Source: Negativicutes bacterium (lineage in GTDB: Bacteria > Bacillota > Negativicutes > JAGPMH01). Taken from it: DNA of 52,901 nucleotides. Positions within the stretch are counted from its first letter, which is position 1; every line of letters starts with the position of its first letter. Location: the NCBI GenBank assembly GCA_018052945.1, contig JAGPMH010000008.1, positions 1 through 52,901 of the forward strand, read 5' to 3'. Positions 1-52,901 of the stretch are shown piece after piece. The notes under the pieces were generated by a model. The model had not been told where the DNA came from. It worked only from the letters and a program-made list of their open reading frames with translations, and made no database searches. The position numbers and the translations under genes were made by a program.

Positions 1-78
1 CATTTTTTATATTAACTATTTTCTGTTACTATAAAAATTCTAACAACCATCTCTCTTTTCCTTTACTAATATTAAAAG

Positions 79-127
79 ACCGGAAGCAGTATTAAAATTA
101 ATTTTTATACTGCTTCCGGTTTTTTTT
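79..127. terminator. Rho-independent terminator at the left edge
   Basis: A perfect 14-bp inverted repeat (79-92 with 107-120, ACCGGAAGCAGTAT and its complement) surrounds a 14-nt A/T loop. On the plus strand it is followed by eight T. On the minus strand a shorter T4 run follows, so it could also end hcp transcription. It may serve a plus-strand gene lying left of the window. The rest of 1-180 shows no gene. Confidence 0.8.
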
Positions 128-180
128 ATTAATAAATAACAACTCTAATTATAAAAAACACATCGTAAACATCTTAAATT

Positions 181-1809
181 TTAAGCCATAAATAAATTTA
201 TATCATCTTCCACCGTATTAATAGGTGCAATGCCAAAGTTTTCTTGCAATACCTTTACTACCGTCGGTGATAAAAATGCCGGTAATGTCGGTCCAAGATG
301 AATGTTTTTAAAACCTAATGCCAACAGCGCCAATAACACAATTACAGCCTTTTGCTCATACCAAGCAATATTAAACGCTATTGGCAAATCATTAATATCG
401 GCTACATCAAAAATTTCTTTTAACTTCAACGCCACAACGGCTAACGAGTAGGAATCATTACATTGACCAGCATCTAGCACTCTAGGGATACCACCAATAT
501 CACCTAATGGTAGTTTATTATAACGATATTTAGCACAACCAGCTGTCAAAATAACAGTATCAGCTGGTAGTTGTTTCGCAAATTCAGTATAGTAATCACG
601 CGATTTCATTCTGCCGTCACAACCGGCCATTACAAAAAACTTTTTAATCGCACCACTTTTTACAGCTTCTACTACTTTATCTGCTAAAGCAAAAACTTGA
701 TTGTGAGCAAATCCACCAATAATATTACCACTTTCAATCTCGATTGGTGGCTTAGAATTCTTAGCTAAAGAAATTACTGCTGAAAAATCCTTTTTCCCTT
801 CGTTATTAGGTTCTATATGAGTACAAGTTGGATATCCTGCCGCACCGGTTGTAAAGATACGTTTAGTAATTTCCGGATTTTTCGGTGGTACAATACAGTT
901 AGTGGTAAATAAAATCGGGCCATTAAAACTCTCAAAATCAGAAATTTGTTGCCACCAAGATCCGCCATAATTCCCAATAAAATTATTATATTTTTTGAAA
1001 AATGGATAATAATGAGCTGGAAGCATTTCGCTATGAGTATAGATATCAATACCACTATCCTTAGTTTGTTCTAACAATTGTTCTAAATCTGTCAAATCAT
1101 GGCCAGAAATCAAAATTCCAGGATTATTACTTACTCCAATATTAACTTTAGTTACTTCAGGATTACCGTATTTAGCAGTATTAGCCTTATCTAAAAGTGC
1201 CATAGCCTTGACACCAAACTCCCCAGTTTTTAAAGTTAAGGCAATCAAATCTTCAATTGTTAAAGAGTCGTCATTTACTTTCGCCATTGCCTCATAAATA
1301 AATTTATTAATTTCAATATTTTCTTCCTGTAAATTTAAGGCATGATGAACATATGCCGCCATCCCTTTTATTCCATAAATAATAGTTTCACGCAATGAAC
1401 GAATATCCTCATTCACTGTCGCTAACACACCAATTTCAATAGCTTTTGCCATCATTTCATCTTTAGTATAAAACTCAAAAATTGCAGCATCACTTAATTC
1501 CGTTATACTAATTTTTTTCTTAAGTTCATTTCTTAAAACAATCATCTTACAGATTTGCCCTTCTAATGCATTATAATCAAAATTTGCATTAGTAATGGTC
1601 ATAAACAATGTTTTCAGTACATTTTCGTTAACTTCATGAATCATTTTGATGTTAATATCGCCTTTTGTTACAATTTCGCCAATGCCTTTAGTGATATAAA
1701 TTAATAAATCTTGTAATTTAGCAACATCCTCTTTTTTGCCACATACACCAATAACTTCACAACCTGTTCCCTTAGCCGCTTCTTGACATTGATAACAAAA
1801 CATACTCAT
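181..1809 (-). CDS. hcp: Hybrid cluster protein (Hcp, hydroxylamine/NO reductase), class I
   Basis: A 542-residue cytoplasmic Fe-S protein of the Hcp/prismane family, which reduces NO or hydroxylamine under nitrosative stress in anaerobes. The N-terminal cluster ligands are C5, C8, C17 and C23, the C-x2-C-x8-C-x5-C spacing of class I enzymes from strict anaerobes. The hybrid-cluster ligands are visible in order: a His in SGHDLTD, a Glu in HSEMLPAH, Cys in TNCIVPP, AGCDGR, TAGCAKY and GQCNDSY, and a Glu in WYEQKAV. The ATG at 1809 has GGAGG seven bases upstream, favouring it over the Met two codons later. It is monocistronic: 223 bp separate it from mutS2, whose own terminator lies in that gap. 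No Hcr reductase partner gene is nearby, so the electron donor is encoded elsewhere. Confidence 0.96.
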
Positions 1810-1842
1810 ATTATTCCCTCCATTTACTGTAATAAAATCGGT

Positions 1843-1855
1843 TAAACTGTGTTTA
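1843..1855. promoter_or_regulatory. Inverted repeat upstream of hcp, possible operator
   Basis: A small palindrome, TAAAC-TGT-GTTTA, lies 34 bp upstream of the hcp start. hcp genes are usually controlled by redox or NO-sensing regulators of the CRP/FNR or NsrR type. The spacing fits an operator, but I cannot match the repeat to a named consensus and could not place a convincing -35/-10 pair. Confidence 0.25.
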
Positions 1856-2002
1856 GTCGCTAACCCTTTAACTTATCATAAACGCTAAAAAAGCCTCTTA
1901 TACTTTTAACTATTATGGTAAGTTGAGCAAAAGAGATAACTATAACTTTATTTTATCATATATAGTATTTTTTGGGAATGTTTAGTTTTAATTAAGAGCA
2001 CT

Positions 2003-2038
2003 ATAAAAAAATAAGAGCACCACTCGGTACTCTTATTT
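2003..2038 (-). terminator. Terminator of mutS2
   Basis: On the minus strand the stem AAATAAGAG/CTCTTATTT (2009-2017 with 2030-2038) has an inner ACC/GGT pairing and is followed by a T run. It overlaps the mutS2 stop codon (2033-2035) and closes the unit running from the U32 gene. Confidence 0.75.
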
Positions 2039-4381
2039 CATAAATACTACGGTCGCTCCATCGCCACCTTCATTTAATTCCGCAATTTCAATTTTTTCCA
2101 CGCAACTATGAGTTTGTAAAAAATTTCTAATACCTTTTTTTAAGGCCCCGGTACCTTTTCCATGAATAACCAAAATTCTTGTTAAGCCACATAATATTAC
2201 ATCATCCAAGTACTTATTCAAAATGTCTTCACCTTCTTGAACATTGACCCCTCTGATATCAATAGTAGGTTGAACTTCCTGAATTTTGTTTAAACTGATT
2301 TTTTTCGGTTTAGTAATAACACTTTTATTATCAGTGCTAGTCTTTCGACAAACATCACTAGAAACCATCGTCTTCATTAAGCCCAGCTCTACTAAAATGC
2401 TTTTACCTTTTATCTCTATTACTGTCGCTTTAGCATTTAATGTTGTGACAAACACGCTATCGCCTATTTTCACCTTATCAATTTCTAGAGCCGGCATAGA
2501 TTTATATTCTTCCGGTGTAATAATCTTAGTTTTTTCTTTTAATTCTTTCCGTGCTGCTTCAATTGCTCTTTGTCGCTCTTTCATTCCGTGATCATCAAAC
2601 TGTTCTTTTAATTCACTAATAATTTGCTCAACTTCGCGCTTAGTTTTGCGAATGATATTAGCTTTTTCTTCTTCTGCTTTAGTGATTATTCTATTTTTTC
2701 TATCATTAATATTTTCTTTTTCATTTTTTAATCTTTGTTCTAAAACAACTATTTCAGCTTCGCGTTTTGCTAAATCCTCATTCAGTTCTGCATACATTAA
2801 CTTTTGCTTTTCCATTTCAGCCAAAACATATTCAAATTGCAAATGTTCTTTACTTAAAAATTCATTAGCTTTATCAATAATCTTAGTACTTAAACCTAAC
2901 TTAGTACTAATCGAAAAGGCATTACTGCTTCCCGGGATACCAATTAATAATTTATAAGTCGGCCTTAATGAATTTATATCAAATTCGACACTAGCATTTT
3001 CAACTCCACACCGATTATAGGCATATGATTTCAACTCACTATAATGAGTAGTAGCAACTGTTGCAATTCCAGCTTCTTGGACAACATCTAAAATAGCCAT
3101 TGCCAAAGCTGCTCCTTCTTGCGGATCTGTTCCTGAACCGATTTCATCCACTAAAAACAAATCACCCGTCTTGATAACATCAAGGATTCTAATTAGCTTT
3201 GTCATATGAGAAGAAAAAGTACTTAAACTTTGTTCAATACTTTGCTCATCACCAATATCCGCAAACACATTATTATAAACCGGCAATTTTGAGCCAGCTT
3301 GCGCCGGAATAAACAATCCAGCCTGAGCCATTAAAACAAATAACCCTAATGTTTTCAGCGTAACAGTTTTACCACCAGTATTAGGACCAGTTATAAGTAA
3401 AATACTAAAATCTTTTCCTAATAAAATATCAATTGGTACTACCTTTTCTGGCGGTATTAACGGATGGCGCGCTTGTTTCAACTCAACTAACCCAGCATTG
3501 TTAATTTCCGGTCTACTAGCTTGAAATTCCAAAGCAAATTTAGCCTTAGCAAAAACAAAATCAAAATGTCCTAATATTTCCATATCAAGTCTGATCTGTT
3601 GCTCATATTTTAAGACTTGTACTGCCAATGCTTTTAAAATCCGTTCAATTTCATGTTTTTCATTAGCCATTAGTTCTTTTACTGTATTATTTAAATCAAT
3701 AATACTCATTGGTTCAATAAATAAGGTCGCCCCACTTGAAGATTGGTCATGAACAATCCCCGGGAAAAATTGACGATACTCTTGCTTTATAGGGATAACA
3801 TAACGATCACCCCTTAAAGTAACTAAGGAATCTTGAAAATATTTTTGATATTCACTAGAGCGTAAAATAGCATCTAATTTTTCTTTTATTTTAAGTTGTG
3901 ATGTTCTTATTTCTCTTCTAAGTTTGCCTAACTCTACACTGGCACTATCTAAAAGATTACCATGTTCATCAATACTATTTTCAATTTGTTGTTCTAATTG
4001 TGTCAATACTTCAATTTTAGCGGCCCATGTTTTTAACAACGTTGCTTCTAAGTCCAGCTCCTTAAAAAATTTTTTGATTTTTTTAGCAGCACTTAAAGTC
4101 CCGGCAATATTTAAAAATTCATTAGCTTCTAGCATTGCGCCAATATTAGCTTTTTTTAAAATAATCTTTAAATCTCTAATACCACCTAATGGAATATTAT
4201 CACTGACTGTTGTAATTAATAACGCCTCCGCTGTTTCATTCAAAGATTCTTCAATAATCTTATAATTACTACTTGGCAGCAAATTTATAATTTTTTCTTT
4301 TCCTAAGCTGGATCCAGCTTTAGCAGTTAATAGTTTTATTATTTTATTGTATTCTAGTACTTTTAAAGATGTTTCTTTCAT
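2033..4381 (-). CDS. mutS2: MutS2 family protein (DNA/ribosome-acting ATPase with Smr domain)
   Basis: A 782-residue MutS2. There is no MutS mismatch-recognition domain; the protein starts directly with the core/clamp domain. The P-loop GPNTGGKT is at residues 332-339, followed by the DEIGSGTDP Walker B and ABC-type motifs, a long basic coiled-coil linker (about 510-640) and a C-terminal Smr domain with IDIRG and HGKGTGAL motifs. The family suppresses homologous recombination and in Bacillus also rescues collided ribosomes; which role applies here cannot be read from sequence. It begins 9 bp after the U32 stop and is probably cotranscribed with it. The only GGAG near the ATG is about 17 bases away, so translation may depend on coupling. 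Confidence 0.95.
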   Translation of the reverse strand: MKETSLKVLEYNKIIKLLTAKAGSSLGKEKIINLLPSSNYKIIEESLNETAEALLITTVSDNIPLGGIRDLKIILKKANIGAMLEANEFLNIAGTLSAAKKIKKFFKELDLEATLLKTWAAKIEVLTQLEQQIENSIDEHGNLLDSASVELGKLRREIRTSQLKIKEKLDAILRSSEYQKYFQDSLVTLRGDRYVIPIKQEYRQFFPGIVHDQSSSGATLFIEPMSIIDLNNTVKELMANEKHEIERILKALAVQVLKYEQQIRLDMEILGHFDFVFAKAKFALEFQASRPEINNAGLVELKQARHPLIPPEKVVPIDILLGKDFSILLITGPNTGGKTVTLKTLGLFVLMAQAGLFIPAQAGSKLPVYNNVFADIGDEQSIEQSLSTFSSHMTKLIRILDVIKTGDLFLVDEIGSGTDPQEGAALAMAILDVVQEAGIATVATTHYSELKSYAYNRCGVENASVEFDINSLRPTYKLLIGIPGSSNAFSISTKLGLSTKIIDKANEFLSKEHLQFEYVLAEMEKQKLMYAELNEDLAKREAEIVVLEQRLKNEKENINDRKNRIITKAEEEKANIIRKTKREVEQIISELKEQFDDHGMKERQRAIEAARKELKEKTKIITPEEYKSMPALEIDKVKIGDSVFVTTLNAKATVIEIKGKSILVELGLMKTMVSSDVCRKTSTDNKSVITKPKKISLNKIQEVQPTIDIRGVNVQEGEDILNKYLDDVILCGLTRILVIHGKGTGALKKGIRNFLQTHSCVEKIEIAELNEGGDGATVVFMK

Positions 4382-4390
4382 AATATTAAA

Positions 4391-6853
4391 TTATAACACT
4401 CCTCGAAAATAATGCCCTCTAGTTATATCTTCTTCATATTTATTAATTATAGCTTCATCAACTATTTTACCATCAATTAATTTTCGATATAAGCTAATAA
4501 GTTGCGTTGTTTTATTAAAATCTCCATATTTAGCTTCAATCCTAAGACTTGCAATATTATTTTCTTTAAAGCGCGCAACATGTGATAACATACTCAATTC
4601 TTTGCCATTTAAAACATGCATCCGACAATATTGATCTGTTATCAAAGGAAATAAAGCCTCTTTACGATCTAATAAAAAATATTGCTTTTTCAAACATGGT
4701 TGAGTGCACTTGCCACTATCTAAATTACCTAAATGACTGCCAATAACACAATGCTCAGACAGCATTAACTCCAAGTTTCCTTGCACTAAACATTCTAACG
4801 GCAAATTTGAAAAGCTTGCTATTTTTTCAACTTGTGCAAAGTTTAATTCCGGCGACAAGGTTAATCCTTTAATATTATATTGTTCAAAAAAGTTAATAGC
4901 ATAGTTATTATAAATATTCATTGTATAATCTAGATAAATTGGCATTTTTTCTTTATTTAATAATTCTAATGACCATAAATTACTTACATTCCAGCCATCA
5001 GGATTTAACTTTTTTAGTTCCATAAAATTTTCATAAAAAAATCTTTTATGCTCTAGTTTTAAAAGTCTTGGTAAAGAAAAGATAATTTGCTTATTATTCT
5101 TTCTGACAATTTCCCAAGCTCTTTGATATTGTTCGATACTAATTTGCTGATGATTAAAGCTTTCCCCACCAAAAATAATAGCATCAGCACCACTATTAAT
5201 AGCTGCTGTAACTTTATTAGCATCATCAAGATTAACCGTTAATCTTGGTTTTATAGTATTAGTGCCATTTTTCAATAATTTAGGTAAGAGACAAGTATTT
5301 ATTTCATTTCTTTTAAATTTAATCAATCGCTGTTGTTCTAAAACTTCAATCGCCTTTCTTCTTGTTTCATTGATTTCACTAATTGGAATCATAACTTCGC
5401 CATTGATAGTACAATTTAATTTTTCTAAATTAAATATTGTCGCACCAAGTCTTTCAATTTGTTTGAGAATAACTTCTTCACTCAACGGTCTGTTATGTGC
5501 TTTTTCACCAATAAAATTGCTATAAGCTTCGCCAACATAGCCATCAACATCGGTAGCAATAATTTGTAATGGTTTACCAATGGCTGCCTCGACGTCAATG
5601 GTCACACCAACTCTTCTTAGCGGAATTTGCTTAACAAAAAAACTTCTGGCTTTTTCAATAAGCTGAGCGTCAAAAACTTTAAAAACTCTATCATTATTAC
5701 GAACTTTATTAGGTAATGGTAAAGTTACAACCTGTCCGGCTGGAGCAAAATCAACATTTTTCCCCAATATTTTCATATTGGTAATAGTAGCACTAACTCT
5801 TCCGCCAACTTTCACCCAAATTTCAATAATATCATTAAGCCTTAATTCTTCATCAAGTTTTATCATTACTTCCTGTTTATTATAGTCATAATTAAGAATT
5901 CGACCAATTTTCACACCGCGGTTATTAGGGCGTTTATCACTCATCATTTTGCGCCCTAGTTTTTTAAATAAATAAGCTTGCGTAAAATCCCGATTAAAAA
6001 TTTGTGCTAAATTTTTATCTTCTGTCAAACCAATATTAACCTCAGCATTTAATAAATACTGATCAATAGCTCTCCGATAAGCATCAACTACGACCGCAAC
6101 ATACTCCGCTCTTTTCATTCGTCCTTCAATTTTAAAAGAATGTACCCCTGCGTTAATAAGTTCCGGTATTACTTCTATTGTCTTTAAGTCCTTTGGGCTT
6201 AAAAGATATTCACCAACATCAATATTATTTAATACATTATTATTTTCTTCATCCACCAAAGTATAAGGTAATCTACATGGTTGGGCACATCTACCTCTAT
6301 TACCACTTCTACCACCAATCATACCACTCATCAAACATTGTCCGGAATAAGAAATACAAAGTGCACCATGTACGAAAGTTTCAATTTCGACCGAAGTGTT
6401 AGCTGTGATTTCTTTTATTTCAGCTAATGATAATTCCCTTGCTAAAACAATTCTTTTAAAGCCTAAACTTTCTAGAAATTTTACGCCTTCTAAATTATGT
6501 ACGGCCATTTGAGTACTAGCATGTAAGGGCAATTCCGGTACAACTTTTTTAGCTAAATTTACCACTCCAAAATCTTGTACAATAATGGCATCAGCACCAA
6601 TATTGTATAAATGCGTTAAGTACACCGCTAAATCTTCTATTTCATTGTTATCAATAATTGTGTTGACGGCAACATTAACCTTTACATTACGTAAATGTGC
6701 AAAATTTATTGCTTCAGCTAATTCTTCATCAGTAAAATTAGCGGCATAAGCTCTTGCTCCGAACATCTTCCCAGCAAGATAAACCGCATCACACCCTGCC
6801 TCCACCGCAGCCACCAAAGCTTCTTTACTACCAACTGGTGCTAACAATTCCAT
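4391..6853 (-). CDS. U32 family protein with two U32 regions and DUF3656 (RNA hydroxylation type)
   Basis: An 820-residue member of the U32 'peptidase' family. Characterised relatives (RlhA, TrhP, UbiU/V) are Fe-S proteins for prephenate- or O2-dependent hydroxylation of rRNA, tRNA or ubiquinone, not proteases. The first U32 barrel carries the signature GALCISYSGQC with C166 and C173, then C189 and C193 (CAQPC). A DUF3656-like segment follows (about 390-510). A second barrel-like region starts near 537 and repeats the pattern with C702, C716, C720 (CTQPC) and C743. Length and DUF3656 make RlhA-like 23S rRNA hydroxylation the best guess. I chose ATG 6853, which has AAGGAG nine bases upstream, over an ATG at 6883 that falls beside the zapA terminator and lacks a binding site. 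Confidence 0.85.
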   Translation of the reverse strand: MELLAPVGSKEALVAAVEAGCDAVYLAGKMFGARAYAANFTDEELAEAINFAHLRNVKVNVAVNTIIDNNEIEDLAVYLTHLYNIGADAIIVQDFGVVNLAKKVVPELPLHASTQMAVHNLEGVKFLESLGFKRIVLARELSLAEIKEITANTSVEIETFVHGALCISYSGQCLMSGMIGGRSGNRGRCAQPCRLPYTLVDEENNNVLNNIDVGEYLLSPKDLKTIEVIPELINAGVHSFKIEGRMKRAEYVAVVVDAYRRAIDQYLLNAEVNIGLTEDKNLAQIFNRDFTQAYLFKKLGRKMMSDKRPNNRGVKIGRILNYDYNKQEVMIKLDEELRLNDIIEIWVKVGGRVSATITNMKILGKNVDFAPAGQVVTLPLPNKVRNNDRVFKVFDAQLIEKARSFFVKQIPLRRVGVTIDVEAAIGKPLQIIATDVDGYVGEAYSNFIGEKAHNRPLSEEVILKQIERLGATIFNLEKLNCTINGEVMIPISEINETRRKAIEVLEQQRLIKFKRNEINTCLLPKLLKNGTNTIKPRLTVNLDDANKVTAAINSGADAIIFGGESFNHQQISIEQYQRAWEIVRKNNKQIIFSLPRLLKLEHKRFFYENFMELKKLNPDGWNVSNLWSLELLNKEKMPIYLDYTMNIYNNYAINFFEQYNIKGLTLSPELNFAQVEKIASFSNLPLECLVQGNLELMLSEHCVIGSHLGNLDSGKCTQPCLKKQYFLLDRKEALFPLITDQYCRMHVLNGKELSMLSHVARFKENNIASLRIEAKYGDFNKTTQLISLYRKLIDGKIVDEAIINKYEEDITRGHYFRGVL

Positions 6854-6881
6854 CTTAAATTTCTCCTTTTTAATAACATGC

Positions 6882-6908
6882 AAAAAAGAAAGAGATATTC
6901 TCTCTTTC
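6882..6908 (-). terminator. Terminator after zapA
   Basis: Minus-strand stem GAAAGAGA/TCTCTTTC (6888-6895 with 6901-6908), 5-nt loop, then six T. It separates the ppaC-pcrA-ligA-zapA run from the U32/mutS2 pair, with possible read-through. Confidence 0.7.
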
Positions 6909-6945
6909 TACTGCTTCACTAATAATTCATCTTTTGCTACAACAA

Positions 6946-7188
6946 TTACTCATTCTCTAATAATTCTAATAATTCATTATAATCAGCTTCTAATTTAGCA
7001 TATTCATCAGCAATATTTAATGCCACCAGTACTGCTACTTTGACAGGTGATAAATTAGAGTTACCTTTTGCTACAGTTCTCATTTTTTTATCAACTATCG
7101 CCGCTAATTTTAAAACTTTTTCTGCTTTCAAGTCACCTTTTAAAGCATATTTTTCCCCAAATATTTCAACCGTAACTTTATTTTCCAT
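6946..7188 (-). CDS. zapA: Cell division protein ZapA
   Basis: An 80-residue ZapA. The N-terminal strand-rich part (KVTVEIFGEKYALKGD) is followed by a helix with KLAAIVDKKM and a C-terminal coiled coil ending in acidic residues, the standard architecture of this FtsZ-ring stabiliser. ATG 7188 has AGGTGA just upstream. An in-frame GTG at 7206 would add six residues but lacks a ribosome binding site. It follows ligA by 40 bp and is likely cotranscribed with it. Confidence 0.88.
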   Translation of the reverse strand: MENKVTVEIFGEKYALKGDLKAEKVLKLAAIVDKKMRTVAKGNSNLSPVKVAVLVALNIADEYAKLEADYNELLELLENE

Positions 7189-7228
7189 TTTATCACCTGT
7201 CGCCACCTTGCCGTTAGTATAGAATGGC

Positions 7229-11484
<4,256 letters not shown>

Positions 11485-11510
11485 TTTTTCCTCCATTTTC
11501 CCGCTATGCA

Positions 11511-11548
11511 AAATAACCTCTGAACAGATTAAAACTATCCAGAGGTTA
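11511..11548 (-). terminator. Weak terminator/attenuator between ppaC and pcrA
   Basis: A 9-bp stem TAACCTCTG/CAGAGGTTA (11514-11522 with 11540-11548) is followed on the minus strand by only TTTT. It may reduce rather than stop read-through into pcrA. Confidence 0.5.
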
Positions 11549-11569
11549 TAATAATTATTGTACTGGTAA

Positions 11570-13204
11570 TTATATTCTTCTTGCCGCTTCACCCATTGGT
11601 GGAATTACTTGTTTCTTTCTAGACATTACTCCTGGTAAGTAAACCATATTATCGACCGGTTCAACTCCAAAAGCTTCTTTGATCAGCTTTTGTGGTTCGC
11701 CAATAAACAATAAGTGAGTGCCCTCTTCTAAAATATTTGTAACCATTAATAAAGCCATATTATAACCTTCATTTGTTGCCAAGACTTTCATGCTTTCTAT
11801 AATATCAGCCTTAATAGCCAAAACTTCACTTTCATCCATAACTGATAATTGACTGACAATCATGCGGTAATCACCAATATTAAATTCTTTTAAATCATTT
11901 TTGGCTATTTCTAAACTGCTCATATTACCAATACCGGAGCCAGCTTTTAGTAATGCCATGCCATATGAATTTATCTCAAGACCAGCAATTTTCGCTAAAC
12001 GTTCTGCTGTTTCTTTATCATACTGTGTACAAGTTGGTGATTTAAATAATACCGTATCAGAAATTATTGCAGATAACAATATTCCTGCAATATTATGTGG
12101 AATTTCCACTCCTCTATGCCAGTGCATATTGGCAACAATAGTAGCAGTACAGCCAACTTGTTCATTTCTAATAAAAATTGGTTCACTGGTTTGTAATCCG
12201 CCCAAACGATGATGATCAATTATTTCCATAATTCTTGCTTCTTCAATACCTTCTACGGCTTGACTGCGCTCATTATGATCAACTAAAATTACTTTTTCTC
12301 GTTCCGGTACCGCTAGCTGATCTCTACTCACAATCCCAATTAATTTATTGTTTTCTACAACAGGATAATTGCGATATTTATTTAATTCAATCTTAGTTTT
12401 AATATCACTAAGCAAATCTGTTGGTTTAAAGTTTGTAACATCCTTTTGCATAATACGGCTAACCGGTACACATTGATTAACCATTCGAGCACAAGTGTAG
12501 GTATCATACGGAGAAGTTACTACTAAAATATCTTTTTCTTTAGCAATATCCAATACTTCTTGTGATATCGGCGCATTACCAGTCACAACTAAACAGGAAA
12601 TATCTTCATTAACGCAAGAAATCATCGCATTTTCTCTATCTCCAACTAAAACAACATCACCTTTTTTAATAACGCTGTGAATTGTTTCATGGCTTCCTGC
12701 GGCAATTCTTACTTCACCTTCTACTTTTTTATTTAAATTAACACTATGAACAATTTTCGCATCAAGTACTTCCACTACTAACGATAAAGTTACATTAGCA
12801 TCAGCCAAATTTTGCATTCCGAGTTCATTAAAATAACGTTTCGCCAAATCACTTACGGTAACAATACCAACTAAAACTTCCTCGTCGTTTACAACCGGAA
12901 CTGACTTAACATCATGTTCTCTCATAATTTGCCCTAATTTACGTAAAGTATCATGTTCTTTCACAACAGCTTTCGTTTCAATCAAGACATCTTTTACCCG
13001 CGGAAATAAATCAGTAATTAATTTAGGAGTATCTATACTAAACTTTTCTAAAACATACTTAGTTTCAGCATTCATTTTCCCTGCTCTTGCCGGTAAAACA
13101 TTCTCTCCTAGTGCTCTTTTTAAATGTGCATAGCCAATCGCTGAACAAATTGAATCAGTATCAGGATTACGATGGCCGATAGTGTAAATCGGTTTTTCTT
13201 TCAT
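11570..13204 (-). CDS. Manganese-dependent inorganic pyrophosphatase with CBS and DRTGG domains
   Basis: A 544-residue family II pyrophosphatase (DHH/DHHA2 type) that hydrolyses PPi to phosphate in the cytoplasm. Metal-binding motifs are GHRNPDTDS near the N terminus, LVDHNE and IIDHHR. The DHH domain is interrupted by a regulatory insert: a CBS motif (about 70-125), a DRTGG-like domain (about 180-240) and a second CBS motif (about 245-300). The DHHA2 domain occupies the C-terminal third. In such CBS-PPases adenine nucleotides and diadenosine polyphosphates control activity through the insert. GGAGG lies seven bases before the ATG. It heads the ppaC-pcrA-ligA-zapA run and diverges from the plus-strand gene at 13379. 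Confidence 0.92.
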   Translation of the reverse strand: MKEKPIYTIGHRNPDTDSICSAIGYAHLKRALGENVLPARAGKMNAETKYVLEKFSIDTPKLITDLFPRVKDVLIETKAVVKEHDTLRKLGQIMREHDVKSVPVVNDEEVLVGIVTVSDLAKRYFNELGMQNLADANVTLSLVVEVLDAKIVHSVNLNKKVEGEVRIAAGSHETIHSVIKKGDVVLVGDRENAMISCVNEDISCLVVTGNAPISQEVLDIAKEKDILVVTSPYDTYTCARMVNQCVPVSRIMQKDVTNFKPTDLLSDIKTKIELNKYRNYPVVENNKLIGIVSRDQLAVPEREKVILVDHNERSQAVEGIEEARIMEIIDHHRLGGLQTSEPIFIRNEQVGCTATIVANMHWHRGVEIPHNIAGILLSAIISDTVLFKSPTCTQYDKETAERLAKIAGLEINSYGMALLKAGSGIGNMSSLEIAKNDLKEFNIGDYRMIVSQLSVMDESEVLAIKADIIESMKVLATNEGYNMALLMVTNILEEGTHLLFIGEPQKLIKEAFGVEPVDNMVYLPGVMSRKKQVIPPMGEAARRI

Positions 13205-13314
13205 AACAGTACCTCCAAAATATATCTGAAAAATTTTAATTTCAAAAAAGTCAAAAATATCCCCTAAATATTATACGCTATTAACCTATTGAAGAAAAGA
13301 TTTTAATTTAAATA

Positions 13315-13342
13315 TCGACAAATTTTTCTTTTAATTTATAAT
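13315..13342 (+). promoter_or_regulatory. SigA-type promoter of the ttcA-like gene
   Basis: TCGACA (13315-13320), a 16-bp spacer and a perfect TATAAT (13337-13342). The -10 ends 36 bp before the ATG. This sits in the divergent gap 13205-13378. Confidence 0.7.
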
Positions 13343-13378
13343 GTATTTAGGTTTATATTTAAAGATAAGAGGTATTAG

Positions 13379-14161
13379 ATGAAAATATTACTACCAAAAG
13401 AATATTATAGTAAAATAATGCGAGCAATTATTGAATTTGATTTAATTGATAATGATGATCGAATTTTAATTGGATTATCCGGTGGCAAAGACAGCCTATT
13501 CTTAACTTATGCTTTAGCTTTTTTAAAACAGCATTTAAGAAAAAATTTCACCCTAGGAGCAATCACCATTAACCCTTTATTTTCTTCTGATTTTAATGTA
13601 GCACCACTGGCTTCTTTTTGTGATGAGCTTGATATTCCCTTTTACACCCAAGAAGTTGATATTGCTGGTACAATTGAATCTCAACAAGGCAAAGATCCTT
13701 GTTTTACTTGTGCCTTTTTCCGTCGTGGAGCCATTAATTCTTTTGCTAAAGAAAACAACTATAATAAAATTGCTTATGCACACCATAATGATGATGCTGT
13801 GGAAACTTTTTTTATGAGTTTATTGTATTCTGGGCAGCTTAAAACATTTTTGCCAAAAACATATCTTGATCGAACTGACTTAACGGTTATCAGACCACTA
13901 GTCTATTTTCGTGAATTTGAATTGGCAGATACCTCAAAAATACATGGTTTAAAGCCAATCCCTAGCCCTTGTCCGATTAATGGTAAAACAAAGCGCCAAG
14001 AAATTAAAGATTTAATTAAAACATTAGAAACTAATACCCCTGATTTATATGCCCATCTAGCTGCCGGCATGCGTGAAAATTCAGTGATTGAATTGTGGCC
14101 AGCAAATATTAACCGCCATCTTATGAAACAAAAGCATACCGACTTTATGAAAAACCGCTAG
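13379..14161 (+). CDS. TtcA-like tRNA 2-thiolation protein (PP-loop ATPase)
   Basis: A 260-residue N-type ATP pyrophosphatase of the TtcA/TilS group. The PP-loop SGGKDS is at residues 34-39. A CxxC pair (C108, C111) and a third cysteine (C198, in PSPCP) match the three ligands of the TtcA [4Fe-4S] cluster. The AHHNDDAVET segment at 134-143 is also typical. TtcA makes 2-thiocytidine at tRNA position 32; many anaerobes have paralogues of unsettled substrate, so the exact nucleoside is inference. AAGAGG precedes the ATG. It is the only plus-strand gene in the window and is flanked by its own promoter and a bidirectional terminator. Confidence 0.85.
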   Translation: MKILLPKEYYSKIMRAIIEFDLIDNDDRILIGLSGGKDSLFLTYALAFLKQHLRKNFTLGAITINPLFSSDFNVAPLASFCDELDIPFYTQEVDIAGTIESQQGKDPCFTCAFFRRGAINSFAKENNYNKIAYAHHNDDAVETFFMSLLYSGQLKTFLPKTYLDRTDLTVIRPLVYFREFELADTSKIHGLKPIPSPCPINGKTKRQEIKDLIKTLETNTPDLYAHLAAGMRENSVIELWPANINRHLMKQKHTDFMKNR

Positions 14162-14178
14162 TTTTAAAACAAAATTAA

Positions 14179-14234
14179 AGGTGACCCTCAAAATTAGACC
14201 TAAAAATCTAATAGTTGGGGGTCACCTCTTTTTA
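14179..14234. terminator. Bidirectional terminator between the ttcA-like gene and yebC
   Basis: AGGTGACCC (14179-14187) pairs with GGGTCACCT (14219-14227), with an inner ATTAGA/TCTAAT stem. The plus strand continues CTCTTTTT; the minus strand continues TTTAATTTTG. It serves the two convergent genes. Confidence 0.85.
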
Positions 14235-14249
14235 ATCTAAGCTAGCTCT

Positions 14250-14987
14250 TTATTCTAATTCGTCAATATCATAATTTGCATAAACATTTTGCACGTCATC
14301 ATGATCTTCTAATGCATCAATTAGTTTTAACATCTTTTGTGCATCAACACCTTCTAGCTTAATAGTAGTATCAGGTATCATTGTCAACTCTGCAACTTCT
14401 GGATTAAGATTATGTTGCTCTAGAATTTCTTGAATAGCCTCAAAACTTTCAGGTTCACCGGTTATTTCAAAAGAATCTTCTTCAACTTTAAAATCTTCAG
14501 CACCAGCTTCTAATGCTAACATCATTAATTCATCTTCCGCAATATCATTATCTTCTTTGCCAAGAACAAATAAAGCTTTATTTTTAAACATCCAACCAAC
14601 GCAACCACTTTCCCCTAAATTACCACCATTTTTAGAGAAAATATGTCTAACATCAGCTGCGCTACGATTGCGGTTGTCAGTCATAACATTTAATAAGACC
14701 GCACTACCGCCAGGACCATAGCCTTCATACACTAATTCTTCATAATTGCTACCATCAGCAGCACCTAACCCTTTTTGGATTGCTCTTTGAATATTTTCTT
14801 TGGGAATATTATTAGCTTTAGCTTTTGTTAAAGCTAACTTTAGTTTCATATTACCAGTCGGATCACTACCGCCAAGTCTTACCGCAACCGTTATTTCTCT
14901 AGCAATTTTAGTAGTAATTTTCCCTCTAACCGCATCCATTTTACCTTTTTTATGTTTAATATTTGCCCACTTAGAATGTCCTGACAT
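14250..14987 (-). CDS. yebC: YebC/PmpR family protein
   Basis: A 245-residue YebC/TACO1 protein, with the family's [15 protein letters not shown] start and full normal length. Relatives have been described as transcription regulators (PmpR), and more recently as ribosome-associated factors helping translation of proline-rich stretches, so the cellular role is not fixed by sequence. AAAGGA lies upstream of the ATG. It follows tyrS by 24 bp and is probably cotranscribed, consistent with a link to translation. Confidence 0.93.
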
Positions 14988-15011
14988 CTTATCTTGTCCT
15001 TTCTTTAGCTA

Positions 15012-16232
15012 TTATTGTACTATCAACCGATAATAATTTTTCTTGCCTTTACGAATTAAAACTCCGTCATCGCCAAATTGTTCGGCCGATAATATCATTT
15101 CAATATCTGAAACCCGCTCATCCCCAAAATATAATCCACCTTGAGTTATCAAGCGACGCCCTTCACCTTTCGAAGCAAAAACTTTTTCACGAGTTAATAT
15201 ATCTAATAATTTAGCGTTAAAATCAGCAACACTAATATTAATAGTTGGTACATTTTCTAAATTTCCAGCTCCAGAAAATAAAGCTTCAGCTGCTTGCTTT
15301 GCTTTATCAGCTTCCTCTTCACCATGTATTAATTTTGTTACTTCGTAAGCTAAAATTGTTTTCGCAATATTTATTTCTTTATCTTGTAAGGCCCCTAATC
15401 TTCTTACTTCCGCCATCGGTAAAAACGTTAATAATGCCAAACATTTTTCGACATCAGCATCATCAATATTTCGCCAATATTGGTAAAACTCATATGGTGA
15501 TGTTTTAGTGGCATCAAGCCATAATGCTCCTTTTTCAGTTTTACCCATTTTACGGCCATCACTCGTAGTTAGTAATGTAAACGTTAAGCCAAACACTGGT
15601 TTACTTTCTTTGCGTCGTACCAGCTCAACTCCAGCAATAATATTAGACCATTGATCATCGCCACCTAGCTCCATTTTACAGTCAAAATCCTTATGCAATT
15701 TCCAAAAATCATAAGCTTGCATAATCATATAATTAAACTCTAAGAAAGTTAGTCCTTTTTCCATCCGTTGTTTATAGCATTCTGCTGTCAACATCCGATT
15801 TACCGAAAAATGCGCGCCAACTTCTTGTAATAATTCAATATAATTTAATTCTTTCAACCATTGTGCATTATTAAGCATTATGGCTTTATCATCACTAAAA
15901 TCAATAAACTTAGCCATTTGTTTTTTAAAACAATCACAATTATGTTCAATTTGTTCCGGTGTTAACATTTTTCGCATATCAGTTTTCCCCGACGGATCAC
16001 CAATTGTCGCTGTCCCACCACCAATTAAACAAATAGGTTTATGACCGGCTTGTTGCATATGAGCCATAACCATCATTCCTAAAAAATGCCCAACGTGTAA
16101 ACTATCAGCCGTTGGATCAAAGCCAATATAAAAGCTTATTTTCTCTTTACTTAGTAATTCTTCAATTTCTTCACGATGAGTTATTTGTGCTAAATAGCCA
16201 CGTTCTTCTAATATTTCTAAAACACTGTTCAT
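15012..16232 (-). CDS. tyrS: Tyrosyl-tRNA synthetase
   Basis: A 406-residue class I aminoacyl-tRNA synthetase that charges tRNA-Tyr. The HIGH motif is HVGH (residues 46-49) after GFDPTADSL; the KMSKS equivalent is KMGKT in [15 protein letters not shown]. An S4-type RNA-binding domain fills the C terminus (about 340-406). AAAGGAG lies upstream of the ATG. Expression is controlled by the T-box leader at 16260-16500, whose specifier triplet is UAC, a tyrosine codon, independently confirming the specificity. Confidence 0.97.
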
Positions 16233-16260
16233 CTTTCATTCTCCTTTATTAAACATAAAA

Positions 16261-16286
16261 AAACTCGCCCCTACACTAGGGACGAG
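16261..16286 (-). terminator. T-box-regulated terminator before tyrS
   Basis: Minus-strand stem CTCGTCCC/GGGGCGAG with one G-U pair (16264-16271 with 16279-16286), 7-nt loop, then a run of seven T. It directly follows the T-box sequence, so the antiterminator and terminator are mutually exclusive. Confidence 0.9.
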
Positions 16287-16500
16287 CTAACCCGCGGTAC
16301 CACCCAACTTAATGATTATAAATCATCACTTTGTAGCTGATAACGAAGCCAACCGTAAAAACCTACTATAAATAAACTTTAGTTCAGTTTTCTGCTAACA
16401 GGTGTATTTCAAATATACTTCTTACTAAGTTCCACCAACCCTTAGCTCTCTTTAAAGTAAATATATCTTACTTGTCCTGATCATCACATTTATCATATTA
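16287..16500 (-). promoter_or_regulatory. Tyrosine T-box riboswitch leader of tyrS
   Basis: The antiterminator T-box core GGGTGGTACCGCGGG is at 16291-16305 on the minus strand. Upstream, the Stem I start AAAGAGAG is followed by GGTTGGTGGAAC, and the specifier loop reads GAAATACACC. The UAC triplet is at 16404-16406, followed by the usual purine-rich/ACC context. Uncharged tRNA-Tyr binding would stabilise the antiterminator and allow tyrS (and probably yebC) transcription. Confidence 0.93.
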
Positions 16501-16506
16501 TTTTAC

Positions 16507-16535
16507 ATAATAACAATTAAGCATGTTTTTGTCAA
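16507..16535 (-). promoter_or_regulatory. SigA-type promoter of the tyrS T-box transcript
   Basis: Minus strand TTGACA (16530-16535), 17-bp spacer, TATTAT (16507-16512). It lies just after the stop codon of the diguanylate cyclase gene and just before the T-box leader. Confidence 0.88.
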
Positions 16536-16544
16536 CTATGCACA

Positions 16545-18041
16545 CTACATCAAATGTTCCTCAATAATAACACTATCAAAATCATCTTTCATGTCATTAT
16601 TAAAGACGCTGGTCGTATTACGCTCAACTTTAGCTTTGTATAACGCTAAGTCAGCATTATATACTATTTCCATTTCACTATTTATTTGTTCATTATACAC
16701 CGCAACACCAATACTTACCGAAACAAAGCCTCGCGGTTGTTTATCACAATTAAAAAATTTATATTTTTCCACCGATTTTCTAATTCGCTCAGCGACAATA
16801 TAAGAAGCTTTTTCACCCGCTTCAGGCAAAATAACTACAAATTCTTCGCCCCCATAACGGCAAACACAATCAATTTCGCGACATTGTGCTTTAATTAACG
16901 CTGCAACATTTTTTAAGACAAAGTCACCCATTAAATGTCCATTAGTGTCGTTATAATGTTTGAAATTATCAATATCAATCATCAATACTGATAATGGACG
17001 TCCATAGCGAATAGCTCGACCATATTCACGTTTTAACAAATTAACAAAGGATCGATAATTATATAACCCAGTCATTTCATCAATCATTGCTTGGTTTTCA
17101 ACTTTTACGACATATTTAGCATGAGCAATAGTTACGGCAATTTGACTAGCTAATGACTTTAACAAATCCAAGTCATACTCCTGAATAACTCGACCTTTAG
17201 AAAAGTCTACATTAAGCACTCCTAATACTTTATCATTGACTATTAATGGTACTGCAATTTTTTTCTCAGCAGTTTCATTAAATTTAATATAGCGTTCATC
17301 TTGGTTAACATCTTCTACATAAACTGCTTCATGATTTAGCGCAGCAGTGCCAATTAACCCTTTGCCTAACGGTATTCTTAAGTCTTTTTCAGAATAACCA
17401 ACGCTAGCTCTTAACTCTAACTCATTAGTAGCATTATCCATTAAAAAAATACCGATGTGATTATAGCCAAATTCTCGGGAAATACCTTCTACTATTTCCT
17501 TTAAAACTTCTTGTTGATTAACTGTTTTTTGTACAATAGATGTAATTTTATATAATGCCGCAATTTTCTTTTGCGTTTTATCAATATCCATTAAATGAAA
17601 ATCTAATTTTGTCATAGATTCATTTAATTCTCTATTAACTTTTTCATATTGTTCTGCTACCCCTAAAAATTCCTCTTCAATTAACACATTCTCTGTCACA
17701 TCGTGAAAAAGGATTAATACCTCATCTTGATGCTTCATCATAATGATTTTATAATAAAATTTAAGTCCAAACTGATTTTGATGTGTTATTTTCTTAATCT
17801 CAAGCGTTTCACCTGTTTCCTTACAATACTCATAACCTTCGTTAAAAATATTATAGTTTTCGGCTGAAGATAATAATTTAATTACTTTTTTTATGTTTTT
17901 ATTTTTAAAATCTTTTTGACGACTTGAATATTTAGAATATTGCAATTTTATAATTTTATCATTACGATCTACGGCCATCAATACGGCTGAGATTGATTTT
18001 GTAATCATATTGGCAAAAATAGAAAAACTATTGTCTTTCAT
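16545..18041 (-). CDS. GAF-GGDEF diguanylate cyclase
   Basis: A soluble protein of about 498 residues predicted to make cyclic di-GMP. An N-terminal PAS-like region (about 10-120) leads through a coiled helix to a GAF domain (about 165-310) and a C-terminal GGDEF domain. The active-site loop reads GGEEF, functional in known cyclases. RxxD (REID) sits five residues before it, a canonical inhibitory site for product feedback. No transmembrane segment is seen, so the signal is probably a cytoplasmic ligand of GAF. ATGs at 18059, 18053 and 18041 are all possible. I favour 18041 because GAGG and GTGGA precede it while 18059 has no binding site, but this is uncertain. Confidence 0.88.
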   Translation of the reverse strand: MKDNSFSIFANMITKSISAVLMAVDRNDKIIKLQYSKYSSRQKDFKNKNIKKVIKLLSSAENYNIFNEGYEYCKETGETLEIKKITHQNQFGLKFYYKIIMMKHQDEVLILFHDVTENVLIEEEFLGVAEQYEKVNRELNESMTKLDFHLMDIDKTQKKIAALYKITSIVQKTVNQQEVLKEIVEGISREFGYNHIGIFLMDNATNELELRASVGYSEKDLRIPLGKGLIGTAALNHEAVYVEDVNQDERYIKFNETAEKKIAVPLIVNDKVLGVLNVDFSKGRVIQEYDLDLLKSLASQIAVTIAHAKYVVKVENQAMIDEMTGLYNYRSFVNLLKREYGRAIRYGRPLSVLMIDIDNFKHYNDTNGHLMGDFVLKNVAALIKAQCREIDCVCRYGGEEFVVILPEAGEKASYIVAERIRKSVEKYKFFNCDKQPRGFVSVSIGVAVYNEQINSEMEIVYNADLALYKAKVERNTTSVFNNDMKDDFDSVIIEEHLM

Positions 18042-18080
18042 TATTCCACACATCCTCATTTTTTAAAAGATATATATTTA

Positions 18081-18089
18081 ATTATAGCA
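18081..18089 (-). promoter_or_regulatory. Extended -10 promoter of the diguanylate cyclase gene
   Basis: Minus strand TGCTATAAT, an extended -10 with consensus TATAAT and TG one base upstream; the -35 is poor. It would give a short leader before either candidate start codon. Confidence 0.5.
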
Positions 18090-18132
18090 CCAAGATTAGA
18101 AAAAAAATATAACCTCATTACAAATTAATTGC

Positions 18133-18189
18133 AAAAAAGCTATTATATCTGTGCGGTTTAACTAACCTCACACAATATAATAGCTTTTT
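18133..18189. terminator. Terminator of the mtaD operon
   Basis: A long stem pairs AAAAAGCTATTATAT (from 18134) with its complement ending at 18189, with further pairing inside. T runs follow on both strands. It ends the SAM by-product salvage operon. Confidence 0.85.
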
Positions 18190-18193
18190 ACCT

Positions 18194-19474
18194 TTATTTC
18201 ATCAAAGCGGTTGCTCTTTTGTTAACTTCATATAAAATTTTCTCTTCATCCATTGTTAATAGTTGCCCTTTATTCATTAATATCTTACCATTAACAATTA
18301 CGGTATCCACTTGACTGCTATTGGCGGAATAAGCCAATAATGAAATTTTATCGTTTTGTGGCGTCCACCATAAATTATTAGTGTCAAATAGCGTAATATC
18401 AGCTTTATAGCCTTCTGCCAAAATACCCACAGTATCTTTTAACCCTACTGCCTCAGCACCGTATTTAGTAGCCATTAAAACACCTTCATATGCCGGTACA
18501 ACTAGTGGATCTAATGTATTTACTTTGTGCAACAGCGTTGCTAGTCTTAATTCTTCCAACATATCAAGGTTATTATTACTGGAAGCACCATCAGTTCCAA
18601 GCCCCACACAAAGCCCCGCCTGTAACATTTTGTGAACCGGTGCAATCCCACTAGCTAGTTTCATATTACTACCAGGATTATGAGCAACTCTGACATTATA
18701 TTTTTTCATTAAGGAAATATCATTATCGGATAAATGTACACAATGTGCTGCTAACACACCGCGTTGTAAAATCCCTGTAGCTTCCATCAATTCAATTGGT
18801 GATTTGCCATACTGTTTTTGGCATTCTCCTACTTCAAATAAAGTTTCTGCTAAATGAATATGTATTTCAGCCTTTAAATCTTTACTGATGGCTACTACTG
18901 TTTCTAAATATTCCGGTGGACAAGTATAGGGGGCATGTGGTCCCAACATAACAGTAATTCTACCATCGGCCTTATTATTATAATTTTTAAACAAATCTGC
19001 CGCTTCCACCAATGCTTTTTCACCGGTTGGTGCTACACCAATCATTCCCCTTGACAAAACCGCTCTAATACCGGTTTCTTCAACCGCCGCTGCTACTTCT
19101 TCCATACTAGCATACATATCAGCAAAGGTAGTTGTTCCACTTTTAACCATTTCAGCAATGGCAAGCATAGTCCCCCAGTAAATATCTTCATCACTCATTT
19201 TAGCCTCAATTGGCCAAATTTTGTGCTGTAACCAGTCCATTAAATTCATATCATCGGCATAACTGCGTAATAGCGTCATCGCTGCATGAGTATGTGCATT
19301 GATAAACCCTGGTATCGCAAATTTATATTGACCATTAATAATTTCATCTGCCTGCCAATTTTCTGAAATTTGCCCTATTTTTATGATTTTCTCATTTTCA
19401 ATAGCAATATCAACAGTTTGTACCGAACCATCTGCCACTAAGGCTTGAACATTTTTTATTAATAATTTATTCAT
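18194..19474 (-). CDS. mtaD: 5-methylthioadenosine/S-adenosylhomocysteine deaminase (MtaD/DadD type)
   Basis: A 426-residue amidohydrolase-superfamily nucleoside deaminase. Metal ligands are visible in order: HTH in GFINAHTHAAMT, His in IHIHLAET and Asp in GLGTDGASS. Family members deaminate methylthioadenosine, S-adenosylhomocysteine, adenosine and, in the archaeal DadD, 5'-deoxyadenosine, to the inosine forms. The flanking genes process exactly these compounds. AGGAGG lies seven bases before the ATG. It is the last gene of the cluster, 90 bp after the aldolase, with a terminator behind it. Chlorohydrolase-type names sometimes given to this family are misleading here. Confidence 0.93.
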   Translation of the reverse strand: MNKLLIKNVQALVADGSVQTVDIAIENEKIIKIGQISENWQADEIINGQYKFAIPGFINAHTHAAMTLLRSYADDMNLMDWLQHKIWPIEAKMSDEDIYWGTMLAIAEMVKSGTTTFADMYASMEEVAAAVEETGIRAVLSRGMIGVAPTGEKALVEAADLFKNYNNKADGRITVMLGPHAPYTCPPEYLETVVAISKDLKAEIHIHLAETLFEVGECQKQYGKSPIELMEATGILQRGVLAAHCVHLSDNDISLMKKYNVRVAHNPGSNMKLASGIAPVHKMLQAGLCVGLGTDGASSNNNLDMLEELRLATLLHKVNTLDPLVVPAYEGVLMATKYGAEAVGLKDTVGILAEGYKADITLFDTNNLWWTPQNDKISLLAYSANSSQVDTVIVNGKILMNKGQLLTMDEEKILYEVNKRATALMK

Positions 19475-19493
19475 CTTGCCCTCCTTGTATAAG

Positions 19494-19520
19494 GAACACA
19501 GCGTTAAATACTTTGTGTTC
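19494..19520 (-). other. Hairpin in the mtaD leader
   Basis: A 7-bp inverted repeat GAACACA/TGTGTTC (19494-19500 with 19514-19520) lies just upstream of the mtaD ribosome binding site. It has no T run on the coding strand. It may influence mRNA stability or translation. Confidence 0.3.
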
Positions 19521-19564
19521 TATTTTTATTTATAATGCTGGAAATTATAGTTTAATGTTTCTTG

Positions 19565-20218
19565 CTAAGACTGGCGATAATATTTTAAATAATAATCATG
19601 CATAACTGCTACATCGTCATCAGCTAAAACTTTAGCTCCACCGGGTAATTGGTTAGCATAAATATAAATTTGTGCCGCCTTTTCAACTAATTCACAGGCT
19701 ACTTTTGCTTCATTAAGATTGGTTCCACAGCCAACAACCCCATGATTCGCTAATAAGACTGCATTGTTTTCGCCAAGCGCAGTTACTGCATTTTGAGCCA
19801 ACTGGTTAGAGCCATTTAATGCATATTCCGCCACCTTTACAGTGCCACCAACTAATTGCACCACATCTTCTACTATTGGCGGTATAGCTTGTCGAGCCAC
19901 TGCACAAGCACTAGCAAAAACACTGTGCGTATGAATTACCGCATTAATATCAGGACGACTTTTATAAATTGCTAAGTGTAGAGCCATTTCACTAGATGGC
20001 TTTAAATCTCCACTAATAATAGTTCCTTCTAGATCAACAACAACGATATCTTCACTCTCAAGGCTACGATAATTTCTGCCAGACGGTGTTATTGCAATAT
20101 AGTCTGTGCCGTCTACCCGTGCACTTAAGTTACCCCAAGTTCCCACAATTAAACCATTGTCTAATAACATACAGCCAAATTCAATGATACTTTTTCTGGT
20201 TTTTGTAAATTTACCCAC
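19565..20218 (-). CDS. Class II aldolase, candidate (methylthio)ribulose-1-phosphate aldolase
   Basis: A 217-residue class II aldolase/adducin-family protein. The zinc-binding HTHS (near residue 97) and ANHG (near 158) and the catalytic Glu in SSEMALH are present. On sequence alone it could be an L-fuculose-phosphate-type aldolase or an MtnB-type dehydratase. Location decides the best guess: it sits with MtnA, an MtnP homologue and MtaD, and none of the later methionine-cycle genes (mtnW/X or mtnC/D) is present. That matches the DHAP shunt, in which a class II aldolase cleaves methylthioribulose-1-phosphate or 5-deoxyribulose-1-phosphate to DHAP and an aldehyde. The substrate remains inference. 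Confidence 0.85.
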   Translation of the reverse strand: MGKFTKTRKSIIEFGCMLLDNGLIVGTWGNLSARVDGTDYIAITPSGRNYRSLESEDIVVVDLEGTIISGDLKPSSEMALHLAIYKSRPDINAVIHTHSVFASACAVARQAIPPIVEDVVQLVGGTVKVAEYALNGSNQLAQNAVTALGENNAVLLANHGVVGCGTNLNEAKVACELVEKAAQIYIYANQLPGGAKVLADDDVAVMHDYYLKYYRQS

Positions 20219-20247
20219 AGCAAACCTCTCCTCTATGGCAATTTAAA

Positions 20248-20287
20248 AATAAACTGATAATTTCTTAAGAGAAATTATCAGTTTATT
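20248..20287 (-). terminator. Perfect 17-bp inverted repeat after ahcY
   Basis: AATAAACTGATAATTTC (20248-20264) and its exact complement (20271-20287) flank a 6-nt loop, three bases after the ahcY stop. The minus strand continues with a broken T run, so it may be a leaky terminator or a 3'-end-protecting hairpin within the operon. Confidence 0.6.
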
Positions 20288-20290
20288 AAA

Positions 20291-21532
20291 TTAAGCTTGA
20301 TTTAAATATTTTTTTTGCGCTTCTGTTAATTTATCAATTCCAATATTCATTGCTGTTAATTTTATTTGTGCCACATTCATATTAACCTCATCTGGCATAA
20401 TATAAACTTTATTTTCCATGTTATTATGATTTTCCACAATATGAAGCGCCGATAACGCTTGAATTGCAAAGGATAAATCCATAATTTCAGTTGGATGACC
20501 GTCACCAGCTGCTAGATTTACTAATCGTCCTTCACCTAATAAATATAAGCTTCTTCCATCAGCCATTTTGAATTCTTCAATATTTTTTCTTACAGTACGA
20601 GTCGAAACTGCTAATTTATTTAAATCAACTTTATTAATTTCCACATCAAAATGACCTGCATTAGCCATCATCGCACCATTTTTCATAACTTTAAAATGTT
20701 CACCCGTTATAACATCGCTACACCCTGTCAAAGTAACAAAAATATCACCATGTTTTGCTGCTTCTTGCATTGGCATTACATTAAATCCATCAAATACGGC
20801 TTCAATTGCCTTGATTGGATCAATTTCCGTAACAATGACATTAGCACCCAAGCCTTTTGCTCTCATTGCTACCCCTTTGCCACACCAGCCATAACCAGCA
20901 ACGACAACAGTTTTACCAACAACCGTTAAGTTTGTGGTTCTCATAATCCCATCCCAAGTAGATTGACCTGTGCCATAACGATTATCAAATAAATATTTAC
21001 AATAAGCATCATTCGCCGCAATCATTGGGAATTTTAAACGTTGTTCATTCTCTAATGCTCTTAATCTAATGACACCAGTAGTAGTTTCTTCAGAGCCACC
21101 TAAAATTTTTCCGGCCAATTCACTTCTTGTTGTATGTAATAATGATACTAAATCCCCACCATCATCAATAATAATATCAGGTTCACTATCTAATGCTTTA
21201 TTTAAAAACACTTCATATTCTTCATCAGTACAATTATACCAAGCATATACTGTCACACCATTTTCTACTAACGCTGCCGCTACATCATCTTGAGTCGATA
21301 ACGGATTACTACCTGTTACAACAACCTCTGCTCCAGCATTTTTAAGTACTAAGCCTAAGTAAGCTGTTTTTGCTTCTAAATGCATCGTTACAACCATTTT
21401 TTTACCGGCAAAAGGTTTTGTTTTAATAAACTCATCATTTAAGGAATTTAAAACCGGCATAAAGTTTTTAACCCAATTAATTTTATCATGCCCTTGTGGT
21501 GCTAATGTAATGTCTCTAATCATTGATTTCAT
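20291..21532 (-). CDS. ahcY: S-adenosylhomocysteine/S-inosylhomocysteine hydrolase
   Basis: A 413-residue NAD-dependent hydrolase of the AhcY family that releases homocysteine from the SAM by-product. The Rossmann motif is [12 protein letters not shown]. The length is that of the shorter archaeal/Thermotoga form rather than the longer eukaryotic type. In the base-binding segment the protein reads H51-L-E-A-K55-T, whereas adenine-specific enzymes have HMTVET; Thr and Glu contacting adenine N6 are thus Glu and Lys here. With an adjacent deaminase, S-inosylhomocysteine is a plausible real substrate, as for the Methanocaldococcus enzyme. ATG 21532 follows AGGTGA; a longer start at 21583 would overlap mtnA by 47 bp. 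Confidence 0.9.
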
Positions 21533-21536
21533 AAAA

Positions 21537-22583
21537 TTATTCACCTCGTAATTTTTTTTGTAGATTTTCAATTGCTTTATCATATGGAGCCTTTAATACA
21601 CCATGTTCAGTAATAATCCCACTAATAAACTTATGTGGAGTTACGTCAAACGCCGGATTAAAAACATCAATATCTAATGGTGCTGTTTGCACCCCAAAAA
21701 CATGCGTAACTTCTGCTTTATCACGTTCTTCGATTGGAATTTCTTCACCATTTTCCAGTGTAAAATCAAAAGTAGATACCGGCGCTGCTACATAAAACGG
21801 AATATTATGTTCTTTAGCTAACACCGCTACACTATAAGTGCCGATTTTATTAGCCACATCACCATTTTTCGTAATTCTATCAGCCCCAACTATTACTGCA
21901 TTAACCATTTTATTCTTCATAACCCAGCCGGCCATATTATCAGTTATCAAGGTAACCGGAATATTATCTTGACTTAACTCCCAAGCGGTTAAGCGGGATC
22001 CTTGTAATAGCGGTCTTGTTTCATCAGCAAAAACTCTGCTCACATTTCCCTCTGACCAAGCTTGCCTAATAACCCCTAAGGCTGTTCCCATCTCAACTGT
22101 TGCAAGCGCCCCGGCATTACAGTGCGTCAAAATAGCAGTCGGCTTAGTAAATAAAGTCGCCCCATGTTTAGCCATATCGTTATTAACTTTTTTATCATCT
22201 GCATAAATTGCTAAAGCTTCTGCTTCTAATTTTTCCGCAAGCAATGAAGGTTGCAAATCTTTATATGCTACAATAACTCGCCCCATTCGATCCAACGCCC
22301 AAAATAAATTTACCGCCGTTGGTCTAGTGGCTCGCAAAACTTTGTCAATCTCCATAAGTTCATTGTAAAAATTAGGACAATTTTCATCAACCAGTGTTTT
22401 TGCACCTAAAACCATTCCAAAAGCTGCTGCTGCGCCTATTGCCGGAGCACCACGAACTTCTAGTTTTTTAATCGCTTCCGCTACAATTTCATAATTATCA
22501 CATTTAATATATTCTACAACTTTCGGCAATTTAGTTTGATTTAACAATTCTAATTTGCCATCAGTCCAAATCATTGTTTGCAT
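21537..22583 (-). CDS. mtnA: S-methyl-5-thioribose-1-phosphate isomerase (MtnA)
   Basis: A 348-residue aldose-ketose isomerase related to eIF2B subunits. It converts methylthioribose-1-phosphate to methylthioribulose-1-phosphate; homologues also take 5-deoxyribose-1-phosphate. Family motifs are [16 protein letters not shown] with the catalytic Cys, [11 protein letters not shown], and GADRI with the catalytic Asp followed by [17 protein letters not shown] precedes the ATG. It begins 9 bp after mtnP and ends 4 bp before the ahcY start, so the three are certainly cotranscribed. It supplies the substrate of the class II aldolase downstream. Confidence 0.96.
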
Positions 22584-22592
22584 AAAACCCTC

Positions 22593-23390
22593 CTACAATT
22601 TAAAACCACCATATTCCGCTAAGCGTTTATCACAATTGCATTGTTTGTTATCATCATTGATTAATTCAATTGCTTTCATTATTAGTTTTTGAATGTTTTT
22701 GCTATTTTGTGCCATTGCTTCTAGCACTTCACCATGTGTTAAAGCCTGTGGTGAAATTCCCGCTGCAAAGTTCGTAACCATCGAAACAGTACAGTAACAC
22801 ATTTCAGCTTCACAAGCTAATACAACTTCCGGGACATTAGTCATGCCGACTAAATCTCCACCAAATTGCGCAAACATTTTAATTTCAGCCGGTGTTTCAA
22901 ACCGCGGTCCATCAGTACAAACATAAACGCCCTTATCGTGGACAGCAATATCTGTAGCCATCGCTGCCGTTTTAATAAAACTACGTAAATCCGGGCAATA
23001 TGGCTCTGTTACATCAAGATGTACAACCTCACGACCATTGCCATCATAAAACGTGCTAATTCTATTTTTCGTAAAATCTAAAAATTGATCAACTAGTACA
23101 AAATCACCAGGCTTCATCGCCAAATTCAATGAGCCCACTGCTGTTGTCGCAATAATATTTTTAACACCAATTTTTTTTATTGCCCAAATATTAGCACGAT
23201 AATTAATTAAGTGTGGTGGAATAGAATGGTCGCTACCATGTCGTGGGATAAACGCAATTTTTTTGCCAGCGTATTCACCAACTTTGAATTTAACACTACC
23301 ATAAGGAGTATTAACTTCTTGTTCTGTTATATTTTCTAAGATATTAGGATCATAAACTCCGGTACCACCAATTATCGCAATATTAATCAT
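22593..23390 (-). CDS. mtnP: Methylthionucleoside phosphorylase, MtnP family, probably methylthioinosine-specific
   Basis: A 265-residue trimeric nucleoside phosphorylase of the MTAP/PNP family, which cleaves a nucleoside with phosphate to base plus sugar-1-phosphate. Seen: IGGTGVYDP at the N terminus, the phosphate-binding FIPRHG, VGMTNVPEVVLACEAE and the base-binding loop SMVTNFAAG. In adenine-specific MTAP the loop carries Asp-Tyr-Asp; here it is Asn207-Phe-Ala, the pattern of 6-oxopurine phosphorylases and methylthioinosine phosphorylases. I therefore infer preference for methylthioinosine made by MtaD. The annotation as MTA phosphorylase should be read with that caution. It starts 26 bp downstream of the HAD gene, with AGGATG as a modest binding site. 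Confidence 0.9.
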   Translation of the reverse strand: MINIAIIGGTGVYDPNILENITEQEVNTPYGSVKFKVGEYAGKKIAFIPRHGSDHSIPPHLINYRANIWAIKKIGVKNIIATTAVGSLNLAMKPGDFVLVDQFLDFTKNRISTFYDGNGREVVHLDVTEPYCPDLRSFIKTAAMATDIAVHDKGVYVCTDGPRFETPAEIKMFAQFGGDLVGMTNVPEVVLACEAEMCYCTVSMVTNFAAGISPQALTHGEVLEAMAQNSKNIQKLIMKAIELINDDNKQCNCDKRLAEYGGFKL

Positions 23391-23416
23391 AACATCACAT
23401 CCTCTTTATAATTCTC

Positions 23417-24052
23417 TTATGATATTTTCAAAATATCACTCATTTTCTGTAATACATAATCAGGTTCTTGTTCTTGAAGTTTTAGCCAATCAAGATGAGT
23501 CCACTTTACCGCGACGGTTTTGACACCCGCTTGCTTACCGCTCATAATATCGGCAGGACTGTCTCCAACCATTAAACAAACTTCAGGCGCTAACTTCAAC
23601 TCTTGAAGCGCAATATTAACAGGCTCTGGATGAGGCTTAGGATTGATACATTCATTAATACCAATAACGGTACTAAAATAGCTTTCTAAGCCAAATAATT
23701 TTAAGCCTCGTAACGCTGTTTTCTTTGTTTTTGAGGTTACGACCGCTAATTTTATACCATTATCATACATTGTTTTAATGGTCTCAGCAACTTCAGGGAA
23801 AATTGCTATTTTTTCATCATGATATTTAGCGTTATGCTCACGATAAGTATCTATCAACTCATCCGCTTTATCTTTCCCTAGTGTCTCCATCGCAAGCCGC
23901 AAAGATTTGCCAAAAAAATCATGAACTTCACTAACGCTAATGTCATAATTACAATGTTGCTTAAAAGTATATCTAAACGACTCTACAATTAATTCTGATG
24001 TATCTAGTAAAGTTCCATCTAAGTCAAATAATACACCTTTTATGTTCATCAT
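23417..24052 (-). CDS. HAD family phosphatase (Gph/PpaX-like)
   Basis: A 211-residue haloacid dehalogenase-type hydrolase, subfamily IA. Motif I is FDLDGTLLDT (nucleophile and acid Asp), motif II is VVTSKTK, motif III includes the Lys of NPKPHPEP, and motif IV is VGDSPADI. The cap between motifs I and II is helical. PpaX pyrophosphatase, phosphoglycolate phosphatase and sugar-phosphate phosphatases share this layout, so the substrate cannot be assigned. It lies inside the salvage operon between surE and mtnP and may act on a sugar or nucleotide phosphate of that pathway. Two adjacent ATGs (24052, 24049) follow GAGGG; the second has the better spacing. Confidence 0.88.
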   Translation of the reverse strand: MMNIKGVLFDLDGTLLDTSELIVESFRYTFKQHCNYDISVSEVHDFFGKSLRLAMETLGKDKADELIDTYREHNAKYHDEKIAIFPEVAETIKTMYDNGIKLAVVTSKTKKTALRGLKLFGLESYFSTVIGINECINPKPHPEPVNIALQELKLAPEVCLMVGDSPADIMSGKQAGVKTVAVKWTHLDWLKLQEQEPDYVLQKMSDILKIS

Positions 24053-24062
24053 ACCCTCACTA

Positions 24063-24815
24063 TTATACTGTAAAATTTAGTTTTTCTATTGAATTATAGT
24101 CAGTTAAATCGAAATGAATAGGCGTAATGGAAATATAATTATTCTTCAAGGCATAAATATCTGTATCTTCCGCATTATCACAATCCACAATCTGTCCACC
24201 CATCCAATAATAAACTCTACCTCTAGGGTCTTGTCGACGATGAAAAGCATTTTCATACTTTCTATTACCAAGTTTAGTTATTTTTATTCCACCAATCAAT
24301 TCTCCCGCAACCGCCGGAATATTAATATTAAGTAATGTGCTATAATGCCACTCGCTATTATAGTTCTTTTGGATAAAACTATGCATAAATTCAGCAGCAG
24401 CTGAAAAATCACAATCTTGCCATTTGTTTAATGATACTGCAATAGACGGAATTTTATGAATTGCGCCCTCAATCGCCGCACTAACAGTTCCCGAATAAAG
24501 TACATCATTACCCATATTAGGACCAGCATTAATTCCCGAAATAACTAAGTCAGGTTTTTGCGGTAGTAACGTTTCAATTGCTAGTTTCACACAATCGGTC
24601 GGTGTTCCACTAATACTCCAAGCCTGTGTATTCTCAATTTTTAGCTCTACTTCATCTACTCTTATTGGTTTATTCATCGTAATTGCTTGACTACTGGCAC
24701 TTCGTTCACCATCTGGTGCAACAACATAAACTTCTCCCAATAGTGAAATCTTGTTTATCAGAGCTTGAATCCCTTTGGCATTAATGCCATCATCATTTGT
24801 TAGTAATATTTTCAT
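24063..24815 (-). CDS. surE: 5'/3'-nucleotidase SurE
   Basis: A 250-residue SurE phosphatase, which hydrolyses nucleoside 5'- and 3'-monophosphates. The N-terminal metal-binding TNDDGI is diagnostic, followed by VVAPDGERSA, TPTDCV and ISGINAGPNMG with a metal-binding Asn. It precedes the HAD phosphatase by 10 bp. AGGAG overlaps the end of queE. In this operon it may feed nucleosides into salvage, though SurE is widely distributed without such context. Confidence 0.94.
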   Translation of the reverse strand: MKILLTNDDGINAKGIQALINKISLLGEVYVVAPDGERSASSQAITMNKPIRVDEVELKIENTQAWSISGTPTDCVKLAIETLLPQKPDLVISGINAGPNMGNDVLYSGTVSAAIEGAIHKIPSIAVSLNKWQDCDFSAAAEFMHSFIQKNYNSEWHYSTLLNINIPAVAGELIGGIKITKLGNRKYENAFHRRQDPRGRVYYWMGGQIVDCDNAEDTDIYALKNNYISITPIHFDLTDYNSIEKLNFTV

Positions 24816-24829
24816 ACCAAATTCAGCTC

Positions 24830-25561
24830 CTACATTTGATTAATAAATTTATGTGTTTGTGGAATAACTCTTACATCTTTTAGTTTTGTCAATGCTAATG
24901 TTTGATAATTAAGCATCTCTTGCGGACTTACACCTTGGCAATTATTAATTGGTGTCACTGGTTGCATAATAAAAGTAATTTCATCATTAACTTTTTTGAC
25001 CATATCAATCGCTTTAACAAATTCATCTGTCGTCATCTTATCGTTAACAACAAGTTTTACAAAAACTTCTTTTTTATTTGCTATTTTCAAAAACTCTTCT
25101 TGTTCTTGCCAAAAGGCTTTATGCAAAATACTTGGTAATTTTATATCCATACTAATATAATTAACTTTATCAATAATTTCTTTTAACGCCTGTGGCAAGG
25201 TTCCATTAGTTTCTATATATTTCGGCGCGGTAACCTTATCTAATAATATTTTTAAAAAATCAGCATTCAACAACGGTTCCCCACCGGTAAAACTGATGGA
25301 ATGGTGATTGTTAGCCGTTAATTCATTAATCCGCAGTGCCAACTCTTCTATCGTTAAAGGATTAGCAACATCTTCAAAAATTCTTTGACCGGCAACCTTC
25401 TCAATTTTACATTTTTCAAAATTATTATGTGAAAAAGTTGTATCGCAATATTGACAATTTAGATTGCAGCCAGCAAATCTTACAAATAATTGTCGACAAC
25501 CAACATATTTTCCTTCACCTTGAATTGAAGAAAAAACTTCGATTAAATTTGACTTCATCAT
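24830..25561 (-). CDS. queE: 7-carboxy-7-deazaguanine synthase QueE (radical SAM)
   Basis: A 243-residue radical SAM enzyme of queuosine biosynthesis, converting 6-carboxytetrahydropterin to 7-carboxy-7-deazaguanine. FSSIQGEGKYVG at the N terminus and GCNLNCQYCDT, giving C-x3-C-x2-C for the [4Fe-4S] cluster, are typical; FTGGEPLL binds SAM. It starts one base after the queD stop (GAGGG upstream of two adjacent ATGs). queC and queF are not in this window. Confidence 0.95.
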   Translation of the reverse strand: MMKSNLIEVFSSIQGEGKYVGCRQLFVRFAGCNLNCQYCDTTFSHNNFEKCKIEKVAGQRIFEDVANPLTIEELALRINELTANNHHSISFTGGEPLLNADFLKILLDKVTAPKYIETNGTLPQALKEIIDKVNYISMDIKLPSILHKAFWQEQEEFLKIANKKEVFVKLVVNDKMTTDEFVKAIDMVKKVNDEITFIMQPVTPINNCQGVSPQEMLNYQTLALTKLKDVRVIPQTHKFINQM

Positions 25562-25562
25562 A

Positions 25563-25934
25563 TTACCCTCGATAACAAACTGCTGATTTAGGAGTTTCCC
25601 ATATTTTCACCATGCTAATAGTAATATTATCATTGATAAAATCTGCTTCTGTCATTTTTTCAAAAATGAACTTAGCAATATTTTCAGCAGTAGGATTTAT
25701 TTCTTTAAATGACGGTAATTCATTTAAGTAGTGATGATCAAGTAAATCTATAACTTTATTTACTTCACCTTTTAACTCTTTAAAATCTATGAGCATTCCT
25801 AATTTATTTAATTTTTCACCTTCAACAGTAACTTCCACACTCCAATTATGACCATGTAATCGATCACATTTACCAGGATAATCCACAATACGATGTGCCG
25901 CTTCAAACTCGACTATCACTGTTAATTCATACAT
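25563..25934 (-). CDS. queD: 6-carboxytetrahydropterin synthase QueD
   Basis: A 123-residue T-fold protein that makes 6-carboxytetrahydropterin from dihydroneopterin triphosphate for queuosine synthesis. Zinc ligands are the His of FEAAHR and the HGH of RLHGHNW; the DHHYLNE segment carries the catalytic His. ATG 25934 follows AGGTGG by five bases; the GTG at 25943 lies inside that binding site and is unlikely. queD-queE are coupled. A strong hairpin sits immediately upstream, leaving almost no room for a separate promoter. Confidence 0.94.
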   Translation of the reverse strand: MYELTVIVEFEAAHRIVDYPGKCDRLHGHNWSVEVTVEGEKLNKLGMLIDFKELKGEVNKVIDLLDHHYLNELPSFKEINPTAENIAKFIFEKMTEADFINDNITISMVKIWETPKSAVCYRG

Positions 25935-25956
25935 ACTATCCACCTCTGTTTATCAC

Positions 25957-25984
25957 AAAAAGGTGAGTTTAAACTCACCTTTTT
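25957..25984. terminator. Palindromic terminator before queD
   Basis: A perfect 28-bp palindrome: AAAAAGGTGAGTTT (25957-25970) and its complement (25971-25984). T runs follow on both strands. It ends the GT2 gene on the minus strand and sits 22 bp before the queD start. Confidence 0.8.
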
Positions 25985-25986
25985 GA

Positions 25987-27267
25987 CTATTTAATAATTT
26001 GTTTTTCTGCAAAAGCTTCTTTATTGAAGTCGGTATTTTTCATTACAAACTCTTCATAACTGATACTTCTTGTATGCTGAGTATGTGACCACGCTTTACG
26101 ATTACGATGCAAAAAGCCCATAAAAGTAATCGGAATCCAACTATAGATAAATACCGGATATAATATCAAATACGCCCAAGTTTGCCACTGCGCTCTAATT
26201 CTCATCAAAATTATTACTGGCAATAAATATTGCCCAATCATAATAATTGATAAGATTTGCGACGGCAACAAACTATAAATATTAGTATAAAATGGCGGAA
26301 CTTGAATTTGAATATAACTTGCAATAACAAAGGCTGTTGATATCAATAAAAAATGCGGTTGTAACAAATGAATAACTGCATCAATAATTCTAATATCTTT
26401 TTGCTTTATCCCCTCTTTAATCATTTTAGGAATATATCTTTGTGCAATATCAAAATGACCTTGTGCCCAACGCTTTCTTTGACGCCAAGATTGCATAAAA
26501 GTAAGCGGTTTTTCATCATAAACAATCGCATCATGAGCCCAAGTCGTTCTAACACCTTTTGCTAAAACTTTCATTGTAAATTCCATATCTTCTGTTAGGC
26601 AAGTAGCACCCCAGCCAAATTCCTCTAAAATATCAGTTGAGATACACATACCTGTACCACCTAAAACACTAGAAAGTCCAATATTAGACTTTGCCAAATG
26701 CCAAATATGATTTGTTACCCAAAAGGCAATCGCAAAAGTTCCCGAGACCCAAGTATCATGTGGATTTTTAGCATCTAAATAACCTTGAATAACTTTATCA
26801 CCTTTGCACAGTTTGCTATTCATTTCTAACAAAAAGTTTGGATGCACCAAATTATCCGCATCAAAAATTGCTACAGCATCATATTTTTTTTCTAATTTAA
26901 ACAATTTTGAAAACATCCACTCCATCGCAAAACCTTTACCTTTTTGCTCGTGGTTAGTTCTCTCAAATACTAATGCCCCATTTTTTTGAGCAATAGTTGC
27001 AGTATTATCAGTACAATTATCCGCAATAACAAAAACATCATATAAGCTATTAGGATAATTTAACATCTTTAAATTATCAACTAATGGTCCAATAACTTGT
27101 TCTTCATTATGAGCAGCTACAATAACTGCAAAACTTTTCTCAGGTTTTAATATTTTTTCTTCTGTTCTACGCCAAACACCAAAAAATGCAATCACAAAAT
27201 AGTACACCGTAAAGAAAAAAATTATGAATTGCATTGGTATCATTACAAAATCGGCCATAAAATTCAT
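25987..27267 (-). CDS. Membrane glycosyltransferase, family 2 (processive type)
   Basis: A 426-residue inner-membrane GT2 enzyme with an N-terminal membrane helix (about 8-30), a cytosolic GT-A domain and three or four C-terminal helices (about 300-395). Catalytic motifs are VAAHNEE, FDADN (DxD-like, metal/UDP), CLTEDMEF (TED) and QRKRW (QxxRW), the signature of processive synthases such as IcaA, cellulose or hyaluronan synthase. The polymer cannot be deduced; no partner subunit or deacetylase gene is adjacent. AGGAG lies 12 bases before the ATG, with an alternative Met three codons later. It follows pssA by 52 bp. Confidence 0.87.
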   Translation of the reverse strand: MNFMADFVMIPMQFIIFFFTVYYFVIAFFGVWRRTEEKILKPEKSFAVIVAAHNEEQVIGPLVDNLKMLNYPNSLYDVFVIADNCTDNTATIAQKNGALVFERTNHEQKGKGFAMEWMFSKLFKLEKKYDAVAIFDADNLVHPNFLLEMNSKLCKGDKVIQGYLDAKNPHDTWVSGTFAIAFWVTNHIWHLAKSNIGLSSVLGGTGMCISTDILEEFGWGATCLTEDMEFTMKVLAKGVRTTWAHDAIVYDEKPLTFMQSWRQRKRWAQGHFDIAQRYIPKMIKEGIKQKDIRIIDAVIHLLQPHFLLISTAFVIASYIQIQVPPFYTNIYSLLPSQILSIIMIGQYLLPVIILMRIRAQWQTWAYLILYPVFIYSWIPITFMGFLHRNRKAWSHTQHTRSISYEEFVMKNTDFNKEAFAEKQIIK

Positions 27268-27319
27268 GGATTTGTTTGCTCCTTTTAAATCCTCTTGATT
27301 TAATAATTTATTTTAGATT

Positions 27320-27970
27320 TTACATTAATGTATTTAAAATGCCAAAAACTACATAAGCGCTAAAAATCATAAATAGCACTGCTTTCACATTCCAAAATAA
27401 TATATAGATAGCAAAAAGAGCTGTAATCAGCACTGGTATTTTTTTGATTTTTTCGCCCTTGCCCTTAAAATCGGGATATCTAACGGTACTAACCATCAAG
27501 TAACCTACCAACACTACTGCGATAGTTAAAAATTCTACTTTCGGCATTGCTCCGGTTAAAATAAAGGTAGCAATTAAGCACCCTCCGGCCGGAATTGGTA
27601 AGCCCATAAAAAAACCTTTAACAACAGTTGTGTTAACATTAAATCGCGCTAAGCGTAGTGCACCACAAGTAGCAAAGAAAACTGCCCCAGCCATCCCCAC
27701 ATATCCAAGGTCGTGCAAAGAATAAGCATATGCTAAAAAGGCCGGCGCCACTCCAAAGGATACTAAGTCACAAAGTGAATCAAGTTCTTTACCAAATTCA
27801 CTGCTAACTTTAAAGTACCGCGCTGCTCTACCATCTAGTCCATCGGCGATCATTGCGATAATAATAAAAACAGCCGCCAAAAAATATTCGGCATTGTAAG
27901 TACTGATGATTGAAAGCATCCCAAACACCAAATTGGAAGCTGTCAATGCATTCGGAATTTGCTTCTTCAT
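27320..27970 (-). CDS. pssA: CDP-diacylglycerol-serine O-phosphatidyltransferase
   Basis: A 216-residue integral membrane CDP-alcohol phosphotransferase with about six helices. The catalytic motif DG-x2-AR-x8-G-x3-D-x3-D is exact, in DGLDGRAARYF followed by the G..D..D part. Family and partner indicate phosphatidylserine synthesis from CDP-diacylglycerol and serine. Its ATG overlaps the psd stop codon by one base (TAATG), so the two are translationally coupled. psd decarboxylates its product to phosphatidylethanolamine. Confidence 0.94.
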   Translation of the reverse strand: MKKQIPNALTASNLVFGMLSIISTYNAEYFLAAVFIIIAMIADGLDGRAARYFKVSSEFGKELDSLCDLVSFGVAPAFLAYAYSLHDLGYVGMAGAVFFATCGALRLARFNVNTTVVKGFFMGLPIPAGGCLIATFILTGAMPKVEFLTIAVVLVGYLMVSTVRYPDFKGKGEKIKKIPVLITALFAIYILFWNVKAVLFMIFSAYVVFGILNTLM

Positions 27971-28608
27971 TATCGATTAATCCTCCCGATAACGGTTTCA
28001 CCACCGACGACTCTATCACCTTTTTTAACTAAAATTTCTACATCTCGCGGAACCGTTACTTCAGTACATGAACCGAATTTAATTAAACCATATTTTTGTC
28101 CCGGTTCCAAGACATTTCCTAAAGTAACCCAGGATACAATCCGTCTTGCAATTAATCCAGCAATCTGCGTAACAAGAATTTTGACATCACCATTTTCAAT
28201 TCCGATAGAATGTCTTTCATTTTCAAACCCCACAGAGTCTTTATAAGCTGCTAAAAATCTGCCACAGGTATATTCTTGAAATTTAATTTTTCCTGCCATC
28301 GGACTAAAATTAACATGCACATCAAAAACCGATAAAAATATCGTTACCTTTTTACAAGGCTCATTTACAAAGTCATCATTTTCAAGTTCAGTAACTCCCA
28401 TAACTTTTCCATCAGCAGGCGCTAAAATTAAATTTTGATCCTGCGGTATATTACGGTGTGGACTACGGAAAAAGAACGTCACAAATAACGTTAATAGCGC
28501 CGGAATAATACTCCAGTATACACTAAGGGTAAAAGCAACAATAATTGTAATAATAAATAAAATTATAATAAACGGATAACCTTCTTTGACGATGATTGCT
28601 TTATGCAT
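27970..28608 (-). CDS. psd: Phosphatidylserine decarboxylase proenzyme (short, archaeal-type)
   Basis: A 212-residue pyruvoyl-dependent decarboxylase producing phosphatidylethanolamine. Two membrane segments near the N terminus (about 14-46) precede the catalytic part. Self-cleavage is expected between Gly and Ser of KFGSCTEV near residue 178, converting the Ser to the pyruvoyl group. The short length fits the Psd-A class. GGAGG is seven bases before the ATG, and a good promoter lies at 28661-28689. Confidence 0.94.
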   Translation of the reverse strand: MHKAIIVKEGYPFIIILFIITIIVAFTLSVYWSIIPALLTLFVTFFFRSPHRNIPQDQNLILAPADGKVMGVTELENDDFVNEPCKKVTIFLSVFDVHVNFSPMAGKIKFQEYTCGRFLAAYKDSVGFENERHSIGIENGDVKILVTQIAGLIARRIVSWVTLGNVLEPGQKYGLIKFGSCTEVTVPRDVEILVKKGDRVVGGETVIGRINR

Positions 28609-28660
28609 CTGTCCACCTCCTTATTTCTTTATAGCTTAGAATGAGTGAATTTACCAAATA

Positions 28661-28689
28661 ATTATAATATACAGTTTTATGTTTGTCTA
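28661..28689 (-). promoter_or_regulatory. SigA-type promoter of psd-pssA
   Basis: Minus strand TAGACA (28684-28689), 17-bp spacer, TATAAT (28661-28666). The -35 overlaps the end of the upstream glycosyltransferase gene. A second, weaker candidate (TTGGTA, 18 bp, TATAAA) lies just downstream. Confidence 0.7.
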
Positions 28690-29421
28690 ATCTTTTTTAC
28701 CTAGCAAAACCTTTAACATAAACTCCGGAATAGCCATCATTCTGAAAATTCTTTGTGGTTGTAAAAACAACCGATATGACCATTCTAAATTTGCTTTTTG
28801 CATCCACAACGGTGCTCTTTTAACATTTCCTGCCATTACATCAAAAGTTCCACCAACACCAATCGCAACCTTTATGTTTAACTGATTAAGATTTTTTTTA
28901 AGCCATTTTTCTTGTCTTGGTACCCCCAATGCAACTAATAACAAGTCTGGTCTTAATTCATTTATTTTTGCAATAATACCAGCTTCATCTTCTGGTTTAA
29001 AATAACCATCTTGTATTCCCACAATATTGACGGCTCCATATTTCTTTTCAGCATTAAGTTTGGCTTGTTCGGCGACCCCGCGACCAGCTCCGAGAAAAAA
29101 CACTTTATATTGTTTTTGACTAGATTTTTTCAGTAGCTCTTGCACTAAATCAAAACCAGCAACCCGTTCCGGCATATTATCGCCTTGGTGTCTAGCTGCC
29201 CAAACAACACCAGCCCCATCAGGGACAACTAAAGTTGCCTCATCTAAGATTTTTTTAAACTCTTTATCTTCATTAGCCAGCATAACCATTTCAGCATTAG
29301 CCGTAGCTATAAGCTTTGGGGGTTCACTATTTTTAAAAAACCCTTCAATTGTTTCTACTGCTTGGCTCATTGTAACCGCATCAATCTGTACATTTAAAAC
29401 CGAAACTTTATTTGAAGTCAA
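28687..29421 (-). CDS. WecG/TagA/CpsF family glycosyltransferase
   Basis: A 244-residue GT26 enzyme. Homologues transfer N-acetylmannosamine (TagA) or N-acetylmannosaminuronate (WecG) to undecaprenyl-linked GlcNAc, starting wall teichoic acid or enterobacterial common antigen. Seen: TANAEMVMLA, VVPDGAGVVWAAR (conserved Asp), FFLGAG and GVPRQEKW. The protein is cytosolic and membrane-associated. The start is TTG (29421), with GAGGTAG nine bases upstream; no ATG is suitable. In a lineage without teichoic acid genes it would act in another surface polysaccharide, perhaps together with the nearby GT2. Confidence 0.9.
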   Translation of the reverse strand: MTSNKVSVLNVQIDAVTMSQAVETIEGFFKNSEPPKLIATANAEMVMLANEDKEFKKILDEATLVVPDGAGVVWAARHQGDNMPERVAGFDLVQELLKKSSQKQYKVFFLGAGRGVAEQAKLNAEKKYGAVNIVGIQDGYFKPEDEAGIIAKINELRPDLLLVALGVPRQEKWLKKNLNQLNIKVAIGVGGTFDVMAGNVKRAPLWMQKANLEWSYRLFLQPQRIFRMMAIPEFMLKVLLGKKD

Positions 29422-29493
29422 AATATCTACCTCTCATATAAATTATATTAAAGACTATATTATCATAAAAAAAGCAATAATAACAATAGAATA

Positions 29494-29943
29494 TTATATT
29501 TTTCCGGTACTTCCAATTCCGCCAATTCTAATATTTTCAGCCTTATCATCACTAGCTAATAAATATCGATAAAAGATTCCTTGTGCAATTCTAGTATCTT
29601 TCTCAATAGTAACTGAACTTTGATTATAATTATAAACCGGGATCATAATATGACCTTCATTTTCTACATTATTATAATAATCAGCATCAATCACACCAAC
29701 ATTATTAATCAAGGTTAATTTTTGCTTAATCGCAATACTTGACCTTATGTGAACACCTAAATATTCATCAGTTTGCATATATGCTTTTATCCCTGTTGGG
29801 ATTAAAGTAACTTGTTGTGGTAATAAAATTATATTTTCCGCTGTTGCAATATCATAACCGGCACTAAATTTTGTTTTGCGACTTGGTAATATAATATTTT
29901 TTTCTTGATAGTAACTGACAATTTCAAAACCGCGCTGTTTCAT
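29494..29943 (-). CDS. dut: dUTP diphosphatase (trimeric)
   Basis: A 149-residue trimeric dUTPase that hydrolyses dUTP to dUMP. Motif 1 is AGYDIATAE, motif 2 HIRSSIA, motif 3 NNVGVIDADYY with the catalytic Asp, motif 4 RIAQGIF, and motif 5 GGIGSTG at the C terminus. GAGGAG precedes the ATG. It lies 50 bp after hfq, beyond a terminator. There is no sign of phage genes around it, so it is a resident housekeeping gene. Confidence 0.95.
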   Translation of the reverse strand: MKQRGFEIVSYYQEKNIILPSRKTKFSAGYDIATAENIILLPQQVTLIPTGIKAYMQTDEYLGVHIRSSIAIKQKLTLINNVGVIDADYYNNVENEGHIMIPVYNYNQSSVTIEKDTRIAQGIFYRYLLASDDKAENIRIGGIGSTGKI

Positions 29944-29970
29944 AAAAACTCCTCAACTTCTTCTCTCATG

Positions 29971-29995
29971 AAAAAAACCGAGAAAACTCGGTTTT
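29971..29995 (-). terminator. Terminator of hfq
   Basis: Minus-strand stem AAAACCGAG/CTCGGTTTT (29974-29982 with 29987-29995), 4-nt loop, then a T run. It overlaps the hfq stop codon and likely ends the miaB-to-hfq operon. Confidence 0.85.
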
Positions 29996-30233
29996 ATTTT
30001 GCATTTTCATTTTTATTATAAGTTAATGCTCGGAAAGGTGTAATCGTTGATATTGCATGTTTATAGACCAGTTGTTGTTTTCCTTCATTTTCAATAATTA
30101 CCGTGAAATTATCAAACCCAGCTACTAATCCTTTAAGTTGAAAACCATTGACTAGATATATTGTTACATGAACATTTTCTTTACGCACTTGATTTAAAAA
30201 GTAATCTTGCAAATTCATTCCTTTAACTGACAT
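29994..30233 (-). CDS. hfq: RNA chaperone Hfq
   Basis: A 79-residue Sm-like hexameric RNA chaperone. The N-terminal helix NLQDYFLNQ precedes Sm1 ([15 protein letters not shown]) and Sm2 ([10 protein letters not shown], with the YKH uridine-binding motif). The C-terminal tail is short, as in Firmicutes. ATG 30233 follows GGAGG, giving the standard MSVKG... start; a longer reading to 30275 would add 14 residues of no homology. It sits behind miaA, the most widely conserved hfq neighbour. Confidence 0.97.
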
Positions 30234-30285
30234 AAAAACAATACCTCCAATACTTATCTTTCCTTGGCACTTCATTTACATTTTA

Positions 30286-31218
30286 CTACAGTCTATACTT
30301 AAGTGCAATTTCTTTGTATATTTCTTCCACTAAATCACTCTTATTTTCTGTTACATTATACCACTTTATATAAGACATTCTTCTAAACCAGGTTAATTGT
30401 CGTTTGGCAAAGTTTCTGGTCGCTTGCTTTATTTTATCAACAGCAAATTCTAATGAACAAATCCCTTCCAAATACCATACCAACTCTTTATAGCCAATCG
30501 CCTGCATCGCTTGACAATCTTTTTTTACACCATTATGTAATAACAATTTCACTTCATCCAGTAGACCATTTTCCATCATAATATCAACCCTGTTATTGAT
30601 TCTTTCATAAAGTTTAGCTCTATCCATATTTAAGCCAATCACAACTGCATCGTAAGCTAAAAGGTTATTAGAATTTAGTTCTTTATCTTGCGAAATATAT
30701 TCACCACCTTGATGAAAAACTTCCAACGCCCTAATAACTCTTCTTGTATCATTGATATGTAATCTTTGTGCTGACTCCGGGTCAACAGTTTCTAACATTT
30801 TATGCAGCTGTTCTTTGCCTTGCTCTTTAGCTATTTGTTCTAGCCTCAATCGATAATCTTCATTCGCGGAAGTTTTGTTGAAGTTGTAATTTTCCAGCAA
30901 CGCTTTAGTATAAAGACCGGTTCCACCGGCAATTACAGGAATTTTACCTCGGGCATTAATGTTATCAACAAGCTCCGCTGCCCTTTCTTTAAATTCAGTC
31001 ACACTAAAACTACTATTTGGCTCTAGCACATCGATCAAGTGATGCTTTATCCAAGCCTGTTCCGCCACCGATGGTTTGGCTGTCCCAATATCAAAACCCT
31101 TATAAATTAGCATCGAATCACCGGAAATAATTTCACTATTTAATTTTTTTGCCAAATCAATACTAAGTGCAGTTTTTCCGACTGCCGTTGGTCCTATTAT
31201 AACAATAACTTTATTCAT
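30286..31218 (-). CDS. miaA: tRNA dimethylallyltransferase MiaA
   Basis: A 310-residue enzyme that adds an isopentenyl group to A37 of tRNAs reading U-starting codons. The P-loop GPTAVGKT is at residues 8-15, followed by the conserved GDSMLIYKG and DIGTAKPS. The RQLTWFRR tRNA-binding segment is near the C terminus. The product is the substrate of MiaB, encoded at the head of the same run. It begins 4 bp after the methyltransferase gene; GGTGAAAAG lies upstream. Confidence 0.96.
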   Translation of the reverse strand: MNKVIVIIGPTAVGKTALSIDLAKKLNSEIISGDSMLIYKGFDIGTAKPSVAEQAWIKHHLIDVLEPNSSFSVTEFKERAAELVDNINARGKIPVIAGGTGLYTKALLENYNFNKTSANEDYRLRLEQIAKEQGKEQLHKMLETVDPESAQRLHINDTRRVIRALEVFHQGGEYISQDKELNSNNLLAYDAVVIGLNMDRAKLYERINNRVDIMMENGLLDEVKLLLHNGVKKDCQAMQAIGYKELVWYLEGICSLEFAVDKIKQATRNFAKRQLTWFRRMSYIKWYNVTENKSDLVEEIYKEIALKYRL

Positions 31219-31222
31219 CTTT

Positions 31223-32005
31223 TCACCCTTTATCTATTACCCCATAGCTAACACTGCTATATTTACCACCATAAATTTGTGAAATATTTAGCCGTTCAAA
31301 CTCCATACTATCTTTAGTTTCCTTTATAACAACTCTTTTTTTCGCAACTCGTAGTGCCTCTACTAATGCTTTACTTTGAAGTTGCTCCATATTAGCAATA
31401 GCTCGCATTGGTTTGAAGTTAGCACTATCTTGTATGGGCTTGCGAAACATCGGATCAAAATAAACTATATCAAAACTATTATCACCTTGGGCTTTTAAGT
31501 AATCTAAATAATGAAGATTAAAGCTTTCAATTCTTCTTAAACTATGATTTATTGCTATATTATCATGATTAAAATTAGCTAAGCCATATTTTGTTATTAA
31601 ATAAATTAATGTTGCACTTTCAAGCCCAACAACTTTACCATTTTCACCAACAATATAGCTGGCAACTGTCGCATCAGTCCCCAATCCTAGCGTACAATCA
31701 AGGACACTCATCTTTGGTTTTAAATCCATTGCTTCAACCATATGATCTTTTTGGTTACGGTTAAGATTTAAAATACGCAACTGTGCCATGTTCAAATGAA
31801 AAAACAAATCACCCTGGCTTGTATGAGCTTTTAGCCCATCTTTCGTGAAAATCAAAATATTATCGACATTATTGTCTTGTTTTAATCTTTCCAGTGATAA
31901 ATTATTTCGTGTAACAAATTTTTTATTAAGCTTTTGTGCTAAAGCTTGAGCCTGATAAATTAAATCTGTATTAACTTTTGTAATAGTTGTAATAATAAAC
32001 TGCAT
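31223..32005 (-). CDS. RsmJ-like class I SAM-dependent methyltransferase
   Basis: A 260-residue predicted methyltransferase. The SAM-binding motif I is VLDCTLGLGTDA; motif IV is YFDPMFRKP. This pair resembles RsmJ (YhiQ), the 16S rRNA G1516 N2-methyltransferase, and related Firmicutes proteins of unproved substrate. An N-terminal part (1-60) precedes the Rossmann fold. It lies 2 bp after mutL and 4 bp before miaA, suggesting RNA modification rather than DNA repair, but this is inference. Confidence 0.8.
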   Translation of the reverse strand: MQFIITTITKVNTDLIYQAQALAQKLNKKFVTRNNLSLERLKQDNNVDNILIFTKDGLKAHTSQGDLFFHLNMAQLRILNLNRNQKDHMVEAMDLKPKMSVLDCTLGLGTDATVASYIVGENGKVVGLESATLIYLITKYGLANFNHDNIAINHSLRRIESFNLHYLDYLKAQGDNSFDIVYFDPMFRKPIQDSANFKPMRAIANMEQLQSKALVEALRVAKKRVVIKETKDSMEFERLNISQIYGGKYSSVSYGVIDKG

Positions 32006-32007
32006 TA

Positions 32008-33825
32008 TTAAGTCCTTTTAAACATTTTAGCCAACTCATTACTGCTAAACTTGATAATCGAAGGTCGTCCATGCGGACAAGTATAAGGTAACATTGTATT
32101 ATTAAGCTCTTCAATAATAAAGTTCATTTGCATTAAACTAAGTTTGTCACCAGCTTTTATAGCTGCTTTACACGCAGTTATTTGTAGTGTCTGGTGACGC
32201 AATTCTTGTGGTGAAACATTATGCAGATTTTCTAAACTTTCCAAAATTTCTTTAATGATATTTTCCGCTTCCACAATCTGCACATCACTTGGCACTTCCA
32301 ATAATCTCATACTATTAGGACCGGCTTGCTCCATATTAAAACCCAATTTAAGAAAAACTTCCTTATTGTCATTAATGAACTCACATTCCTTTTCCGTTAA
32401 ATCCATAAAAATATGCATTAATAATTGCTGAGAAGGTATTTTATCAGTATTTTTTGCAAAACGATCATATAATATCCGCTCATGTGCTGCATGCTGATCA
32501 ATAATAAATAAACCACTGCCATCCGTAGCAATAATATAACAATTATCAACCTGACCAATGGCTGCAACAAATCTATTTTCCATCGTATTTTGCACTTGAT
32601 AATCATTCAGTCTATTTTCTTCAAGCACCGTATTAATTTTTTCTCTTAACACAGTCTGTTCTGTACTACAGTCATTATAATGATTATTCTGACTAAAATT
32701 TTCATAATCTTTATTAGCATAATAATTATTTTCAACCACTGGGATATCTTGATAAGATCTTTCAACAAAATTCAGCGGTGAATCATGAAATTTCGGTTTT
32801 AGGTCATGAATATTAGTGACAATTTCTTCAATTTCTTGCGGTTTTTTGATAGTATCAACAATAGCATGATAAACCGCTCTAAACAATCTTCCTTCATCAG
32901 CAAATTTCAATTCACTTTTTTGCGGATGAACATTAACATCAATATCAATATTAGGAATAGTTATTGCCAGCACCGCCAAGGGATAACCAGACTTTGGTAA
33001 CAAAGAGTGATAAGCATTATCTATTGCTTTGGCAATACTACGGCTATTAATAACCCTATTGTTAACAATAAACGTTTGCCATTGCCTACTACTTCTTAAT
33101 ACTGTTGGTTTTGATAAGAAACCTTTTATTGAAAACTCTTCAATCTTAGCATTAACTTCCAACAACTCAGCACTAACTTTACTACCATAGATATTTTTAA
33201 TTGTTTCAAATAAATTTCCTTGTCCCGGGGTCGCTATAACTAATTTGTTATTATTAATAAACCGAATAGCAATTTGCGGATGAGAAATTGCTAATTTAAC
33301 AACAATTTCGTTAATATTACTGCCTTCGCTACTTGGTGTTTTTAAGAATTTTTTACGAGCTGGAGTATTGTAAAACAAATCTTCAACCTTAACCGTAGTA
33401 CCGATATTGCCACCGGCTTCTGAAAAATCTGTAATAGTTCCTCCGCTAATTTCAATAATACTAGCAAAATCAGCTTCAGCTTGTCGGCTCAAAATTGAAA
33501 ACTTTGATACAGCAGCAATGGTCGCCAAGGCTTCACCACGAAACCCCAACGTTTCTATATTATTCAAATCTGCCGCTGTTCTTAATTTACTGGTAGCATG
33601 ACGTTGTACTGATAACTTCAAATCAGCTTTACTCATACCGCAGCCATTATCAGTTACCCTCATAAAGCTAATTCCACCAGCCATTATCTCTATTTCAATT
33701 TTAGTACTGCCTGCATCGATAGCATTTTCTACTAATTCTTTGATAACGGAAGATGGTCTATCGACCACTTCTCCGGCAGCAATTTTATTCGCTGTATTTT
33801 CATCTAAGATTTTAATTATATTCAT
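32008..33825 (-). CDS. mutL: DNA mismatch repair protein MutL
   Basis: A 605-residue MutL. The GHKL ATPase motifs are visible: ELVENAIDAGST, DNGCGM, and GFRGEAL with TTVKVEDLFYNTPARKKFL. A low-complexity Asn/Tyr-rich linker (about 345-400) joins the C-terminal domain. That domain has DQHAAHERILYD, close to the endonuclease motif DQHA-x2-E-x4-E but with Asp at the last position. It also has ACKAAIKAGD, CPHGRP and FKR. It is probably a nicking MutL, as expected in bacteria without MutH. It overlaps the mutS stop by 4 bp (ATGA), so the two are coupled. Confidence 0.96.
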   Translation of the reverse strand: MNIIKILDENTANKIAAGEVVDRPSSVIKELVENAIDAGSTKIEIEIMAGGISFMRVTDNGCGMSKADLKLSVQRHATSKLRTAADLNNIETLGFRGEALATIAAVSKFSILSRQAEADFASIIEISGGTITDFSEAGGNIGTTVKVEDLFYNTPARKKFLKTPSSEGSNINEIVVKLAISHPQIAIRFINNNKLVIATPGQGNLFETIKNIYGSKVSAELLEVNAKIEEFSIKGFLSKPTVLRSSRQWQTFIVNNRVINSRSIAKAIDNAYHSLLPKSGYPLAVLAITIPNIDIDVNVHPQKSELKFADEGRLFRAVYHAIVDTIKKPQEIEEIVTNIHDLKPKFHDSPLNFVERSYQDIPVVENNYYANKDYENFSQNNHYNDCSTEQTVLREKINTVLEENRLNDYQVQNTMENRFVAAIGQVDNCYIIATDGSGLFIIDQHAAHERILYDRFAKNTDKIPSQQLLMHIFMDLTEKECEFINDNKEVFLKLGFNMEQAGPNSMRLLEVPSDVQIVEAENIIKEILESLENLHNVSPQELRHQTLQITACKAAIKAGDKLSLMQMNFIIEELNNTMLPYTCPHGRPSIIKFSSNELAKMFKRT

Positions 33826-36407
33826 ATTTTACCAGCATCCTCTTTAGCTTGCTGTTGTAAGCGGTATAATTCATTCAACGCCTCTAATGGCGACATACTC
33901 ATCACATCTAAGGTTAATAATTGCTCAGAGATAGTATTAGTAAATAAAGATAACTCGCTACTATCTTCATTTCTAAGATTTGTTTTTCTAGCTGGTTCTG
34001 GTCCTAACTGATTTTTTTCTAATATATCCAGTATTTCATTGGCCCGATCTGTTATTTTTTTAGGCAAACCGGCCAATTTAGCAACATGAATACCATAACT
34101 CTTATCAGCTCCACCAAGAACGATTCGCCGTAAAAATACAATTTCACTACCGCGTTCCCTTACTGCGACCGAATAATTTTTAATGCAAGTATCATAACTG
34201 TCTAAGTCGGTCAATTCATGATAATGTGTCGCAAATAACGTTTTTGCGCCAATTTTACTCTTAATATATTCAATCACTGCTCTAGCAATACTCATACCAT
34301 CAAAAGTACTAGTACCCCTACCAATTTCGTCCAAAATTATCAAACTATTTTTAGTAGCATTTTTTAAAATTTGGGCAACTTCATTCATTTCTACCATAAA
34401 AGTGCTTTGACCGCTAGCTAAATCATCACTAGCACCAATTCTAGTAAAAATTGAATCAACAGGATTAATATAAGCTTCTCTTGCCGGAATAAAACTTCCC
34501 ACCTGTGCCATTAGAACTAATAACGCAACTTGTCTCATATAAGTTGATTTACCAGCCATATTAGGTCCTGTTATAATCATAATTTCACTATCATAATGAT
34601 TTAAGTCGGTATCATTTGGTACAAACAGTTCTTTTTGTAAAAGTTTTTCGACTAATGGGTGTCTTCCATCTTTAATAATAATTTCGCCGGTATTAGTCAA
34701 ATTAGGGCGCACATAATTATTTCTATTAGCAGCCTCACTTAAACTCATCAACACATCTATTTGTGCTATTTCTTGTGCTGTTTTTTGAATAGATACTAAA
34801 ACAGTTTTAATTTTATCTCTAATTTCACTAAACAGTTGATATTCAATGTTAACTATTTTTTCTTGTGCACCTAAAATCTTATTTTCAAAATCTTTTAGCT
34901 CTGGCGTAATATAGCGTTCAGCATTAGCTAAAGTTTGCTTTCTGATATAATGTTCTGGCACCGCCGCAGTATTAGAGTGTGTAACCTCAAGATAATAACC
35001 AAAAACTTTATTATAACCGATTTTAAGCGACTTTATCCCGGTTCTTTCTTTTTCACTTTGTTCCATCTCTGATAACATACTTTTGCTGTCACTTGAAATG
35101 GCTCTTAATTCATCCAGGTCTTTATTATAGTTTTCCTTTATTATATTACCATCTTTTAACGACAGGCCTGGATTATCAACAATGGCTTCTTCTAATAGCT
35201 CAACAACCGGCGTAAACAATTCTATGTTTTTGTTAATTTTTTGCAATAATCTTGATTTACTAGACAATAAATTATTTTTTACCCCCGGTAAATTAGCCAA
35301 CGAAGTTTTTAAGGCAACCAAATCTCTGGCATTAGCGGTATTAACTTCAATTCGTGTTAGCAATCTTTCAAAATCATAAATTTCTTTTAAGCTAGAGCCT
35401 ATTTCTTCGCGACAGGAAAAATCTTGAACAAGCTCTTCTACGGCTTCTTGTCTTTCAATAATTTTAGCAATATTAACCAACGGACTTTCTAGCCATTTTT
35501 TCAGCAATCTGCTCCCCATCGCAGTTTTGGTAAAATCAAGCACTGCTAATAAAGTATCCTTCTTGCTGCCATCTCGCAAGTTTCTCGTTATTTCCAAATT
35601 ACGCAAAGTAAAACTGTCAATTAACAAATTTTCTGAAACATCAATATAATTTAATACATTTAAATGTGCTAAATCATTTTTTAGTGTTTTATGTAAATAA
35701 TACACTAAATTACCAACGCCATTTTTACCACATTCTTCTCTTGGCATTTGTTCTATTGCAAAATGACTCTCTAATAATTTCATTAAATCATTCTGTGCCG
35801 GCACTATACTACAGCTACAATTATTTAGTTTTGTACTGATAAAAGTTTCAACTTCATCTTGATAACTAAAGCCCTCTACTATAACGACCTCAGCTGGCAT
35901 TAAGCGATATAGTTGATCAAATAACGCTTGTTGTATTCCTTGATAAACACTGTAAAAACATTCACCAGTGGAAATATCTGTACCACTTAAACAAAAAGCA
36001 TCATCTTTTTGATATAAAAGCACCAAGTAATTATTACTGTTATCAGTTAAGATACTTTCTCCTAAAACCGTTCCTGGCGTAATAATTTTTATAACTTCGC
36101 GCTTCACAATGCCTTTGCTTTGCGCAACATCTTCAACTTGTTCACAAATAGCAACCTTATAGCCTTTGGCAATCAATCTAGCAATATAGTTTTCCGCAGC
36201 ATGATATGGCACCCCGCACATTGGTATTTTGTTTTTGGCTCCACCATCACGACCAGTTAAAGTTATTTCAAGTTCTCTGGATGCAGTCTGTGCATCTTCA
36301 AAAAACATTTCATAAAAATCACCTAAACGAAAAAACAATATTTCATTTTGATGTTGTTCTTTTATTTGTAAATATTGATTAATCATTGGAGTATATTTAT
36401 TAGTCAT
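33822..36407 (-). CDS. mutS: DNA mismatch repair protein MutS
   Basis: An 861-residue MutS. The mismatch-wedge FYE (F31, E33) lies in GDFYEMF near the N terminus. The C-terminal ATPase has GPNMAGKST, the DEIGRGTSTFDG Walker B/ABC segment and the ATHYHEL switch. The extreme C terminus (SPLEALNELYRLQ) matches the usual tetramerisation/clamp-binding tail. GAGGTGA is six bases before the ATG. It recognises mispairs and recruits the coupled MutL. Confidence 0.97.
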   Translation of the reverse strand: MTNKYTPMINQYLQIKEQHQNEILFFRLGDFYEMFFEDAQTASRELEITLTGRDGGAKNKIPMCGVPYHAAENYIARLIAKGYKVAICEQVEDVAQSKGIVKREVIKIITPGTVLGESILTDNSNNYLVLLYQKDDAFCLSGTDISTGECFYSVYQGIQQALFDQLYRLMPAEVVIVEGFSYQDEVETFISTKLNNCSCSIVPAQNDLMKLLESHFAIEQMPREECGKNGVGNLVYYLHKTLKNDLAHLNVLNYIDVSENLLIDSFTLRNLEITRNLRDGSKKDTLLAVLDFTKTAMGSRLLKKWLESPLVNIAKIIERQEAVEELVQDFSCREEIGSSLKEIYDFERLLTRIEVNTANARDLVALKTSLANLPGVKNNLLSSKSRLLQKINKNIELFTPVVELLEEAIVDNPGLSLKDGNIIKENYNKDLDELRAISSDSKSMLSEMEQSEKERTGIKSLKIGYNKVFGYYLEVTHSNTAAVPEHYIRKQTLANAERYITPELKDFENKILGAQEKIVNIEYQLFSEIRDKIKTVLVSIQKTAQEIAQIDVLMSLSEAANRNNYVRPNLTNTGEIIIKDGRHPLVEKLLQKELFVPNDTDLNHYDSEIMIITGPNMAGKSTYMRQVALLVLMAQVGSFIPAREAYINPVDSIFTRIGASDDLASGQSTFMVEMNEVAQILKNATKNSLIILDEIGRGTSTFDGMSIARAVIEYIKSKIGAKTLFATHYHELTDLDSYDTCIKNYSVAVRERGSEIVFLRRIVLGGADKSYGIHVAKLAGLPKKITDRANEILDILEKNQLGPEPARKTNLRNEDSSELSLFTNTISEQLLTLDVMSMSPLEALNELYRLQQQAKEDAGKI

Positions 36408-36452
36408 AAATTCACCTCAGTCTTTTGACATTAGCACTCTTATTGTCACTCA

Positions 36453-37799
36453 CTAAATTAATTCACCATTAAGCACCCAAGTTTGTGCTTTGGTTATTTT
36501 GACATTGATTAAATCGCCGGTAGCTTCATCACCTTGTTTATCCCAAATAACTATTTTATTAGTTCTGGTTCTGCCGGTAAACCTAGTTTTATCAGACTTA
36601 CTAGGTCCTTCCACCATAACTTCAACAACTTTCCCCTCATAACTTTTATTAATATTTAAACTAATATCATTTTGTACTGCCATTAAAGCTTGTAAGCGTT
36701 TTTTCTTCTCACTTAACTCAACTTGGTTGAGCATCGTCGCAGCTGGAGTCCCTGACCGTTTTGAATATAAAAAAGTGTACGCCGCATCATATTTGATTGC
36801 TTTAATTAACTCTAACGTTTCGGCAAAGTGGTCTGGAGTCTCTCCAGGGAAACCCATAATTAAGTCAGTAGTTATCGACGCATTCGGCAATGCTGTTCTA
36901 ATTTTTTGTACCAATTCTTTATAATATTCAACAGTATAACCCCTGTTCATTTCCTTTAAGATCTCATTACAACCTGATTGAATTGGCAAATGAAAATGTT
37001 CACAAATTTTATTACTGTTTTTTATCGTTTCAATAACTTTATCATTCATATCACGGGGATGAGATGTCATATAACGAATTCTTTCAATTCCATCAACCTT
37101 ATCAATTTCAGCCAATAAATCTGCAAAATCAGCACCATTGTTATCTTTACCATAAGAGTTAACATTTTGACCTAGTAACGTTACTTCTTTGACTCCGGTT
37201 GCCGCTAATTGTTTTATTTCTTCAATAATATCAACTACCTCACGGCTACGCTCACGACCTCTAACATATGGCACAATACAATATGTACAAAAATTATTAC
37301 AACCATACATAATTGTAACCCAAGCCGATACTCCACCTTTGCGAGCCGTCGGTATGCTTGATGGCATTTCCTCGGCTGAATCAATTACTGCTAAAACTTG
37401 CTGTTTTGATTCCTCAACGTCCTTAACAACTTTTATTAACTGATGAACGTTATGGGTTCCTAAGATAAAATCGATATGTGGTGCTCGTTTAAATAATTTT
37501 TCTCTATTTTTTTGAGCCATACAACCAGTTACACCAACAATCAAATTAGGGTTATTGCTTTTTAGCCTCTTTAGTTCACCAATTTTCCCATAAATTTTAT
37601 TTTCAGCACTTTCTCTAACGCAGCAAGTATTAATAAAAATTAAATCTGCGCTTTCCATATCTTGACCTTCTTCATAGCCTAAACATCTTAATTGACCAGC
37701 TAAGCGCTCCGTATCATTTTCATTCATTTGGCAACCATATGTTATCGAAAAAAACTTTTTACTATCTATTTTATTTAAATTATTATTTGATTCTGTCAT
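36453..37799 (-). CDS. miaB: tRNA-2-methylthio-N6-dimethylallyladenosine synthase MiaB
   Basis: A 448-residue radical SAM methylthiotransferase that adds a methylthio group to i6A37 of tRNA. The N-terminal UPF0004 domain holds the auxiliary cluster cysteines (YGCQMNEND, NTCCVRESAE, GCMAQ). The radical SAM core has CNNFCTYC, and a TRAM domain closes the protein (about 375-440). ATG 37799 has GGAGG nine bases upstream, and that site overlaps an upstream in-frame ATG at 37814. It leads the miaB-mutS-mutL-methyltransferase-miaA-hfq unit. Its reaction yields 5'-deoxyadenosine and SAH, which the salvage cluster can recycle. Confidence 0.97.
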   Translation of the reverse strand: MTESNNNLNKIDSKKFFSITYGCQMNENDTERLAGQLRCLGYEEGQDMESADLIFINTCCVRESAENKIYGKIGELKRLKSNNPNLIVGVTGCMAQKNREKLFKRAPHIDFILGTHNVHQLIKVVKDVEESKQQVLAVIDSAEEMPSSIPTARKGGVSAWVTIMYGCNNFCTYCIVPYVRGRERSREVVDIIEEIKQLAATGVKEVTLLGQNVNSYGKDNNGADFADLLAEIDKVDGIERIRYMTSHPRDMNDKVIETIKNSNKICEHFHLPIQSGCNEILKEMNRGYTVEYYKELVQKIRTALPNASITTDLIMGFPGETPDHFAETLELIKAIKYDAAYTFLYSKRSGTPAATMLNQVELSEKKKRLQALMAVQNDISLNINKSYEGKVVEVMVEGPSKSDKTRFTGRTRTNKIVIWDKQGDEATGDLINVKITKAQTWVLNGELI

Positions 37800-37837
37800 G
37801 AATTGTTCCTCCATAAAAATTCAATAAATTAAATTTT

Positions 37838-37846
37838 ATTATATCA
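37838..37846 (-). promoter_or_regulatory. Extended -10 promoter of miaB
   Basis: Minus strand TGATATAAT, a consensus -10 with TG one base upstream, 39 bp before the miaB ATG. No strong -35 is visible. Confidence 0.5.
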
Positions 37847-37902
37847 TATTAAACATATTTACATACAGTAAATTATGAAATAGACTATCTTTTACTCTAA
37901 CA

Positions 37903-37940
37903 CAAAAAAAGATAAACCCGAACAAAATTTGTTCGAGTTT
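37903..37940 (-). terminator. Terminator of the DUF3870 gene
   Basis: Minus-strand stem AAACTCGAACAAA/TTTGTTCGGGTTT with one wobble pair (37914-37926 with 37928-37940), followed by ATCTTTTTTT. It ends the PHP/P-loop/DUF3870 unit. Confidence 0.8.
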
Positions 37941-37961
37941 TAAAGTTAAGACTGTCTAATT

Positions 37962-38300
37962 TTAAATTTCTTCAACAACCTCATATTCTGCCATAAAATT
38001 ACGATATTTATCGTAAATTAATTTAATAGCAGTAATAATCGCTCGTTTAGCTCCACCTTGATAAATTCGGTCAACAATTTTACCGAGAATTTCAGGTCCC
38101 TCATTAATGTTATGCCCGGTCAGAGCTCTTGCAATATGCCTACTGGCTAAATCTGTCGCTAAAGTACAATCAGCATCAACTATTTGGCCATTTTTCACAT
38201 CGATAATTAAAATTACACCAATGGTTCTATACATTTCTCCTACCGTTATTCCTGTCGGCAGTTTTGCATAACCGGAGAATAGAATTAAATTAGGATACAA
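37962..38300 (-). CDS. DUF3870 domain-containing protein
   Basis: A 112-residue soluble protein that I recognise as the DUF3870 type found in anaerobic Firmicutes; its function is unknown. The body alternates strands and helices (LILFSGYAKLP, VGVILIIDV-like segment, LTGHNINEGPE). I chose TTG 38300 as start: GGAGG lies seven bases before it, and this starts one base after the preceding stop. A TTG at 38321 would overlap the upstream gene and swallow the binding site. Tight coupling to the P-loop/Asp23-like protein implies a shared task. Confidence 0.7.
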   Translation of the reverse strand: MYPNLILFSGYAKLPTGITVGEMYRTIGVILIIDVKNGQIVDADCTLATDLASRHIARALTGHNINEGPEILGKIVDRIYQGGAKRAIITAIKLIYDKYRNFMAEYEVVEEI

Positions 38301-38301
38301 C

Positions 38302-39141
38302 TTACTTCCTCCGATCGTCAAAAATAAAGCTTTTTACTAATATATCTACTTTTTTCACATTCATCCCTGTCATATATTCTATTGCCGTTCTGATCTTTTC
38401 TTGTGTATTATATACTAATTCATTAAACGGCTCACCATAATACAGTATAACATCTAATTTTATATCAATTCCTTTTTCAGAATTATGTTCTGTATCGCGT
38501 CTAATTCTAACATGCTTAGTTTTAGCAATTCCATTATCAATTGCTACTTTATTGACTATCGCACTAATTGCATCGTCAGAAATTATTAATTTACCATAAT
38601 AGCTGAAGATTGGTCTAACAATTGATTTTTCTCCTAATTTGCGTCTAGTATTTTTTGATCGTTTAAAAAATATATCTAAGGGATCAATCAAATATCCGGA
38701 AAAGTGAGGTTTTAGCTCAATTGTCGGAACCGGAATAATGTGCTTCCCTTCTTTCAATCGACAATGTTGTGCTTTTTCAATCTCTGCTTGTGAAGCAATA
38801 TCTTCAATTCTAATAATTTTGCTAATAGCCGGTACTTTTAGTGCTTTAGCAATTTTATGAACCATGTTTTCCGAAGTTCCCAAAAGTAACAACCGATTTG
38901 GCTGTACTTTCAACAAGGCTTGGTGTACCTCCATCGCATGCTCATCTTCCATGAAAATTGCTCTTCGCACAGCTTGAATTCTACTAGCTTCTCTTTTTGC
39001 AGATTTTCCTGCAATAATTTTTGTACCCATTATTAAAATTCCATCATCAATTATTGCATCTACATTATAATCATGTGCGACAACTAATGCCCGATGGCTC
39101 TTTCCTGTGCCGCTAGGACCTACTAACGCTAATACTTCCAT
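38302..39141 (-). CDS. P-loop NTPase fused to an Asp23-like domain, function unknown
   Basis: A 279-residue protein. The N-terminal half is a P-loop NTPase with Walker A GPSGTGKS (residues 8-15), a basic segment AGKSAKREASR (44-54) and hydrophobic strand RLLLLGTS (83-90). The C-terminal part (about 178-272) starts GKLIISDDAISAIVNKVA and looks like an Asp23/alkaline-shock-type domain. No membrane segment is seen. I do not know a function. It ends one base before the DUF3870 start and lies 17 bp after the PHP gene, so the three probably form one unit. Confidence 0.7.
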   Translation of the reverse strand: MEVLALVGPSGTGKSHRALVVAHDYNVDAIIDDGILIMGTKIIAGKSAKREASRIQAVRRAIFMEDEHAMEVHQALLKVQPNRLLLLGTSENMVHKIAKALKVPAISKIIRIEDIASQAEIEKAQHCRLKEGKHIIPVPTIELKPHFSGYLIDPLDIFFKRSKNTRRKLGEKSIVRPIFSYYGKLIISDDAISAIVNKVAIDNGIAKTKHVRIRRDTEHNSEKGIDIKLDVILYYGEPFNELVYNTQEKIRTAIEYMTGMNVKKVDILVKSFIFDDRRK

Positions 39142-39157
39142 ATACCCCTCCGGTTAA

Positions 39158-39988
39158 CTAAGCCTTTTTTAAAGCTTGTAAAAACACTTCACTATAACCT
39201 TCCGCTAACGTAAACATCCCTAATTGTTGTGGATATCGTGTTGGAATGGCATGATAATCTGATCCACCAGTTATTAATAAGTTATTTTCTTGAGCAAGCT
39301 TTAAGTATTTACCAATCTCAGCTTGATTATGCTTCGGGTGAAAAACCTCTAACCCTTGAATGCCTCTATTAATACAATCTAGCACTAAATTATCATCACC
39401 AACCAGTCCAGGATGAGCTAATACCGCAATACCACCTGCTACTTTTATTAGCCTGATAATTTCATCACAAGATAATTTATAATGTGGAACATACCCTTTA
39501 CCATTTCTATTCAGCAACTCAGCAAATACATCACCAATTTTTTCAAAATACCCTGCTGCTACCAAGGCATTAGCAATATGCGACCGGCTAAGCGAATCTG
39601 CATGTTTACCACTTTCCATTACTTTTTCATAAGAAATATCAAAACCTAATGCTTTTAACTTTTCAACCATTTTTCTAACTCTTTGCTTACGGCCAACTAC
39701 AATATTAGCAAGTTCTGCTTGTAATTCTCTATTGTCAATATCAATGCCATAACCTAATATATGAATTTCATTAGATAATTGATCGGCACTAAATTCAATT
39801 CCCTGAATAATGTTTAAGTGCGGGTTATTCAATAAATTAAGTTCTCTTAAAATATGCAAGGCCTTTGTTGTATCATGGTCAGTAATCGCAATATTTTTCA
39901 AACCAACCTTAATAGCAGTTTCTATAACTTCAGTTGGCGACATTCGGCCATCTGATAAATTAGTATGAATATGTAAATCTGTACTCAT
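39158..39988 (-). CDS. PHP domain phosphoesterase (TrpH/YciV, RNase AM type)
   Basis: A 276-residue PHP-family metal-dependent phosphoesterase. Metal ligands are in DLHIHTNLSDG, ITDHDT, GIEFSA, LAHPGLV and GGSDYHA, the complete set of the trinuclear site. YciV relatives hydrolyse 3',5'-nucleoside bisphosphates and trim RNA 5' ends, which is the likely activity here. ATG 39988 follows AGGAAG; a TTG at 40009 would add seven residues. An extended -10 lies upstream. Confidence 0.88.
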   Translation of the reverse strand: MSTDLHIHTNLSDGRMSPTEVIETAIKVGLKNIAITDHDTTKALHILRELNLLNNPHLNIIQGIEFSADQLSNEIHILGYGIDIDNRELQAELANIVVGRKQRVRKMVEKLKALGFDISYEKVMESGKHADSLSRSHIANALVAAGYFEKIGDVFAELLNRNGKGYVPHYKLSCDEIIRLIKVAGGIAVLAHPGLVGDDNLVLDCINRGIQGLEVFHPKHNQAEIGKYLKLAQENNLLITGGSDYHAIPTRYPQQLGMFTLAEGYSEVFLQALKKA

Positions 39989-40022
39989 TTTCTTCTTCCT
40001 ATTCCCCAAAACCTTTTGTTAC

Positions 40023-40031
40023 ATTATAACA
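40023..40031 (-). promoter_or_regulatory. Extended -10 promoter of the PHP gene
   Basis: Minus strand TGTTATAAT, extended consensus -10, 35 bp before the PHP start and just after the spoVS terminator. The -35 is weak. Confidence 0.5.
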
Positions 40032-40051
40032 TATCTCTATACAAAAATTAT

Positions 40052-40088
40052 AAAAAAAAGAATCATCTCTATACCGAGACAATTCTTT
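40052..40088 (-). terminator. Terminator of spoVS
   Basis: Minus-strand stem GAATTGTCTC/GAGATGATTC with two wobble pairs around a short loop, followed by eight T (40052-40059). Confidence 0.8.
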
Positions 40089-40094
40089 AAATTT

Positions 40095-40355
40095 CTATCT
40101 TGGTTCAATTATTAACTTCATTGCCGTACGCTCTTCACCATCAATAACAATATCGGTGAAAGCTGGAATACAAATCAGATCAACACCATGAGGTGCTACA
40201 AAGCCTCTGGCTATCGCTACAGCTTTGACGGCTTGATTAAGTGCTCCTGCACCAATCGCTTGCATCTCAGCCGCACCACGTTCTCTTAATACGCCTGCTA
40301 ATGCTCCTGCAACAGAATTAGGATTTGATTTAGCTGATACCTTTAATACTTCCAT
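40095..40355 (-). CDS. spoVS: Stage V sporulation protein S (SpoVS)
   Basis: An 86-residue Alba-like small protein with the family's strongly conserved sequence (MEVLKVSAKSNPNSVAGALA..., GAGALNQAVKA, IPAFTDI). In Bacillus it affects septation, spore coat assembly and the timing of sporulation; homologues also occur in bacteria that do not sporulate. GGAGGG precedes the ATG by 11 bases. A SigH-like promoter lies at 40412-40440 and a terminator follows, so it is monocistronic. Confidence 0.95.
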   Translation of the reverse strand: MEVLKVSAKSNPNSVAGALAGVLRERGAAEMQAIGAGALNQAVKAVAIARGFVAPHGVDLICIPAFTDIVIDGEERTAMKLIIEPR

Positions 40356-40411
40356 AATTATTAGAACCCTCCTTTAATATTAAGAAAGAACCCAACTACT
40401 TACAATAAGTA

Positions 40412-40440
40412 TTATTCGACATTTGCTAAAAAATACCTTT
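40412..40440 (-). promoter_or_regulatory. SigH-like promoter of spoVS
   Basis: Minus strand AAAGGTATT (40432-40440), 11-bp spacer, GTCGAATAA (40412-40420). Against the Bacillus SigH consensus RnAGGAwWW-N11/12-RnnGAATWW, only one base differs (A to T in the -35). No good SigA match overlaps it. Bacillus subtilis spoVS is also SigH-dependent. The start codon is about 50 nt past the predicted transcription start. Confidence 0.6.
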
Positions 40441-40456
40441 GGATATTTTAAGTTTA

Positions 40457-41248
40457 TCAAATATTTTTTTCTTCTTCTTTTAGCAAAATTCGACAGATGT
40501 CAACACATTCGCCATTAGTTTCATCAACTTTTAAGACTACTGCACTAAAAACATTAGGACCTTTGGCTAAATTAAATTTTGTGGGTAAAGCTGTAATAAA
40601 TTTATTTATAATTATTTCCTTTTCTACTCCTAAAATAGAATTCCAAGGACCAACCATCCCTAAATCAGTAATATAGCCCGTACCTTTCGTTAGAATCCGC
40701 TCGTCAGCCGTTTGAATATGCGTATGCGTCCCCACTACCGCTGAAACTTTGCCATCTAAATGCCAACCCATTGCCATTTTTTCCGAAGTCGCTTCAGCAT
40801 GAAAATCAACAATAATAATATCACATAATGTTTTTATTTTAGCTAAAATTGTATCAACAACTTGAAACGGACAATCCAATGCCGGCATAAAAGTTCGTCC
40901 TGAAATATTAATTATACCGATTTTACTACTTTGATAATCATAAATACAAAAGCCTTGACCAGGCGAAGTGTGTGGATAATTTGCCGGTCTGACCAAGTAA
41001 GGTTCATCCTCAATAAATTCAAAAACATCTTTTTTATCCCAAATATGATTTCCGGTTGTTACAACATCTATTCCTAAACTATATAGTTCATCTAAAACAG
41101 GTTTGGTTATACCAACTCCCCCTGCTGAATTTTCTCCGTTAGCAATAACAAAATCAATACCATATTCTATTTTAATCTTTTCAATATATTTTTTAGTAGC
41201 TTGTCGCCCTGGCGAGCCACAAATATCACCAATAATTAATATATTCAT
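40457..41248 (-). CDS. ymdB: YmdB family metallophosphoesterase
   Basis: A 263-residue calcineurin-like phosphoesterase of the TIGR00282/YmdB type. Metal-binding motifs are IGDICGSPGR, NGENSAGG, TGNHIWDKK, DFHAEATSEK and GTHTHIQTAD. Bacillus YmdB hydrolyses cyclic AMP-type nucleotides and affects biofilm and motility gene choice. It is typically next to rny and spoVS, as here. Two Mets are possible; the second (41248) has AGAGG seven bases upstream, while the first (41254) overlaps it. Confidence 0.93.
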   Translation of the reverse strand: MNILIIGDICGSPGRQATKKYIEKIKIEYGIDFVIANGENSAGGVGITKPVLDELYSLGIDVVTTGNHIWDKKDVFEFIEDEPYLVRPANYPHTSPGQGFCIYDYQSSKIGIINISGRTFMPALDCPFQVVDTILAKIKTLCDIIIVDFHAEATSEKMAMGWHLDGKVSAVVGTHTHIQTADERILTKGTGYITDLGMVGPWNSILGVEKEIIINKFITALPTKFNLAKGPNVFSAVVLKVDETNGECVDICRILLKEEEKNI

Positions 41249-41260
41249 CTTCATACCTCT

Positions 41261-41770
41261 TTATTTATTAAAAACTATTACTTTTCCTTCTTCTCTAATA
41301 CCAATTAACCTAGTTGAAAAGTGATTTTTTTTCATAATACTAAGCATATTTTCCATAACTTCTTCTTGCAGTAAAATTTCTTCTTCTTGTAGTGCATCAT
41401 TTTTATCACAAACTAATTTTTCTTTAAAGGAATTGCTAATAATTGAGCTAATCAGTACAATTTCAGTTCGTGACAATGTTTTTATATCCCTAATAATATT
41501 AATAAAGGCTAACTCTTCATATTTTTTTATATTAATTTCGAGTTTAATATCTTTAGTTTTTTCCAAAGAATGATATGTTAAAATACTACTTTTTAATTTT
41601 TCTTCAAACATTAAAAAATCATCTTCTAATGGTACCGGCTGTAACGCTGCTCTAATTTTCAAACTATCATTTATCGGCTCAAACGTTATCGTACTAAATT
41701 CTGGGAAGCACACCAAAATAGAAATTAATAAATTAACGCCTTCATTTATTTTCTTTTCTTCCTCATTCAT
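41261..41770 (-). CDS. Protein of unknown function between rny and ymdB
   Basis: A 169-residue soluble protein that I do not recognise. It starts with a charged helix (MNEEEKKINEG), then a hydrophobic segment (VNLLISILVCFPEF) too polar overall for a clear membrane helix. A mixed helix/strand middle, an acidic Glu/Gln-rich stretch (LQEEEILLQEEV, about 130-142) and a basic C terminus follow. ATG 41770 follows GGTGGTG. It is placed 12 bp before ymdB and 64 bp after rny, beyond a terminator-like hairpin, so a link to RNA turnover or YmdB signalling is possible but unproved. Confidence 0.6.
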   Translation of the reverse strand: MNEEEKKINEGVNLLISILVCFPEFSTITFEPINDSLKIRAALQPVPLEDDFLMFEEKLKSSILTYHSLEKTKDIKLEINIKKYEELAFINIIRDIKTLSRTEIVLISSIISNSFKEKLVCDKNDALQEEEILLQEEVMENMLSIMKKNHFSTRLIGIREEGKVIVFNK

Positions 41771-41797
41771 TTTTTCACCACCCATTGTATCTTAAAT

Positions 41798-41827
41798 ATT
41801 AAAACGACCTTGTAACACAAGGTCGTT
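41798..41827 (-). terminator. Terminator after rny
   Basis: Ten-bp stem AACGACCTTG/CAAGGTCGTT (41803-41812 with 41818-41827), 5-nt loop, followed on the minus strand by TTTTAATATTT. It may act as a partial terminator between rny and the downstream pair. Confidence 0.7.
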
Positions 41828-41834
41828 AATATAC

Positions 41835-43391
41835 TTATTTAGCGTAGTCAACAGCACGTGTTTCACGTATCACCGTTACTCTTATTTGTCCAGGATACTC
41901 TAACTCTGCTTCTATTTTCTTAACAATATCACGAGCCAGACCCACAGAAGTTATATCATCAACTCTATCCGGTTTTACCATAATACGAACTTCTCTACCA
42001 GCTTGAATCGCAAAAGACTTATCAACACCTTCAAAAGATTCAGCAATTTCTTCTAATCTTGTTAAACGTTTTAAATAGCTTTCTAAGCTTTCACGACGGG
42101 CTCCAGGGCGTGCAGCAGAAACAGCATCGGCTGAAGCTACCAAGACAGCTTGTACTGTTTTTGGCTCTTCATCAGCATGATGAGCTGCAATTGCATTAAC
42201 AACTTCAGCAGACTCACGATATTTTTTAGCTAAATCTGCACCAATGATAGCATGAGATCCTTCTATATCATGATCGACAGCTTTGCCTAAATCATGTAAT
42301 AAACCAGCTCTTTTCGCTAACATTACATCAACACCTAATTCAGCTGCCATTACGCCAGCTAAATGTGAAACTTCGATGGAATGTTTCAATACATTTTGAC
42401 CATAGCTGGTTCTGTATTTCAATCTTCCTAATAATCTAATAACCTCTGGATGTAAACCATGTACTCCAGTTTCGAAAGTAGCTTGCTCACCGGCTTCTTT
42501 GATTCTTTGATCAACTTCTTTTTGTGCTTTTTCTACCATTTCTTCAATACGAGCCGGATGGATTCTACCATCAGTTATCAATTTTTCTAAAGCAATTCTA
42601 GCAACCTCACGGCGAACAGGATCAAAACCTGATAAAATAACAGCTTCTGGAGTATCATCTATTATTAAATCAATTCCTGTCATCGTTTCAAGAGTTCTAA
42701 TATTACGGCCTTCGCGTCCTATAATACGACCCTTCATCTCATCATTAGGTAAAGCAACTACTGACACTGTTGTTTCGGCAACATGATCAGCAGCACAACG
42801 TTGAATTGCTAAAGATATTATTTCACGAGCTTTTTTATCAGACTCTTCTTTTGCCTGTTGCTCTAATTCTTTAATCATCATTGCGGTTTCATGCTTTATT
42901 TCTTCTTGTGCATTTGCTAACAACATTGTTCTAGCTTCTTCTGAACTTAATCCAGAGATTCGTTCTAATTCCGCCAGTTGTTTTTCATGTAGTTCTTGAA
43001 TTTTACTTTGACTTACTTCCAAGTCTTGTTCTTTTTGTGTAAGAGAATTTTCTTTCTTTTCAAGGGAATCGATTTTTCGATCAAGATTTTCCTCTTTTTG
43101 TACTAATCGACGTTCAATCCGTTGTAATTCAACTCTACGTTCCTTAGTCTCTTTGTCCAGTTCAAGTCGCAGCTTGTGAATGTCCTCTTTTGCTTCTAAT
43201 AGTGCTTCTTTTTTCTTTGCTTCACCGATTTTTTCGGCTTCATCAACCACTCTTTTTGCTTCTTGTTCTGCTGAGCTTATTTTCGCCTCAGCAGTACTTT
43301 TTCTAACCCAATATCCTACAACTGCCCCAATAACACAAGTCCCTAAGGCAGTAATTATTATTTCAATTATAGTCTTACACCTCCTTTTCAT
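41835..43391 (-). CDS. rny: Ribonuclease Y
   Basis: A membrane-anchored endoribonuclease of about 518 residues that initiates mRNA decay. An N-terminal transmembrane helix ([18 protein letters not shown]) precedes a long charged coiled coil (about 35-195). A KH domain follows ([11 protein letters not shown] near 215), then an HD domain with [10 protein letters not shown]. Start choice is unclear. ATG 43391 has no binding site, while a strong AAGGAGGTG lies just inside the frame after it. The only codons at proper spacing downstream of that site are ATA (43370) and ATT (43367). A non-standard start would trim seven or eight residues. Confidence 0.93.
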
Positions 43392-43514
43392 AAATAAACA
43401 GATCAACTAAATTTAACGAGTTTTTTTGCAATTCAATTGCTTCCCTCTAACAATTGAAAAATTTTCATTAATAATCATCACAAGTAAACTTATTTTAAAA
43501 TACTGGATGTTTTA

Positions 43515-43543
43515 ATTTTAATTCTTTTTCAAATTAGTGTCAA
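43515..43543 (-). promoter_or_regulatory. SigA-type promoter of rny
   Basis: Minus strand TTGACA (43538-43543), 17-bp spacer, TAAAAT (43515-43520). This predicts a leader of about 120 nt before rny. The rest of the 43407-43692 gap holds a small palindrome (GCAAT-TGA-ATTGC near 43420-43432) and the recA terminator. Confidence 0.8.
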
Positions 43544-43646
43544 GCTAGCGCTATCATATCATTACTATATTATCGGCTTTTATTGCAGTTATTGAACATT
43601 ATCTTTAAATGTTATTTTCTGTTCCGCAACTATCTGCTTATTTGGC

Positions 43647-43682
43647 AAAAAAAGTCAATTGGAAAACCCAATTAACTTTTTT
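43647..43682 (-). terminator. Terminator of recA
   Basis: Minus-strand stem AAAAAGTTAATTGG/CCAATTGACTTTTT with one wobble (arms 43648-43662 and 43668-43682), followed by T. Strong and close to the recA stop. Confidence 0.88.
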
Positions 43683-43692
43683 ATTGATTATT

Positions 43693-44733
43693 CTATTCTG
43701 TTTCTTCCTCTACTGTTACTTCATCACCAATTTTAGTGAACGGATTATTACCTACCACTAAATTTTCTCTTATTTTACCTTCTATTTCTGTGGCAATTTC
43801 ACCATTTTCTCTTAAAAAGTCTTTAGCGTTTTCCTTACCTTGCCCTAATCTATTGCCACCATATGAATACCACGCTCCGCTTTTCTCAATAATATCCATT
43901 TCTGCACCAATATCAAGTAAACAGCCTTCTCTTGAAACACCTTTTCCATACATAATATCAAACTCAGCAATTCTAAACGGAGGGGCAATTTTATTTTTTA
44001 CTACTTTAATTCTGGTGCGATTTCCCACAATATCATTGCCTTGTTTAATTATGTCAATTTTTCTCACATCAAGTCTCACCGATGAATAGAATTTTAAGGC
44101 TCTACCTCCAGTGGTCGTTTCAGGACTACCAAACATAACGCCAACCTTTTCACGAATTTGATTGATAAAAATTGCCGTTGTTCTGGATTTGCTGATTATA
44201 CCAGTTAACTTACGCATAGCCTGCGACATCAAGCGAGCCTGTAATCCAACATGAGAATCACCCATTTCCCCTTCAATCTCAGCTTTTGGTACTAAAGCAG
44301 CAACAGAGTCAACAACCACTACATCAATCGCCCCACTTCTAACAAGAGCTTCGGCAATATCAAGAGCTTGTTCGCCATAATCAGGTTGTGAAATCAGTAA
44401 GTTATCAATATCAACACCTAATTTTTTAGCGTAGACCGGATCTAAAGCATGTTCAGCGTCAATAAAGGCGGCAATTCCGCCAAGTTTTTGTGCCTCTGCA
44501 ATAATATGTAGTGCTACCGTAGTCTTACCAGATGATTCAGGACCATATATTTCCACAACTCTCCCACGAGGAATTCCACCCAAACCTAAAGCTAAGTCTA
44601 ACGGTAATGTTCCCGTTGGAATAACTTCTATATTCATTTTGGCAGCAGCTTCCCCCAATCTCATAATAGAACCTTTGCCAAAATCTTTTTCAATTTGTCT
44701 CATTGCACTTTCCAAAGCTTTTTCCTTATCCAT
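43693..44733 (-). CDS. recA: Recombinase RecA
   Basis: A 346-residue RecA of normal length that forms filaments on single-stranded DNA for recombination and SOS induction. The Walker A GPESSGKT is at residues 64-71; the L2/signature ALKFYSSVR and [13 protein letters not shown] are present. The C terminus is acidic ([10 protein letters not shown]), as usual. ATG 44733 follows AGGGG seven bases upstream; a start at 44775 would extend into the promoter. It has its own promoter with a LexA-like box and its own terminator, so it is a single-gene unit. Confidence 0.98.
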
Positions 44734-44766
44734 CAACAAACCCCTCTCTCTACTCTCATATTTACT

Positions 44767-44795
44767 ATTGTACAAACATTTGTTCTCTTCGTCAA
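44767..44795 (-). promoter_or_regulatory. SOS-type recA promoter with LexA-like box in the spacer
   Basis: Minus strand TTGACG (44790-44795), 17-bp spacer, TACAAT (44767-44772). The spacer contains AGAAC-AAAT-GTTTG (44773-44786), matching the Firmicutes LexA box CGAAC-N4-GTTCG at 8 of 10 positions. A repressor there would block RNA polymerase directly. Confidence 0.78.
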
Positions 44796-44796
44796 T

Positions 44797-44820
44797 AAAA
44801 AAAAGGCTAAAAGCCTTTTT
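44797..44820 (-). terminator. Terminator of the DEAD-box helicase gene
   Basis: Minus-strand stem AAAAGGCT/AGCCTTTT (44801-44808 with 44812-44819), followed by a T run that ends one base from the recA -35 element. Confidence 0.85.
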
Positions 44821-46406
44821 TAACGACTTTTAGCCGGTTCAACATTAATTTTATAGCCCTTCATAGTGTTTTTATGCATCACTGCTAACACTCTTTCTGC
44901 TACTTCTTCCGGAATTTCGACAAATGTAAATTTGTCATAGATATTAATAACACCAATAATATTCCCAGGAATATCAGCTTCCGAAGAAATTGCTCTAACA
45001 ATGTCTTCTGGTCTGATTTTTTGGCTACGACCGATATTCATAAATAACCTTACCATCCCTGCTTCTCCACCGGTATTACTAAAGCTATTTGTGACTACTA
45101 CTTCTTCTTCTTTTTCTTTTACCCCTTCAACGGATAATTTTAAAGCTGCTGCTGCTAAGTCATGAGCATCATAATCATTTAACAAGTCCGCAATAATAGT
45201 ATGATAGTCATCATAATTATTATTTTCTAGCACTTTTAATAAACGCTCTTTTATTAGTTCTTTTTGACGTTCTAAGATATCAGCTGAAGAAGGTAATTTT
45301 TTACGTGTAATAGCCGTTTTTGTATAACGTTCAATTAATTTTAATTGACGATACTCACGAGGATTGATAAAAGTAATCGCAACCCCTTTACGACCAGCAC
45401 GGCCAGTTCTTCCAATTCTATGAACATATGATTCATGGTCTTGTGGAATATCATAATTCACTACATGAGTAATATCATCGATATCAATCCCGCGAGCTGC
45501 CACATCAGTTGCTACTAGTATTTCCAATTTTCCTTCACGGAATTTTTTCATTACTCTATCACGTTGTGATTGACTCAAATCACCATGTAAGCCATCTGAT
45601 AAATACCCGCGTACTTGTAATGATGATACTAATTCATCAACACCTTTTTTAGTACGACAGAAAATTATAATTTTGCCGGTTTCTTCAACATCTAAAACAC
45701 GACATAAGCCTTCTAATTTTTCTCTTGTTTCATAATAAATTTGTTCAATCAATGGCACTGTTAACTTTTCTCTGTTAATAGTTACTCTTGTTGCATTCTT
45801 CATATACTTTTCTGATAACTTTGCTATTGGTCCAGGCATTGTTGCTGAAAACAATAATGTTTGTCTTGTTTCCGCATCTAAATTATTAATAATAGTCTCT
45901 ATGTCATCAACAAATCCCATGTCTAGCATTTCATCTGCTTCATCTAAAATAAGCATTTTCACTTGGTCTAATTTAATAGTTCTACGTCTAATATGATCCA
46001 ATAATCTTCCCGGAGTCCCAATAACAACTTGCACGCCTGATTTTAAGGCTTTGATTTGTCTGTCTATTGATTGGCCACCATAAATCGGCAATGATTTTAC
46101 TTTTTTAAATTTACCAATTTTAGTTATCTCTTCAGAGATTTGAATAGCAAGTTCTCTAGTCGGTGTAAGAATAAGTGCTTGAATATGCTTATTATGATCA
46201 TCAACTTTTTCAATTGCTGGAATACCAAAAGCAGCTGTTTTACCAGTTCCTGTTTGGGCTTGACCAATAACATCATTACCTGCTAATACTAATGGTATTG
46301 TTTTACTTTGTATCGGTGAAGGCTCTTCAAAGCCCATATCGCTAATAGCAGCTAGTACCTTCTTGCTTAATTCAATTTCCCCAAATGTTGTTAATTCTTT
46401 TTTCAA
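44820..46406 (-). CDS. DEAD-box ATP-dependent RNA helicase with DbpA-type RNA-binding domain
   Basis: A 528-residue DEAD-box protein. Motifs are the Q motif (GFEEPSPIQ), [27 protein letters not shown] and [10 protein letters not shown]-terminal RRM-like DbpA domain (about 450-528) with VRLFMNIGR binds RNA, suggesting ribosome assembly or mRNA decay, as for CshA/DeaD/DbpA. Which of these is the true orthologue cannot be fixed. The start is TTG (46406), nine bases after GGAGG; no ATG fits. It lies 16 bp after cinA. Confidence 0.94.
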
Positions 46407-46422
46407 ATTTTAAATCCTCCTG

Positions 46423-47676
46423 TTATTTTCCCTTATTATTTTTCTTATTATATTGCCACAATAAATTTAATGCGGCCTGCGATGCGTGAAATTTAATATC
46501 TAATCTCTGACCGTGAAAAACTTTTTTCTCACAAATAGTTTTTTTACCATCACTTAAAGACAGGTAAACTAAGCCAACTTCTGCAGAGTGACTGTCGCCT
46601 CCCGGTCCTGCAAATCCGGTAATAGCTATCCCAACTTTGCTATTGAGTTTTTTTCTGACGCCTTCAGCCATTGCTTTGGCAACCTCTTCACTAACAGCAC
46701 CTTTTTCATTTATTAATGTTTCAGCTATATTTAGTTCATTTATTTTAACGATATCGCTATAACTTACAATGGCTCCCACCACATAAGCTGAACTACCGGG
46801 TATATCAGTAAGCCTACTAGTTAATAACCCGCCAGTACATGATTCTGCCATTGCTACCGTAAGTTTATTTTCAACAAACTGCTTTGCAACTACTTCTTCT
46901 AGTTTTATATCATCTACCGCATAAATAAATTCACCGATTCTTGACTTAATCTCGGCTTCTAACGGTTTTATTAAAGTTAACGCTTCAGCTTCATTATCAG
47001 CTTTTGCCGTTAACCGCACAATAACACCTGTTTTTCTCGCTAATAAAGCTATGGTCGGATTATGTTGCTGTAAAATTAAATCCTTAATTTTTTCTTCTAG
47101 CAAGGATTCACCGATGCCATAAGTATTTAAAACTCTTGACAAAATAATTTTACTGCAACCAAACTTTTCAATTAAAAAAGGTTTCAGACATTTTTCAAAC
47201 ATCATTTTCAATTCGCGTGGCGGTCCTGGTAAATTAATGATCATTTTACCATTATCTTCAAGAACAACTCCCGGAGCTGTCCCACAATAATTTTCCAAAA
47301 CCACTGCACTATCCGGAATCATGGCTTGTCTTATATTACTTTCCACCATTGTACGTTTCACTTTCGCAAAATACCTTTCAATATTCGCCAAACTAGGTTT
47401 ATGTAAATGCAAGTCCCGATTCAAAACCTCTGCCGTTATTTCTTTTGTTATATCACCCTGAGTCGGGCCCATTCCACCGGTCGTTATAACAATATCAGCT
47501 CGCGCTAATGCTAACAACAAAGTTTCTTTCATTCTTTTTTTATTATCACCAATTGTCGAGTGATATAAGACATCAAAGCCTAATTTATTAAGTTGATTGG
47601 CTAAATATGCACTATTAGTATTTACAACTTGTCCTAACAATAATTCCGTTCCGGTTGTTACTATTTCCACTATCAT
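46423..47676 (-). CDS. cinA: CinA family protein (NMN amidase/ADP-ribose pyrophosphatase)
   Basis: A 417-residue two-domain CinA. The N-terminal COG1058 domain (MoCF-like; TTGTELLLGQ, TTGGMGPTQGD) is linked to pyrophosphatase activity. The C-terminal PncC domain (about 255-410; VAMAESCTGGLLTSRL, GIAITGFAGPGGD) deamidates nicotinamide mononucleotide in NAD recycling. In some Firmicutes cinA is competence-linked and cotranscribed with recA; here a helicase gene lies between them. ATG 47676 follows GAGGTG; the 47706 alternative lies in the upstream hairpin region. Confidence 0.94.
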   Translation of the reverse strand: MIVEIVTTGTELLLGQVVNTNSAYLANQLNKLGFDVLYHSTIGDNKKRMKETLLLALARADIVITTGGMGPTQGDITKEITAEVLNRDLHLHKPSLANIERYFAKVKRTMVESNIRQAMIPDSAVVLENYCGTAPGVVLEDNGKMIINLPGPPRELKMMFEKCLKPFLIEKFGCSKIILSRVLNTYGIGESLLEEKIKDLILQQHNPTIALLARKTGVIVRLTAKADNEAEALTLIKPLEAEIKSRIGEFIYAVDDIKLEEVVAKQFVENKLTVAMAESCTGGLLTSRLTDIPGSSAYVVGAIVSYSDIVKINELNIAETLINEKGAVSEEVAKAMAEGVRKKLNSKVGIAITGFAGPGGDSHSAEVGLVYLSLSDGKKTICEKKVFHGQRLDIKFHASQAALNLLWQYNKKNNKGK

Positions 47677-47708
47677 TATAAACACCTCAATACTAAATTT
47701 ACACAAAT

Positions 47709-47741
47709 AAAAAATAGCAGGACAAGAGCCGCTACTATTTT
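47709..47741 (-). terminator. Terminator of rimO
   Basis: Minus-strand stem AAAATAG/CTATTTT (47735-47741 with 47711-47717) with a partly paired loop, followed by T-rich sequence. Weaker than the other terminators. Confidence 0.55.
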
Positions 47742-47802
47742 ATATTAGCACACTTAATTTTATTTTGATAACTATTCTCTAAACAATTAATTATTTTGCT
47801 GC

Positions 47803-49134
47803 TTATTTTATTTTTTCTGCCAAAATATCATAGGTATAACCTTGGACAACTTTAGTTTTAATAAACTGCCCTGGCATACTATCAGGATCATTTTCCACAT
47901 AAACCTGACCATCTATTTCCTGTGCCTCACGATAAGATCTTCCATAAGTTACATTTTCTTGTTCGCTATCACGGCCTTCAATCAAGACCTCCAACTCCTG
48001 GTCTTCCAGACTTTGGTTTATCTCTTCTGAGATTTTAGATTGAATTGCCATTAGTTCATGATAACGCTCTTGTTTTATTTCCTCACTAACTTGCTGCTCC
48101 ATTGTAAAAGCTACCGTATCTTCTTCTTTAGAATATGTAAAGATACCGACTTTATCAAATCTTTGCTTGATAATAAACTCTTTTAATGTTTCATAATGTT
48201 CAATACTTTCACCCGGAAAACCAACAATAAAAGAAGTTCTAATTGTCGCTGTTGGCATGATTTTTCTAATTCTCAACAACAAATCTTCAATCTCTTCTTT
48301 AGTATCTTGGCGAGCCATCGCCTTTAATACATCATTATGAGCATGTTGCAACGGCAAGTCAATGTATTTGCAAATTTTAGGCTCAGTTGCCATGAAATTT
48401 AATAGTTCGTCAGTAAATCTTTTAGGGTAACAATATAATAATCTAATCCACTTTAGCTCTTCTATTTTTACCAATTCTTTTAATAACTCTAAGATTTTTA
48501 TTTCACCATAAAGATCAATTCCATAATTAGTAGTATCTTGAGCGATTAAATTTATTTCCTTAACACCATTTTTTACTAAATTTTTAGTTTCTGCAACTAT
48601 TGATTCAATAGTACGACTACGGAAATTACCCCTAACCAATGGAATTACGCAGTATGCACAACGATTATCGCATCCCTCTGCAACTTTAACATATGCAGTA
48701 TAGCGAGGTGTTGTTAAAATCCTTGGCATTTTATCATCATAAATTATTTCTGATTTATCAGCAATAATTAGTCTTTCACCAGCTAACACAGCTTCAACCG
48801 CTTCCATAATTCGATCCCAAGCACCAGTTCCAATTATAGCATCAACTTCCGGTAGCTCATCTAACAACTCTTGTTTATATCTTTGTCCTAAACAACCAGC
48901 AACAATAATCCCTCGACATTTTCCACTAATTTTGAAATCTGCCATTTGTAAAATTGTCGAAATCCCTTCTTCTTTCGCTGATTCAATAAAGGTACAAGTA
49001 TTAATAATTATTATATCGGCATCATTAGGTTGTGCAGTAACATCTATTTTATTTTCTCTTAATATCCCCAACATCACTTCTGTATCAACTAAATTTTTAA
49101 CACAACCTAAACTTATAACTCCAGCCTTTAACAT
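47803..49134 (-). CDS. rimO: Ribosomal protein S12 methylthiotransferase RimO
   Basis: A 443-residue radical SAM methylthiotransferase acting on the conserved Asp of ribosomal protein S12. The UPF0004 domain has SLGCVKNLVDTE, NTCTFIESAKEE and GCLGQR; this SLGC..NLVD pattern distinguishes RimO from MiaB. The radical SAM core has CDNRCAYC, and a TRAM domain ends the protein. AGGAGG is seven bases before the ATG. A hairpin just upstream of that site (49145-49160) may influence translation. Confidence 0.96.
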   Translation of the reverse strand: MLKAGVISLGCVKNLVDTEVMLGILRENKIDVTAQPNDADIIIINTCTFIESAKEEGISTILQMADFKISGKCRGIIVAGCLGQRYKQELLDELPEVDAIIGTGAWDRIMEAVEAVLAGERLIIADKSEIIYDDKMPRILTTPRYTAYVKVAEGCDNRCAYCVIPLVRGNFRSRTIESIVAETKNLVKNGVKEINLIAQDTTNYGIDLYGEIKILELLKELVKIEELKWIRLLYCYPKRFTDELLNFMATEPKICKYIDLPLQHAHNDVLKAMARQDTKEEIEDLLLRIRKIMPTATIRTSFIVGFPGESIEHYETLKEFIIKQRFDKVGIFTYSKEEDTVAFTMEQQVSEEIKQERYHELMAIQSKISEEINQSLEDQELEVLIEGRDSEQENVTYGRSYREAQEIDGQVYVENDPDSMPGQFIKTKVVQGYTYDILAEKIK

Positions 49135-49144
49135 ATACTACCTC

Positions 49145-49160
49145 CTAAGCTTTAGCTTAG
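49145..49160 (-). other. Hairpin overlapping the region upstream of the rimO ribosome binding site
   Basis: A 6-bp stem CTAAGC/GCTTAG with a 4-nt loop. It includes the stop codon of the solute-binding protein gene and abuts AGGAGG of rimO. No T run follows, so a role in translation or processing is more likely than termination. Confidence 0.45.
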
Positions 49161-50182
49161 TTACTTAATCTAACTTCTTTAATCCATCTATTCATCAATC
49201 TATTTTGTACATCAGTCTTATTGCCTAGTTTATTATCTAATAACTTCACATTGTCAATATTAATCGTTTTATATGCTAGCCCGGTTTGATTCGTAGGCAT
49301 ATAAAAAATATTATTTTTTTGCAAACTCATTTGCGCACCATCTTGTAATAACCAATCAATAAAAATCTTCGCATCATATTTATTGTCTGCATTTTTTAAT
49401 AAGCCAACTGCAGTCAACAAGTATGAGGTACCTTCTTCAGGATATATTATTTTTACTGGAAAACCATCCTGCATATATCTGACAATCTCACTTTGCACCG
49501 ATATTGCTAAATCAACTTCTCTCATGCCAGCCATTCGCACCGGTGTTGCCAAATATTTCGAGTATTGCACAACCCTAGCATGGATTTTTTGCAATAATTT
49601 GATAGCATCATCCTCACCATATTGTGATACTAACGTAAAATATAAATTGGCAGCAGCACTTGAAGCCATTACATCTACTACACCAATTCTAATTTTATTA
49701 TCTTTATATAAATCATTCCAACCACTAATGTTTTGCTCTGTTAATTTTAAATAATCATAATTAATGCAAAACACAATCGGATCATACCATACACCTTGCC
49801 AAAAACCATGTTCATCTTTGAAGCGATCATTTAAGAGATCCGTTTGTTCCGAAACATAATTTTCTAGTTTTTGGTCTGTTTTAGCCTCATCTAACAGTAA
49901 ACTATCAGTTAAAACTAATTCCACTTTTTCCTCATTTGTGCCTCTTATTTTATTTAACAAGGCCTCTTTATCACTAAATAAAATAAAATTAATCTTAACA
50001 TTATTAGTTCTTTCAAATTCTTCTGATAGACAGGCTACAATTTCCGCCGGCAAACTTGTATAAACATTAATTACTCTTTTTTGTTGACTGTCATTTTCTA
50101 CAGAACTAGTAAAATATGCATGCAATAAAAAAGAGATTAGGATTGCTCCAATCATTACGGTAAAGATTTTTATATATCGCAT
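49157..50182 (-). CDS. Extracellular solute-binding protein (iron/phosphonate SBP type)
   Basis: A 341-residue periplasmic-binding-type protein. An N-terminal hydrophobic segment (about 7-28) acts as signal or anchor; there is no lipobox cysteine. The mature part starts VINVYTSLPAEIV and later has WQGVWYDPIVFCINY and GTSYLLTAVGLLKNA, as in type II SBPs for ferric iron or 2-aminoethylphosphonate. The ligand is unknown. No permease or ATPase gene is nearby, unusual for an ABC transporter protein. GGGG lies upstream of the ATG. It ends 22 bp before rimO. Confidence 0.83.
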   Translation of the reverse strand: MRYIKIFTVMIGAILISFLLHAYFTSSVENDSQQKRVINVYTSLPAEIVACLSEEFERTNNVKINFILFSDKEALLNKIRGTNEEKVELVLTDSLLLDEAKTDQKLENYVSEQTDLLNDRFKDEHGFWQGVWYDPIVFCINYDYLKLTEQNISGWNDLYKDNKIRIGVVDVMASSAAANLYFTLVSQYGEDDAIKLLQKIHARVVQYSKYLATPVRMAGMREVDLAISVQSEIVRYMQDGFPVKIIYPEEGTSYLLTAVGLLKNADNKYDAKIFIDWLLQDGAQMSLQKNNIFYMPTNQTGLAYKTINIDNVKLLDNKLGNKTDVQNRLMNRWIKEVRLSN

Positions 50183-50313
50183 ATTATATTACCCCATAAT
50201 TAAACTGATTACTAAAATTTTTACTCAATTATAGTAGTAACAAGAAAATATTTATTATTTATCTAAAACACCATATTATACTATACAATTATTTGTCTAA
50301 CTATGCAACAGAA

Positions 50314-50345
50314 ATAATAAAAAGACCGTCTTAAAAACGGTCTTT
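50314..50345 (-). terminator. Terminator of ftsZ
   Basis: Minus-strand stem AAAGACCGT/ACGGTCTTT (50321-50329 with 50337-50345), 7-nt loop, then TTTTTATTATT. It ends the ftsA-ftsZ unit. Confidence 0.88.
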
Positions 50346-50361
50346 AATATTTCAATAAATT

Positions 50362-51405
50362 TTAACGACGCATCCACTCCGGAATGTCTAAAACATCACC
50401 TTTAAACGGTTCAATCTTTGTTTTTTCTGCCTTTTCTTCCACAATTGATTGTTGTCCATCAAAACCTGTAGCAATAACCGTAACTTTTATTTCCTCATCC
50501 AACTCTTCATCGATTACTGCGCCAAAAATAATATGAGCATCAGGATCAACTGAGCTTTGAATGAAATCAGCCGCTTCATTAATCTCAAATAAACCTAGGC
50601 TACTATCACCTGTTATATTGATAATAACCCCTCTGGCACCATCAATTGAAGCTTCCAATAACGGACTTTTAATTGCTGCTTCAGCTGCTATAACAGCTCT
50701 ATTTTCACCTTTAGCAGTACCAATCCCCATTAATGCAGAGCCCGAATTTTCCATGATAGTTTTAACATCAGCAAAATCTAAGTTAATAACTCCCGAAATA
50801 CCAATTAAATCAGAAATCCCTTGAACCCCTTGACGCAATACATCATCGGCAATATTAAAAGCTTCCAACATTGAAGTCTTTTTATCTGCCACTTGCATTA
50901 ATCTATCATTAGGAATAGTTATCAAAGTATCAACTTTATCTTTTAAGTTAGCAGTACCTAGTTCAGCTTGAGTTTTACGTCTTTTTCCTTCAAAAGAAAA
51001 AGGTTTTGTTACAACACCAACTGTTAGTGCTCCAACTTCTTTTGCACACTCCGCAACGATTGGAGCTGCTCCTGTCCCTGTACCACCACCCATACCAGCA
51101 GTAACAAAAACCAAGTCCGCTTTATCTAAAGCTTTAATAATTTCTTCGCGACTTTCTTGCGCAGCTTTTTCACCAATTTCAGGATTAGCACCTGCTCCTA
51201 AGCCTCTAGTAAGTTTTTCGCCAATCTGAATACGATTAGGAGCTTTAGCATTAAGCAATGCTTGAGCATCAGTATTAACGGCAATAAACTCTACCCCTTG
51301 TAATCCTGCATCAATCATTCGATTTACTGCATTATTACCGCCGCCTCCTACACCTATAACCTTAATTTTTGCATTTTGACTATATTCCGCATCGATTTCC
51401 AGCAC
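50362..51405 (-). CDS. ftsZ: Cell division protein FtsZ
   Basis: A 347-residue tubulin-like GTPase forming the Z-ring. The GTP-binding GGGTGTG is at residues 106-112, [14 protein letters not shown] near the start and the T7 loop [11 protein letters not shown] follow the standard layout. A short linker precedes the conserved C-terminal peptide DIPEWMRR, which binds FtsA and other partners. The start is GTG (51405), with AGGAGG upstream. It lies 81 bp after ftsA. Confidence 0.98.
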
Positions 51406-51454
51406 TATATATTCCTCCTATTAACTACTCATTAACAGTATATTTCTAGTTTAA

Positions 51455-51478
51455 AGTTAAATAGTCCTTTATTTAACT
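51455..51478 (-). other. Hairpin between ftsA and ftsZ
   Basis: A 9-bp inverted repeat AGTTAAATA/TATTTAACT (51455-51463 with 51470-51478) without a following T run on the coding strand. It may be an mRNA processing or stability element setting the FtsA:FtsZ ratio. Confidence 0.4.
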
Positions 51479-51486
51479 ATCTAAAA

Positions 51487-52674
51487 CTACATTTTAAAAA
51501 AACTTTTAACCTTGGCAAATAAGCCGATATTTTCATCTTGTAAAGATTTTATCACAACTTTATGCTCGTCAACATTGACGATGTTTTCTTCTGTTTTAAT
51601 GATATAATCTAATCCCAAAATATCCAAATTAACAGAAATATTTGGTAACTCTTTTATATTACCACATTTCATTGGTAAATTAAAAGATACTTTTAACTTT
51701 TCTTCAAAATTATATAATAAAACACTATCTCCTAGCAAGAAAATATTATTTAATACACCTTTAAATTGTTGTTCCACACTATTTTTTATAAATTCAGTAA
51801 TATCGTTTACTCGACAATCAACCAGTTCATAAATAAAATCATAATGAATATTTTTAGGATTTTCATCCTTACTACAATTAATAACAACACCTTGTCCTTT
51901 AATTTTATTATCAATCTTGCCAAAATATTTCTTTAAATTTTCCGCATGGGTAAAATCAAGTTCCAAATTTTGCATAATGTCATTGGTAATATAATCTCCT
52001 CCAACATTTAACGAAAATCCTTTATGAAATTTATTGTCTTTAATTAAACAAATATCCGTTGTCCCCGCGCCAATATCAATAATAGCCGTATTTTCAAAAT
52101 ACTCATATTTTTTAAAGATTTCATAACTAACCAATGCGTTAGGAATTGCAAAAAAGTTCTTAGCACCATATTTAATTCTAATATTGCTAATAACTTGATT
52201 CATTTTACTATTAATTAAAAACAAAATTCCTTCAACCCTTAATTTATTACCTTTTTCCAGCAGAGGATTGTTAAAAACTTCAATATTATCAATAAAAAAT
52301 CGTGGATTATATAAATTTAAATAATCATAATCACTTATTTTTTCGCTAACTAGATAATTATTAATGATTTTCTCAAAATCCTGAGCTTTAATTACAGTAT
52401 CTACAATAATGTCTTCAGCTATTTTCACACTATGAATATCAAGACCGCCTAAACAAAGAACAACATTCGTAAAATTATTGAAAAATTCACTTTTCAATAA
52501 CTCCTCCAATTTGTTTTCAAACTCTTCCACATTATCAAATTTACCATTTTTAAAGCCACCACTTTGAAAAGAGCTGTGTGGTGTTAAGGTTATAGTTTTA
52601 GATTGGCTTACACCGATTAATGTCTTTAAGTCTTCTGTCCCAATATCGATAAATAAAAATTTTTCCTTATCCAT
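51487..52674 (-). CDS. ftsA: FtsA-like cell division protein
   Basis: A 395-residue actin-like ATPase that anchors FtsZ to the membrane. The phosphate-binding motifs are FIDIGTEDLK near the N terminus and IIDIGAGTTDICLI (about 196-209), with a later GDSVLL segment. The 1C domain region (about 75-170) is divergent. The C-terminal NIGLFAKVKSFFKM can form the amphipathic membrane-targeting helix. AGAGG lies upstream of the ATG. Genes normally upstream of ftsA in the division cluster are not visible; an IS30-family transposase ends 86 bp away. Confidence 0.88.
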   Translation of the reverse strand: MDKEKFLFIDIGTEDLKTLIGVSQSKTITLTPHSSFQSGGFKNGKFDNVEEFENKLEELLKSEFFNNFTNVVLCLGGLDIHSVKIAEDIIVDTVIKAQDFEKIINNYLVSEKISDYDYLNLYNPRFFIDNIEVFNNPLLEKGNKLRVEGILFLINSKMNQVISNIRIKYGAKNFFAIPNALVSYEIFKKYEYFENTAIIDIGAGTTDICLIKDNKFHKGFSLNVGGDYITNDIMQNLELDFTHAENLKKYFGKIDNKIKGQGVVINCSKDENPKNIHYDFIYELVDCRVNDITEFIKNSVEQQFKGVLNNIFLLGDSVLLYNFEEKLKVSFNLPMKCGNIKELPNISVNLDILGLDYIIKTEENIVNVDEHKVVIKSLQDENIGLFAKVKSFFKM

Positions 52675-52760
52675 TATTACCTCTCAAAAACTATGATAAC
52701 TATGTAATTCAACAAAATTAAATTTTTCCCTGTTAGTTTTTATTTTTTTATGATGAATTG

Positions 52761-52901
52761 TCAATCCAAGTGCTCCACTTCGTGTAGAAATACTTGAATA
52801 GGCGATTTCCAGCCTAAACACTTTCTTGGTCTAGAGTTAATTAAAAATAAGTTTTTAATTAGCTCATGTTCGTTGACTCTAGCGAGGTCAGTTTTCTTTG
52901 G
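52761..52901 (-). mobile_element. IS30-family transposase, C-terminal 46 codons (cut by window edge)
   Basis: Translating the minus strand from the window edge gives 46 codons and a stop at 52761-52763. The sequence contains NSRPRKCLGWKSPIQVF, the typical C-terminal signature of IS30-family DDE transposases. The remainder lies beyond the window, so it cannot be said whether the copy is intact. No confident terminal inverted repeat could be placed in 52675-52760. Confidence 0.85.

Follow-up and report, generated by a model that had tools for sequence, protein, structure and literature searches.

The window, the 52,901-nucleotide stretch of Negativicutes DNA analysed here, carries on its minus strand at positions 40440-40412 what is in all probability the SigH-dependent promoter of spoVS, a reading to which we assign a probability of roughly 0.88 on the evidence of sequence and its conservation. 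The site is best read as an ordinary, conserved SigH promoter that would have been retained after the loss of sporulation, its host being apparently spore-less. To the extent that sequence can show, what the first-pass annotation observed and how it read the site both stand.

Direct reading of the minus strand gives positions 40440-40412 as AAAGGTATT TTTTAGCAAAT GTCGAATAA, that is, AAAGGTATT-N11-GTCGAATAA, with the -35 element AAAGGTATT at 40432-40440, the 11-nt spacer TTTTAGCAAAT at 40421-40431, and the -10 element GTCGAATAA at 40412-40420. Measured against the SigH consensus RNAGGAWWW/RNNGAATWW, as printed in PMC8510167, the -35 element agrees at eight of nine positions, with AGGT in place of AGGA, the -10 element fits RNNGAATWW, and the spacing of 11 nt lies inside the 11-12 nt SigH range. 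The end of the site (40412) is separated by 56 nt from the spoVS ATG (40355). The first-pass annotation had described a single mismatch, correct spacing, and a location about 50 nt before the start codon, and its coordinates and spacing were exact; it gave no strand, which is minus. The "wrong" base is a natural variant, present in the spoVS promoter of Clostridioides difficile itself: AGGT occurs in the C. difficile SigH promoters of spoVS, frr, CD0148, and CD0572 (PMC7438776), and again at the spoVS locus of the class relative G016 (L020).

The site lies in a 101-nt gap between a ymdB-type phosphoesterase gene (40457-41254, TIGR00282) and spoVS (40095-40355; 86 aa; PF04232, 131 bits against a cut-off of 24), all genes at the locus sharing one direction on the minus strand. 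Most spoVS loci likewise have ymdB immediately upstream. Between ymdB and rny, the window encodes a 174-aa protein (41261-41785, minus strand) with no Pfam match; in the relative G041 (L017), a fragment with a C-terminal end similar to that of this protein lies upstream of a spoVS copy. A ribosome-binding site, AAAGGAGGG, is read directly at 40367-40375 and has an identical sequence in relatives, and promoter geometry places the predicted transcription start region at 40400-40406, a few nucleotides past the -10 element. Behind spoVS, an intrinsic terminator with a 13-bp stem and a T tail is predicted at 40057-40088 (fold z = -4.1). The shared gene direction, the shortness of the gap, and the fact that no terminator was found within it would also suit a spoVS gene transcribed mostly by read-through from rny and ymdB, or from an unseen sigma-A promoter, with the SigH site playing a minor part. 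We regard this as quite unlikely, however, because no sigma-70-type promoter was found in 40050-40700 and the SigH pair persists where the remainder of the gap has diverged. Because a SigH promoter in the gap is combined with a terminator-like hairpin after spoVS, a one-gene transcript is predicted instead: polymerase loaded with the SigH that this genome encodes would recognise the -35/-10 pair in the ymdB-spoVS gap and initiate some 50 nt ahead of the ATG, yielding a short, single-gene spoVS RNA of approximately 350 nt that stops at the terminator (40088-40057).

A match to the consensus alone is not significant, since four sites with at most one consensus mismatch were found in the window against 3.07 expected. 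This equality is what a chance match to a loose consensus would produce, and a perfect strict-consensus match elsewhere in the window (46392-46420, minus strand), which was not accepted as a promoter because it overlaps the ribosome-binding site and start codon of a DEAD-box helicase gene, is probably such a case. For the spoVS site, a chance origin is nevertheless very improbable, contradicted as it is by matrix score, position, and conservation across 110 loci. A SigH matrix, independent of the analysed genome, was built from 31 C. difficile promoters whose starts are mapped and whose expression depends on SigH (Table 3 of PMC7438776), their source bacterium belonging to another class than the host, and only spacers of 11 or 12 nt were scored. 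The spoVS site, at 18.85 bits, is the top-scoring site of the whole window on both strands (runner-up, 17.04 bits) and falls within the 13-22 bits of the training promoters. Simulated sequence yields an expected 0.067 sites of at least 18.8 bits per window, and by our arithmetic the chance of such a site is approximately 6e-5 per given 100 nt on one strand. Outside the locus, two SigH-matrix sites of 19.5 and 18.2 bits, one on each strand, occupy the interval that separates ilvD from a radical-SAM-like gene (L134:1470-1530).

The conservation of the site was assessed in 110 spoVS loci, comprising 30 from a genome search, the analysed genome among them, and 80 named ones drawn from Bacilli, Clostridia, and Negativicutes, by scanning the 160 nt before each ATG at a threshold of at least 13 bits. 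SigH sites reached this threshold in 75 of the 110 loci, against 2/109 for downstream stretches, 1/110 for reversed sequence, and 0/110 for the opposite strand. A search for the motif before spoVS orthologues had been proposed in the first-pass annotation, together with the idea of a regulatory link conserved across distant Bacillota, and this result bears out the former and supports the latter, the sites occurring across Bacilli, Clostridia, and Negativicutes. Within the Negativicutes set, the site is present in 31 of 34 loci; outside it, 32 of 76 loci score below 13 bits, some with weaker yet recognisable sites. The distance from the end of a good site to the spoVS ATG is 38-128 nt (median 51), and by-eye alignment reveals a constant -35/-10 pair within surroundings that mostly diverge; also kept are the ribosome-binding site and, among the closest loci, some of the leader.

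The same alignment bears on a reading in which TGTCGAA serves mainly as a Spo0A box, such that Spo0A~P would bind over the -10 element and control spoVS alone or together with SigH. The genome does encode spo0A, and TGTCGAA occurs twice upstream of spoVS, at 40421-40415, overlapping the SigH -10 element, and at 40495-40489, within the 3' end of ymdB. The second copy (40489-40495, minus strand) lies 74 nt upstream of the first. We consider this reading unlikely: of the 110 loci only 16 have TGNCGAA upstream of spoVS, and its position is not constant among them, in contrast to the conserved SigH pair; the triplet ahead of GAAT is free to vary (GCA, AAC, GGC, and others); and GTCGAAT is also a usual SigH -10 sequence in C. 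difficile (PMC7438776). A Spo0A box was therefore rejected as the conserved element of these loci.

A SigH promoter presupposes its sigma factor, and the first-pass annotation had made its reading depend on a sigH gene in the genome. One clear sigH was found (G000:C1:35304-35900, G000 being the analysed genome), scoring 375.6 bits with TIGR02859 (cut-off 294.8) and 404.8 bits with NF006148 (cut-off 208). Regions 2.4 and 4.2 of the encoded protein are nearly identical to those of G016 and G005, two class members that have SpoIVA. Genome-wide, 25 sites fit the strict SigH pattern versus one for a reversed control, and 21 of the 25 lie no more than 150 nt before an ORF start. Genes downstream include rpoD, mreB, hpf, HU, parB, a penicillin-binding protein gene, comEA, a pilB-type ATPase gene, phoH, yicC, and atpI, of which rpoD and atpI were named by direct reading. 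The rpoD-linked site falls inside the 3' end of dnaG, and opposing sites on contig C37 make target assignment there ambiguous. These predicted targets are only partly common to three asporogenous relatives, the common ones being rpoD (G010), HU and uspA (G030), and pmm (G014); the rpoD match in G030 is either a site within dnaG or a match to sigma-like sequence ahead of rpoD.

The host is probably asporogenous, and its missing marker genes are evidence for this status, not proof of it. In its 1.64 Mb genome, rated 99.8% complete, SpoIVA and SpoIIIAB were not found, the best match to SigE scored 73 bits (cut-off 348.6) and fell at the RpoD gene, and no sigma factor reached a cut-off for SigF, SigG, or SigK. 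These absences lend support to the earlier guess of a non-sporulating organism. Among the remaining sigma factors, one is of FliA/WhiG type, and for two others the general sigma-70 superfamily cut-off is the only one passed; of these two, a 212-aa protein (L033:1441-2076) adjoins outer-membrane assembly genes that are BamA- and TamB-like by eye, and a 184-aa protein (L034:1483-2034) is encoded beside an ABC-F-like gene. Sixteen genomes, the analysed one included, keep spoVS with neither SpoIVA nor SpoIIIAB. Among ten of these scanned upstream of spoVS, nine have a SigH site scoring 13 bits or more, the exception being G047, and every genome without spoVS is also without SpoIVA.

The comparison set consisted of 60 Negativicutes relatives at class level, none of them closer than that to the host. 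A sigH gene was found in 59 of the 60, the relative without a match being 84% complete, and the SigH pattern outnumbers its reversed control in 59 of the 60. The exception to the latter is again G047, with three SigH-pattern matches versus 12 reversed. Its SigH scores 273 bits, under the family cut-off, and has changed from KTATRQKHIP to KGANRQKHRP in region 2.4 and from RHV to RST in region 4.2. The G047 spoVS gene lacks a SigH site (6.6 bits) and is preceded by TGTGTTATAAT, which by eye resembles a sigma-A extended -10 element. Together, the eroded SigH and the lost spoVS site (L003, L149) are consistent with promoters and factor decaying together, in a single case.

Because it is kept, along with SigH, in an apparently spore-less bacterium, the SigH-spoVS wiring seems to serve a role other than spore formation. 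We infer that the spoVS site is in use and that SigH here would drive a growth-transition or stress programme rather than spores. As a broader hypothesis, which we hold at slightly less than even odds, SigH in asporogenous Negativicutes may be under full selection, running an ancestral growth-transition programme that predates or has outlived sporulation; on this view spoVS would belong to the cell cycle or cell shape and not to the spore, and where the factor erodes, SigH and its promoters would decay together, as in G047. Such a programme, if real, would take in rpoD, HU, cell shape, chromosome partition, ribosome hibernation, DNA uptake, and spoVS. Although SpoVS takes its name from sporulation, the SigH promoter of its gene is still present in class members in which no spore genes were found, and this offers a clean way to ask about the non-spore roles of SigH and SpoVS. 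Comparing targets in asporogenous Negativicutes with the Bacillus subtilis and C. difficile regulons could separate a growth-transition core from a spore-specific part.

The SigH-spoVS wiring is already known from relatives; a search of the open-access literature, with subscription papers outside its scope, found no article dealing with the SigH targets of Negativicutes. In Bacillus thuringiensis, the spoVS1 and spoVS2 promoters require SigH and bind it, and they resemble the present site in gene, -35/-10 consensus, and location upstream of the start codon (PMC8510167), although B. thuringiensis is a spore-former and the analysed genome is without spore-assembly genes. C. difficile spoVS (CD1935), whose expression drops to 0.03 when sigH is mutated, has the mapped promoter AAAGGTTTT-N12-ATAGAAGTA, in which AGGT likewise stands for AGGA (PMC7438776), but its spacer is 12 nt instead of 11, its -10 element is poorer, and its host sporulates. 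SigH is also known in non-sporulating Firmicutes, where it is linked to competence, and SigH-like factors kept without sporulation, as here, are described for Lactobacillus sakei, Staphylococcus, and ComX (PMC3364868). Competence is a theme shared with those factors, comEA being one of the targets predicted here. They are, however, reported to be more divergent (PMC3364868), whereas the SigH of the analysed genome stays within the B. subtilis-type family and retains the classical target spoVS.
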